Assembly (NCBI GenBank): GCA_963971405.1
Contig: OZ020491.1
Span: 17,912,855-17,976,854, forward strand
Length of the DNA stretch: 64,000 nt
Reading direction: 5' to 3'
From: Psococerastis gibbosa
Taxonomy: Eukaryota > Arthropoda > Insecta > Psocodea > Psocidae
Below, piece by piece: positions 1-64,000 of this stretch. The stretch's first letter is position 1, and the number at the start of each line of letters is the position of its first letter. A program made the position numbers and the translations under genes. Under the pieces are notes generated by a model. That model was not told the origin of the DNA. It did not search any database and saw nothing but the letters and a program-made list of their open reading frames with translations.

Positions 1-398
1 TGTGCATCAATAATTGATGCGATTTTTGTTTTACTCTATGTCATCGCCCATTTTCACTTCCGCATGTTACAATTGATCATAGAGTAAAATCACGCTTTGC
101 AAACGATAACATACTAAAATTAAACAATGGCGTCATCTGGAGATGATAAACAATTGTAATTAATTTCTTGAGAACGAACGAATTATTTCATAATTTAAAT
201 CATAAAATTTCTTGTAGATTATAAAATTAAGAGAAAGACGGCGGCCAAACTTACAAAATTGGAAAAAAATTGAAAACACAAATGGTCAATTATTGATGAC
301 AAGTGGAATGTGGTGTCAAAATATAAATGCAACATTGATGATATTCCCGTCAATGACATTATCAAAATTGAAGAAATCTGACAAGTGGAATAGCCGCC
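1..398. mobile_element. GGCGG-type MITE, left part outside window
   Basis: The window starts inside this element. The right terminal inverted repeat (GTGGAATAGCCGCC) ends at 398 and is followed by TAA. The interior holds the shared family segment with TTTTACTCTATG and ATTGATCA motifs that recurs near 6.65, 13.6, 18.7, 59.2 and 61.65 kb. No coding capacity is seen. TAA/TTA target duplications in sister copies fit PIF/Harbinger-type mobilisation. Confidence 0.75.
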
Positions 399-1183
399 TA
401 AGTAATTCCTCAATGATTGCTCTACTATTATCGATATTTCATAAGAAGTTTAATTTTTTTATGCTTGTAATTTGTCAGGCTTTTCCATTCGGGTTGTCCC
501 TTTATCAAGACATTTCTTATTTGAAAATAAGCCTGCAAAAGCCTATTCACACACCAGCCGAATCAAAATATAGAAATTCTCGTTACCCCCCCCCCCCCTC
601 CCCCTCAAAAGCAGAAACCACTTAAGCAAGCATTGATTCAGAGCTTATTGTTCTGTAACAGCGGCAGCTCATTAAGAGATAGGAAAATTTTAACTGAGTT
701 GAAGAGCCAAAATGAAAATGTTGCTCCCCTAAACCATTCTACCCAACAGACATCTTTGAAGTGCGGAGGAGTTTCAAGATGGGAGGGGGTAGGGGGGGGG
801 GCTCAACTAAATCCCCCATCCAATGTTGCCTTCAATCCTCGGCTCAAACAGTGGAAGCTTTCTGGGAACTTGCCCCAGCTGTGATCTTTTCTGAATGAGA
901 AGCCGTGAGCGAGAGAGAGGAAGTCTCAGGGTATATATACTGCGAAGAAATCTTTTGGGTTTTAAGAGCTTTCATTTTTCTTGAGAATTCATCACAAGTC
1001 TGGCTGGTAGATGTGTAAGGCTTATCACCTTCATATTTCATAAGGATGCTTAGTTTTTGATTCGGTAATCTTCTTTCAATATTTATTAAGACATCTTCAT
1101 GTGTTGGATGAGCTGAAGGAAAAAACGAAAGGGGGGAGGGGCTATGAAAAAGGGATTAAGGGTACATTGTTTCTACTTCGTAA
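399..1183. other. intergenic stretch, no gene seen
   Basis: Only short chance ORFs are present. There are C- and G-runs near 585-605 and 780-800. No exon with plausible splice sites was recognised. Confidence 0.5.
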
Positions 1184-1361
1184 GGCGGCTATTCCACTTG
1201 TCAATATTCCGTCATTTGTGCATCAATAATTGATGAGATTTTTGTTTTAAGGAGACTATTATGTACATACTTGACTTATCTATTGTAAATTAAGTTATAA
1301 TATGGTAGAGACTTATTATGGGTGCATAAATGACGGAATATTGACAAGTGGAATAGCCGCC
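1184..1361. mobile_element. MITE with TIR GGCGGCTATTCCAC
   Basis: The two ends are inverted copies (GGCGGCTATTCCACTTG at left, its complement at right) of about 45 bp. The copy is flanked by TAA on both sides (1181-1183 and 1362-1364), a direct target duplication. The interior shares the TTTTAAGGAGACTATTATG segment with the copies at 13.0 and 41.2 kb. Confidence 0.85.
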
Positions 1362-1603
1362 TAACGGACACTGGACTGAACAAATAAATATGTTAGGGAT
1401 AGTGGCAAAAGTTTAGAATGTATCTGAAGTCATTTGCTTAGAACAGTTAAGAAGCCTGGGCCTGGACTACACTAGTTGCGGTAGTACTGTTAGACCCAGC
1501 ATTGAAAAGTACGAAAACTTGTTAATTATACTACTTCAATAAGTCCACATTAATAAAATGGCAGTAAGTCGATGTATCGTTCGTTTCAATGCATACCTCA
1601 CCT

Positions 1604-2010
1604 CAACAGCAGGCGTCTTCTATTAATCTTGTGGCCAATAAGTAAACCATTCTTCCACCACGAATGCCACTTAAACCCAGTCTTCTTATAAGCCTACGCA
1701 AATTACGCCAACGTCTGCTCCAACAGCAGGTATCTTCTATTAATTAATCTAGTGACCAATAAGTAAAACCCTCCTTCCACCTCGAGTGCCACTTAAACCC
1801 AGTCTTCTTATAAACCTACGCAAATTAAGCCAACGTCTGCTCCAACAGCAGGTATCTTATTTTAGTTAATCTTGTGACCAATAAGTAAAGCCTTCCTTCC
1901 ACGCGAATGCCACACCCAGTCTTCTTATACTCGTAAGCCTACGCAAATTACGACAATGTCTGCCCCAACAGCAGACATCTTATATTAATAATCTTGTAAC
2001 CAATAAGTAA
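1604..2010. repeat. tandem repeat, about 120-bp unit, 3.3 copies
   Basis: Units start with CAACAGCAG at 1604, 1721, 1843 and 1966, giving unit lengths of 117, 122 and 123 bp. Each carries recognisable CCAATAAGTAAA and CTACGCAAATTA blocks with point differences. The last unit is incomplete. Confidence 0.9.
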
Positions 2011-2630
2011 ATGCCCATTCTGTATAGCGAGAGGTAATCAATCACATTGTCCCAAATCATAGAATAACGTAGTACTAATTTAATCACACATAAGAAAGTA
2101 CAAAATCTCACATGTGCGAAATAAATGCCCCTAATAATTAACCACAGCACAACAAAAATCCAACAGTGACAGCCCGCAATATGGCGGTTAAAATAAGCCG
2201 CATAAGAAGTTCCATACAGCCATAAAAACTTCACCATTCTCAAAAGTTACGACAAACATAAAATTTCACAGGTGAGTGGTCGGAAATGACGTAGAAAACC
2301 TACCCCCACCCCTCACATAATATACTCTTACATGAAAACAAAAGAGCAAGTGAAAAGTAACCCTTCCCACCAGGAAATATGAATAATTGTCGCATTCCTC
2401 TTGGGAGAACGGCAAGGGTTGCTTTGTGAGTAACCTGCTCTTTATACGAATAAACAATTTCTTTCATTGCTGTGATATACAAAATTTTATTTTTTATATA
2501 ACAATATTTCTTTTATTATTTGCATCTAAATGTAATCAAGTTTGGTATGGTTTAGAAAGTATTGAGCAAAACGTTTATTTATTCTGTGCAAGTTATTCTA
2601 CTTTTCCTCCAAATGTATGACTTCGTTTCG
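2011..2630. other. intergenic stretch, no gene seen
   Basis: Several overlapping open frames occur on both strands, but none resembles a known family and none is bounded by convincing splice sites. I treat it as non-coding. Confidence 0.45.
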
Positions 2631-3245
2631 TTTTTTTTTTTTGTTTTTTTTAATTAATAAGATTAATCGCTTACAAACAATTGTAGACGTCGAGCTTTCG
2701 CTCCCATAGAGGAGAATTTTGGTCCAAGATGGCTTGTTGGACTCGGGTCTGAGTCTTCCGTTTGACCTCTATTTTGGCGAAAAAGGTGTTGCATATAGAG
2801 AAGTAGGCTGCTGTAGTCTTTTGGACTCATTTTCTTATGTCGGTCTGGAGCTTGCCTGTCTGGTTCACTGTTGTCTGTTTTGCCCAGATAATTATAGTTC
2901 TCCACTTGCACATTGTAATCAGCGGCTCTACCTGGTCTTCTGTGCGTGCCACCATCGTTACCTGACTTTTCGATAGGTTCACCCACATCCCTCTCCCTTT
3001 TAGGGTTTCTGACCATTCCGTTGCGGCCTTTTGTAATTTTGCTGGAGAGTCCGCTATTAAAACGTCATCTACATAGGCATGGGCCTAAGTCGCCATATAC
3101 CGATCTGTCCGTGCCTTGCACGTCTTCATTACATCGTCCACAAAAATCAGGAATAATAGTGGGCTTAAACCGTCCCCTTGTTTAACCCCTCTTTTCATGG
3201 CAAGCATGCCTGACGTCTCGCCATCTAATCGCACTACTAGATGGT
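2630..3245 (-). pseudogene. non-LTR reverse transcriptase fragment, frameshifted
   Basis: The minus-strand translation from about 3240 downward gives a reverse-transcriptase stretch with GVKQGDGLSPLLF (palm motif B) and, after one in-frame TAG near 3088, AYVDDVLIADS (motif C, catalytic Asp pair). Homology then moves to other frames (VENYNYLGK, later ILLYGSESS), so at least two frameshifts are present. A T-run at 2630-2650 is the copy's A-tail on the minus strand. The GVxQGDxLSP motif and the YGSES region resemble RTE-type LINEs. It is a dead 5'-truncated copy. Confidence 0.8.
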
Positions 3246-3363
3246 AAGTACACAACTTAACTGAATAAATTCAGGGTCCGGCGAGTAATCCTATAAGCCA
3301 TCCTTCATCATTTAAATAAATGAAACACTCTACCAAAAGATAGTGATCCGTATACCAAGTATA

Positions 3364-3523
3364 CCACGGCCTTCGATGGCATCGTGGTAGCTTGTTCGTA
3401 CTTGTGCGAGTCTCTACACGTCATGCTATCGGTGACCTGTCGTAACTCAACACAGGTATTACCTACAGAGGCGACTGAACAGGTTATTCGAATACATTCA
3501 TTGAATTGTTTGTATGCCAATAA

Positions 3524-3560
<37 letters not shown>
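3364..3560 (+). mobile_element. SINE family B, copy 1
   Basis: A repeat of about 190 bp reading TTCGATGGC, GTCGTAACTCAACAC and ACAGAGGCGACTGAA, ending in an A-run (3530-3558). Two more copies lie at 20366-20562 (plus) and 40437-40553 (minus). The A-tail, dispersed copies and internal TGCGAGTC block suggest a tRNA-related SINE, but the promoter boxes are only approximate. Confidence 0.7.
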
Positions 3561-4385
3561 GAATGATAAAGAATCGTTTAAAGGGCATCTTGCTGCATAA
3601 GCTTGAGAACGTTCAAGATGTACCGAAAGTATAAAATTAAGAGTGAAATACAATCATCGCTGCCGAGTGATGGACAAAGTAAAAGAAAAATAAATTATAA
3701 GGCCCCGAACATTATACGAGGGGCGATCGTTAAGTTGGAAAGGAGGGCAATATTCATAACTTTAAATTGGAGATTTCTATGGAAATTGAGAGGAGGCGTG
3801 GGGAGACCAACTTCCCCAAATTTCTCTTGAGCTTTCTGAATAAATTTCCCCTTTTCCTTTTTGACTTGAACCATTTTCGTTATACTAATACCCCCGAGGA
3901 ATGGTTTTGATGGAAACCCAATAGCGTAATACTTATAACGCAGTTTTAAACTATTTAAATAATTATTGTTTTTTGGACTGTTTGGTTCAAAATTAATGCT
4001 ATAGTGCTAGTAGGCACGGTTCTACTAAGTAACCAGAGGTCGGGCCCGGTCGGCAACCTGAAACCTTCAACGTAGAGTAATGACTATGTACTACAATAGT
4101 ATTTAATAATGATTTTAATTCTTTATCATAACCCTATAAAAATGCAAGTCATCCTTGAGTAAACATGTAACATCTGCATCTTTCAGCGATGTTCACCATA
4201 AAAACTTTTCCACTTTTATTTTCAAACCCCCAAACCCCCCTCTGACCTTCCCTTGGGCGGTATCTCATATTACTAACCATAATTAAATTCAAATTGTATT
4301 TATATCACTCTACAACTTGAATAGACAAATCTTTTAAAAATTTTGGAGTGCCAGTTATCTATGGTCCATACACTAGTAAGTACCC
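3561..4385. other. intergenic stretch, no gene seen
   Basis: One 75-residue open frame has no recognisable similarity. Nothing else is supported. Confidence 0.4.
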
Positions 4386-4387
4386 TA

Positions 4388-4560
4388 ACCGAAATTAGAG
4401 GATTTAAAAAAAACTTACCGAGGCGTCGTCGGATAGGCGTAGATTGTGGGTTCGAATCCCGCCATGTTCAGTTTTTTCTAAATCCTCTAATTTCGGTCAT
4501 AACGAGGAGGTTACCGCTTCAACTTAAGTTAGTTTAATTTCAGTGTTATATACCATATAA
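4388..4560 (+). mobile_element. tRNA-derived SINE E with hairpin flanks, copy 1
   Basis: A tRNA-like core at 4412-4470 contains a perfect B box (GGGTTCGAATCCC). It is enclosed by inverted repeats: ACCGAAATTAGAGGATTT at about 4387-4405 and its complement at about 4480-4497. Relatives lie at 10232-10345 (minus) and 19128-19310 (plus). All share the downstream GAGGAGGTTACC block. An RNA from this unit would place the tRNA head on a long stem. Confidence 0.75.
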
Positions 4561-5800
4561 TAATGTAATTCAAATATTAAATAAAGTATCGTAAGTATCA
4601 TAAGTTAAGTGAGAAATTTTGCTAGTACTTTTTATTTCATTTTATACCAGAAAGCTAAACGATCTTGATCCACTTAAATTGCATCTATATAATGATCTGA
4701 CTTCAAATCCGACCCTATTAGGCATTATACACAGACCCGTGCACTTGTGTTTTTATTTCTAACTGTATTACTGTATTAAATAAATAAATAAATAAATAAG
4801 CATTTATTTGCAAACCGACATAGTCTAATAATATGCAAATTTAACTTAACCATGCTTATCATAATTTACATGTGTGATTGCAGTATTACGTGTATTATTA
4901 TAGGCTATTTGACTGTGTTTTAACTTAAATTTTAAACTGTAAGCGCTATCGATGTGAACAAGGGCGGATTTTGCCTCCAATTTAGGGGGGGGGGGGTTAG
5001 CGGGTAGGTTCAGTGGATTATAACATTAAAAATAAATAAATTTAAAAAAAAACATAATTATATTTAATTCCCACTGTAAACCCTTTGTTATCTAGTGTAA
5101 GTTAATTTATTTGGGGGGGGGGGGGGTCCGGACCGGATGTGAACACATACAGCCTACAATATATATATCTGTTCATCAATGCAGTAATAAAATCTAATTA
5201 TTATTATTTATTCCAGTACTACAAGACAAAAATGATTTTTGCGAACTTTTTTCTGTCCCGAAAGCGCATACAATATATTACTCAAATAATGGACGACAAT
5301 ACAGTAGCCTCCCCCTTTTCATATCAATATGCAGGCTAGGTACAGCCGCACTTTATTTTATGAAGGTACATTACAATTAATTTTTAAAACGCAATAAAAG
5401 CTACATACAGGTACAATACATCTCCATTGTAAAGCAATCTAGTTTTCAACAATTTTCTCGGCATGAAATGTCTATTGTACGTCGTCCAAGAGCGTACCTA
5501 TTCACAGCGAATTTCACCCATGAGTAAATTTCATTACCAACCTTTTCTTTCTATCTCTATTTTATGGAGGCGCCTAGTTTTACAGGTATTCAACTGAATT
5601 GCACACAGATCTCGTCTGGTGGATATGAATAGAGACATTGCACGGCTTTGAATTTTAAACAAATTACGCGACACTGAAGATAAAATTGAAACAAATTATA
5701 CGAGATGGAAATTTTTCTTATTGCTTCTGTATTTTTAACAGCAGCATTCATCAAGCAGGCTACAGGGGACGGGAGGCTTTACTCTTGGTTTAATGAGATA
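4561..5800. other. intergenic stretch, no gene seen
   Basis: It contains an (AAAT)n microsatellite near 4780-4800 and G-runs near 4985 and 5115. A short open frame at 5139-5339 has no recognised family. Confidence 0.4.
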
Positions 5801-6285
5801 AGACAAGATACTGTTTATTTCAAAGGTATTCGAAGAATACATATAGAAATCGTTGCGTACAATATAAATAATACAAAATAATCACTATACAAAATAATGA
5901 GGTACCGTAACATCGTAGGCTATAAAGCCTGTGTCATATAGTTAACAAATTCATTGACCAAATAAAATGCGTTTTCCGTTAAGAGTGTTTTTAGATGTTT
6001 GCGAAAGAGTTTGGATAATGGAGCATTTTTCAAATCATGAGGTAAAATGTTAAAGAGCTTACTGCCTACATAAATGTCCTGATTTTCAGTCAGCTTCAGG
6101 GAGTGATTTGGAAGAACCACATTGGTCCTAAACCTAGTATTGTGCTCATGAACCTGCGCAAATGTAATGAGCCTCTGAGGATTTTCATGCGTAAAACAAA
6201 TACATTCAAGCATATACAGTGATGTATACGATATACGACCGCCTGTGTATGATGATACACAGGGGTATTCTTGGCAGGCCCGCAA
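5800..6285 (-). pseudogene. LINE reverse transcriptase C-terminal fragment
   Basis: The minus-strand frame ending at 5920 encodes a typical end of a Jockey/CR1-group ORF2. It has YMLECICFTHENPQ, an HNTRFRTN block, VLPNHSLKLTE, and KLFNILPHDLKNAP, followed by a short basic C terminus. The N-terminal endonuclease and palm are missing, so the copy is 5'-truncated near 6240-6285. The downstream stretch 5800-5920 is its 3' UTR and tail. It is a dead copy. Confidence 0.8.
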
Positions 6286-6431
6286 CGAGGGGGTTGGTGA
6301 CGTTGGTGTTACACAAGACAGAGTTGAACTATCCAGACGTGCAACATTTCACTACAGTACATACTATATACAGCCCCTCCCCCTGGAAAACATCCTGGTT
6401 ACGGGTCTGATTCCTGGGCATCTATTGGTAA

Positions 6432-6960
6432 GGAGCCTATTCCACTTGTCAATTTTTTTTTCAATAATTGAAGAGATTTTTTCTTTAGGCGGAGTTTCCA
6501 CATACGTTAATGGCCAATGGTAAATATGGTTTTGACGTGGTAGCTGACATTTTTAGTATGTCTTTAATGTCTGCTAAAACGTCAATACCATATTTACCAT
6601 TGACCATTGACGTATGTGGAACCCCCGCCTTACTCATTGTCACTGTCCACTTTAACTTCCGCATGTTAAAATTGATCAATAATAATAGAGTAAAATCACG
6701 CTTTGCAAACAATAACAAAATAAACAATGGCGTCGTCTGGATATGATAAATAATTGTAATTAATTTCTTGAGAGCAAACTAATTATCTCTTAATTTAAAT
6801 CATAAAATTTCTTGTAGATTATAAAATAAAAAAATAGAAAAAAAAATAGTCATTATTGAAGACAATTGGAATGAGGTGTAAAAGTATAAATGCATCATTG
6901 ATGATTTTCCGTCAATGAAATTATCAAAATTGAAGAAAAATTGGTAAGTGGAATTGCAAT
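6432..6960. mobile_element. degenerate GGCGG MITE hosting a nested MITE
   Basis: The left end GGAGCCTATTCCACTTGTCAA and right end near 6945-6955 (AAGTGGAATTG) are decayed versions of the family ends, and the interior matches the element at 1-398. A second element is inserted at 6488-6629. Confidence 0.65.
6488..6629. mobile_element. nested MITE with TTA duplication
   Basis: Ends GGCGGAGTTTCCACATACG and its complement are inverted over about 45 bp. TTA flanks both sides (6485-6487 and 6630-6632). It sits inside the older element at 6432-6960. Confidence 0.85.
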
Positions 6961-7187
6961 GGCAATGGCGTAATATTATTTAACAAAGGGTTAGTTGGGC
7001 TCAAATTGCCAGCTGTTTTAATAGTCATTAGAGGCAGGGGCCTCACAGTCATCGGACAATTAGGGCGGAGCCCATTGTCGGGGAAAGGAGGCGACGTTTC
7101 GGGAGTGGGCGAGGGCCGTGGTCGTGGGGTTAGAAAGCTCGCATTTCAATCGGGAGAACGGTAGTTGCTAAATAATACTCTTGGGCA

Positions 7188-7358
7188 GCAGCCTGATCGA
7201 GGCGATTATAATACTGGGGTTAAATAAATACCCAGGGATTATAACTGTAAACAAACAAATTTTGAATAGCACTTTCCATTATAAAATTATCTTGTTTACA
7301 TTTTTAATACCAGGGGATTAAATAAAGACGGGTATTATAATCGCCTCGATCAGGCTGC
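7188..7358. mobile_element. foldback/MITE, GATCGAGGCGATTATAAT ends
   Basis: GCAGCCTGATCGAGGCGATT at 7188 is repeated as its exact complement ending at 7358. The interior (GTTTACA and TTGTTTACA with AT-rich DNA) is again visible near 21535-21625 in MRM3 intron 3 as a partial relative. Confidence 0.8.
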
Positions 7359-9489
7359 AGATAGGCAGATATTGTACTGACTTATTTGTGTATGACTTAG
7401 TTAAGAGACAATAGGATGGGGATATCTCATGGAATATCTATCGTTGAGTTGACATGAACATCAGGACAAACAGAAGCATATTGATATGCATATATATATA
7501 TACGGTATGATATACAGGTACGATAGATATTTCCCGTCAAAACGACTTCATACACAAAAAAAAAACAGTAGTAGGGGTACTTCAATTTGCTATTAATATA
7601 CAAAGATTCTACTTTGTAGCCCCCCACTGTACGCACCGTACTAAAAAACTACTAACCAAGTGATATACAATAATTTGCACGTTACTGATATTGTAAATCA
7701 TCATTAAAGCCTATTACATGCTTTTCAAGGAGTCACTTAACTCATTAAGCGCTATGAGCAATTATCCTCCCATACAGCCAGGATTGCTACAATTGGGATT
7801 CGCACAACTGTGTGAAAAAAAGAGGACTTAAAATAGGTAATTAGACAGCCTGCGCCATTCTGGAGATTTTTCTGCATTTCCTAGCTCCTAGGATTTTATT
7901 ATTAAATGGCCAAGACGAGAAAGAGGCTAAATCGCTCGGAAACAAACCATAAAGTACGGGCATTAAATTCCAATATTTGTATTGGTTCAGCGCGGTTAGA
8001 CCCATGATCTGATTGGTTCGGCATGTATTTTTCAATACGAAGGTTGTACATTACCAAAGCAACCAGCAACGTTCAATATGTGAACACAGGCCGGAGCTTC
8101 ATTTGTATCCATCGCCTTTCTCACCTTACCGTACAAACTGTTACTGTTCCCAATCAGGTTACAAGTCGGATTTGCTTCTCTAGTTTAACCATCCATGGTC
8201 GAGACAAAAGAATTAGTAGCTCCAGTAATAGACGCATTATTCATACTGCCTGTCATTGTGCCAAATCAGCTATCTTTCAACATGGAAGGGCACAAGTGGA
8301 CTATGAGCTCTCAACGTCAAGCTCTAGCGAAGAGATATAACCCGGCCCGACGCGGATTAGTTTTCTTTACCCTGTGGTGGATTTTGGGGTTTTGCTACTG
8401 CATGCCTATAGTACATACCAATGCACAAGAATAACTTATCCGGAAATAAGGGTAATTATCCTAAATAAACCCATACTAGTTTTGATTGACTTGCAAGAAT
8501 AAGAGTGTATTAAAAATTAAAATCACAAATTGTTCATCAAGCCAGAATAATTGCTATTCATTAAATTGCATATGCCAGGCGTGGGTGGGATATTTTCTTC
8601 TGGGGTCTATTGGGCCCAATATGACATTACATTTGAATTTCGTCAGCTTTTGAGCGGGTTATTTTTAATGCCGCATTTAAATGGTTTTTAACATAAAAGG
8701 TAAGTTATTATTTTCCACTCGTGCTATACCTGCTGTTATACTGTATCCCTGCCGAATTATCATACAAAGTCGCATCAATTTTCATTTTCATTTCTTTTTC
8801 TTTGCAAGAGTGAAAAGCTCAGGCGCAGGTGCAACTATCAATTAATTTTCTTCACATCAGTAGTCGGTTCCCGCTGATCGTATACACAGACAGGCATCTG
8901 GGGACATAAGGCGGCTGAAGGGTTTTATTTTATGACTACAGCTCTCCTTTGTCAGATATTCAGGTAGGCCTGTACACAAAGCCGTAGCCAAGGTGGGGTT
9001 GATGAGGGTTCAACCCCCCCCCCCCCCCGAAATGAAATGGCTTGATACTAGATAGAATCGGATTTTGAGAGGAAAAATTAAAAAACCACTATGTAATATC
9101 CAATGAAATTTATAACCCCCCCGAAAAAATCCTGGCTACGGCCTTGCCCCTTGCCTGTACAGCGCAGAAATTTTGACATTACGCATGTAAGAGTGACTCC
9201 GAGGCAATTTGGTAATTAATGTCTGTTGTAGGACACTTGTCCCATGCTACGGGAGGTTAAATCTCTCTTCTATCATTAGAATTTTTTTTATAAATACACG
9301 AATTATCTATCTACCATCAATCATGGCAGCAGGGAATAATCCTGTGGGTAATTTCCATGACGCGACGGTCCGAGAGACATTATCTGACTTTTCAGACTGA
9401 TTAGTTCTCTACCAGCACATATCGTATGCCACACAGAACTTTATAGTACAATAGGATACTAGGGACCGTACGCTACATTACAATTTACA
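7359..9489. other. intergenic stretch, no gene seen
   Basis: Two overlapping frames at 8023-8434 translate through hydrophobic stretches but lack any recognisable domain. A C-run lies near 9010-9030. Nothing is assigned. Confidence 0.4.
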
Positions 9490-9893
9490 TTAAGAGGACA
9501 TGCTACGTAGAAAATGAGCACCCCAAAATTTTGTTGTTTTTATGGACTTTTTATTTTTTATTTAAGTAACATAGCATGTCATTAAGGATTTGGCTCATGG
9601 AAGTTGTAGAAGACTACTTCGTGCATCATATAATCGGGTATTTTTACTTTTTGGTTTTGTAGTTCTTCCAAAAATCCCAGAATACGCATAATTTCAGTCT
9701 GTTCTGGTATTTATGAAAGAACTAAGGTACCAAAAATTTAATATTTCCTATTACATGATGCATGAAGCAGTCTTCTACAACTTCCATGAGCCAAATTTTT
9801 AATGACATGCTTTGTTAATTAAATAAAAAATAAAATGTCAATAAAAACAACAAATTTTGGGGTGCTATTTTTCTACGTAGCATATCCTCTTAA
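9490..9893. mobile_element. foldback element bounded by TTAA
   Basis: TTAAGAGGACATGCTACGTAG at the left is mirrored by CTACGTAGCATATCCTCTTAA at the right, and homology continues for about 140 bp per arm (GGCTCATGGAAGTTGTAGAAG and its complement). The TTAA at each end resembles the piggyBac-type target site. No transposase is encoded. Confidence 0.8.
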
Positions 9894-10231
9894 CTTACCG
9901 CTTTTATTTACAATGCTTAATCTGTAGTAAAAGTGCCAAAGTGAGTTACATTACAATAAATGGAAGAGAAGAACGTTATAAACCGTTTTACCATATCGGA
10001 TTCAGATAACTAACTGGTTATTACTTTATTGATAGAATTTTCCAATAAAACATTTCAATATTGAAAAGACGGCCAAAGTTTCCGTCTGCGAAATGTTATT
10101 TAATTAGGTTAACGTCTGACAAATTCTCAAGTTTCCTTTCGCAAGAGTCTACAAGACCGTCTCAAGTGTTCACACTTAACGTATTGGGGAAGGAGACCTT
10201 TAATTAATATATTGCAGTATTATATATGGTA

Positions 10232-10345
10232 TAATAAAATTATATTAAATTATAACAATAAACTATCTTAGGTTGAAGAGGTACCCTCCTCGTTATAACC
10301 GAAATTAGAGGATTTAGAAAAAACTGAACTTGGCGGGATTCGAAC
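10232..10345 (-). mobile_element. tRNA-derived SINE E, copy 2
   Basis: On the minus strand it shows GTGGGTTCGAATCCCGCC (B box) followed by CAGTTTTTTCTAAATCC, the CTAATTTCGG block and the family tail. It matches the copies at 4.4 and 19.1 kb. The left hairpin arm is not visible in this copy, so it looks truncated. Confidence 0.7.
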
Positions 10346-10459
10346 CCACGATATACGCTTACGCTTGTTAATAGTATTATATGAAACCAGGTATGGGTAG
10401 CTGGTGAACTTGCAGCAGTTGTTTGCGTTCCAGCGGCATTATGTAAATGCATTGATGCG

Positions 10460-11460
10460 TGCCAACCACGCGGTCACGGTGTTTGTTCCAAAACAGGAGA
10501 GAGAACTCTGCCCAATGCCCGCCTCTTATTCCATATCACGACTGCGCCATCATTAGCTTCTTACATATGTTTGCGCAGGAGAGTCACCCAAACTATATAC
10601 TCCTGAACCCGAGTCAGTAAACAAGCATCTTAAAATCTCATTTGTGTCACATTCAGGATGGTTGCAATTTTTTTTTAAGTTGAAGTAGGCCTTCGTATGG
10701 TAGGGTCTGAACGGGAAACCGTTGTATTTTATCTCACCTAATATATTTAGGGGCTTCTTTTTAAACCAAAAAATAAGGTTTTGCGTGCACCAAGCTACAG
10801 ATATGGGGTGTATACATGTGATTGTCAAATTGGGATAGGATTGGTGCTTTGAACTAAGACTAATCTAGCGACCCTATACAAACTCAGTGTCGTGACACAA
10901 CGTGCAAAACACGTCTTCTGCTCCTCTGTCAACTCCCCCCCCCCTCCTGCAAACATAAACAACCGAATTGAAGCAAGTGGTATGTTTATGGGGGGGCAGC
11001 AAAATAACAAAGAGACTGTAGAGAGAGCTATGGGCAACAAACACAATTACTACTTGCGAGATAAACATGCTCACAGGCATCAGGGGGGATATATGGGGCT
11101 TGGGGGAAGGGGGGGGGGGTGAGTGAGTAGAAAACAAAACATGAGGTAATACAAAGTTGCTGCCGTTGAGTGGGTGGGGGGGCGGGGGGGGGGGGTGAGA
11201 ACTCATATATTCGTACCGTAGACCGTACTTTAATTTAAATTTTGAAGTTTTTTGTTGGCAATGCTTTAACACCGGGTCTTCATCTGCTACTCCCCTGGTA
11301 TTAAATTAAAAAAATGTAACTGTGTAACTTGCGGGTTGTCTAATCAACTCATGGATGGGCAACGTTTTTTTTTTTTTTTTTTTCAAACAAAACTCACCGC
11401 CAACTGAAGGAAAATTCAGTTAGCTGTTTTCTGTTGCAGTCATCAACAAAATATTCCAAA
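10460..11460. other. intergenic stretch with many G/C runs
   Basis: Low-complexity G- and C-runs at 10925-10945, 11105-11120 and 11175-11196 create long but meaningless open frames. No gene is supported. Confidence 0.45.
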
Positions 11461-11479
11461 CAATTTTTGATAGTGATTG

Positions 11480-12645
11480 AATTGAATTGAAAACGACTTT
11501 ATTGAATACAAACAAAACAAAAGGCGAACAATAAGACTATATAAAGTCTTCTTTACATGCTAACCTTAAAAACAAACATATTGTATTAATATATAGATGC
11601 TTAAAATTAACAGAGAGGGGGACTATTGGCTTTTATTTGAGAAACATACTGTACATCTCAAGCAGAGTAATATAATCGAACTGACATTGACATCTAAAAT
11701 TTTATGTTACATGTTGCTGGGCACAACCAGAGGGGTGGGGGGGAGGGGGGGTGAATAATGGGTATCTAAAACCACATTTTACAAGAAATCGTGTGGGTGC
11801 CCGGTGGAAGAAAAAGGATTTTTAGAACTGAAATCAAAATGTAGAGGTACCTTTCTTCAAAGAGATAATTAAACTAAAATGACCTTATATTATGTGGGGT
11901 TACTACAGTTTATATCAGTTATATTCATGCCATTTTCAAGCTAGCTAGGGCTAGCTTCTGGGCGTCGTCATCAATTTCTGTCGTCTAAAACAAAATAATA
12001 GTAAATAAATAAAGAACACAATTACCGTATTATCGGGTTCGTCAAAAATTCCCTAACCGAGTAGGGAACTTGTTCCAACAGTAGCCGACGGACGGCCCCT
12101 GAAAAAACCTTTACCTCATCCAGTGTCCTAATCTCCCGGGGTAGTTTGTCAAACAACCGGATCCACATCTCCCTAGGAGGCCTAAGGGTAGCCGTAAGAC
12201 GACTGCTCTCCCGGAGGAAGCAGTCCCTATTTCTGGTCCCATAGGTATGGGTATCACCTGATCTGGGGGGCGGGTTTTTCCGCAAATGCACTAATGTCTC
12301 CAAGATATATAGAGCTGGTAGAGTTAGTATACCAAATTCGCTAAATAAGGGCCGGCAAGATACTCTTTGGTCTTTGATACCCGCAATGGTTCTAATAGCC
12401 CTCTTTTGCAAGCGAAAACCCCGGAGGGAGTCAGTAGAGTTACCCCAACAGATAATACCATATCGGATGTGACTTTCAAAAAGACCAAAGTACACAAGCC
12501 ATAGCGAACGATTATCCATACAGTATGTGTTTACCTCATTGATAACTCTCCAATCGAAATTTAATGGAAAATTTGATTTTGTATAAAAAAAACGGTGGTA
12601 GTGAGAGTATGCAAGAATAATGCAAGGTTCATTAAATAAGGACAC
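11480..12645 (-). pseudogene. LINE 3' end: RT C-terminal domain plus 3' UTR
   Basis: The minus-strand frame ending at 12022 encodes a reverse-transcriptase thumb and C-terminal region: YFGLFESHIRYGIICWG, LQKRAIRTIAG, FGILTLPALYILETLV, then FDKLPREIR near the end. This pattern is standard for Jockey/CR1-group LINE proteins. Recognisable similarity starts near 12530, so the copy is heavily 5'-truncated. The stretch 11480-12020 is probably the 3' UTR, with an A/T-rich tail near 11485-11520. It has no palm or endonuclease and is dead. Confidence 0.8.
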
Positions 12646-13030
12646 AGAGATATAAACCAGGAATTGTAACCTTTTATTCTAAGTCAAAAGTTCAAAATAG
12701 GGAACACGCAACCCCCCATCATCGGATTTGCGTCAGCACGCTCTAGTAACGTACTATTTTTATGCCAACACGGGATCACGCATGGTATTGTGTACCGTTT
12801 TTGGCTTTACCTCGCCTCAAAGTTCAACAAATCCTGAGTCTCACCCAATCTAAAATTCTATATCGGGGAACAGACATGTTCCACAGAACTTCCCACCAAT
12901 AAACTACCACCCGACCACTGACGGTAGGATGACATTTGGAGCACTTAGTTTATTTGAAAACTGGCATAAACGGAACACCGAGTTTATTCGATTTTTATAA
13001 GTGTTCCAAGAAGTCATACTATCGTTCAAA

Positions 13031-13296
13031 GGCGGCCATTCCACCGACGAATTTACTTGAAAAATTGACTTTGTCATTGACGTTTGTTTTGTTTTAAGGA
13101 GACTATTATGTAGATACTTAACTAATCTATTATAAATTAATTTATAATATGGTAGAGACTTATTAATGATGTCTGCTACCATATCATAACTTAATTTATA
13201 ATAGATAAGTTAAGTATCTATATAATAGTCTCCTTAAAACAAAACGTCAATGACAAAGTCAATTTTTCAAGTAGATTCGCCGGTGGAATGGCCGCC
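13031..13296. mobile_element. long-arm foldback MITE
   Basis: GGCGGCCATTCCACCGACGAA at the left is mirrored at 13270-13296. The arms run about 110 bp and are nearly perfect (the GTCAATGACAAAGTCAATTT block occurs as complement). It abuts the next element with only TTA between them. Confidence 0.85.
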
Positions 13297-13299
13297 TTA

Positions 13300-13731
13300 G
13301 GCGGGTATTCCACATACGTACAACGTCAATGAAAATTATGAAATTGAAGGACATTTCAATTTCTCATTGATGGCGGCCATTCCATATGTTTTTTCAAAAA
13401 TTGACAATTTTCAATTGAAACGTATGTGCCAAATTTTTGAAATTTGTTTCTTGAAATTGTATTTGTTTTCTTCGTCGCCTTATTATTTAATCCTTATTAT
13501 AATTTTTATGCAGAAATGCTTTCTTTTTAGAGAAATCAATTAAAATAGTTGTACTTGCTGTCATATCACATGACGCCATTTTTTAATTTTAGATTGTTTG
13601 TTTCATTGTTTGTGATTTTACTCTATTATCAATTGATCATTGATCAATTTTAACAATGGCATAGAGTAAAATTGAAATGTCCTTCAATTTCATAATTTTC
13701 ATTGACGTTGTACGTATGTGGAATGGGCGCC
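13300..13731. mobile_element. GGCGG MITE flanked by TTA
   Basis: The ends GGCGGGTATTCCACATACGT and complement flank an AT-rich core with the family TTTTACTCTA and ATTGATCA motifs. TTA is present at 13297-13299 and 13732-13734. Confidence 0.85.
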
Positions 13732-13747
13732 TTAGGTAGTTTTGATA

Positions 13748-14066
13748 CATACAGTAGGTCGATTTTCACAGGAAACATCGATCGTAGAGCCGTTAGAAAT
13801 ATCCATTAAATTAGCAGAAATGCTCCTCTACAATTCGTAAGATGACTACTAACACTAATACCAATTGGCCACAGCCCTTGAACTCCTTTCTCGGGACTAC
13901 CACAAAAACAGTTTTTGTACAAATCAAATTCAAGAATTGTGGCCTAACTGGGTTAGAAAGAAGTACGCATGCTTTATATATACCATATTTATGTATCACA
14001 AAGCTCAGAAAATTTTCTTCTGTTCTGGTATTTTTGACAGCTCCACGATTGATATTCGTGAGATAT
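13748..14066. repeat. family D inverted-repeat element, copy 1
   Basis: Ends related to GATCGTAGAGCCGTTAGAAATAT and its complement (TATTTTTGACAGCTCCACGAT) bracket the unit. Inside is a shorter inverted pair around GGCCACA and TTGTGGCC. Relatives lie at 27750-28045 and 52577-53690. Confidence 0.6.
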
Positions 14067-14089
14067 GTGATGTTTCCACTTATAAGTCA

Positions 14090-14300
14090 GGACATGTAGA
14101 GTAGTGGTATAGACTTCAACTTTCACCCGAAAGGTTGTTGGTTCGAGTCCCACACTTGCCACATTTTCTGGCCATGCTTTGGAGGCCATGTAAAGCGGGC
14201 GGTCCCGAGTCTTCCTAGTTCAGTGTAAGAGAGGGCCCTATAGCCCTAACTCCGCTAGGTTGGCTCAGTAATAGAACAAAAAAGTCAATATTTATTTCTT
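14090..14300 (+). mobile_element. tRNA-derived SINE A, copy 1 (full length)
   Basis: An A-box-like TAGTGGTATAGACTTCA and a B box GGTTCGAGTCC about 40 bp apart make the tRNA head. The body has ACATTTTCTGGCCATGCTTT, GGTCCCGAGTCTTCC and GCCCTAACTCCGCTAGGTTG, ending in a T/A-rich tail. Other copies are at 41760-42075 and 62925-63090. The CCTAACTCCGCTAGG part is shared with the 5' region of the LINE at 43.8 kb. Confidence 0.85.
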
Positions 14301-15046
14301 TATTTAAGGATTCTCCCCCTCCGATTGTCTATTAAGGAAATACTGTCGCAAAAGTATATCAATTCAATTTGCAAAGAAATGAAGCTCTCAACAAAATTTA
14401 AAAAGGAAGGGACAAACAAAAAGTCATAATATGCCTGCAATAAAGAGTGTTTTAATATCATTCACGAAAAAGCTAGGGGCTACTTTTTGCCTGTTCCTCC
14501 GACTTCTTTTCAAATGGCTCCACGTAAGAAAGGGGGAAATTTTCTGTGAAAGCCATGAAGACACAATAGGTAACTTCAATTCTAGGGACTCCGGACAATA
14601 AATTCCCAGATAAGTCTAAGAAAGGTTTTCCCTCGGGAAAGAATAGAAGCTCTACCCATTTGCTTTTGCATTTTCCGAAGAAAATCAATATGTTTCACGT
14701 ATAAGCTACTTGTATTGTATATGTAGGGCAAAATCATGGAATGCAGATGTGGCGGTTCTCTAAGAGTCTTAAACTAAACTAGTCTTGCAAATTAGGTACG
14801 GTTATAGGCTACATGTACTAAGTATACAGTGTACATACGAGTAAGTTAAAAGTGACTATCGTACTCATCCAGTCATTTTCTTCGCTGCAAACGCATGACC
14901 ATTATTATATATATATTAAAAATTAAATGAAATGAAATTTTAATACAAATTAGTTCTTAAAAACTTCTTTAAAAAAAATGCATACATACTATTCTTACGA
15001 AGAGGGCTGCAATGATGTATTGTAGATATCCTGGGTCTCGAAAAAT
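14300..15046. other. stretch with one unassigned minus-strand ORF
   Basis: The minus-strand frame 14473-14688 (71 residues, ending KKSEEQAKSSP) is compositionally protein-like, but I do not recognise it and see no convincing splice acceptor. Otherwise nothing is supported. Confidence 0.3.
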
Positions 15047-15435
15047 GTTAAGGGCAAACCGGAGTCCCCGATATTCCATTTCTGTGCAAATTTTAATTTC
15101 CCATGAAATATGGAACGCAGAACAATGAAAAAATGCTGAATGGAAAGAAAAAAAATTTCTCCTAATTTTGATGCATAGTATGTTGCAATCATCAATACCG
15201 ATCGGCTAAAGTTAGTGAACTTGATACGCAAAAAATAACGGTCACTCAGGAGTTCAAGCTGAAGGAGTTCATCAACTGTGGCGAATTGGGGTTAGTATTA
15301 CATACTATACATCAAAATTAGGAGAAAAAATTCTTCTTGCCATTCAGCATTTTTTCATTGTTCTGCGTTCCATATTTCATGAGAAATTGAAGTTTGAACA
15401 GAAAATGGAATATAGGCGACTCCGGTTTGCACTTA
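15047..15435. repeat. inverted repeat, arms about 135 bp
   Basis: The segment 15047-15183 recurs as its complement at about 15300-15435, including AATGAAAAAATGCTGAATGG and ATGAAATATGGAACGCAGAA. The spacer is about 115 bp. The arms differ at scattered positions, so this is an old foldback. Confidence 0.85.
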
Positions 15436-15583
15436 ATTGTTTGTTCCTTCTCTGTATTTGTATGCCGACTTTACCTTTTATTGCAATATTGTAGTCTATA
15501 TTGTGGTAAGGCCGGTAAGGGGGAATACACAAATTGATTAATTGATATAGGAGAAACCCACGTTGGAGACAATAGAACATACA

Positions 15584-16436
15584 AGAACCGGTCCGAGTTT
15601 ACTCGAACATGCTTTCCAATTTATCAAAATTAGTAGATAGAGAAAATGAGTAATTTCATGGTAAATAATTTTCCTATGGTTAAATTTCCGATATCTCGGG
15701 GGGAGGGGGGGGGGGGTTGTCCACCTGACGTCACTGGAGGTGAGTTAAATTCTAGATAGGTCAGACCAACACATTACCACACAGCAATACTGGCAGGGCA
15801 CGCAATGCATTTGAGCGTGAATTTTCTATCATTTTTTCAAAAAAACATTTTCTTTTACAAAACCAAATAGCAACCTGTCCGGTTTCGTTACTCAATTTAA
15901 CACCTAAAACATGCCTGAAGGTAGAAATCATCGATAGAAAGGTTTCGCAAAAAAATTATTTTTTAATCATTTTTCATTAAAATGTAGTTATTTTTATTTT
16001 TTTTACCCCCAAAAGCAACCTATCAAGGGGCAAGCGACCCCACGCATTTCGTTAATATTAATAACGACTACAATATATGTGAATTTAAAAGAAATCGTTG
16101 GAGCCGTTTTTGAGAAATAATTTTTTTAGACATTTTTTTGGAGTTTTTTGAGAATAAAATCCCCCCAAATTAAGTTAGCCCCCAATAAAAAAAATTGTTC
16201 TGAGGTATGATTTTTGTGAACCTACATGCCGAATTTCATCAAGATCGACCGAGTAGTTTGCCCGGAAATCGACGCACAGACAGACAGACAGACAGAACGA
16301 CAGACAGACAGACATTTCGTAAAAACCACTTTTTTGGGTTCCTGTGACCTCAAAACGTGTAAATCCGTTGAAATCTCGGAATCGAAAATTTCGACCGTCA
16401 CAAAGCTTTCCTTATACTACGTATAAATTGGAAAGC
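15584..16436 (+). mobile_element. family T non-autonomous element, copy 1
   Basis: It begins AGAACCGGTCCGAGTTTACT, has TGCTTTCCAATTTA near the left end and the inverted TAAATTGGAAAGCA at the right end. Inside it has a (CAGA)n run near 16275-16315 and the GTAAAAACCACTTTTTTGGG block. Copies are at 24471-25330, 30537-31921 and 30749-31575 (minus). It encodes nothing recognisable. Confidence 0.85.
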
Positions 16437-17235
16437 AATAATACAGTACATTTATATTTCCATAAAAAAATAAGTTATACAGTAATCGTAATATGGTGTA
16501 GGGCTCAGCCCGTGTGCAGCTTAAATTTGGAATAAGCCTTAATATATTATCTGCGTTCAGTAAGTAAGTCAGCAAGTATGTTGTTCAGTCTTCGTTTGAA
16601 GAACTTCTTCTAGACTAAACGTATATATTAAACATAATAACTGTCCGCATTTTCATGGGTGCCAAATTTGGAAACCCGAGGCTGGCAGGGGGTGCACTGC
16701 AAACAGTGCTGAGTGGGTAGTCCAGCCGTATCACGTATGAGAACTCAGAGAACTGAGAAGCTTGTCAGGAAGGTTTCTCGAACTTGACCAGTTCCGTATG
16801 TTCCGCGTCCTGTATGATATCCGGTACATCAAAAACAATTTAATTTGGCCCATGAGCCAGGCTCACAAGTAACAAGGCTATTGTACCAAATGCTGTAACT
16901 AATGGGGGTTGCCTATTAAAAATTGCAGCAAGAGATTTCAAACTTCAAAGTCATAGATATTAAACAGCAAGTTTAACAGCTCAGTAGTAGTAGGGCTTTA
17001 ACTTTTTGCTAGGTATTTGGCCACTGTCTAGGCACTGGATACGAAGTTAAATTTTTGCCAGTTGGACGACCTGTCTCGCACCCGGTACACCCAAACCAAT
17101 TTTATTTTGCCTCAAGCCAGGCTTCTTCTCAGTGCCAGGAACCAGAACTTACAAGATTCCCCAAAAACTAAAAAATAAACGACCCAGCCATAACCTAACC
17201 TGCAGTGCAGATAGTAAACAAACAAAAAAATTTAC
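16437..17235. other. stretch with a diverged internal duplication
   Basis: CCGGTACATCAAAAACAATT near 16820 and CCGGTACACCCAAACCAATT near 17080 head two related blocks of about 45 bp, each ending GAGCCAGGCT or AAGCCAGGCT. No coding sequence is recognised. Confidence 0.4.
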
Positions 17236-17269
17236 CTGCAATAGCGAGGAGTAGGATCCACACATCCAT
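17236..17269 (-). CDS. possible first coding exon encoding a signal peptide
   Basis: On the minus strand an ATG at 17269 opens a 34-nt reading frame for MDVWILLLAIA that ends exactly at an AG|GTAAAT splice donor (17235). A short hydrophobic start in a phase-1 first exon is typical of secreted or membrane proteins. The DNA just upstream (17360-17520) is the most CpG-rich part of this region, as expected of a promoter. I could not find a convincing second exon at lower coordinates, so the product is unknown and the call is tentative. Confidence 0.35.
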
Positions 17270-17359
17270 GTGTAGCTGGCACTTTTACAATCAAACCACA
17301 AGCACGGCCCAGTCTACTAGAATTCCGAAAAAGATGTAGAGCATTTGAAACACATGTTT

Positions 17360-17530
17360 GAGTACGGCGAAACACCACACACACGTTTCACATTAGACAA
17401 ACGTCTTCCCTCGGGCACGGTGCGCCGAGTATTGATTGACCGTATGCGCGGCCGCGGTGCATCTCGCCGTTCTCGCGCCCCGCGACCACAGGCGGCGCTG
17501 CGATTCCATTATTCCAGTTTCAATTTCCAG
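17360..17530. promoter_or_regulatory. CpG-rich segment, putative promoter
   Basis: The segment is rich in CG dinucleotides (for example ATGCGCGGCCGCGGTGC and CGCCGTTCTCGCGCCCCGCG), which is unusual in this AT-rich window. It lies about 100 bp upstream of the possible signal-peptide exon on the minus strand. Promoter function is inferred from composition and position only. Confidence 0.35.
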
Positions 17531-17799
17531 CATCCTAAAAAAGATGATCTCCTGATGAACTCCCATAGACCTAGGGGCAAATACTCAGCTTATTATAGTC
17601 GTAAGGCTGCGAGATGTCCAGATTCAGTGCGGACAGTTCCGCTTTCCAGGTGCACTGTCCGGAGTCCCCAGAAATGTTTGAAAATCTCGAAAATATCCGG
17701 CTTTTGAGATGCGCGGAGAAAATTGTTTCATTTGAGGGCCTTAGGAGATGTCAAAAAACTTATTATTATTTTTTTTTTAATGAGCCATGCGGTGACTAA

Positions 17800-18474
17800 A
17801 TTACCATGTATGCTATAAAAAAAAGTTTTTATAACTATAGGCCTACTGTTAAAAGTTATTTTTTAAAATCCCGAAAATGTTAATGTTTTAAAAGAAAATC
17901 ACAGCAGTGCAAAATGCAAAAAAAAACAGGTGTATTTGCATACCTAAGTGTTATTAGTAGGTACCTACTTACTTATGGTCCATGTAACGTTGAAAAATGA
18001 GAACGTGTAATACTAGTATTTATTATAAGATGTAAGGTGCATAACCAGTTTTCTGCAGGAATCATGGTCCAATAAAGTCATCAACTAAATTTTTCAACAT
18101 GCAATTTACCGTACTACCCTTTATATTTAAACATACAAACAACTTATGACTGAACACATAGAAAAAACATTAGGCTACATACCCTAACAATAGCACTTAC
18201 GGTAAATCACACAGCTATAACCCTACTGTATTAAACTTACTAGCCAGTAGCCAATCTCTTCAAGTTACAGCCTGGTTGGCAGCAACTAATAATAAAACTG
18301 GTATCCTAAATATGTAACTAAATCCGCTAAATCTAAACTACATTCAAGCAAATATGGCAGAACTCATCCAGCTAGACGTACTCGGTATACGTTTTGGAAG
18401 ACCTAGAGCGGTACCAACCCCCATCGGGGATAAAGTGACAAAAAAATAAAAGTATCTGAAGGGACTTTTGCAAA
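17800..18474. other. intergenic stretch, no gene seen
   Basis: AT-rich DNA with short chance frames only. Confidence 0.4.
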
Positions 18475-18792
18475 GGCGGGGTTTCCACCGACCTCTCATT
18501 GCAGAATGCACATGCGCTGACGTGGTAGCAGACATTCAAGACTTAGGCGGAGTTTCCAGCGACCTCTCATTGCAGAATGCAAATGACATTGACGGAAATT
18601 TGAATTTTTCTTTTTATAGAAATCTATTAAAATGTTTGTACTTAACATATCCCATGACGTCATTTTTTAATTTTAGTTAGTTTGTGATTTTACTCTGTGA
18701 TCATTGATCAATTTTAACTATGGCATAGAGTAAAACCAAAATTCCGTCAATGTCATTTGCATTCTGCAACGAGAGGTCGGTGGAAACCCCAC
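18475..18792. mobile_element. MITE with doubled left TIR
   Basis: A left outer end (GGCGGGGTTTCCACCGACC, 18475) is followed, after TTCAAGACTTA, by a second left end (GGCGGAGTTTCCAGCGACC, 18546). The right inner end lies near 18792 and the right outer arm is missing. Compare the complete composites at 58979-59358 and 61430-61819. Confidence 0.8.
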
Positions 18793-18859
18793 GAAACAAA
18801 TAATATAACCTACAGGGCAGGTAGGTAGCTCGTATTCTCGAAAAAAAACAACAGTAAAC

Positions 18860-19095
18860 GGAGGTCAACATGTTGAGGCCAAGGGAAGGAGAATTGAAGA
18901 TTGCTGTCACGCGTGATTGACTTTTGGGTAGAGGATGCAAGGTCACAACCAAGGATATCTTTAGAGACAAAAGTGAGGGAGGACCTCACGACACTTGGCA
19001 TGTCACCTGAAGATACACAAGACCTGAACACCAAAAATTGAAGATCCGTGGCACCGAGGAGGATCGGATACCGTTAAAGTAAGTAAGTAAACATA
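18860..19095 (+). pseudogene. RTE-like LINE 3' end with TAAG tail
   Basis: The plus-strand translation includes VREDLTTLGMSPEDTQDL, a usual RTE-type C-terminal pattern, but with frame breaks. The copy ends in GTAAGTAAGTAA (19079-19090), the tetranucleotide tail that is also seen in minus-strand copies near 28.79 and 58.27 kb. Confidence 0.5.
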
Positions 19096-19127
19096 GTAAT
19101 TATATTATAAACATACGATAATTAGCC

Positions 19128-19310
19128 TACAGAAATTAGAGGATATACTTCAACTGCTCTTGTCGGGGCTGGTGGTCCAGGGGTTAAGACGACGCTCCGG
19201 TTAGGCGTAGATCGTAGATTAAAATCCCACCAAGCCCAGTTTTTCTATATCATCTAATTTCGGTTATAACGAGGAGGTTACCTCTTCAAGATCGAGGACC
19301 GAGTAAACTG
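19128..19310 (+). mobile_element. tRNA-derived SINE E, copy 3
   Basis: The flanking arms (GAAATTAGAGGATAT at about 19133 and ATCATCTAATTTCGG at about 19250) enclose a tRNA-like core. The core begins GGGCTGGTGGTCCAGGGG and ends CCAAGCCCA, so an acceptor-like stem is still visible. The B box is decayed (GTAGATTAAAATCC). Confidence 0.75.
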
Positions 19311-19443
19311 GAGGACGATATGCAGGGAGTTGCTGCCAACCAATCGCTAAGATTGTAACCTTAAGAAGACCTCTTCAACCAAAGTTAATTTAATGTCAGT
19401 GTTACATATAACATATAATACTGCAATATAACGTACAATTAGC

Positions 19444-22400
19444 CTACGTCAAAAATCGCTGCCTCCTGATTTCATAGGCAACAACCCCGAGGGCCGTTCC
19501 TGAGTTCAAACTTTCGACACCGTTGTCCAATGGCAGGTACACCCGTTCTCCTTGCCTCTCAACTGCAAAGGCGTACGCAGGCTCACTGATCCCCTCCGTT
19601 TCGCCCCCCACAATAAGTGCCAATGATTTAGGTTGCAGGTAGTTGATCTCAGAGTACAGTTTCATGGGGAGGGAGTGCCCACTGGCCGTCATTTTCTGGT
19701 AGGCTGTGACACGCTTTACTGGCTCGTTGCTGATTGGTATCTGCAACATACGTATAAATCAAAAATTAAGCAAAACCGACAGGACTAAGCCTGATAATGG
19801 GAGGAGCACGCACTCCTGACAGTGAGCTTCACCGTAATTGTTCGATTACTGCGAGGCTCCTACCTCTAATGACTAACCATGAGGTTCATTAGTGTTGTCA
19901 TTTTGTAGATGGCAGCACCAGTTGCTAAGATATCAAAGCGTTGAGTTTTCCATAAGCCTCAATAATATTTTAAAATTATTTTATTTATGTATTATTTTCA
20001 AGTGATATTTATCTATAACTCATGGATAATATATACCGGTATATTAAACTGTAAATACGGTCCAGGCATAGTAAAAATATTATAAAAAATATTAAAAGCA
20101 TTAATTAGATGCTAAGAACTTAGTTTTCACATACAAACGGCGGCCATTTTGAATAATATGGATATCTTATTGTCGTCAGTGATCCAAGTGACCAAAAAAC
20201 ACAACGACAAAATACACAACGACCATCAGCCGGTCAGCCCGGATTCCACTGCTTTATAATCTGACTCTGGCCCTGAAACTTTCGTAATTACAATATAAAG
20301 AATGAATTTGAATTTTTTTTTCTTTCATATGCCACTAGGGAACTGATAAGCCTCACTCACTCACTCACTCACATCGACTTCGATGGCCAGGTGGTAACGT
20401 GCTTGCTCTTGTGCGAGTCCTTACACGCCATGCGATCGGAGACGTGTCGTAACTCAACACGGGTACTAACCTACAGAGGCGACTGAAGAGGTCAATCGGA
20501 TACATTCATTAAATTGATTGTATGCGATTATCCTTTTAAAAAAAGAAAAAAAATGACATTGCAATGAAAGAAAGAAAACGAGCAAGTTTATCTTCAAAAT
20601 TGCTAGAAAATAATTATTGGTTATACTTATTGATTATTAATATACTGTATGTCTATTATAAATCCATTTGCTCTGGACCAAAGGAAGCGGCCTGGGATAT
20701 AACGCAGCCGGACTATCTTCAGAACACTATAATATACTAACAGCTTATTATTAATACCTAATTAAAATGAAATAAAAATATATTTGATAGCGAGAAAATA
20801 TGAGCAGGACGATATCAAGCTTGTTATGATGTAGCCCTGCATTTGTAGGCATTTTGTAATGATGAAGAAACTGATTTCTATTATTGGAACAGGAGAAACC
20901 GGGCTAACCGGTGAAATTATAATTATAATTATTATATTTTTATTGTTAACTACCTTTAGCCCATCTTCATCAAGTTCATAAACTGAAACCTCATTGTCAT
21001 CCATTTCATGATGCGCCTCAGGAACATTGCTGTCTGCAAGTAGAAGCTTACAGGATGGCGATACATGACGCCTGATTTGTTCCCATGACATTGACTGGTG
21101 AATGCAAAGCCTAAAGTGTGAGCCACACCCCGAACGAAGCACTTTTGGATCCCATATGTCTACACACCCTGAGAAAATAAAGGTACTAGAAAAATAAGCC
21201 CATCTACCGAGGAGCACGTGGGGGAATTTCTCCAGAAGCAGACCAAGCTTTAATAATGCGAAAGTGTGGTCTGAGGTACTGTGTTGTGGTGACAATTGTC
21301 CTCAATTTCACAATAATGATTCACTCTTAACAGCTGGGTTTAAAGGTAACACACGTGTGTACCTATGGCCTGTTGTCAGAATATGCGTCATTTTGGATGC
21401 CTGATGGTAAGGCTACCCCTGAAGTGATATAAAAGACATTCGATTGTGAGATCATGCAGTCCTCAGAAGCCTTCTATGGTAAAATATGCCATAACAACGG
21501 ATCGATCTATGGCGATTATTTTTAATTCTAACCTGGGATTAACAATGTAAACCAGATAATTTTATTATGGAAAGTCCTATTCAAAATTGTATTGTTTACA
21601 TTTTAACCCCAATTTAACCCCAAGAATAAGTTAATACTAAACGGCATAGTAGACCCGCAGAAGGGTTGCATGCCCTCCAAAGCCTGCCAAACATGATAGC
21701 CTACCATTACTAACTGCGTTTATCCTCCAGTCCTTAATTTACATTAAAAGACACATTCACCTGCGTTCAATCAATGTAAATAATCACAGCTATGGGACAA
21801 GGAGGGGTGATTTGCATCAGGGGCACACTGCACCACAGTATTAGGAAATTTCACACACTACACCAAGTAGTGTAGATTAACTTAACTAGCATTTCGATTT
21901 TTTCCAAATTCTATAAAAAGAAAAAAAATAAATAAATAAAATGCTTACCTTTTGTGAGAAAAAGTTGCTGACAACCAACGGCGGCAGCAGTTCTAATGAT
22001 TGAGCCCATATTCCCTGGATCCCGGACATTGTCGCAAATTATTGAAAACGGCAGCTTTCCTTTCGAAACCTGTTGAGCCGTGTCAGGAGCATTGAAAATA
22101 GCTAAAAGGAACATTAAACTAAAATAAAGCTTGGGGGATTTAAATAAGTTATGTTTCTGCGGATAACATTTTCTACATATTCAGACCCAAATATTCTCTA
22201 TAAATAAATATTCGTCTATAAATACAACTACCCACATAAATGTTGGTAACTTATCAGCTTACCTAATACACCTTGTGTGGTCGAAACATCACTCCAAAAT
22301 TGTAAATCATTATATGAAGTACTATATAACTGAACATCTAGATCTTTGATAGGAAAACCTTTCACGTCGGATATACGACTGAAAAATATGGCGATTGGTT

Positions 22401-23443
22401 TGACACCAGCATTGAGAGCATCTTCTATCAGCCGCTTTCCTTCCAGAAGAATTAGCCCACTTTTTTCACGTTTTTTTCGTGATTTTACATTGACAAGGTA
22501 AGCGCTAAAAAATAAAAAGAATAGAATTATCCTCCTACAGAGCTATTGCAAAACGAATCACCCACTGGATAGGAGATATTTGTTCTCATCACGTCATGCT
22601 TGGGTAGTGAGAGTGTAGTGTCTTAATCTACATGTTTCGAAATAGAAAACATCAAAAGATCTGGAAGGGTCCTTAAGCCATAAGCCATAAGCAGGTCAGT
22701 AGTCACTTTGGTTGGAGTAAGACTATATACAAACCGTCTACACTCTGACGCCTAATGGTATAGCGCAATACAATCGACTGAGTCAAGCTGTGTGTGGAAT
22801 CAGGTCTTTTAAAAAGAAGATAGGCGAAAAAAGTCGAGTGTACAACTTCAGCTGTAGTACAGCGGGAGCAGACATTGATTCGAGACATTAGGACCAAGAG
22901 GTTGTACAAATTAGCCTTTGGTTACCAAGCAACAACAATAACCCTTTCCATATCAGCAGAAAACAAGACAAAATAGGTAGTCTAGAGACCCGTATCTTGG
23001 TGACTCCTTTCTCATATATAGGCCATATACTATCATAAATATTATGCTGGTCTGTGGCCGGCACATTGCATTTTGAAGGTGTCTAATAATGTATATATAT
23101 AGGTATAGGATATAGATGTTTTGTAATTTATAATGGATACTTGCCTGAAAATTTTAGAGCCCCGTTCTAGTTTTTTAATCTTTAACGTATCATTCTTCTT
23201 TACATTGTCATTGTGGCATAATTCAGATTCCTCATTTCCAAAATCGCCATCGGTTAAATTCACAATCTTGCCGAATGTTTCATTCGTCCTTCCCAGCTTT
23301 TCTTGATTCGAAAATTCCTTATAAAGTACATTAAATAGAACATGCGGCTTTCGGATGTTAGGTAGAATTATTTGATGTCTTAATATGTGTTTTGTAGCAA
23401 GGATTTTATTGATTTTAAATCCGTATGAAATAATTTTGGCCAT
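19444..23443 (-). CDS. MRM3: mitochondrial rRNA methyltransferase 3 (SpoU/TrmH family)
   Basis: MRM3 methylates the 2'-O of a guanosine in the mitochondrial 16S rRNA A-loop. Exons on the minus strand are 23443-23145, 22504-22263, 22101-21949, 21168-20954 and 19740-19444. The phases join without a break to 401 codons plus stop (human about 420). Exon 1 looks like a basic mitochondrial presequence, and exon 2 has a substrate-binding part (LILLEGKRLIEDAL). Exon 3 carries SpoU motif 1 (DNVRDPGNMGSIIRTAAA) and exon 5 has motif 2 (LIVGGETEGIS) and motif 3 (LPLDNGVESLNSGTA). Intron 1 uses a GC donor (CAG|GCAAGT). I chose the ATG at 23443 because a presequence follows directly; in-frame ATGs at 23578 and about 23530 are alternatives. 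It is divergent from GLOD4. Confidence 0.94.
20366..20562 (+). mobile_element. SINE family B, copy 2
   Basis: It matches the copy at 3364-3560: CTTCGATGGCCAGGTGGTAA, GTCGTAACTCAACACGGGTA, CTACAGAGGCGACTGAAGAG and an A-rich end. It lies in the last intron of MRM3. Confidence 0.75.
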
Positions 23444-23676
23444 TATTAGTTTGTTTATAAATAACTCAGTACATACTCCATTTTTTATTTCTCCCTTTGC
23501 GACATTTTGTCTTAGTTCCACGATCCACATGTTTCTGCCACGTCTACAGTACACAAACAAACTGTATATAAAAAACAACCATCGTAGGTACTATCAAAAT
23601 ATAAAAATTTAATAAGATTATTCATTTGATTTGATAACTTCTCACTTTGCTGTTGACTATAACGTATAACGGTAGT
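23444..23676. promoter_or_regulatory. putative bidirectional promoter of MRM3 and GLOD4
   Basis: Only about 233 bp separate the start codons of the two divergent genes, so both promoters must lie here or overlap the 5' UTRs. I see no clear TATA box placement that can be assigned. Shared regulation is inferred from geometry. Confidence 0.6.
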
Positions 23677-26600
23677 ATGTTGGGTCGCGCCTTGCATTTC
23701 GTATTCAAAATTGGAGATAGAGGGGCAACTGCTGCTTTTTACCGTGACATCTTAGGCATGAAGGTTTGTAGTTGATTTTTATTATAATTACTTTACATTA
23801 TCATGTCATGTCATGTCACTCCTTGAAATGCACAACCGCCACAACCTACAAGCATTATTAAATCGTCTTTATTCTCTATTTAGGCGCATTATGTCACACT
23901 CTTACAATTAACCCAGAACATTAGCGTTCAAATTAATAAAGTTTGGGATTAGATTGAATTAGTATCTAATAATTATATAATATATTCAAATACGAATAAT
24001 GTTGGTTCTTTACAACGAATGTTGAGAGTAACGGCACGAGTACCCATATAAGTTTTCCTATGATACGGTACGGTACATCCATAATTAAGTAAAGCTGGCC
24101 ATTCACGAGGGCTCCAAACGGACTCGCGCCAAGCCAAATGGCGCGTCGTGTTCCATTTGGCGTTAGCGCTATTTAGAGCGGTCATCACGACTACGCTGAA
24201 CCAGTCGCTCCAAATCTTTCAAATTGTACAGTGTAAAAGTACCTTTTCCATATCGTCACACCCTACAATTTGAAAGATTTGGAGCGAGTGGTTCAGCGTA
24301 GTCGTGATGACCCCTCTAAATGGCGCTAACGCTAAATGGAACAGGACGCGCCATTTGGCTTGGCGCGAGTCCGGTTGGAGCCCTCGTGAATGGCCAGCTT
24401 AACGCTAAACTTGAGCGGATGTGCTAGAAATGTTAACTTCCCCATGCCCCTATAATTATGCACCAATTAAAGAACCGGCCCGAGTTTACTCGAACATGCT
24501 TTCCAATTTATCAATTAGTAAAGAGAGAAAATGATTAATTTCATGTTAAATAATTTTCCTATGGTTAAATTTCGGATATCACAGGAGGGGGGGGGGGGGT
24601 CGTCCTCCTGACGTCACTGGAGTTTACGTAAATTCTAGATAGGACAATAGGACAGACTAACACATTACCATACAGCGATAATGGCAGGGCACGCAATGCA
24701 TTTGAGCGTGAATTTGCTTTCATTTTCTAAAAACATTTTTTTTTTGCACAAACCAAATAGTTTTTTGGGAAAGCAACCTGCCCGGTTTCGTTACTCAATT
24801 TAACACCTAAAACATGCCTGAAGGTAGAAATCATCGATAGAAACGTTTCGCAGAAAAATTATTTTTTAGTCATTTTTCATTCAAATTAAGTTATTTTTAT
24901 TTTTTTACCCCCAGAAGCAAACTAACAAGGGGTAAGCGACCCCCCGCATTTTATCAACATTAATAACGACTAGAATATATGTGAAGTTAAAAGAAATCGT
25001 TGGAGCCGTTTTTTAGAAATAATTTTTGTAGACGTTTTTTTGGCGTTTTTTGAGAATAACCCCCCCCCCCCCCAAATTGAGTTAGCCCAAAATATAAAAA
25101 ATTCGGTCCTGAGGTATGATTTTTGTGAACCTACATGCCAAATTTAACCCAAATCGACAGTGTAGTTTGCCCGGAAATCGATGAACAGACAGAGCGACAG
25201 ACAGACATTTTGTAAAAACCACTTTCTTGGGTTCCTGGGCCGTAAAATCGTGTAAATCCGTTGAAATCTCGGAATCAAAAATTTCGACCATCACAAAGCT
25301 TTCCTTATACTACGTATAAATTGGAAAGCAAAAACAAAACTATACTATGCTTCTTTCTAAGTGTCTATATTCTTGCAGGTCTTGCGACATGAAGAGTTTA
25401 CCGAGGGTTGCGATGCCCAATGTAATGGACCTTATGCTAATCGTTGGAGTAAAACGATGATCGGCTACGGGCCAGAAGACAAATACTTTGTGGTGGAATT
25501 AACGTACAACTATGGAGTAAAGTCCTATACGCAAGGCAATGACTTTCTCGGCCTAGCCATTCAATCAGCTGAAGCGCTGGCAAGAGCTCGAGCTGCCAAC
25601 ATACCGGTTGAGCAGCAGGGAGAGAATTTCGTCGTTCGTGCTCCTGGTGGCTACCCTTTTGTACTTATTGATAAGCCCCAACCACCATCTGGCAAAGATC
25701 CTGTTCAGAAGGTAAGCTTTTCTTTTTTATGTAGTTAATGTACTTGCCATACAAGTAGTTCTTTAACCCATATATTGTTGGTCAGGTAACAATGAGTGTC
25801 GCTTTTTAACACATTTGACTGCTTTGCCAGACATTTTCGAGTGAAAGCGTGACTGTTTAGTAACAGGCCAAAGCTATGCATGGTATGTTACACATCCACT
25901 CATTAACAAAAAGGCTTTTTCATTGTTCAATAAATTGCCTAACTTTAGTCCTGCTCGATCCAAAAGCACAGAAATTTTCGTTGGAGTCCGCTCTTTGAAG
26001 TGCCCATAAACTTAATAGGGCTGCGTCCCAAGCTTTGACCTAACGAGAATTTCCAGTGAAGTATGTGCGTCAGACGTTTTAGCCTGATGCGGCCTCCTCG
26101 GAAACATAAGACCAGTTTTCTATTTGTTTAAGGTAATTTTGGCAAGCTCCAACTTGGACGCAACCATTAAATTCTGGAATGGTCTCCTTGGTCTTAAAAT
26201 CGAGGAACAAAAAAGCTCTTCTGCTCAGTTCTCTTTCGACCCTCAGCAAGCTTCAGTACAGTTCCAGGCTATCGGGGTGCCAGTGGACCACGCCAAGGCC
26301 TATGGCCGCATTGCATTTTCTATCGCCACGTCAGACTTAGAGGGCCTCCAAAAGAAAATGGAAGCTGAGAAACAGTCAATTCTAACGCCTTTAATAACTT
26401 TGGACACTCCTGGAAAAGCTACTGTTTCAGTCGTGATTCTGGCTGATCCAGTAAGTTTTATTTCATACTATTATAATATATTTAGGGTTCTTTGTATACT
26501 GTATGTATTTCATAACTTTCTATCCGGGGGTCTTTTATTCTAACCTGTAGAGAATATTGGAAACTCTTCCTGTCTCACAGTCCATTTAAGTTGAAAGTTA

Positions 26601-27435
26601 AATACATAAACTTACCATAAATAAACCTAACCTACCATAGGTAAAAATAACCTGGTTTTTGTCTCCAAAAGTTATTCTGTTATTATTATTAATAACACGA
26701 TTCGATTGTTAAAAAAAATTAATGACATCGTTTCCTAATACAATCAATTGTCCTTCTTTTATAACTAATGGCAAATTTAGATTTTACTATAGGGCCTACC
26801 TGTAGACAAAAAAATTATGAAACCCATTGAAAATTTTAAAGGGGGACAGCGGACTGTTAGTAACTGTTAGGTCCAGTCCAGCCAAAAAAAGTGAAAAAAT
26901 GAAATTATTATTAAAAAAATATTAGGTCACATTAAAAATTAGTGTTATATACTTCGTCAAGTACGAATCAAATTGAGCCTAATGTCTACAGTTTAGAAAA
27001 AAAAATCCATATTACCGCTTGGTCACACTTTCATGAAAATGGCCGATATCGCCATTATATTTTGTTACTTAATTATTAATAGTTATTCAGTTTAGTTATT
27101 ATCACTTTATTTGTTTCGAACTGTGAATATATTTTGTATTAGGGTAAAAGATTGTAGGTTCGTAGCTGAGGATTGCTCGTTGGTCAAGGCAGAGACAGAC
27201 AATGGAACAGTCCAGTTTGGCGGCTGACAATTTCTATAATTAAAAAAAAATACGATAATCCCTAAGCTTTACAGTATACGGCAAATAATCTTGCCTGCAT
27301 TACATATGTTATTAATTTTTGCAGGACGGACATGAAATTTGCTTCGTTGGAGATGAAGGTTTTCGTGAATTGTCTCAAGTGGATTCAGATTCCGACAAAG
27401 AGCTTAACAAGTTTATCAAGAGCGATAAAAGCTGA
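23677..27435 (+). CDS. GLOD4: glyoxalase domain-containing protein 4
   Basis: The exons are 23677-23763, 25379-25711, 26133-26450 and 27325-27435, all with GT-AG borders. The joined frame has 282 codons plus stop, close to the vertebrate protein (about 300). The first VOC/glyoxalase module begins in exon 1 ([11 protein letters not shown]) and continues in exon 2 ([28 protein letters not shown]). The second is mostly in exon 3 ([41 protein letters not shown]). Exon 4 carries the hallmark [17 protein letters not shown] and a charged tail. The family is mitochondrial or cytosolic and its catalytic activity is unsettled, so I do not assign a substrate. An AATAAA lies at 27697-27702. Intron 1 hosts two transposons. 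Confidence 0.97.
24089..24403. mobile_element. foldback element in GLOD4 intron 1
   Basis: The left arm (AAGCTGGCCATTCACGAGGG onward) and right arm (CCCTCGTGAATGGCCAGCTT) are complementary over about 135 bp, including blocks CGTAGTCGTGATGAC and TTTGAAAGATTTGGAGCG. The spacer is about 40 bp. It is GC-richer than the surrounding intron and encodes nothing. Confidence 0.85.
24471..25330 (+). mobile_element. family T element, copy 2
   Basis: It starts AGAACCGGCCCGAGTTTACT and ends TAAATTGGAAAGCA with the same internal order as copy 1. Its right end is only about 48 bp before GLOD4 exon 2, so part of the polypyrimidine and branch region of intron 1 may lie close to transposon DNA. Confidence 0.85.
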
Positions 27436-27696
27436 AGTACCATTAATTGATAATTTTGAAAAGCCGGGACCAGTATTTAAAGCAATATTCTTGCACATCT
27501 GAACTTCAATCGTCAATCAGGTGGTGGGTCGTGTACATTTAAAAAATACAAAACGGGATATTTGCGAATTCCAAAGACAATAGCGTCGGTGCCTTTGCTT
27601 TTTATCTTCGTAATGACAAAACTGTTTGTTTTATCCGTGCAATTTGCAATTACTTACTGTGTATGATTTTCATTATTTTGCACTACTTTTGAATGT

Positions 27697-27702
27697 AATA
27701 AA
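27697..27702 (+). terminator. GLOD4 polyadenylation signal
   Basis: A canonical AATAAA lies 262 bp after the GLOD4 stop codon, with AT-rich DNA following. Confidence 0.6.
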
Positions 27703-27749
27703 TCTGAATTATTTATATTAGCCTAACTATTCTTAATGGATCCAATCAA

Positions 27750-28045
27750 TTAACTAAAAATCTCTTGCCTATTTGATTGGCCACAATTATTGAATTTGAA
27801 TTGTACAAAAAACGATTGGTGTGGTAGTCACGAGGAGAGAGCTCAAGAACTGTGGCCAAGTGAAGGCCACATGTTACATATCGAAATATGAAGGAACATA
27901 TATAATGTAGAAATAACCGCATGCCGAAAGACTGGCCGGACGTTCTCGAAAACGATGAAAGGAAGAGTTCGATACTAACCATCGCGAGTTAATGTAGCGG
28001 ATATTTTTGACTGCTCTATGATTGATATTTCCCGTGAAAAAAGGA
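27750..28045. repeat. family D element, copy 2
   Basis: It shares GGCCACAATT, AAAAAACGATTGGTGTGGTAG and the end TATTTTTGACTGCTCTATGA with copies at 13.75 and 52.6 kb, with the interior pair in opposite orientation. Confidence 0.5.
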
Positions 28046-28231
28046 TTATTTCTTTCAGGCTATGTCTAAGTGTAAAAACTCAAAAGTGCACAAACCACAA
28101 ATATTCATGGGTGTAAACAGTGACCGACATTCCATGGAAGTGCGAAAGAAAAAACTTACACAATGGTAGGATTTTTCGGCCAGGCAACTTAAAAATGAAA
28201 GGGCTCACCACGTCTTTCTTTCCCAATTAGG

Positions 28232-28345
28232 GGAAAGATCGCAAAATATTTTTATAAAATAAACAAAATAACTTTGTCAAATATTACTAATTTTTTAAAA
28301 TTATTTTTAGTAACATTTGACAAAGTTATTATGTTTATTTTACTT
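28232..28345. repeat. short palindrome, ACTTTGTCAAAT arms
   Basis: AAAATAAACAAAATAACTTTGTCAAAT at about 28256-28283 is mirrored by ATTTGACAAAGTTATTATGTTTATTTT at about 28314-28341, around an AT-rich loop. Confidence 0.75.
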
Positions 28346-28784
28346 TTATTATGAATTATGATGAAGTATTACGAAGTGAATGTGGAAAATATTTCTGAAA
28401 CAAAACTATTATTATATTATTTTACTAAATTTAATTAACCTCTCATGTCAAAACCGCAAAGATATGAAATTCATAAAAAATTCAAGCTTTCGGAGTCAAT
28501 GCACATTTTCGCATCTGATTTTTTTCACATGAGTAAAACACGATGAAGTGCATTAAACTGGTTTTATGGAATAGTCGGGGTTTATCAGAAAGTTTATATT
28601 TTTTACAAATTTTTCAGACAATTTTTATATCTTTTCGGCTGTGAAAAAAATGATTAATGGGAAACTAATTAATTTAGTAAAATTTAATAATAAAAATCAT
28701 GTTTACAGAATATTTTAAAATCTATGTCTGCGCCTTAATTAACTGCTGCGACAATTTTTTGTATTTTCAGTATGACCAGAGTAC

Positions 28785-29220
28785 TTACTTACTTAACGTG
28801 TCCAGGTGGCACACGTTTTATTGATTGGTCCAGTATATAGCAGCCTGGACGGCCTTGTCGTTGGCTTCAGCCAGGTCAGCAGCTGTGCAAGGGGATGGTA
28901 GTAGTCTACATACTAGCATGTGAGCCGCGTCTTGGATCTCTCCACATTCGCACGCCGTGTCGTCTTCAGCGAAAAAACCCCATTTCGCCGCTGTTGTTTT
29001 GCAGAGTGGGGCGCCAGTTCTCAAACGGTTCAGGGTGCGCCAGATTGGGTATGGTAAGTTGTGGCCCGCCATCAGTTCTTCCTTTGGATCGGGGACTTGG
29101 GGGTAAGATCGCTTCCAGGCATCGAGTCGGAAGGATTGGGCTGAGGTTGTGATAGGCTCGACTGTTTGGAGGAAATTCTTCCTGGATGTGAGGCGTGACC
29201 AGAGTGACCCTTCATTATCC
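28785..29220 (-). pseudogene. LINE 3' end with C-terminal zinc-binding motif
   Basis: The minus-strand frame ending at 28818 encodes a C-terminal LINE region: WRTLNRLRTGAPLCKTTAAK, then CECGEIQDAAHMLVC, the Cys/His knuckle typical of this position. The copy begins near 29220 and ends at a GTAAGTAAGT-type tail (28785-28797 on plus as ACTTACTTAC). It lacks the palm and endonuclease, so it is dead. Confidence 0.75.
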
Positions 29221-29819
29221 GTTAAATGAGGAGGCTGTTTACAAACATGGCCAACTCCAAGTTGTAGAATTTTTCAGGAGAGTGGATTTTCTGTTGAAAA
29301 TTGCATTACGTTTATAGCTAACCCTAGACTTCTCAGCACTTCTGTGCGCAATCTGGCTGCTTTCGTCATTTTTATTTTACAACGTGCAGGTGGACATTAA
29401 AATTTTATGCAAGGTCGGATCAAAACCCCATTTTGTAAAAAAATGGAGTTGGCCACGTTTGTAACCAAGCTCCTCAAATATAGAAATGGAAAGACAGCTC
29501 TGACAACTGTAAGACAAAGTTGCTAAATGCACTAGACAATATACACAATACAGTACGGCATTATATTGTTACGAATATCAAAAACATATGGTAAAGACAA
29601 TAAATGAAAGATGGCAGCGACTATTAAAATAATGTAAGTTACGGCAGAAATCAACTGACTTCACAATGGTCCATTTATCAAGTAATTAAAAGGTTGACGT
29701 AATTCTTCATCTTTTTACATACAAGAACCGTTACGACTGAATCCGTACGGGCTTTCCCATTTAGTAATTGGTATAGGTACAGTAATAGCTTTATGAGTAT
29801 TGTTAAACAGGGTTAAATT

Positions 29820-30536
29820 CGGCTGCCTCGATTTCTCCTACCATAAAGCACTGGATTGATCGATGGGTATAATACTACGCAATAATAATGTCATGGTATG
29901 CAATGCATTGGGGCTCGGATTTTCCATTATGTCCCCAAAAAATATTTTTCTTAAAAACCGAAACCTTGCTTTCAAAAGCACCTAAAACATACCTCAAGTT
30001 AGAAAGCATCGATAGAATGGTTCTCCAGAACAATAATTTCATGGCCATTTTTCATGAAAATTTAACATTTTTTATTTTTTTTACGCCTAAAACCAAACTA
30101 TCAATGGGGATGCGACGTCGTCGGTTTTGAATACATGAAGTACTATAAATAATGTATGTGAATTTAAAAGAAAACGTTGGAGAGCAAATTTTGAGAAAAT
30201 ATATCTTTTAATCGTGGGGGGGGGGGGGGGGGTGGATAAAATTTCGGGTGCCCCGATTTCCCCTAACGATCTATACTACATGATCGATGGGTAGTATAAA
30301 GCACAAAGGGAGAAACAATTAAGGGAGTTTTGTTCACACCGACAATGACTAATATATTGTACATGCGAATTTAATAAAATCTTTGGAGTAGTTTTTTAGA
30401 AAACATTTTTTTAGCCGTTTTTGTTTAATTTGGCCTTGAGACATGATTTTTGTGAGCCTACATGACGAATTTCATCGAAATCCATCGAGTAGGACCACAA
30501 ATTAATGTACAGACAGACACGCACATATTTAATTAA
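29820..30536 (+). repeat. diverged relative of family T
   Basis: Blocks such as CACCTAAAACATACCTCAAG, AATTTAAAAGAAAACGTTGGAG and GAATTTCATCGAAATCCATC align in order with family T copies, but the ends do not. A G-run lies near 30215-30232. It is probably an older subfamily. Confidence 0.5.
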
Positions 30537-31921
30537 AGAACCGGTCCGAGTTTACTCGAACATGCTTTCCAATTAATAAATTAGTAGATAAACATAATGT
30601 GTAATTTCATAGTAAATAATTTCCGTATGGTCAAATATCGGATCCCTGGGGGGGTTTTGGTTTTGTTACTCTATTGAACACCTAAAACATACCTGAAGAT
30701 AGAAATCATCGATAGAAAGGTTCCGCAGAAAAATTATTTTTTCGTTATTACTTTCCAATTTATACGTAGGCTAGTATAAGGAAAGCTTTGTGATGGTCGA
30801 AATTTTCGATTCCGAGATTTCAACGGATTTACACGTTTTGAGGTCCCATGAACCCAAAAAAGTGGTTTTTACGAAATGTCTGTCTGTCTGTTCATCGATT
30901 TCCGGGCAAACTACTCGGTGGATTTGTGTGAAATTGGACATGTAGGTTCATAAAAATCATACCTCGGGACCATTCATTTTTATTTTGGGCTAACTCAATT
31001 TGGGGGGGTTTTATTCTCAAAAAACTCCAAAAAAACGTCTAAAAATATTATTTCTCAAAAATGGCTCCAACGATCTCTTTTAAATTCTCATATATCGTAG
31101 TCATTAATGTTGACAAAATACGGGGGGTCGCTTGCCCCTTGATAGTTTGCTTCTGGGGGTAAAAAAATAAAAATAAGTAAATTTTAATGAAAAATGACTA
31201 AAAAAATAATTTTTCTGCGAAACCTTTCTATCGATGATTTCTACCTTCAGGCATGTTTTAGGTGTTACATTGAGTAACGAAACCGGACAGGTTGCTTTCC
31301 CAAAAAATATTTGGTTTTGCACAAACAATTTTTTTTTTGAAAAAAATGATAGAAAATTCGCGCTCAAATGCATTGCGTGCCCTGCCATTATTGCTGTGTG
31401 GTAATGTGTTGGTCTGTCCTATCTAGGATTTACGTCACCTCCAGTGACGTCAGGTGGACGACCCCCATCCTTTCGGATTAACCATAGGAGAATTATTTAC
31501 CATGAAGTTAATCATTTTCTGTCCCTACTAATTCATAAATTGGAAAGCATGTTGGAGTAAACTCGGACCCGTTCTTTTTAATGAAAAGTTAATTTAATTT
31601 TTTTACCCCCAGAAGCAAAATATGAAGGGGCAAGCGACGCATCGCATTTTGTTAACATTAATAATAGCTACAACATATGTGAATTTAAAGGAAATCGTTT
31701 AAAAAAATGGTCTCGATGCCTAATTTTTGTGAACCTACATGCCAAATTTCATCAAAATCGACCGAGTAGTTTGCCCGGAAATCGATGAACAGACAGACAT
31801 TTTGTAAAAACCACTTTTTGGGTTCCTGGGACCTCAAAACGTGTAAATCCGTTGGAATCTCGGAATCGAAAATTTGGACCATCACAAAGCTTTCCTTATA
31901 CTACGTATTAATTGGAAAGCA
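30537..31921 (+). mobile_element. family T element copy 4, split by copy 3
   Basis: The left part, 30537-30748, starts AGAACCGGTCCGAGTTTACT. The right part, about 31576-31921, resumes with TTTTAATGAAAAGTTAATTT and ends ATTAATTGGAAAGC. The two parts are contiguous relative to the other copies, and a reverse-oriented copy occupies the middle. Confidence 0.8.
30749..31575 (-). mobile_element. family T element copy 3, nested
   Basis: Reverse-oriented full copy: it starts on plus with CTTTCCAATTTATACGTAGG (the right end inverted) and finishes with ACTCGGACCCGTTCTT (the left end inverted). It is inserted in copy 4, which orders the two insertions. Confidence 0.85.
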
Positions 31922-32305
31922 AAAAACGCAAACTGTTCGTGTTAGTGGGACTGGGTAATACCGTTAAAATCTTTAAATCGAAATCTTCGTCCATCACAAA
32001 GCTTTCCTTATTCTGACGTATAAATAGGGAAGAAAAAATGTCGAGGAACATCCATTCTCAGAGATAACATATAATGGATTGATATTTCATGGTAAGATTT
32101 CTCTTAAAGAGGTTTTTCTCTCATGCACACACTGTATATGAACCTACACCACAGTGATATATCATGTTTTAAGTACAGTTTTGTGACATAAAGTCCAAAT
32201 TTTACCTGTCTTTCAGTCATTTACATCTACGACTTGAGGTTTTAATACAGCCGTTGAATAGGTTACCATTGAGATTTCCATGTGAACCTTACCATAACTA
32301 GCTGT

Positions 32306-33350
32306 CAGTCATTGTTAAAATTGACTTTGTATAGTTTTACGAATAAAATTAAATTAAAAATTCACAACCGGTTTCGGCTCACGCCATCGTCAAGTGCGAT
32401 TGAAAACAGATAAAACAAAAGGTATGCAAGCTAAAACAAAATAAAACTCACTGTCAGGATAACACACAGCATCGCATAAAGTAAACAATTTAAATTGAAC
32501 AATTAAACATTAACCAATGGAAGCGCCAACAAGGGGGAACTACTTAAAAAGGTTGTCATTAAGTAACGATTTGTTTTTAACCATAGCTTCCCTAATCTCA
32601 ATGGTTTCTAAATTATCAATCTCTCGTTTAGTCTATGGAGCGAGCCAGACTTCTGATCCAGATAAAGGGTACGTTAAGTTACCATATCTGCGTAGGATTA
32701 GTTTGGAGTTGGCCTCTTGGATTGGAGATAGGGTCGATAAGAATGTGTCATTTTATTCTGTGGACTCGCTGGGTAAGCAACTACTGATTAATTGTAAACC
32801 TAAATTGGAGAAAGGGAGGAAATCAGGGGCTTATCAATTAGACTGTAATGATTGTGGTAGCTTATATATTGGACAAACTGGGAGAGGGTTTAAAGAAAGA
32901 ATAGCGGAGCATAGACGGGGGGTAGGAAAACCCAACACTCAGTCCGCCTTTGCCCAACATATAAACACCCACAGCCATGCCTGTGATTTCGATAATTTTA
33001 AGATCTTACATGTAGCCAACAGGGGGAAACTTCTTGATAATTTAGAAACCATTGAGATTAGGGAAGCTATGGTTAAAAACAAATCGTTACTTAATGACAA
33101 CCTTTTTAAGTAGTTCCCCCTTGTTGGCGCTTCCATTGGTTAATGTTTAATTGTTCAATTTAAATTGTTTACTTTATGCGATGCTGTGTGTTATCCTGAC
33201 AATCAGTTTTATTTTGTTTTAGCTTGCATACCATTTGTTTTATCCGTTTTCAATCGCACTTGACGATGGCGTGAGCCGAAACCGGCTGTGAATTTTTAAT
33301 TTAATTTAATTTGTAAAACTATACAAAGTTAATTTTAACAATGAGTGACG
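32306..33350 (+). mobile_element. Penelope-like element, 5'-truncated, with inverted flanks
   Basis: The left arm, 32306-32622, is a nearly exact complement of 33034-33350, leaving about 410 bp unique in the middle. The arm contains coding sequence and the 3' UTR with TTGACGATGGCGTGAGCC. Penelope-like elements commonly insert as 5'-truncated copies with an inverted partial copy, and have a GIY-YIG nuclease at the protein C terminus, as here. No reverse-transcriptase palm remains. Confidence 0.85.
32627..33113 (+). CDS. GIY-YIG endonuclease domain of Penelope-like ORF (partial)
   Basis: This is the C-terminal part of a Penelope-like polyprotein. GAYQLDCNDCGSLYIGQTGR is a GIY-YIG nuclease start (AYQL...LYIG), preceded by a two-Cys pair as in Penelope elements. 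It is followed by the conserved Arg and Glu-His stretch (RIAEHRR) and HINTHSHACDF, with the family-typical C-terminal IREAMVKNK block. The open frame continues upstream to 32517, but those residues come from the inverted arm and are not native. The N-terminal RT is missing, so this copy cannot act alone. Confidence 0.85.
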
Positions 33351-33539
33351 GCAAGTTTTACAAAGTTACTAAGTAGACTATTATGTTTATAACTAGCTGT
33401 GTTACTAATGAATTGAAAATATTAACCAATATGCCACTGCTTTAAACCGACAAGTGAAGTGAGTTTATCTTGGTGGTAATTTAGCACTTAACTCCAGATC
33501 GTGCTAGGTATGCTGACCACAGACTGAAAACGTAACATT

Positions 33540-35987
33540 TCAATGCTTATGTTTTTTTTTCTCACGATAACGGTCATTATCAATTTCAATTTGTAACAGC
33601 TCGCCAGGCTCATCATCACCCAACTCGAGTTCGCTTTCGGATTCTTCAGTGTCTTCTCTCTCTCGACAGGCGACCGTCTTACGAAAATCACGGTAGTTCT
33701 CGTTGGCCCAGTCAAGACTGAGGTCGTCGCCGCTATCATCATTTGCAGCTAGAGTGTACCTGATAGGTGCCTCTCTGCGAGACGCCCCGTGGTAGCTGAC
33801 TACTTTCTTGCGAAGGTTCAGCCGCTCACGCAGGTCTCCTGTAATTAACATATACACGTTATCAGGAAAATGTACAAAGCAAGCATGGCGGGAAGAAGAC
33901 TGAAGTGACGTCCATGAAACCACTGGAAGGACGAACTAGCAACCGACTTCCGCGAGTTGGAAGTCAGTAGATTGAAGAGGTTAACTGTAAACTGTAAAAT
34001 TGGGATAAATATATTACTTACTTACTCACAGTAATTAAATTGTTTTTACGCGATTAACCTTTTTATATAAAATAAATAAATAAAATAAAGCTGTAGCAAG
34101 AGAGAAGATCGCCTATCAACCTTAAGGCCTAGATCCCCTTTGTGTTGTCGTGTCACGGTGTTTTTTTTATAGATGCAATTAAAAACTAGCAATAAAATAG
34201 CCCAAAGGAAAATCCTTATGGGCGGCAAAATAAAATTACACTGGAATATCGATCTTGAGGTGACATTGGGGAATTATAGACATTGTTCCCCTACATTTTG
34301 CTATTTTGACTCGCCAATACCCCGGTCCCTGCAGAGGACAGTGAGCGTTGATGTATTCAGGACCACCACAGACGGGGAAGACCAATCAGATGACATCTTC
34401 CGGGAAACAGCAAGGGGATACTGGTCAGCGCGTCACAAAATGGCTAACCTGCCAAGGGTGGGCGTTGGCTAGTAAGTAGTAAGTACATTTTGCTATATAG
34501 TATATACTTGGCCGGCGAAAGGAGTTCCATAAAAATAAATTATATTACGCTCCCTGACTAATTCCTACTACGTGGTTGAATAAATTACCTGAATTCTGAG
34601 CAATTCTTTTAATCTTTTGCTTCTCTTCCTCCTTGTCTGCGTGCATTCGCGGCAATTTCCTCCGGCGAGACAAGCTGAAACAAAATCATAACTTGAGCTC
34701 AAATTCCTTCCATCACTGCAGTAATCCGCTTTTAAATAACTTTACAATGAACTGGACATGGCCCCAGTTACGTTGAACAAACATAGCTCAGGACAGTCTC
34801 AGATTTACTCTGCCCTAATGTCTTACATGGACACTTAACCAGTAACAAAAAAAAAGACGTTGAAATAACTTTTGGTATGTAAACATAGAAGAGTGGGAAC
34901 CACTAGGCTAGAACACGTTGGCGGCGGTTGGAAAGCCCAAAGGTCGGCTAAACAAGCACAATTCTGTTTCAATAAAATAAAATAATATAAATTACCTGTC
35001 ATCATCTTCTTCAGAAGATCCGTCTGATTCAGATGAAGGAAATATAACTGGCGGCTGGGTTCTTCGTTTTTCAACAGCTCTCAGTAGGTAGTTATCTACA
35101 AAGCGAGACTCGATTTCGTCGTTTAGTGATGTCCTCAGATCAGGGATATTTCTTGGTACGGCCGCTGCAAAACCTATTCTTTCAATACCTTCACCGCGTC
35201 CCCATGTCATGGCTAAATCACCCCATGGATTTTTCTGTGGCTCCTCCACATGTATTTCTTTGTGCTTCAATTTTTTTGACTTGTGTCTGTGTCTTCGTTC
35301 GTGACGTTGACGGCCAATTGTTTTCTTGTCATCTTTATTTGCGTATCGCATTAGTATTTCATTACTGAGATCACAGGGTATACCTTTTCGCCATTTACCA
35401 GGCGGTATGTCAAATTTCAACTTGAAAGCATCTACTGAAACTGCTGTTGGATCTATGTCACAATCACTACTTGAGTCATACATATCTGAATCCATTTTAG
35501 CTCTATTTTCCAAATTTTTAATCTCTATTGATAAATAAAGCAGAGCTCTTGCTGGTAATATCTCGTCGTACCATTCAACATTGCAACCTTCTTCCAGCCA
35601 TTCAACATGGGCAGGTGCGAGCGCACTGAAATATTCATAAATATCTTCGGTGGTCATTTTTCTTGTACCTCGCATATGCACAGTGTTAAAACGATAATGT
35701 CTTTCATTTTCCTCATCAATGCCTAAGCTTGCATATAATGCAGCTAATTCATCTTTGGCTACTGCTAAAGATAGATCACCTACTAGAGCAAACCTTCGCG
35801 TTACATCCGTCTGTATGGTGTCACTTTGGGTTTCATGCGAATCATTTGCAGCTGCAGCCTTTGTGTCACATTCTTCGCCTTGCACCATTTCTTCATCGTC
35901 ACTTATTTCACCTTCTTCCATTTCTTCAGCCTCAAACTGTTCTACTTTCATATTTTCTTTATTAAAGGCCGATAATGCAGCGGCCAT
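33540..35987 (-). CDS. NCBP3: nuclear cap-binding protein subunit 3
   Basis: NCBP3 pairs with NCBP1/CBP80 in an alternative nuclear cap-binding complex for mRNA export. The exons on minus are 35987-34996, 34674-34589 and 33838-33540. They join in phase to 458 codons plus stop (human about 620, so the acidic middle is shorter). There is an acidic stretch at residues 22-37 (EEMEEGEISDDEE), and an RRM-like core with TTEDIYEYFSALAPAHVEWL and CNVEWYDEILPARALLYLS. Next come LMRYANKDDKK, a His/Arg/Lys-rich nuclear-type region, a DLRERLNLRK repeat in exon 3 and a Lys/His tail. Its start codon lies 117 bp from that of SMPD4, in divergent orientation. No breaks are seen. Confidence 0.92.
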
Positions 35988-36104
35988 TTTTCTTGTTTGG
36001 AAACTTTATTTTGGGCCTGCCCTATTTTAATTTTTTTGTATGGAAATAGTTTGGGCCTCCCAAAAATGAAACTTAAACCAAACAATAACAAAGGAAAATA
36101 CAAA
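35988..36104. promoter_or_regulatory. bidirectional promoter region NCBP3/SMPD4
   Basis: Only 117 bp lie between the two start codons, so the core promoters and both 5' UTRs overlap or are very short. No TATA-like box is evident at a fixed distance. The function is inferred from position. Confidence 0.6.
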
Positions 36105-39100
36105 ATGGCGCTAACCGGCCAGGAATCAATTAATAACGTAAGTAAAATCATTATCTAAATAATTTATTGTAAAATATAATTTCAACTGCGTTGTGCACGG
36201 AAAGAAGTATGATTATAGTATTATGTAGATTTATAAGCTGCAGAGAATACCCATCTAAATTGTTAGAAATAGACTCCATTGTATCGTACGCAACGGAATT
36301 ACACCTACTGTAGGATTGGTCAAACTATTATTATTAGACGCGATGTAATTTATACATAAAATCGAAGTAATACCATGTGTGCGTGTTATAGGAAACCAAC
36401 AGTGAAATGCACTAATAAGTTTTCCACTGCTCATTCAATCAGCTCGTTCCATTTTACAATCGTTGTTCCCTCTTTAATTTAGCTTGGAGCCGTTTCCTGA
36501 ACGCAGTCACTAATGGTGCTTGTTTAATTGTCTCTGGTAGGTTATTATACTTTGAGATAACTTCAACGTATTTCATAGGATTCCTGATACCCCTCGCGAT
36601 GTTGAAGTAAAATGATAAGAAGATGGTAAGATGATCGTATACATCAGATCACTTCGGTGGTTAGCCGGCTTTTCATCTGTCAATAATCCGTCATTTGTGC
36701 ATCAAAAAGGCCGTTGGCGGTTTTGAATTAATGGCATATTTTATTTTCAGATTCAGCTACGATTTCAAAAAGCTCTACTATTGTATCCGATACCACGCCG
36801 CATTGATGAACTGCTGGCTGTTTTTCGTGAATGCAGCATCAAAGAGCTTCAAATATTTTACCCCGTCTTGATTGAGAATATATTTGGCATCTCAGCCACA
36901 ACACCAGGATGGAAGTTAAGAACAATCACTCGCCTCGATTCGCCAATGTCATTCGACATGATTTTGCGATTTTTTCACCCGGGAGGTCCATTGATTGACA
37001 TAGCTTATAAACTTTTATCAGATATTTATTTGAAGTATCACTACTCGTTGTCATATTTGCCACCCAGTTTCCGACAACTCATTGAAAGTGGTAACGTGCC
37101 GCCATTTTACGTAGACAAATTGCAAATGGATCCAACAACAAGAGCTCCTCAGTCGCTACTGCTCAGTATCCTTTTAAATATTATTTATGGACCCTCGAAT
37201 TTACATACGTCGTACGGCATTGAGAATAAATGTTTCTCGACGAAATGACTGGAGGCTCACGTATCACACCTGGGAAACAGGAACTGATTGTTGGTGTTTA
37301 ATTGTCCATTATCAAAGATGGACAGGAATCATGAGTTGAAATTAAGGGTAATTTTTATTGAGGCCGTTTCGATGAAAAAAATACATAATACAGTTTTTCA
37401 ATGATTAGATCCTTGACTAAAGTTTTCAGATTCATTTGAGCTGTATATGTTTCATTTCTCGTTCCACTTGGTGTCGCCATGGGAAGTACGTTCTGATCGT
37501 CCTACTTCTAGCAGCAACGAAACAGTGTACCTCCACTTAACGGACCAATACTTGTCGCATTTTTTGCCTATTGAGACGTCTGTGGTGTTACCTATGGTGT
37601 TGTTGAATCAAAATGCTCCTAGATCTCCGCCCCCACAGGTAACGACACCATCTACCATTAGAAATAAAATTATTTTGAATAATTAATTGCGTTCAAGGGG
37701 ATTACATAACATGTCAAGTCGATATGTTTGTGTTGTAACGAGCTATCACCTGCCTTTCTCCCATTGACCGAGTTGTTTGTGTGGACCCATGCGCTCTATT
37801 TAGAGTTTTAATAACTAAAGGAGAAGTGAAGGGAAAATGTGAAAATAAGTAATAATATTGTTGGAACTATGCATAGACGAAACCTTTATGATGTCTACTA
37901 AGATGAAATTTCATCTCCTCCATTTGAATTTTCTTCCCCATAGCTTCATTGCCAATTACAGAAGTAAAAATCATATAAAATGTTTGAAGTTAATAGGATT
38001 CTACTTACTTTACTTTATCCAACTCCCGTCCTTGGCTGTTCAGCTATGCGACGCCGACCCTCCCAGTATCCGCCTGTAGTGGTAGTGTTCTGGAGCTGGG
38101 GACAGTTTGTCAAGTGGTCCCCTTCCGTCCGACAAATTTCGTTGCCTGGCAGGCCGATTAGAAATAGTCATGCCCTGTTAGGATGAGGAAGAAAGCTACA
38201 GACGCATGCAGTTCCATATTTCTGAGTATTTGCCCATCTGTCGCAACTGTGGTAGGATTCTTGGCTGAGTTCTATAATATAAATCAGGGAGAGCTGTTGC
38301 TGAAAGAAAAGGTTTTACCACTTGCAGGTGCAGCCTGTACGAATTTCGAAATTGTTCAAAAGTCCAACACTGACCTTGAACACGACGGCGCAATCGGTTG
38401 GTGCGCAGTCCCATGCGGAGATCTGGCGGAGCGAATCCCTTCTACACATCATTATATACTTCTGGCTGTATGTCCCGGATGAGTTGAGGACGTTGAATAC
38501 ATCTCAGGTATGTTTAATACTCTGGCTATGGTACCGAGGCCATTGTCAGCTCCTGTCCGAACAATCAGTGTGGAACTTTGGTGATAGCCATTATCTAAGG
38601 AGATTTATGAACGTACGCCTAGAGAACCAATTAGCCTTGTCCTATGCTAGAGGTAGGTGTACGACGATTCTGAGCAACGAAGTTGTCGGGAGTCTCTTTG
38701 TTTATTATTTACCATCCTATTTAATAATGGACGGACCCCAGACCGAACGGTTCGGTCCCCCCGATTTTTTTTTTTTTTTTTTTTGGTTTGGTCCTTGGTG
38801 GTTTGTCCGACCAATATTCCATCATGCATTTCAATCAATCGCCAATCCTGTTGTAGGATCTCAATCTGTCAATGGATGAATCCTGCCCTATACTATAAGG
38901 CCCGGTACACGCGGACGATTCTCCCCGTCGCGATTATCCGACGTCTTTTCCATTGTAGGGATAGGGTGACTGGTCGATGCAAAACCACAGAATCTGCTTC
39001 AGAAGATTTCTATGGTCTAGTGTTGTGTCTATGGAAAGCCCGTACACTTTCGTGCGGTCGGCTTCACGTCAGCTTCTGATATTGTCAAGAAATCGACATG

Positions 39101-42100
39101 AAAACTTATGCTCGCCCTATGGCTATAATAGAAAAGCCGTCGGCAAATCGAAACTGGGAGAATCGTAAAGGTAGAGAACCTGGCGATACATAAATTTGTT
39201 GTTATTGTTTGCAATAGATATGATTATTTATCTATTTATAATACTACACAACAGATTCTAAAAAAAGAGCGCCATTTACTGGTACCAAAGAATGATGTAA
39301 ATCGCAGTAAAGGGATGCGTGATGATATAATTACAAAGACTTTCACGGCCGGAGTTGCCTGATGAAGCAGCAGACCTATTGTGGCTATTTGGGATTAGTG
39401 TAACACCGGGGTTTATATTTTAATACCGCATTACTCCAAGCTGTTAGCTATTGATTCAATTGTTTTAAAAAAAAGAGTGCAAAATGCACGGGAAGTTCAA
39501 ATGAATAAATTATTGGAATACAAGAGAATGTTTTGTTTTAATTAAATTGTTTTATAATTGAAAGAAATACTAATAAACAAGAAAGTGTTGTTGTTTCTAA
39601 CGCCTGCTTTCAGCATTTCTGCTTTAAGCAACCCTGTCAGCCTGGCGGGGGGAGTGAGTCTGTTTGTTAACTTGAGGCACCCTAAGGGCAGACTCTTTCA
39701 CCTCGGGGAAAGGGGAGTTGACTAACAGGGTGGACCTCCTGATTATAGTGGATTCCGAACCACTTGGTGAACATGGTAAAGTCACACGATTAAATCGGAG
39801 GTGACCAGGACTCGACTTATACTGCCTAAGTGAGTTATCATGTCCCACCAGGTTCCCCTGCCAACGCTGTGCACACTACCAAGTTGTCGCAGTTTGAAAC
39901 ATGCTCTGCTCTAATGGAATCAACATGGTAAGGCCGTTGGCATCATGAAAGTGTACAGGTAGAATTTGAAGTATAATAAGAATTTTAATTAATAATACCA
40001 CTAAGGGAGAAAAAATTGAAGTGATCAAAAATATAGCCGAGGATTAATTTATCAATTTTCCCGCGCATTTGTTTCAAACAATTGAATCAATAGCTAATAC
40101 CTTTGGGGTTATTTAATACCGTCACGTGTCACCTTACTAATGCTGTATTAAAAAATAAACGCCGGTGTTACGCTAATCCCGAATCGCCATAATAGGATTG
40201 CAGTTGGTAGATCGACAGCGGCCAATTATCCCGGATTCGGATGCGTCATGGTTTCTAAATTCTTGTTTCTTATTAAATAATATAATTATAATATTATAAT
40301 TTTTGGTTTCATGTTTCAGATGTCGCCTTCACGGTCTCATTATTCTTCATTCAATAATTCAAATTCTTCAATGAACCCCCAATTTTCATTTGTAAGTATC
40401 ATGTAAGATAACATGCCAAAGTCTATTCATTGATGTTAAGTCGTTCAGTCGCCTCTGTAGGTTAGTACCCGCGTCTCTGATCGCATGGCGTATAAAGACT
40501 CACACAAGTGCAAGTACGTTACCACCTGGCCATCGAAGTCGATTTTATAATAATTCTTTTTTTCCAGGATTGGCAGGAATCGAGGGTGACTGGAGAACAT
40601 CTGAGGATTGTCCGGAACCTGATAAAGCATATGCATTACTTTGCAAACAACCTTAGAAATGACGCAAGTTTTATGGACGAAATGAGGCGCACTATTCGGA
40701 GTGTCTTGCAAATTCCTATATACAATTTCCTGAAGCATAATATTCATCACTGGCCCTTGGATTCTTCATTCCTTCTCATGTTGGAGACGTACCTTAGCTA
40801 TATTCAGCCTTGGCGGTATCAACGATATGACTCAGTGTATGAATTTTTAGTTATTATCAATTACCAATTAAACTTCACAATAGTGGCTCTGAGAAAATAC
40901 ACATCCTTACAGCTCTTGACTGATCATTATAGTTTATGACCTGATCATTTCGTAAAGCAAGCATAGGGTCCGATTTCAACTAACTTTGTTAACTGCAATA
41001 TGACGCAGATGTCACAACACAATTTCACTCATTTCCACTGTTACTTAACACCTTTTTTCAGATTAGTTTATTAAACATGGTCGTATCGCAGCGTATTGTT
41101 GTTTTAATTAACTGTAACTTATATTGGTAATTTTCTCTGAGTTATTTTTGAATTTAACCTAATTGCAGGTGTATTCAAGAAAATCTCGAAAAATGTATGG
41201 GTCTATGGCGGCTATTCCACTATTTCAAATTTGATTTGAGATTTTTTGTTTGTTTTGTTTTAAGGAGACTTATGTAGATACTTAACTTATCTATTATAAA
41301 TTATGTTACTAAGTCTGCTACCATATTATAACTTAATTTATAATAGATAAGGTAATAGTCTCCTTAAAACAAAACAAACAAAAAATCTCAAATCAAATTT
41401 GAAATAGTGGAATAGCCGCCTACCCGAAGGTGGTATTTTTTCTTCGACTTCCCCTACTGTAAACTCCACGTGCCGCCTATGGCTACATCTTTGTTGCTAA
41501 CTTCCCCACTTGGCTTGTTGTTTCGTGAAATCGTAATAAATATTTTACCATGGTGTTCGCAGGACTCAGACTGGTCAAGGTACAACAGTAGACTCAATAT
41601 GGTTGTCTTACATCACTGATAATTTGGAAGCTTACACTAGTATAGTTGCAGAGCTTCTATCTAGATTCTTGAGAATGGATTTGTCGTCTCCTCGTCACGC
41701 ACATATGGTAATATCATTATTATTTTATTGGCCTTAATTTTTAAGTTAGATATAAGATATACCATGCAGAGTGGTGGTACGGACTCTGACTTTCACCCGA
41801 AAGGTTGTTGGTTCGAGTCCCACCCTGGCTACATTTTCTGGCCATGCTTCGGAGGGCATGTAAAGCAGGTGGTCCCGGGTCTTCCTTGTTGCGTGTAAGA
41901 GAGGGCTTTATAGCTCATTGTTAAAAATTAACTTAGTAAAGTTTTACGTAATAAATTAAAAAATATACACAACCGGTTTCGGCTCACGCCATCGTCAAGT
42001 GCAATTGAAAGACAAACAAGAAAGCCCTAACTCCGCTTAGTAATAGAACAACAACAGTCCTTATTTATACAGTATATAATTATATATATAACACAACATT

Positions 42101-45100
42101 AAGATAAAACGTTCGGAAGCATTTGCAAACAAAGTACATGCCTTGTAGAAATTCCCACAAAAACGAGCCAGCTACCAACTGCCACCGAAGTCCCTAATCT
42201 GAGATGTAATATGTTTTATTTTAAACCAGGTGTATCGGTTATCGAAAGTCCTGGCCGAGCCCAATTTACCGAGCTTACTGCGAAAAGCTGACTTGGCCGC
42301 ACAGGAAAATCACGTGGTATTGTTTACTTCCGCTACCGAGGAAAAAGTATCAGCTCTTCTTCGTACACTGACGCGAACCATGGCCATTTTGTCCACTGCT
42401 GAAATGAATGCGCAAGAAAAGAAAAATTTGAGTTTTATGCAGGTAAGCTAATAGCTAAACAATTTTCTCAGATACCGCTAGTAGCCATAGAAAACGAAAA
42501 TAATAAAATACTGGGGTTGGTGAAGGCCCATGCGTGTAGTAGTAAGTTTACAAAAAAGTCAAAACTGTTTGAAACTTATTTTTACTCTATCCAATGCCAG
42601 CTCTTGGCGTCTTTGCCATTCACCGACGAGCCTCGAGTTCGAATTACATTTTTCCACTTTAGCTACTCTGAAGCTATAATACTATATGAAATAAAAAAAT
42701 TCGTCTATTGGAAAGACTTCCATTGTAAGCAGGAAAAAATCCCTTCCGGCTCTGGCCGATCAGGTGTAGGGAGGTTCCGCAGACCCTGTTTTTCCTCTAC
42801 GCTACCTATGTAATAAAATATGAAAAAATACTTCATTACTTTCCCGACCACAACATCAACACTCAAAACATTATTGTGTTCCAAATTTCGAACCACAATG
42901 ACGACTATGAATTTTTACTTATCAAATTATTTTCACTTTGACTGGACGCCATCTTAAAATGGTTGATTTGTCGTAAAAGGTGTTTTCACCATTATCGTAG
43001 ATAATACGAGCTTTCAGTCAAATTTTAATTCATTCCACTGCGACCAATTATATAGGGTTTCAATCGGCCGCCATCTTGTAACTGAACAGTGGATCTAACT
43101 GGTTAACGAACTCGATCAAGACATTTTTTGTATGATCAATTTTTGTACCAAGTTTCATCAAAATCGGATAATATTTACGGAAGTTAGAGTGTTTCCTAAA
43201 ATCGATATATACATACATACATATATATATACATATATATATATATATATGTATAACATTTTGAACGGCGGGTGGTTTTAGGCTCAAGGGATCATGAAAT
43301 GAAAAGTTGTGAAGAAGTTTTCCGCAAGTCGAACATTGGTTCTCAATAATCGTAATTTCTGATTATAGAGGCTCCGAGAGTGGTTTTTGCTCCTGGGCAA
43401 TGCCGATTACTCTTCTACCGATCGGAAAACAACATTGGCTTATTTAGAACACACAATCAATTGGCTCAGCGCAGTATTTAACGTGTACCCGCCCGATGCC
43501 GCTGACCAGGGGACTACTGCTTCTGTCCAGCCCTCCATGCTGGACCCTGCCCTAGCCCAAAAACGCGTTGCTAGCATCAAGTACGGCGGGAACCCAGATC
43601 TAGAACCAATTCGCTCGACTGAAGTGGCCTCTCTAGTCCGCTTGTTTCTTCGTTTATCTCGCGATCTTAATGAAGCGGTATGTACCTTTTACTAATATAC
43701 ACGGACGATTTGAACGCCAGTGATTCGCCCCATGCTTGTGTGTATGAGTGAGTGAGTGTTTTAGTCTTAAGAAATTTGTTTCTTTTTCTTTTCCTTGTAT
43801 TGCAAATTTATACTGTTTTTGTTGCTGACCCCTAGTTGAGTTTAACAGAGGCCCTTATGGCCCCTAACTCCGCTAGGATGGTCTCAGCTATGGGACCATG
43901 GCGCAGCCGGCGGGTACCATCACGAGCCCTGTGAGTTTGGTGCTGAATGACTTTAATTTAGACATAAGGAAATTGAAAGACCTGCAAACAAGTGCAAAAA
44001 ACTGGGCAACTGGTGAGTTTGAAAAAAGAAAAATACTGCGTGCTGATTATGATCAGCTTTGTGACCTTCTTAGTCAGGTGTCAGTGTTGGTCGCACGCAC
44101 GGAGACGCGGGCCCAAACCATGTGCCAACTGCTAGCCCCTGCTCATGCAAAACTTGAGACTGTTGAGAGCGATGTCAAAGAGCTGACAAAAAAAGTTCCG
44201 GCAAAAAGTCCATCTTTTGCCGATAAAGTGAAGCTCCCAAGTGTTAAGTCAAGCCAACCAAACGAATCAAATAGGCAATCAATGCAGCAGCTTAAACCCC
44301 GAGACAAAGTTCTTGTCATCAAACCAAAAACTCTCAAAGGTTCTGATAAAGAGGAGAGCCTGCAAATTAGGGAGACCCTTAAAAACTCCATCACCGAGCA
44401 GCAGGGCACCAAAATAAAGAGGGCTATTAACGTCCGGGGAGGGGGAGTGCTGCTAGTCCTCGACCCTAGAGAGGACAAGAATAAGCTCAGGAGCAGTATC
44501 GTCTCCCAAGACCCTGAGCTGATTGTCTCCGAGCCATCAGATAGGATGCCCCGAGTTATCCTGTACGATGTCCCGTCAGAGCTAAGCAAGAATGGGCTGG
44601 CCACAAGTTTTTTCTCAAAAAATCTGGACCGATCAATCTCAGTGGACAAGAGCAAGGACTTCGTGCCCTTGTACAAAACCGGGCCCAAAGGTAAGAGCAC
44701 AAGTCACTGGGTGGTGGAGTGCTCGCCTGAAGTGAGGAAGACGATCACTGGAGCATGACGGGTGTATTTGGATTGGACCTCCTGCAAAGTCAAAGACCAT
44801 GTAGCTGTATCCAGGTGCTACGCATGCCACAAATATAATCACTCAGCAAAATTTTGTTCCCAGCAAAGTAGCCCAATCTGTGGGCATTGTGCAACCGTTG
44901 GCCATGTTTACAAAGACTGCCCTACCAAGATTAGCCACTCCCCAATTTGCATAAATTGTAAGCGAAATGGCCTCCAAGATTTTAATCACAAGGTTAATTC
45001 AGTTACTTGCCCTTCTTATTTAAAAGCCATGAAACAATTAATTGACAATACCAATTATGGCCTTGACTTCTAAGGGTAGTAAATATTTGCAATCTATCTT

Positions 45101-48100
45101 TAAAACTTTTTCTGGCAGGAAAAATGACAAATGTGTTCCAAGTCAAAATTCTAAAATTTTAGAGCTTTCAGCAATATTAGATAATATTAGTAATTTCTAT
45201 GTTAACAATTCCACTCCCAAGAGTAAAATTAATCTTATGTACAACTTAGGGGAAGAAGTCGATTTACTCATTGGTTTCGCTTATCATGATCGCGTAAAGA
45301 AAAAAGTTAGGTTGTCAAAAGGTGTAAGCAAACGTCTTAATATTACGTCATTGAGTGAAGAAAAATTTCAGCAATACCCAGTAGTCAGTATTGGAAACTC
45401 ATTATGCCTTAGGCATAGTATAATTGGTATAAATTGTTGTACATTGATTCTAGAAATATGGGATTCCACTGTCGGCTTTAAAAGTTTTTCTAGTCTTTTA
45501 TCAATTGTAGATAACTGGGCTTTTGTCAACTATCCCCTTGTTTTAGGTATAGATATATATACTATTAGTGGCTACATGGACTTTCCGGCGTTAGAAATAC
45601 TCAATATTGTACTGATGCAACAAAACTTAAAATTTGTTTTTTACAATAAGGGTTATAGAAATATTGATTTTCTTCAGATTCCAAGCCAGCATGCCCCCGA
45701 TGAGCAGCCTAACCCCTCAGGCTATCTTTTGCATAAAAATCAACAAGAGTTCTATATTAATAGTATGATAGAACTTAGAAATATATTGCTGAATGCCGAT
45801 CATATGAACGCGGTCAAATATCAGGCTATACTTGAGTCAGCACTCACCCAGTAATCGCATATCAGGTGCTGCAATTAGTCTAATTAGGTCAACTAACACA
45901 AATATATACAATAATGAGTGCTCCTCGTTTCTGATCAAAACAAATATTATATATAGGATGGGATACGCTCTAAATGATGGCTATGTTTCCTTTTGTCCCC
46001 TCTCCCAAAAATTCAATACTGCAGAAAAATATATCTTGGTAACAGATAAGACAGAGCTAATGCTGAATGCTGAACTGATGCAGTCTATAGGTAAGGTGAA
46101 CATATTCGCACGTCCTATGCCTAAGCTGACTTTCGTTGAGGGCTGCCCCGGATCAGGCAAATCGCATTACATCATTCAGCAGCACTGCCCAGGGCGGGAT
46201 CTAATACTGACCCACACTAGGGAGGCTGTAAAAGATATAAGAATAGTAACAGAAAAGCGATTTCCAAACAACAAAAATCTACAGCTTCTCCAGAACTATC
46301 GCACTATTTCATCATTTATAATCAATTATCGAGGGGAAAGTATGAAAGGGTTTTTATTGATGAGATTTCGCTTGGTCATGCCGGTTTTATAGGCTTTGTC
46401 GCTAATCTTACTCACGCAAAGGAAATTGTCCTCCTCGGAGATCATAAGCAAATTCCATACATAGAGAGAAGCCCTTTCAAAGTAAATTTTCACAATGTCA
46501 CTGGGCTGTGCAGTCCGGAAGCTTTCCTTACTCAGACCAGGAGGTGCCCTGTAGATGTAGCATACGCTTTGTCCACGACCTACCCGAATATCACAAGCAG
46601 AAATCCAATCGTAAATTCAGTAGGCCTAACGTTATCTAATGGTGAGTTTTACCAGTTAAAACCTGGTTCACTCATTTTAACATTTACTCAAGCTGAGAAA
46701 CGCAAAGTTTCAAAAGCACTAGTGGGTAAGTGCTCTAAACCCATCCAAATCTGCACAGTCCACCAGAGTCAAGGGAAAACATCTGAACACGTTGTTTTGT
46801 GCAGAATGAATCCATTGCCGCTGGAAATTTACCACAGCATTCCTCACGCCATAGTGGCTATTTCAAGACACACAAAATCGTTTCAGTACCTAACAACTGT
46901 AAACGATGATGATGCAGTTAGCTTATTAATAAGGAAGGCCAGAATTATGAGCCCAAGACAACTCCTTGTGTGGCATATTAAACAAACAAATAAGCAACAT
47001 AATAATAATAAAATAAGTTTTATAATAGGGGAAAAACCGGCAAGGGACATTAAGTGCTCTGAGTCATTGCCGGAGTTTGAGTCACTAAACCATGGCTGAT
47101 GATCCTGAATTATTCTCTAATGAGCTATTATTCCTCCTGAATAATTATTCATTAATAGACGCTGATTCAGCGGAGAATACTATTAATATTGATAATGGAT
47201 CCTCGTTAGAGGACTCATTACTATCAGTTGCTCAACTTCACCCTACTGCACTTCATATTGCTCACATTAATTCACAATCCCTCTTAGCTCATGTTGATTA
47301 CCTACAAGCCTCCTTTCTCTCCTGTAAATTTCATATTATAGCGGTCAGTGAAACATGGTTGAAGCCCTCTTTGGACTCTAGCCTGGTTGCTCTCCCCGAA
47401 TACTTCTTCTTTCGGAATGATCGCATTGGGAAGGGTGGTGGTGGCGTTGGGATATTCGTACACGATAGCATTAAAGCCAAAGTCCTCGAATTGTCAAACG
47501 GGCAGTATAACGAAAAGTGTGAATTTATGTTCATGGAAATAATTTTGAGAAAACAAAAGCTTTTATTTGGTGTTTGCTACAGGCCTCCTTGCGTTGATAG
47601 TGCATTCTCAGAGTATGAATCAGCTCTTCTGGAGCTTTCAACTGCATATGATCATATTATTGTAACTGGTGACTACAACGCAGACTTGCTAAAAAAGGAG
47701 AAACCTGATACGAGGAGCTTGTTGAGCATATTCGAGTCATGTGGCATACAACCTCTTTCGCTATCTCCCACCCACAACAATGCTCTATTGGACATAATAG
47801 TTGTTAGTGATAGTAGGCGCGCACTGAATCATGGGCAGTTAGTCGCTCCAGGTTTTTCTCACCATGACTTGATTTATCTAAGTTACTCTATTAAGCCCCC
47901 TAAACCACCACCAAAGTTTATCACCTACAGAAGTTTTAAAGATTTTAGTGAAGAGGATTTTATGAGATGCGCGGCACTCCTACCATGGCACGAAATTCAG
48001 GTACTATCCAGTGTTAATGACAAAACAGACAGGCTGAATTCAATGATAATCTCATTGTATGACAGATTTGCACCAGTAGTCACACGTAGGGTGACACACC

Positions 48101-51100
48101 CCCCCGCGCCTTGGCTTACGCCAGTCATCAAAACTCTAATGAAGGATAGGGATCGAGCATTCTCTCTTTGCAAACGCCACTCTACATTGGAAGCGCGCGC
48201 CAGGTACAAAAAACTCAGAAACAGGGTGTCACAGGCCATCAGGAATGCCAAATTAAAACAAGCTCACTCTCTTTGCGAACTGTCTGGGAAGAAACTTTGG
48301 TCAGGTCTTAAAAAGTTTGGAGTTGGTAAGAAAACAACGAATTCCATTTCACATTTTGATCCAGACAAATTAAATAATCACTATGCATCCGTAGTGCCTA
48401 TACCTCTTATAAATGAAGTACACAGTACGGTTGAAAATATTATGTCTCAGCCCAAGCCGACTTGCCCGCCTTTCTGTTTTAAGGCAGTATCCCCTCATGA
48501 GGTTCGGAAGGCTATTTCTTCAATTAAATCTAATGCCGCCGGATTTGACACCATAAACGCAAACATGATTAGCCGCCTAATAGATCACATTTTACCGTCT
48601 GTTGTAACCATTTTTAACCAATCTCTGGCATCAAGCATCTTTCCCATAACTTGGAAAACCTCTATTGTTCAACCATTGCCGAAGTGTGAGAAACCAGAAT
48701 CTTTCAACGACTTACGACCGATCAGTCTTCTTCCTATCTTGTCAAAAGCTCTAGAAAAAATAGTTCATTCGCAAATGAGTGAGTACCTAAAATTCAACAG
48801 CTTGACTGACAACTTCCAATCTGGTTTTCGTGCAGGTTGCAGTACCACAACAGCGTTATTAAATGTGATGGATGATATAACTATTGCAGCCTATGGCGGG
48901 ATGGTCACCATTATGACATTACTGGATAAAAGTAAAGCCTTTGACAGCGTTAACCATGATGTTCTACTGGCTCGTCTATCAGCCTTGAATTTTTCGTCGG
49001 ACGCTATTGCATGGGCAAAATCATATCTCAGTGGTAGAGTACAGATTGTAAAAATTGGCGAAAAACTATCGGCAGCCTCCCCTATTCGCTCGGGAGTGCC
49101 TCAAGGCTCTGTCCTTGGTCCTCTCCTCTTTTCAATTTATGTGTCAGATTTAGCGTCGAGTCTGAAATACTGTAGATACCATTTTTATGCAGATGATCTG
49201 CAGCTCTACGCGCATACGAATCAGTTCAACTTTGTTGCTACAGCGGATAAAGTCAATAACGATCTAAAGAATGTGGAGGGTTGGTGTGGCAGTAATTTTC
49301 TAATGATAAACCCAAATAAGTGCCAGTCAATAATCCTTGGCTCCAGAAAGCTTGTGTCCAGAATTATGAAAAGTGCCCCACCTCCGATTATAATAGGTTG
49401 TAGAAATATCCCCTACGAAGAGCAAGCCATTAAAAATCTTGGCCTATACATTGACCAGGGTCTTACTTGGCATGATCATACCAAAAGAGTGTGTAAAAAG
49501 GTTTTTTACTCCTTACACGCCCTGCAGCGCCTAAAATTTTTACTTCCTGTTGCTATAAAGCGAAATCTGATCCAATCATTAATATTTCCTATATTTGACT
49601 ATGTTGATTTGATTTACAGTAGTTGTAATGAAGTCGATGCTAGGCGCCTCCAATATGCGCAGAACTCATGCATGCGGTTCATTTACAATGTGAAACGGCG
49701 GGATCACATAACCCCATTCTACCGCAGGGCTCAGTGGCTGAAATTAGGTGAAAGAAGAACTTTCCACTCACTATTATTAGTATATAAGGTTTTGAACAGT
49801 GCAGCTCCTCCATATCTATATGACCGCCTAAAGCCATTGAATTCCCATAGAAATGGACTTGTATTGCGAATACCCCGACATAACACAGCTTTATATGGTA
49901 GTTCTTTTTTTGTAAATGTCTGCCGCCAGTGGAACTCCCTAGGTAAGGAAATTAGATCCCAGCCAAAGATTCGTGGGTTCAAAAGCCAGTTACTGAAAAA
50001 ATTACTAGGAACAGAATAGGTTTAGAATAAGAATACTGTCTAGATATTTACTGTATGTTTTTTTTTTTTTTTTTTTTTTTTTGCGTCACGTTACTTTAGA
50101 ATAAGTTCTTTTTATGCATTGTTAGAATAAGATTGTTTACGTTAAGCCTATGTATTTTGTAAATTGTATTGTTTTTGGACGTGGGTTAGGCAGAAAAAGA
50201 CTTTCTAGTCTTAAGTCTCGCCCCGTAAATATAAGACGTTTATTATTATTATTATTATTAATAAAGCCATTATTTATTTATTATTCGCTGAGAAATTTGT
50301 CATGGGAGCAAATAGGTTGCTGCGAAACGACAGAGTATACTGCAGCATATTTTCATCACAGGCGCACTGTTTTCCCCTCGACACATTAGTGACCTAGAAA
50401 TTTTTTGAAGTGCGTTCAGAATTAAAAATTTTGTTTTGTACCGACCAATCGCCATCCCATTGGTTCCCATGACAAATTTCACAGCGTCTGAGGATCGTCC
50501 GTGTGTATCGGCCTTAGGAGCATGTGTGCGTTTGTGTTACAGTACATCGATATCAAACGTTTACTGGCTTGCCTAACTAGATAAAGGAACCTTAATATCC
50601 TAGGTTTAAGCAGTTAATTTAGGCTTCATCAATGTGAAATAAGGCATTGCATTGCCGCCGTGTTTTGACATGCACAGTATGTAAAACACCCATACAAACT
50701 ATTCGATGGATGTATTGAATAACCTATTTAGTTGGCTCTGTAGGAAATTTTAATGCGACTCAAGTTCCATAATTGTGCCCCATCATCAATCATAAGTTTT
50801 TGGGACGTTATAAGAGATAGATAGAAATAGATAGAAAAACGTGTATTTCTCAACAAAAATGAACATGAAATAACAACCTGTGCCCCCTCAAGCCGAAGCG
50901 TGGGAAGGTGAAAGAAAGAAAATTGTTTTTATTTTCAATGTTGGCGAACTATGATACTTACTAAATATTTCCTCTTTTTGTGCAGTACGGACATCAAATT
51001 GCAGAACTATGGCATCGACAAGACTTAAAAGGACGTATTAGTCGAGAGTTTTTGGCGCCACCTTGCCAATACTTCTACTTTCATAAGACTGGTCCTGGTA

Positions 51101-51366
51101 ATCCCGCGCCGCGCGTCTCTCTTTTCTTGCCACCACGAGTATGTCTGCGTCCACTGGCATCGCGCGGTAGACTAATCTTTTGGTTTATTATTATTATTTT
51201 CCCTTTAGTTTTTAGATGTACTCCTGTACTTTTTTACCTTATTTCTTTTCTAATTTTTGCACTTGTGGTGTTTGGCAGAGTAGTATTGTCACCTTATTTT
51301 GAGAGGGGAGGTTCTAATTCTGAATCGGGTCCATTTGTGCCTCTTGACGTATCTTTTCAGGAATAA
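36105..51366 (+). CDS. SMPD4: sphingomyelin phosphodiesterase 4 (neutral sphingomyelinase 3)
   Basis: SMPD4 is a tail-anchored ER/nuclear-envelope sphingomyelinase that converts sphingomyelin to ceramide. Ten exons: 36105-36137, 36751-37165, 37430-37638, 38328-38507, 40320-40391, 40568-40836, 41563-41707, 42230-42442, 43369-43677 and 50986-51366. All are GT-AG and their phases join to 741 codons plus stop (vertebrate about 830-870). Landmarks are IKELQIFYPVLIENIFG (exon 2), LTDQYLSHFLPIE (exon 3), HAEIWRSESLL (exon 4), HWPLDSSF and LSYIQPWRY (exon 6), NPDLEPIRSTEVASLVR (exon 9), and a hydrophobic membrane anchor at residues 678-712 (exon 10). Intron 9 is 7.3 kb because a LINE sits in it. GAATAAATT overlaps the stop, and another AATAAA is at 51653. 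Confidence 0.93.
36470..36612 (-). pseudogene. LINE reverse transcriptase C-terminal scrap
   Basis: The minus-strand translation reads VEVISKYNNLPETIKQAP and then LVTAFRKRLQAKLK before a stop, the standard last residues of a Jockey/CR1-group ORF2. Only this tail remains, within SMPD4 intron 1. Confidence 0.65.
36663..36710. repeat. isolated left end of a GGCGG-type MITE
   Basis: TGTCAATAATCCGTCATTTGTGCATCAA matches the left interior of the element at 1184-1361. The rest is gone. It lies just upstream of SMPD4 exon 2. Confidence 0.55.
38895..39190. mobile_element. foldback MITE in SMPD4 intron 4
   Basis: CGGACGATTCTCCC and the downstream TCCGACGTCTTTTC with ATTGTAGGGATAGGG at the left are mirrored at 39110-39170 (CCCTATGGCTATAATAGAAAAG, CGTCGGCAAATCG, GGGAGAATCG). 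The GGTACACGCGGACGAT end is shared with the element disrupted by the LINE at 43.7-50.5 kb. Confidence 0.7.
39340..40215. mobile_element. long-TIR element in SMPD4 intron 4 with nested repeat
   Basis: GGGATTAGTGTAACACCGG near 39390 and its complement CCGGTGTTACGCTAATCCC near 40160 lie in arms of about 100-120 bp. The interior holds a copy of repeat family C (about 39620-39860). Confidence 0.7.
39620..39860. repeat. repeat family C, copy 1
   Basis: CCTCCTGATTATAGTGGATT, CCGAACCACTTGG, GTCACACGATTAAATCGGAG and GTGACCAGGACT blocks recur at 52090-52495 (opposite orientation) and 60150-60370. It may be a SINE, but no clear promoter boxes are seen. Confidence 0.65.
40437..40553 (-). mobile_element. 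SINE family B, copy 3
   Basis: This is the complement of the 20.4-kb copy (CAGTCGCCTCTGTAGGTTAG, CCACCTGGCCATCGAAGTCGA). It sits in SMPD4 intron 5, ending about 15 bp before exon 6. Confidence 0.7.
41207..41420. mobile_element. near-perfect foldback MITE in SMPD4 intron 6
   Basis: The arms of about 95 bp, from GGCGGCTATTCCACTATTTC to its complement, include TTTTAAGGAGACT, shared with copies at 1.2 and 13.0 kb. TA follows the right end. Confidence 0.85.
41760..42075 (+). mobile_element. SINE A copy 2, interrupted by a Penelope-type fragment
   Basis: The head has GTTGGTTCGAGTCCCACC and the body CCATGCTTCGGAGGGCATG. The body breaks at about 41916 and resumes at about 42022 with GCCCTAACTCCGCT. 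The insert is about 105 bp, minus orientation, and equals the 3' terminus of the Penelope-like element at 33.3 kb (CACAACCGGTTTCGGCTCAC). Confidence 0.85.
43010..43345. repeat. family F repeat with (AT)n core
   Basis: It contains CATCAAAATCGGATAATATT, a TACATACATA/TATATA microsatellite (43205-43252) and a right part GGCGGGTGGTTTTAGGCTCA. The right part recurs at about 55015-55130. Confidence 0.6.
43898..45073 (+). pseudogene. LINE ORF1, gag-like nucleic-acid-binding protein with CCHC knuckles
   Basis: The ORF1 product should coat the retrotransposon RNA. The ATG at 43898 opens a frame that meets TGA at 44756-44758 and then continues in the same frame to TAA at 45071-45073. The N-terminal part has a Lys-rich region and a probable helical segment (residues 60-95). 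The part after the TGA holds two perfect CX2CX4HX4C knuckles (CYACHKYNHSAKFC and CGHCATVGHVYKDC) and a third, looser Cys/His cluster near 44955-45022. The layout (basic region then knuckles) is that of Jockey and I-group ORF1. The TGA is followed by CGG; it is either a CGA-to-TGA decay or a readthrough site. Confidence 0.88.
45057..47099 (+). pseudogene. LINE middle ORF: virus-type SF1 helicase with unknown N-terminal domain
   Basis: An ATP-dependent RNA helicase/NTPase is predicted. ATG 45057 overlaps the ORF1 stop by 17 nt. The first part (45057-45854) matches nothing I recognise. The helicase follows: Walker A GCPGSGKSH at 46141, motif Ia LILTHTREA, motif II FIDEIS at 46353, motif III LLGDHKQIPYIER near 46434, TRRCP near 46533, motif V TVHQSQGK at 46755 and motif VI AISRHT at 46857. 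All SF1 motifs are present, and the sequence around them resembles tobamovirus-like replicase helicases more than cellular SF1. The frame shifts near 45840 and back near 46335, so the two cancel and this copy would not make the full protein. It ends 8 nt into the next ORF. Confidence 0.92.
47092..50019 (+). CDS. LINE endonuclease-reverse transcriptase (EN-RT)
   Basis: It nicks target DNA and copies the element RNA. The frame is fully open, 975 residues. The N-terminal APE-type endonuclease has Asn60 (HINSQSLL), Glu87 (SETWL), Asp194 and Asn196 (GDYNADLL), LLDIIVVS near 232-239, and a terminal His-Asp pair at 258-259 (SHHDL). The RT has NDLRPISLLPILSKALEK (539-556), motif A LLDKSKAFDSVNHD (610-623), motif B SGVPQGSVLGPLLF (667-680) and motif C YADD at 699-702. 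All catalytic residues are in place. The C-terminal third lacks a clear CCHC knuckle. The start ATG overlaps the stop of the helicase ORF (ATGGCTGA), suggesting termination-reinitiation. The lack of stops hints at a young or selected copy. Confidence 0.95.
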   Translation: MADDPELFSNELLFLLNNYSLIDADSAENTINIDNGSSLEDSLLSVAQLHPTALHIAHINSQSLLAHVDYLQASFLSCKFHIIAVSETWLKPSLDSSLVALPEYFFFRNDRIGKGGGGVGIFVHDSIKAKVLELSNGQYNEKCEFMFMEIILRKQKLLFGVCYRPPCVDSAFSEYESALLELSTAYDHIIVTGDYNADLLKKEKPDTRSLLSIFESCGIQPLSLSPTHNNALLDIIVVSDSRRALNHGQLVAPGFSHHDLIYLSYSIKPPKPPPKFITYRSFKDFSEEDFMRCAALLPWHEIQVLSSVNDKTDRLNSMIISLYDRFAPVVTRRVTHPPAPWLTPVIKTLMKDRDRAFSLCKRHSTLEARARYKKLRNRVSQAIRNAKLKQAHSLCELSGKKLWSGLKKFGVGKKTTNSISHFDPDKLNNHYASVVPIPLINEVHSTVENIMSQPKPTCPPFCFKAVSPHEVRKAISSIKSNAAGFDTINANMISRLIDHILPSVVTIFNQSLASSIFPITWKTSIVQPLPKCEKPESFNDLRPISLLPILSKALEKIVHSQMSEYLKFNSLTDNFQSGFRAGCSTTTALLNVMDDITIAAYGGMVTIMTLLDKSKAFDSVNHDVLLARLSALNFSSDAIAWAKSYLSGRVQIVKIGEKLSAASPIRSGVPQGSVLGPLLFSIYVSDLASSLKYCRYHFYADDLQLYAHTNQFNFVATADKVNNDLKNVEGWCGSNFLMINPNKCQSIILGSRKLVSRIMKSAPPPIIIGCRNIPYEEQAIKNLGLYIDQGLTWHDHTKRVCKKVFYSLHALQRLKFLLPVAIKRNLIQSLIFPIFDYVDLIYSSCNEVDARRLQYAQNSCMRFIYNVKRRDHITPFYRRAQWLKLGERRTFHSLLLVYKVLNSAAPPYLYDRLKPLNSHRNGLVLRIPRHNTALYGSSFFVNVCRQWNSLGKEIRSQPKIRGFKSQLLKKLLGTE

Positions 51367-52089
51367 ATTAATTGAAGTAAGTGATATTTTTTGTAATTTG
51401 GAGTAAAGTGCACTCTGCTGTTCCTTATCTTAGAAGCCTACAGGAACATCGCTATCAGTCATTACGAGAATGCTAGAAATCACAGAAAATGGGTACTGAA
51501 TCTGTACATTACCATTTGAATTCCATACTTATTCAATTATTTTGGTCACTTACACCACTTTGCCTGTGGGCGCTTCAATTTGTTTTCCCTTAATTTAATG
51601 AAAATAGTACTTATTTTAAATTCCCAAATCAGGCAAATTTTGTAATGACATCAATAAAATCTCTTTTGTCCATTAAGCTATTTATTTAAGCAGTTGCTGA
51701 GTTTGAGTTGCCTTTTGTGCCCTAATTGTTATTGGATAAAGTATCCTGTGTCAGTATACAGGGTGGGTCAGCGTGCTACACGATCTCCGCGAGAGGTAAT
51801 TAAAACTACAAAAATATAACATTATATTTTAGGGCCCGTTTATACAGTCGTTGCAGGAGCGGGTTTAATGTAAAATAAACAGAAGAAAAAATTGCAGTTT
51901 GTTTTCAACTGAGAACGAAGTCTCTTTTTAATGTAAGTTTCAAAGGGCTTATAAGATGGAAACACTGCCCAATGAATGACAAATTTATTCTATGTTTATT
52001 TTGAACCAGACCTGCCCCCGCAGGCCGCAACCGCCTGCTATAAGCAGTTCTCGATTATCTAAAATCGGTAAAACTTCCACTTAACCATA
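51367..52089. other. SMPD4 3' UTR and downstream DNA
   Basis: AATAAA at 51653-51658 is a likely SMPD4 polyadenylation signal. No gene is seen after it. Confidence 0.5.
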
Positions 52090-52495
52090 AGCTATAACTT
52101 AATGGTGTTGGCAACGTCTCGAGTATCGTGAAAATCCCTTAATGCTCTTGTTCACCCAATTCCAATATAGGCTGGCACCTAGTACGATGCCAACCCATTC
52201 AATTAAGGCCAATCCAGTTAGAACTTTTTGCACCAAGAAGTGCTGATGGCTTTGTGCGTCCACTAAAGTAGTAGTGTGCCCATCGTTGGCGGGGGAACAT
52301 CCAACATTGTGGGATATGACAATGCGCTGAGTCTAACATTCAATCTAAGTACGTAGAGTCCTGGTCACCTCCGAATTAATTGTGTGGCTTAACTATGTTC
52401 CAGAAGGGGTTCGGAACCCACTATAATCAGGAGGTCCACCCTGTCTTTCTCCCTGTGGTGAAGGAGTCTATTCTTAGAGTACCTCAAGCTAAAAA
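52090..52495. repeat. repeat family C, copy 2 (opposite orientation)
   Basis: GAGTCCTGGTCACCTCCGAA, GGTTCGGAACCCACTATAAT and CAGGAGGTCCACCCTGTC are the complement of blocks at 39.7 and 60.2 kb. It ends in an A-run (52489-52500). Confidence 0.65.
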
Positions 52496-52576
52496 AAAAA
52501 CAGACCCTCTTCCGCGACTCCATTAAATGTAAATCGCACTACCCCACTACGCGTTGTTGTTTTCGTTTTTTGTGCA

Positions 52577-53690
52577 AAATTAGATTATCACAGGAAATAC
52601 CGATCGTAAAGCCGTCAAAAATATAAATTATATTAGGAGAAATGCTCCTCTGCCTTTCGGTATACGGCATGTGGCCTTGACTAACATCAAAATTTCCTTT
52701 CTCGGGACTACCACACCATTCGTTTTTTGCACTAATCAAATTCAAAAATTGTGGCCAATCTATGGATGACCGATGACATTCTTGCGCTATTAGAGGAGAA
52801 TAGAAAATGGGTATCGAGAGATATAAGTTATAAGTATAAGTACTGAAATTTCAGTTATATTTATATAAAACGGGAGGACCAGAGAAAAATTTGGGAGGCT
52901 AAGGAGAGAATGAAAGAAGAAAACTGTAGGGAAATGGAATAGATGCAGAACAGACACGACTCGTTTAATCTCCACTGGAGAATGAAGGAAATAATAAGCA
53001 AGAAAAGAGAGAAGTATCTTTCTTGAACAGACAGGAATATGTTATTACTTCTTTACAAGACAAACTGAGGACGAGTACGTTCAAAACCTCTACGATGATG
53101 AGAGAAACGAGGAGCATGGAATTGAATCCGCTGAAATTATGCCCGATGAAATTGTGCATGGCAAGTCGCTGAATAATGGCAAAGCAGCAGAAATGTCTTC
53201 ATAAAAATGCAGAAAGTACTTCGGTGTCGGAATCTGCAGTTGGACCTTCGATTGCGAAATTGCGAATGGTGAAATGTTGTGTGTTGCTAATCGTTCTATA
53301 TGGTATGGAGGACTGGGCTTTGACACAAGCACGGAAAAAATACGCTTCGGCCATGTGATGAGGCCATGAGGAATGAAAAGTATCGTGTTCTCCATTTAAT
53401 AATACAAGTGATGATAGAAGGACAGAGGCTGAAGAACATCCTGGTCGAATAATCAGAGGTAGTGCCTTGGCAAAAGCACGACTTCGATTTTCGGAGTTGT
53501 AGTTTCCAAGGTCTGAATTGCCATGATGATCGCCAATCTTCGACATGAGAGACATTTAAAGAAGAAGTGGCAAACTGTATTAGAAAGAGATGCCTACATA
53601 TCATGCAAAACATAACAAAATGTTCACAAAAATTTCGGCTGTTTGTCTTGATATTTTTGACAGCTCTACGATGAGATATTTAATTTTTAC
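52577..53690. repeat. family D element, copy 3, split by a LINE
   Basis: The left end (ATCGTAAAGCCGTCAAAAAT) and the GGACTACCACACC interior lie at 52600-52765. The right end (ATATTTTTGACAGCTCTACG) is at about 53650. The LINE fragment lies between them. Confidence 0.5.
52860..53590 (+). pseudogene. internally deleted LINE RT remnant
   Basis: The plus-strand translation shows TEDEYVQNLYDDERNEEHG followed by NNGKAAEM (the start of an RT domain). After a deletion near 53185-53220 comes VLLIVLYGMEDWALTQARK, then FGHVMR-like and VLHLIIQ-like stretches in shifting frames, and IAMMIANLRHE-like at the end. The palm motifs are missing. It is an old copy with several frameshifts. Confidence 0.65.
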
Positions 53691-53871
53691 GCTTACAAGG
53701 CTTCCCCTCCGAATTCAGATTGTCTCGTTATACTTTAAAAAAAATTCCTGCGTACTTCCAAACGTTTCTCCAACATCTTCAGTGGTATCTCGGAGTCTTA
53801 AAAGCAAATAATAAGTAAAGGAGCTGTTCACTAATATTTACACTATAAGACGGGATTAGAGGTCATATTAA

Positions 53872-54790
53872 TTGTTCAAAGTGGGAAAATATGATGATAC
53901 CTGGCACATGTACTTCCTGAAAAAAATACTTTTTGTTCCAGTGCCCTTCCAGCACAGGAAACATTTTGAATCGGAACTAACACAGCCTTCGATCGATAAA
54001 TTGGAAGGACATACTTCCCATTCTATAGAAGTAGAAGAGGATTGGATTCGATTGAATGTAGGGGGAGCATATTTCAATACTTCAAGAACCACCTTGCAGA
54101 GGGAACCATCAAGCATGCTGACAAATATGTTCAGTAAGGACCTGCCTATGAATCCTATTAAAATGGATGCAACTGGAGCATATTTAATATATCGGGACCC
54201 TCAATACTTCCGAGTAATCCTTAATTACCTACGTTGTGGAGAGCTGGTTCTTGATGATAACGTTAGCTATGAAGGAGTGGTTACTGAAGCGAAATTTTTT
54301 GGCATTGATTCTAATCTTGCCATGGAGTCTGATATAATCCGTTTGAATGTAAGTGGAAAAATACTGACTACATCTCGAACTGTTCTAAGCAAATTTCAAA
54401 AGAATAATATTAATTTAACCGTCGGTAACAGATAAAACAGGGGCATATCATGTAGACCGAAATCAAACATCGTTTGAATTGCTGTTGGAGTATTTTCGAA
54501 ACGGAAATGAGTTTCGCAATAATGGATTGGTTCACTTTAATAAGATTATTATGGAAGCTGAGTTCTTTGGCGTTGAATATTCAATTACTAAGCCTACAAT
54601 GAATTCGCAAATGATCAAGTTAAATGTTGCCGGTACAATTATGCTCACTTCTTTTGAGTCTCTTAATAAAGTTCATATAAATCATATAAACTTATCACCA
54701 CAGAATATGGATGAGACCGGCGCTTTCTTCGTCAACCGCAATCCTGTACAGTTTAATTTTTTTTGCGCTCACTTCGAGGTGGAGTATTGA
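53872..54790 (+). pseudogene. KCTD9-like tandem BTB/T1 domains, frameshifted
   Basis: KCTD-type BTB domains form oligomers and often serve cullin-3 ligases. The first domain is WIRLNVGGAYFNTSRTTLQ, SSMLTNMF, DATGAYLIYRDPQYFRVIL, AKFFGID, closest to KCTD9. A second begins IIRLNVSGKILTTSRTVL and, after a +1 frame change near 54422, continues with ELLLEYFRNGNEF and AEFFGVEYS. A third begins MIKLNVAGTIMLTS, has DETGAFFVNRNPVQF and stops early (54788-54790). The three units are well diverged. The TTCCAG at about 53940 could be a splice acceptor, with the upstream part not native. It is either a decaying gene or part of one with the frame break as an error. Confidence 0.7.
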
Positions 54791-54799
54791 TTGAGGACA

Positions 54800-56677
54800 T
54801 GTTAAATTATTCGATACTAGAGTGTGAACGTAATTTTTTTCTCGACCTAAACTGGGCAATACCCCTAAATTTTCCTAGCCTATGTTGAGTTGTTAATCAT
54901 TATAGGAAAAAATTATAAACTTGGATTTTGTTTGGCGGCTATTCTGCTTGTCAGTTTTCTTCAATTTGGATAATGTCATTGACGGAAATATCATAAATGT
55001 TGCATTTACACCACAAAATCGATATATATACGGTATGCACAACATTTTGAGCGGAGGGTGGTTTTAGACTCAGGTGGTCAAGAAAGGAAAAGTTGTGAAG
55101 AAATTTTCCGGAAGTCCAACATTGGCCAACAATCCAACATGTAAGGTAGAATGGTTGACGAATCTACCTAAAAACTGAGGTTGCGTGCTTGGGACTACAC
55201 TAAGTTAATGAAATAGAATAGAATATGGTGCCAAACCATAACCTAAGTACTTATTGTCGAAAGTGGTCAAACATTTCCTCAGTGTAGGATTCCAACATGC
55301 GCCCTGTAGAGCTCGAGTAGTGGGGTTGAGTGACCAAATTAACATACGAAATCATTTGAGGCTAAAAATTACATCATTTCAGCCAAGGGAGAACAAATTG
55401 AATATACTAGCCATGTAGGTGGTGCAACAAAAAAAAGTTGAAACCCACGCGTCACGCGAAGGGCGCCAAACAAAATTACAAAATTAGTCAAATTTCTAAA
55501 ATGGGGCCAACATTGACTTATAGTGCCAACCTACTCAGGGGGCTGTCAACGCTGTATAAAATGGAATTTTGCCTTTCTTCCACTAAGAACCGTCTTCTGC
55601 TAAGTGGACGGAGATTAATTTTTCCGCACCGCAGCGCTTGCAGCGTTCCCGCTTAAATTCAAATTTTGGTCTGTAACATTTTAGTTGCCATATTCCAATG
55701 GAGATTAATATTTTTTTTTTTTATATTCCATTATAATGACAGTTGACTGTATTTCAACGCTTATATTATGTAATGTGCCATTGGCAGTGTAAAGTCTAAT
55801 AAGCTTACGTATGATAAGTAGATAAGTATCGGTAATACAGTAGGCAGCGTTAGTCAATTGCAGTTCAAACGTTAAATTTCCACATTTCAATTTTATTCAT
55901 ATACTTTTATACTGTACTGAACATTCCCATTAATACGGAAGTTTATTTTTACTCTTTGGCGCTACAGTCTAGAGCCTGTAATGTCCTAAAAAACTTTTTC
56001 ATAGCCCGTACGTAGCACATTGTTTATTACTCTAGATTATTATTAGTAACCCATTCGTCCTATGTCGAATGCCTAATAGCAACGACCAAAATTGATTGTT
56101 TTTTCCATTAGCAATCCGTTAAACGTCTTCGATGTCAACTTATGCTATCTACTATACGAGGGATAATGGACACGATGAGAGAATGAGCCATGCTCAACAT
56201 GGACAAAATGTACATAGTCGTATGAATGACTTTACCAAGTCAAAACTGAAACCCATGAACGACCTTCGGACTTTCTTTTGCTAGCTTTCGGCATTTTTCT
56301 ACTAAAACTAAAATCTAAAATATAATAGTGCCCAGTCAGTCCTTGATTTTGGACTATCTTTTTGAAAATATGTTTCAAATTGAGATTTTAGTGATAGTTT
56401 CAGAATTTGTAAAAAAATCATTACAATTTTTAAAATACATTTTATTCCCATGAATATTTAATTTGACATATAAATATTTACAAAAGAATTTAACTTGAGC
56501 TCTGTTGTTCAAGGAAAGTGGACGGAGAAAAAATTTCCGCTGCGCGGCGTGGCGCTGCTATCGCGAACTGAATCCCTATCCCGGTGACGAGTCTAGTTAT
56601 CTGTTGTCTATGAACCTACTAACAAGCCCTGAAAAATAAAATATCTTCTGCTTGATCGCATCAACAAATAATCAAAC
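54800..56677. other. intergenic stretch with MITE and family F scraps
   Basis: A lone GGCGG-type left end is at about 54933-55005 and a family F right part at 55015-55130. No gene is recognised. Confidence 0.45.
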
Positions 56678-56950
56678 ATGTCGACTCGTTTTGTTTTATC
56701 AAGAACATCTCAAGTTTTACAATCTTCGAAATGTACCAACAGCCAGTTAATTTTTAATCGCAATGTAGTAACCAAACCATCGGGTGCAGTATTGCCTGAG
56801 CCGGAGACAGTTCCGTTTGGAATCCTGGGAATTTTTGGGGCAGTGATCCCTGGCTTGTTAGTTGGGGCAATGATAAGTAAAAACATTGCCTCTTTTCTAG
56901 AAGAAAATGACTTATTTGTTCCCGCGGATGATGATGACGATGACGATTAG
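56678..56950 (+). CDS. SMDT1: essential MCU regulator, mitochondrial
   Basis: EMRE is a single-pass inner-membrane protein that links the calcium uniporter MCU to the MICU gatekeepers. The 90-codon frame is intact. It has a basic N-terminal presequence (residues 1-31), VTKPSGAVLPEP, then a transmembrane helix at about residues 47-67 (FGILGIFGAVIPGLLVGAMI). Next are SKNIASFLEENDLFVPA and a poly-Asp tail (residues 84-90) that contacts MICU1 in known EMREs. The length and the VIPGL-VGA-ISKN core are those of arthropod EMREs. It is a single coding exon here. A GT donor 17 nt after the stop (AAA|GTAAGT, about 56969) and an acceptor at 57868 could frame a 3' UTR intron. Confidence 0.95.
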   Translation: MSTRFVLSRTSQVLQSSKCTNSQLIFNRNVVTKPSGAVLPEPETVPFGILGIFGAVIPGLLVGAMISKNIASFLEENDLFVPADDDDDDD

Positions 56951-58264
56951 TCATTTATCACATGAAAGTAAGTCGCATACATTGCAGCGATAGGTTACTG
57001 CCCAAAGGCGATGTGTTGACTCTGTTGACCAACATAGTACAAAGCGAGATTAAAGCAATGAAATTAGTAGTTAAAACGCTGGGGCGTTAAGTTCACTATT
57101 CCCCAAATTGGGTGTATGTACAGTCATTCTAAAAAAATGACAACATAGCATTGTTATTGTCACATCAGCACTTACAAAATATAGGTAGTGCCGTAGTGGG
57201 AGCCGTGGAAGGCTATTCAGGAAGAGAACATTTATGGCACTTTCAGGAGGAAATTCCATTTTTTGCGGCTAATTGCGTAGTGCCCGTATGCAGATCGTGA
57301 GCGCTAGCTCTCTGGCCTCATGTAATGGGGCATATCAATAATTACGGCATATTGGCCTGGACGCTGTCCTTAACCTCCACAAGAGGGGAGGATCCGCTTC
57401 TTGCTAGAACTTCTTGGCATTAAAAGTCATAACTGGTCCAACTCGTCCTATCTACAGATGCATGGCCTTTACATCGGCAATCTAAGCTATTCAGCGAGAT
57501 AATCTGAAACATGGGTTTTTCTCGCAAAATCCATTGCTCGTTTCTGCGTTTTCCTTCCGACGAGCGTTGCACTTAAACTTGGATAGCTGGATCTACCGTG
57601 TATGGCTACGGATTATTGACAGGTGGAATAGCCGCCTTTGGGTGCCAAAAAAGTGAACTTGGTAAATGGGGCGAACGTTTGTTATTACAACTACTATAAG
57701 ATGAGAAATCTCTACTTCTAATCATATATAATACAACAGCCATTTAGGGATAACGCCATTTCATTCATTTTTCATATTGCCTAGTAAAAATCAATAATTT
57801 TTCTGATACGCTAGCCGAGTATTTTCTATGCATCTCAGTCAAATAATATATATTTTTTTATTTCAGGGCGGATGCTTCAAATGTTAAGTCAAAGCTTGTA
57901 AAACGTATTATTCCATGAAGTAATCACCTAGCCCTGTTCAAACATCACTGCGACACATTTTTTGTTGAAAGTATCACAAGCTCAATGTTCTAGTCAAATA
58001 TAGAGTGCGAAGGCAGTATTACTAAAGTTGATTGATCCTTTATAAACCCTGCAGCTCAATGACGTCAATAATTAATGACCCATACCATAGAATAAATACA
58101 GTGGCGGCTCGCCATTAGAGCACAACTGAGACAGTGCCTCACCTAATTTTCCAAATAATTCGACTGAAAAAATGTATTTTGCATTAGAAAATATAGGCTA
58201 ATCAAAGCCTAGAAGAGGCAATTAAAACTTAAAAAATACCGCGAAAAAGAACCATAAGCTTAAC
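56951..58264. other. downstream of EMRE, no further gene seen
   Basis: A lone right end of a GGCGG-type MITE lies at about 57615-57636 (GACAGGTGGAATAGCCGCC). A possible 3' UTR acceptor (TTTATTTCAG) is at 57868. Confidence 0.4.
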
Positions 58265-58620
58265 TACTACTACTTACTTACTTACTTAATTAGGCGCGAT
58301 CAGCCCAGGGGGACTTTTGGCCGCTCTGACGATCTCCCTCCATCTTTGCCGATCCTCAGCAGTCGCTGTCCAATCTGCTGCCTCGACGCCAACTCGAAGG
58401 AGGTCCTCCTGGAACTGGTCCGCCCATCTTCGCCTTGGTCTTCCTCCGCGGGGGATTGCTTCCCACACGGCCTTTGGGGGTCTGTGGTTCGGCATCCGGT
58501 GCACATGTCCTATCCATTGTAGCCTTTTTGCTCTAAGATCGTCAATGACGCTGAGGGCATTGTAGAGCCGATGGATTTCGGCGTTGCATCGGATTCGCCA
58601 GACTCCGTTGAACTAAGCTG
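58265..58620 (-). pseudogene. RTE-type LINE 3' end
   Basis: The minus-strand frame 58286-58504 has MPNHRPPKAVWEAIPRGGRP, RRRWADQFQEDLLRVG and DRQRWREIVRAA, the usual last residues of RTE-clade proteins. The copy ends in a TAAGTAAGTAAGTAAG tail (plus-strand CTTACTTACTTACTTA at about 58272-58288). It is truncated near 58620. Confidence 0.8.
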
Positions 58621-58978
58621 AACTAGCTCCAAAAATTCACAACTGGCTATAACGATGTAGAGGCACCTCTCCATTGCTAGTAGACAGGCACGAATTCGAG
58701 CTGTAAAAAGCTCAAACAGCGTGAAGATACATACTCAAAACATTCGCTGCACCCAACTCAATCATGAGCCGATGAGACACCGCTAGACCCTGCCTCTAAA
58801 CGAGTTAAACACACACAGCGCTGCAAATTTTTATTTTATTTTTGTGTGCTGTGGAGCCTCTGCCTTACCAATTTATATATCCCCACGAGCCGCCGCTGAA
58901 TAAATATTTACTATAGCCATTCAGAGTGCCTCCAAACATAGATGGTAAAGGACGGCCCAGGCGATTTCCTATTAGTAT

Positions 58979-59358
58979 GGCGCCCATTCCACCGACCGGC
59001 TAGGGCTATTTACAAAAGCGGTGACGTGGCAGCAGACATTCAAGACTTAGGTGGCGTTTCCACCGACCTCGCATTGCAAAATGCAAATGACATTGACGGA
59101 AATTAGAATTTTTCTTTTTATAGAAATCTATTAAAATGTTTGTACTTAACATATCCCATGACGCCATTTTTTAATTTTAGTTTGTTTGTGATTTTACTGT
59201 ATGATCATTGATCAATTTTAACTATGGCATAGGGGAAAATAAACATTTCCGTCAATTCTGCAATGCGAGGTCGGTGGAAACCCCGCCTAAGTCTTGAATG
59301 TCTGCTACCACGTCACCGTTTTTGTAAATAGCCCTAGCCGGTCGGTGGAATGGGCGCC
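58979..59358. mobile_element. composite MITE with doubled TIRs, copy 1
   Basis: The outer ends (GGCGCCCATTCCACCGACCG at 58979 and complement at 59358) and inner ends (GGTGGCGTTTCCACCGACCT at 59050 and complement at 59287) are both inverted. The outer arms converge on GACTTA and TAAGTC, which together would form the palindrome GACTTAAGTC with a TA target. Confidence 0.85.
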
Positions 59359-59359
59359 T

Positions 59360-60149
59360 ATTTCTAAGCTTACATCTTTGTACATTGCTTCCAGATTATG
59401 GGATTCCGACTGCCTGGTGTCTCAGAAATGCCCACATCTCGGGCGTAGATAGGATCATATCAAATCCGCCATCATTGTGTCCAACCCATTGTGTATCATA
59501 CCCAATATGCCCCGTTATGTGCAAGGGGCTGAGCACTGGAGGAGGAAGTGCTCATGTGTCTAATTCAGTGATTTCCAACCAGTGACGGTCTGCGGACCAC
59601 CCCTTATATCTATTAGTATTTTTTTAAACAATTAGAAGGCTTTCAAGAATATCAATATACAGTAAAAGTCCATTAGTCCGGAATGCTCGATAGTCCGGCA
59701 TCGCTTTTGCTGAGGCTAGTATACTAGCTACAGTGCTTCAGAAATGATTGATTTCCATGTTCTTGTTAATAGCAACTCTTAAGTCACTGCAGGCATTCTC
59801 GCGGACCATTTGCCGGGGTCTCGTGCTGGATCGCCGATTGGGAATCACTGGTCTAATTGGTCAGCCCACATGCGTGGTAGATTGATTGGAGATTCTACAA
59901 GGTGGAAATGGTGCTAATATTCGCTTATAGCGATATGGCCCGTTCGTGCTCGGGCAGCAAACGATGCATCGCCCCACGGTATTGTGCTGCTTAAGTATCG
60001 CTAAGCTTTAATATAGGATTCACCTCAGATGGCATAACCATCGGAGGCATCTTAAAATTGTCAATAGCAAAGGGCAAATAATGTGCTGGTCTTCCACTGG
60101 CCAAGTTTCCTAGTAGTAGTAGTGTTCGTCGGGTTAATAACGACTTAGG
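59360..60149. other. intergenic stretch, no gene seen
   Basis: Short chance frames only. Confidence 0.4.
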
Positions 60150-60370
60150 CCTCATATTTGGGCCCACAGAGCGACCCCGACTTGACTGTCCTATGCCAGC
60201 CCATACAGTGGACCTCCTGATTATAGTGGGTTCCGAACCACTTGGGAAACACAGTGAGGTCACACGATTAGTTCGGAGGTGACCAGGACAAGTCCTACCA
60301 TGTTTCCCTACCGGCACTGTGCACACGCCCAAGTTATCTGCAGCTTTGAACCTGCTCTGGTCGGCTGGAT
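60150..60370. repeat. repeat family C, copy 3
   Basis: GGACCTCCTGATTATAGTGG, TTCCGAACCACTTGGG, GTCACACGATTAGTTCGGAG, then CGGCACTGTGCACACGCCCA. It matches copies at 39.6 and 52.1 kb. Confidence 0.65.
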
Positions 60371-61429
60371 TCAACTTGGTATGGCGGCCAAGTTTCCTAT
60401 CTCTGTAGCTGAATTGGCGTCCGGAGCTCTGTCACTCAACGATTCCGCGGCAGTTACCTCGTGTAAGCGGGTGGTACTCGCCATAAGCCTAATACAGCGA
60501 AAAGCAAGCTACTGTATTTAGATTGCGAGTGAAATTGCGCCGAAACTTACTGCGCCTCTTGAATTGTTCACTTGTTTCCCATTTGATATTATCATTATTG
60601 TTATTATTTTTAATGTGGGAACCATGGCCGTGCCCAGTGGGGTGGTCCATAGGGTCCGGACCCCCCCCCCCCAATAAATTTTTGTATGTAAACCTGTATG
60701 GTTTGAAGAATTTATCCATTAATTCATTAACAAATTAATTAATTAATTACAAAGTAAAATTCTATGGCCGTTGTTGGGTTCCTACTAGGGCTCTATATTA
60801 GAGAGGTATTGTCATCCGCCATGTTTTATCCATTATAAGTCTGGTATATAAGCCAAGCATTGGGTGTTCAACTATTTATTATTAGAAATGTATCGCTGTT
60901 TAGGCCTATTTACTTTTATTTAAAAAACGTTCTACCAATTAGGGAAGTGTTTAATAAAAAAATAATAAAACGTTTTTTTTCAATCTTTTACTTTTCTTAA
61001 AAATAATTACAATACTTACCATATAGGAAATATAGGATAAAAAATGGCGGATGACAATACCCGGGTATATAGTGCCTTAGTTCCTACATAAAAAAAAAAA
61101 ACATAAAGAAAATAGCCGCACGTTCATTCATTCATGAACAACTCAACATGTGCGTTAAGTTTTATTACATTTTTTTTTTTTTTTTTTTTTTTATTATAAA
61201 GCGCCAGACCCGTGTGGGTAAACGCGCTTTCTGGTTTGTAGTTGCCGGTGTTGTTGTCTGTATTGTGTGTGTATGGTATCAGTTGGTGGTGTGTGGCAAA
61301 CTGCGATCAGGAGGGCACTGGACAACGGGTTGCCCAGTGACCGTCTAAGGGCAGTTACATTTTATTCGCAATCTAAATAGCCTAGCTTGATTTTGACTGT
61401 ATTAGGCTTATGACGAGTTCCACCGCTTA
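60371..61429. other. intergenic stretch, no gene seen
   Basis: A C-run at 60660-60672, A- and T-runs near 61091 and 61172. Open frames here are short and unrelated to known proteins. Confidence 0.4.
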
Positions 61430-61819
61430 GGCGGCGATTCCACCGACCGGCTAGGGCTAAATACAAAAACGGTGACGTGGTAGCAGACATTCAAGACTTA
61501 GGCGAGGTTTCCATCGACCTCGCATTGCAGAATGCAAATGACATTGACGGAAATTTGAATTTTTCTTTTTATAGAAATCTATTAAAATGTTTGTACTTAA
61601 CGTATCCCATGACGCCATTTTTTAATTTTAGTTTGTTTGTGATTTTACTGTAAGATCATTGATCAATTTTAACTATGGAATAGAGGAAAAAAAACATTTC
61701 CGTCAATGTCATTTGCATTCTGCAATGCGGGGTCGGTGGAAACCGCGCCTAAGTCTTGAATGTCTGCTACCACGTCACCGTTTTGGATTTAGCCCTAGCC
61801 GGTCGGTGGAATCCCCGCC
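61430..61819. mobile_element. composite MITE with doubled TIRs, copy 2
   Basis: Same architecture as 58979-59358: outer ends GGCGGCGATTCCACCGACCG and complement, inner ends following TTCAAGACTTA. Two complete composites show that the doubled unit spreads as one. Confidence 0.85.
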
Positions 61820-62260
61820 TAACACGAGGAAACTACCGCGGAATCGTTGAGTGCCGGCGCTCCGGATGCCCATCCAGCCCGCTTGCTCTTTATCTATTGC
61901 GTTAAACCGAGGCTTCGAACAATATTCAATAGGTATGTTCTTGCAATCTACCACACATTGATATTAAAAATATTTTAGCTTTCTATAATTTATACAGGTA
62001 ATTTTTACTTACTTTCGACAACAAAAATTTCATAGCAAGACCATTTGACTAAGCCCAAAACAGTACCTAAATGTCCTTTGTATTGTAAAAGCAAATAGTT
62101 TTTTATTTATTTTTAAACAATGCAGTATTGGCATGCGAGATGCGATACAGAATTCCCGCTCCCTAAAGTTAGGTCTGGAAGTTCTGTTCACTGTTCAACA
62201 TTTTTGTTCTACTGCATCTTTGCTGAAGGTACAAAGTATTCGCAAAATCCAAGAGCACTC

Positions 62261-63935
62261 CTAATCATTCTTCTTTAAAGACTTCCATTCAGCTCTCCAC
62301 TGTTCAACATGTAGTACATGTTCTTGTAAAATCCAGCCCTGTTTCCTACACGCCTCAGCAAGCCTCGAGAAGTCTTTCTCCACTACCATCTGGGTGGCTT
62401 CAACTTCCGATAAACGTCCCAGATAAGTTCTCTGAAAGTATTTACATGTACATATAAAGCGGTGTCCACACTATGCCACCGTTGGCGGTTGGCACTACCA
62501 ATTTGGCAAATCTGATTGTTGGCCTCCCCTTTACACCGAGAGTTGGCATTCAGTCGCAAAATGTCCGCCGAGGAGGATGTACTAGTTGCTTTGGGTGCGT
62601 TCATAATTATCGAAAACGATGAAAAACTACGCAAACGGCGTAAACGACGGTTTAGGGCGCGTCCAAGCCTTCAAAGTGGAACAAAATACGGATTCTTGGA
62701 TGATGTAGACGAATTAAATCTCGAGTACAGACAGATCTGGATTTGGTTTCAAAACCTCCTGCATGCCGCGTGGAGCCAACGGTTGGCTCGTCCCCACTAC
62801 CCGCTCGCTGGCTTCCTTTGATGGAGACTGACACTAGCGATTTTCATCAGCAAACCATTGGCTCAGCGGCACATGCTTACGTCCACATTGTATTGGCTTT
62901 GCCAAATTGGCAGTGCCAACAGTTGGTTCGAGTCCCACACTGGCTACATTTTCTGGTCATGCTTCGGAGGGCATGTAAAGCAGGCGGTCCCGGGCCTTCC
63001 TAGTTGAGTTTAAGAGAGGGCTTTATAGCCCTAACTCCGCTAGGTTGGTTTAGTAATAGAAACAATAAAAAGTCCTTATTTATTTAACTACGGCATATTA
63101 TGGACACCGCTTTAGAATGATCAAATATGAAAAGTTTACATGTGTAGATACATAGATATCATGCCCAGTCCTGTCCATAATTACGATCTGTACCATCACC
63201 AGTTTCCAGGTAGTCCCGGAGGTTTTTATGAGCGTCATTAACGCCGGGTAGTTTTTATTACTTGGTAGGCCTAGATTTATAAATACGGACTCATTCGTAC
63301 CCCAATCGTAGATATTCAATAACCGTCCAACACAATGCTGCCGATTGCCATCAGATCTGATCAAGCAGTTTATCCGCTAGTAGCTGTCCGTTGTACAAAA
63401 TACTATAAAAACCATGAAACATGGAAGTAATTCTTCGTTATTAACTAGTGAGCGGTTCCAACTGTGGCCTAAAGTTCGTACGGTCACGTCAAATTTAATA
63501 ACCTTAGAAAGTATTTCTATTTTGAAATTAATAATGTTTACTTACATTGTTTAACATTGTGGCAAGAAGAAAGCCATGGAAATATGCCTTGAGAACTTCC
63601 TGATCCGAGATCTCTTCGCTCAATGAAATGCGAATACTCCTCTTCTCTTTATCCGGTACAATGAAATAGTTTGCATCTTCACTGGACATCAATGACTTTA
63701 TGCTATTTGTCGAAAATATGTCGGGGCTATTCAAACTGTCACCTACAAGGAAAAATCACTTCTATAAGATTTGTATACCTCGCTATTATTATTATTTTTA
63801 AACAAAAATAAATGAGTTAGTAGTTATGGTGAAAGCAACCATTTTCACATACTCAGGCTCTGAAAATGGATACCTATCGTACTTATTGTGCTTGTGAAGG
63901 GTTGAACATAGCCCCGCTTCCACTGGAGGAAGGAG
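62261..63935 (-). CDS. RUSF1: RUS family (DUF647) protein, C-terminal exons
   Basis: Three minus-strand exons fit in phase: 63935-63874 (tentative), 63742-63546 and 62431-62261 (stop TAG at 62261-62263). The 5' part lies beyond the window. The middle exon has ANYFIVPDKEKRSIRISLSE and EVLKAYFHGFLLAT, the conserved C-terminal pattern of RUS proteins (a short beta pair then an LxAxxHG helix). The last exon has FSRLAEACRKQGWILQEHVL and EQWRAEW, matching the family's final GW...EWR motif. RUS proteins are membrane-associated and animal RUSF1 has no settled biochemical role. The last intron (62432-63545) carries a Harbinger fragment and a SINE. The symbol rests on motif order, not on a full-length match. 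Confidence 0.75.
62459..62930 (+). mobile_element. PIF/Harbinger-derived deletion element
   Basis: The left end near 62483 (CGTTGGCGGTTGGCACTACC) and right end near 62925 (complement of GCCAATTTGGCAGTGCCAAC) form imperfect inverted repeats of about 30-35 bp. Inside, an ATG near 62561 starts a short frame with LRKRRKRRFRARPSLQSGTK, resembling the N-terminal start of Harbinger transposases (basic RKRR followed by RP-L). The DDE core is absent. It is non-autonomous and joined to SINE A at the right. Confidence 0.6.
62925..63090 (+). mobile_element. SINE A, copy 3 (5'-truncated)
   Basis: It begins at GTTGGTTCGAGTCCCACACT (B box) and continues through GGTCATGCTTCGGAGGGCAT and CCCTAACTCCGCTAGGTTGG to a TTATTTATTT tail. 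The A-box half is replaced by the Harbinger end. Confidence 0.85.
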
Positions 63936-64000
63936 CTGTTTAAAAATAAAAAATAAAAAAAACAGCCATCACTCTGCTTTAGGGACCGGGCCTTCTACGG

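Follow-up and report, generated by a model that had tools for sequence, protein, structure and literature searches.

We propose that the window analysed here, a stretch of 64,000 nucleotides from the genome of Psococerastis gibbosa (OZ020491.1, 17912855-17976854), contains a decayed three-gene LINE in which the middle gene encodes a block of virga-like replicase, gag and the middle gene form a travelling 5′ cassette, and the middle protein has an accessory role acting on RNA. We give this reading a probability of roughly 0.7. A fuller version, in which a virga-like block (a macrodomain-like domain plus the helicase) was captured, became joined to gag and now circulates as a 5′ cassette through template switching, with the swap seen at two loci and a Ulp1 protease added in one lineage, is more tentative, and we hold it at slightly worse than even odds.

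The element belongs to a family that we call A (Table 1). A first-pass annotation of this DNA had placed a gag-like ORF1, a helicase ORF and a complete EN-RT in that order, and the order stands, with ORF2 carrying endonuclease (PF03372/PF14529) and reverse transcriptase (PF00078) domains together, as LINEs do. The annotation had also taken 45057-47099 as one ORF, a frame that proves to contain 14 stops. The middle gene is instead read from its ATG in frame 0, then in frame 1 (from ~45832-45851 to ~46330-46350) and then again in frame 0, with motifs I/Ia and II-VI lying in different frames. The gag is interrupted by an in-frame TGA at 44756-44758 and lacks about 25 codons that are present at the 5′ end of another copy, L034; its knuckles were recognised by eye, the Pfam match to zf-CCHC_4 having a weak E value of 0.6. 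Both edges were set by comparison of copies, the 5′ edge where similarity to L034 begins and the 3′ edge where similarity to L031, L034 and L042 ends (50258-50266). Among the LINE copies compared the 3′ tail varies in length, the flanks are unlike and there is 5′ truncation, in keeping with LINE insertion. The copy in the window is one decayed member of its family and not an intact element. Beyond its 3′ end lie an inverted repeat of 34 nt (50286-50319 and 50453-50486, 85% complementary), possibly a separate small element, and, at 53872-54435, a BTB/POZ open frame (BTB_2, PF02214, 3.7e-23) that is likely a host gene or a duplicate of one.

Table 1. The LINE copy and its parts, in window coordinates.
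Feature	Position	Strand	Remarks
LINE copy, family A, 5′-truncated, (ATT)n 3′ tail	43891..50260	+	ends accurate to a few bases
ORF1, gag-like, Cys/His knuckles	43898..45073	+	native N terminus absent in the window copy; 48% identity to family B gag
Middle ORF, two frame changes	45060..47099	+	14-nt overlap with ORF1, 8-nt overlap with ORF2; open counterpart in L044
N-terminal domain, macrodomain-like by predicted fold	45207..45683	+	model residues ~50-208
Helicase N-terminal domain, tomato mosaic virus type	45690..46140	+	placed via alignment to relative P0001
Motif I (Walker A), GCPGSGKS	46141..46164	+	frame 1
SF1 helicase core, motifs II-VI, single open frame	46323..47096	+	PF01443, 4.4e-26
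ORF2, EN-RT, 975 aa, open	47092..50019	+	PF00078 (RVT_1) 2.5e-34; PF03372 (Exo_endo_phos) 6.4e-8
3′ (ATT)n tail	50240..50260	+	

The SF1 motifs that the annotation had listed are all found in the stretch it named, specifically GCPGSGKSH (46141-46167) with LTHTREA directly after, FIDEIS (46353-46370), GDHKQIPYIER (46437-46469), TVHQSQGK (46755-46778) and AISRHT (46857-46874). Motifs I, Ia, II, III, V and VI are all present, across two frames in the window copy and in one frame in the copies L031 and L044. The annotation had further called the helicase tobamovirus-like, and the profile search it suggested agrees with a virga/tobamovirus type: Pfam Viral_helicase1 matches the core, with no frames joined, at 92.5 bits against a gathering cut-off of 21, far above chance, and the tomato mosaic virus helicase in the PDB matches the 468-aa single frame of L031 at 3.6e-29. 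The tobamovirus replicase helicase (3vkw/3wrx) has the N-terminal domain, SF1 core and SF1 motifs in common with the middle protein, which however comes without methyltransferase or polymerase and is housed in a retrotransposon. As the annotation had also held, the helicase is a free-standing ORF and is not fused to ORF2, which contains no helicase domain up to its end at 50019.

An AlphaFold model (pLDDT 78.4), compared with known structures using Foldseek/VIA, gives a weak indication from fold that the N-terminal third of the middle protein may be macrodomain-like. No macrodomain sequence profile was found among 21 PDB matches or in a Pfam scan of 11 members. The whole model finds its best structural counterparts in insect virga-like replicases (e.g. 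Atrato virga-like virus 1; A0A1L3KJX8), which are full viral replicases without gag or EN-RT, and the N-terminal domain taken alone matches them weakly. In hepatitis E virus, as far as the consulted part of the source describes it, a macro domain is followed by the helicase (PMC5062859).

Copies were sought in the host genome (409 Mb in 68 contigs), where the ORF2 of family A has at least 50 matches. Ten among the 50 matches listed start at codon 1-4 of ORF2, and in seven of these a helicase match (66-100% identity) ends right at ORF2. This supports the annotation's reading of the helicase as part of the LINE, and sister copies carry it too. In the 66% copy (L003/L032) other DNA splits the middle ORF in two, the further part being 99% identical; two copies (L017/L035 and L019/L042) carry a middle ORF of the type of a second family, B, that breaks off after motif Ia, and in the last (L004/L033) the fetched stretch contains no middle ORF. 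A search with the helicase listed 148 matches, to family A, family B and distant ones. The family B helicases show 66-68% identity and include four stop-free frames of 685-687 aa, two of which were read, demonstrating intact middle ORFs. The family B copy L044 has a gag frame of 421 aa, a middle ORF of 674 aa from its ATG and an EN-RT that changes frame close to its beginning, and its gag and middle ORF overlap by 14 nt as in family A. Relatives in other datasets are 36-65% identical to family A (P0001-P0014), with two more besides (P0015-P0016), and no informative names are attached to any of them. Between families A and B the helicase is conserved, since pN is 0.247 against a pS of 0.789 (448 codons); the single within-family pair measured (L034 and the window, 258 codons) gave a dN of 0.029 and a dS of 0.030, consistent with neutral decay.

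Several further features of these copies can be recorded. L043 and L035 are 5′-truncated within about 20 bases of one another, a short way upstream of where the middle ORF begins, which could reflect chance, a reverse transcriptase stop or an internal transcription start. The family B copies L043 and L044 have a common frame change in the endonuclease region (L044:5105-5545 versus 5400-8174), either an inherited defect or a programmed frameshift. A 61% helicase match at C14:24369614-24370111 lies inside a 730-aa open frame.

Families A and B are 48% identical in gag and 62% in the helicase, and their ORF2 proteins are 26% identical (670 aligned columns). The ORF2 of family A is 43% identical to that of R42 and 37% to that of R38. 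Six copies of these relatives were fetched (L036-L041) and contain no match to gag or middle-ORF pieces; of the five read, four (L036, L037, L039 and L040) possess a short ORF1, and in L041 no ORF1 reaches 110 aa. Those of L036 and L040 are 32% identical to each other and show no resemblance to A/B gag by BLASTP. R38 (L040, L041 and other 990-aa ORF2s) was active recently, since eight of its matches among those listed have an identical score, and no helicase is found in its two fetched copies.

The annotation had advised comparing RT and helicase trees, and these place family A differently. The RT tree (six rows) joins A with R42 and R38 at 100/100 and B with D at 94/96; both D and P0017, the fusion protein, are long branches. 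With D removed A, R42 and R38 still group at 100/100, and B and P0017 join as long branches, for which the tool gave a warning. In the helicase tree (22 rows) A, B and P0001-P0003 form a group (100/99) from which D stands apart, and the two viruses fall on the opposite side (100/100). The sole ORF2-fusion row has a long branch and arises from a fork that the tree does not resolve. This disagreement is as expected if a 5′ cassette had moved onto an R42/R38-type ORF2. Gag and helicase therefore seem to behave as an exchangeable 5′ cassette across LINE lineages, and the helicase piece appears to have passed between distantly related mobile elements. The annotation had thought independent capture probable; the homology of family A's gag and helicase to those of family B argues against this and makes it more likely that family A received a ready-made cassette.

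A chimera of a family B 5′ half and a family A ORF2 is present at two loci (L035 on C21 and L042 on C2). L042 begins where L044 begins and has family B gag and middle ORF, 98% identical to L044, up to ...TTCAT, past which it follows family A, at 98%, through ORF2 and the 3′ UTR; the TCAT at the joint is common to both parents. L035, on a different contig, is shorter at both ends and has an identical joint, so the chimera has itself spread or been copied. Its middle ORF is open for 414 codons without motifs II-VI; in this one subfamily mobility thus does not require the helicase core, or at least not when help is given in trans.

A third design was found in L045, where a 1130-aa ORF (L045:186-3578) combines the helicase (5.3e-32) with a C-terminal Ulp1-type protease (Peptidase_C48, 1.5e-12) and has a region that aligns to the same N-terminal domain as the middle ORF. 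The fusion ORF is followed, after 91 bases, by an open 597-aa EN-RT frame in which RVT_1 is matched only in part. L045 is the sole full-length example among 84 matches, of which at least 38 are partial and lie in an array on C14. Broken pieces of L045-type helicase ORFs occur in large arrays at C14:20.23-20.84 Mb (sampled as L046) and C3:25.59-25.89 Mb (sampled as L047), whose repeated units look like a satellite that has absorbed a LINE fragment.

Helicase-bearing LINEs are already known, including those with the helicase upstream of ORF2, and the annotation's suggestion of a new architecture is accordingly not sustained. Morozov et al. (2017, PMC5563155), in the portions consulted, report from Nilaparvata lugens LINEs of the Jockey superfamily with an SF1H ORF that is very near to ORF2 or overlaps it, in one contig by 2 nt. 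The same organisation is given for Homalodisca sequences, and SF1H-coding ORF1s are reported from further Hemiptera and Orthoptera. These elements resemble ours in having a virga-like SF1 helicase ORF directly upstream of, or overlapping, the EN-RT ORF2 (by 8 nt here). Their ORF1 is described, in the text consulted, with a single SF1H-related domain. In the element analysed here the helicase ORF comes after a gag ORF of its own with knuckles, the middle protein has the macro-like N-terminal domain predicted from fold, and the cassette seems to have been exchanged between RT lineages. TRAS/R1 LINEs with a viral SF1 helicase are also known from Lepidoptera, where it is fused to the C terminus of ORF2 according to the consulted text of Lazareva et al. 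(2015, PMC4686597), in contrast to the separate upstream ORF of the window. The macro-like domain, cassette exchange and Ulp1 fusion found no mention in the accessible parts of PMC5563155, PMC6338049 and PMC4686597, nor among the titles of the literature surveyed, a weak negative that concerns mainly the open literature. The host genome contains TTAGG arrays, which point to a probable arthropod, and the host may lie inside the published host range of helicase-bearing LINEs.

Two other accounts of origin bear on this. The decayed, frame-broken state of the window copy would suit a viral fragment (an endogenous viral element) that had inserted just once, into a single LINE copy, but we regard this as having virtually no chance of being correct, as sister copies refute it: the annotation had named the lack of any other copy with the ORF in this position as the sign of such an event, and seven of the ten listed copies that extend to the ORF2 start have a helicase there, to which the open family B frames and the relatives in other datasets can be added. 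Vertical descent is the usual view of LINE inheritance, and on that assumption families A and B could have inherited gag, helicase and RT jointly, with the RT evolving faster and R42 and R38 losing the cassette. We consider this very improbable, since it needs an RT that evolves far faster than gag and must face the full support for the A, R42 and R38 clade, the unrelated short ORF1s of those relatives and the swap directly visible in L035 and L042. We retain cassette exchange, which most likely proceeds by template switching during reverse transcription, with the ORF2 lineage of family A as the recipient.

The three overlapping genes encode gag, a middle protein that looks like a captured virga-like replicase block (a domain macrodomain-like in fold, the helicase N-terminal domain and the SF1 core) and EN-RT. 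We infer that one mRNA serves for the middle protein as well, with translation probably reinitiating where stop and start overlap, and that this protein joins or acts on the element's RNP, where it would bind or unwind duplex RNA and so either shield the element RNA from siRNA/piRNA silencing or remove structure ahead of the reverse transcriptase. Its function would be accessory and not essential. We lean slightly towards the anti-silencing role, without quite giving it an even chance; a Plutella LINE SF1H is reported to suppress silencing weakly in plants in the available parts of PMC5563155 and PMC4686597. A role in target-primed reverse transcription, where unwinding of template RNA structure or of the RNA-DNA hybrid would yield more full-length copies, is possible at around one chance in three: helicase ORF and RT share one unit, and viral SF1H is able to unwind RNA-DNA duplexes (PMC5563155, part consulted), but the six fetched copies of family A's closest EN-RT relatives in the host genome have no helicase, and the chimera at two loci lacks motifs II-VI. 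Retention for antiviral defence of the host and not for the element, put forward by Morozov et al. (2019) in the part of PMC6338049 consulted, seems very improbable, as the helicase remains part of a mobile element whose ORFs overlap, and the only pair measured within a family shows neutral decay.

The evolution of LINEs is usually followed through the RT alone, with the 5′ genes presumed to follow. Here a virus-derived module for counter-defence or processing seems to shift in one piece from one RT lineage to another, and a natural junction is available. Should the N-terminal domain be a macrodomain, retrotransposons would have reused anti-host modules of RNA viruses as a set.
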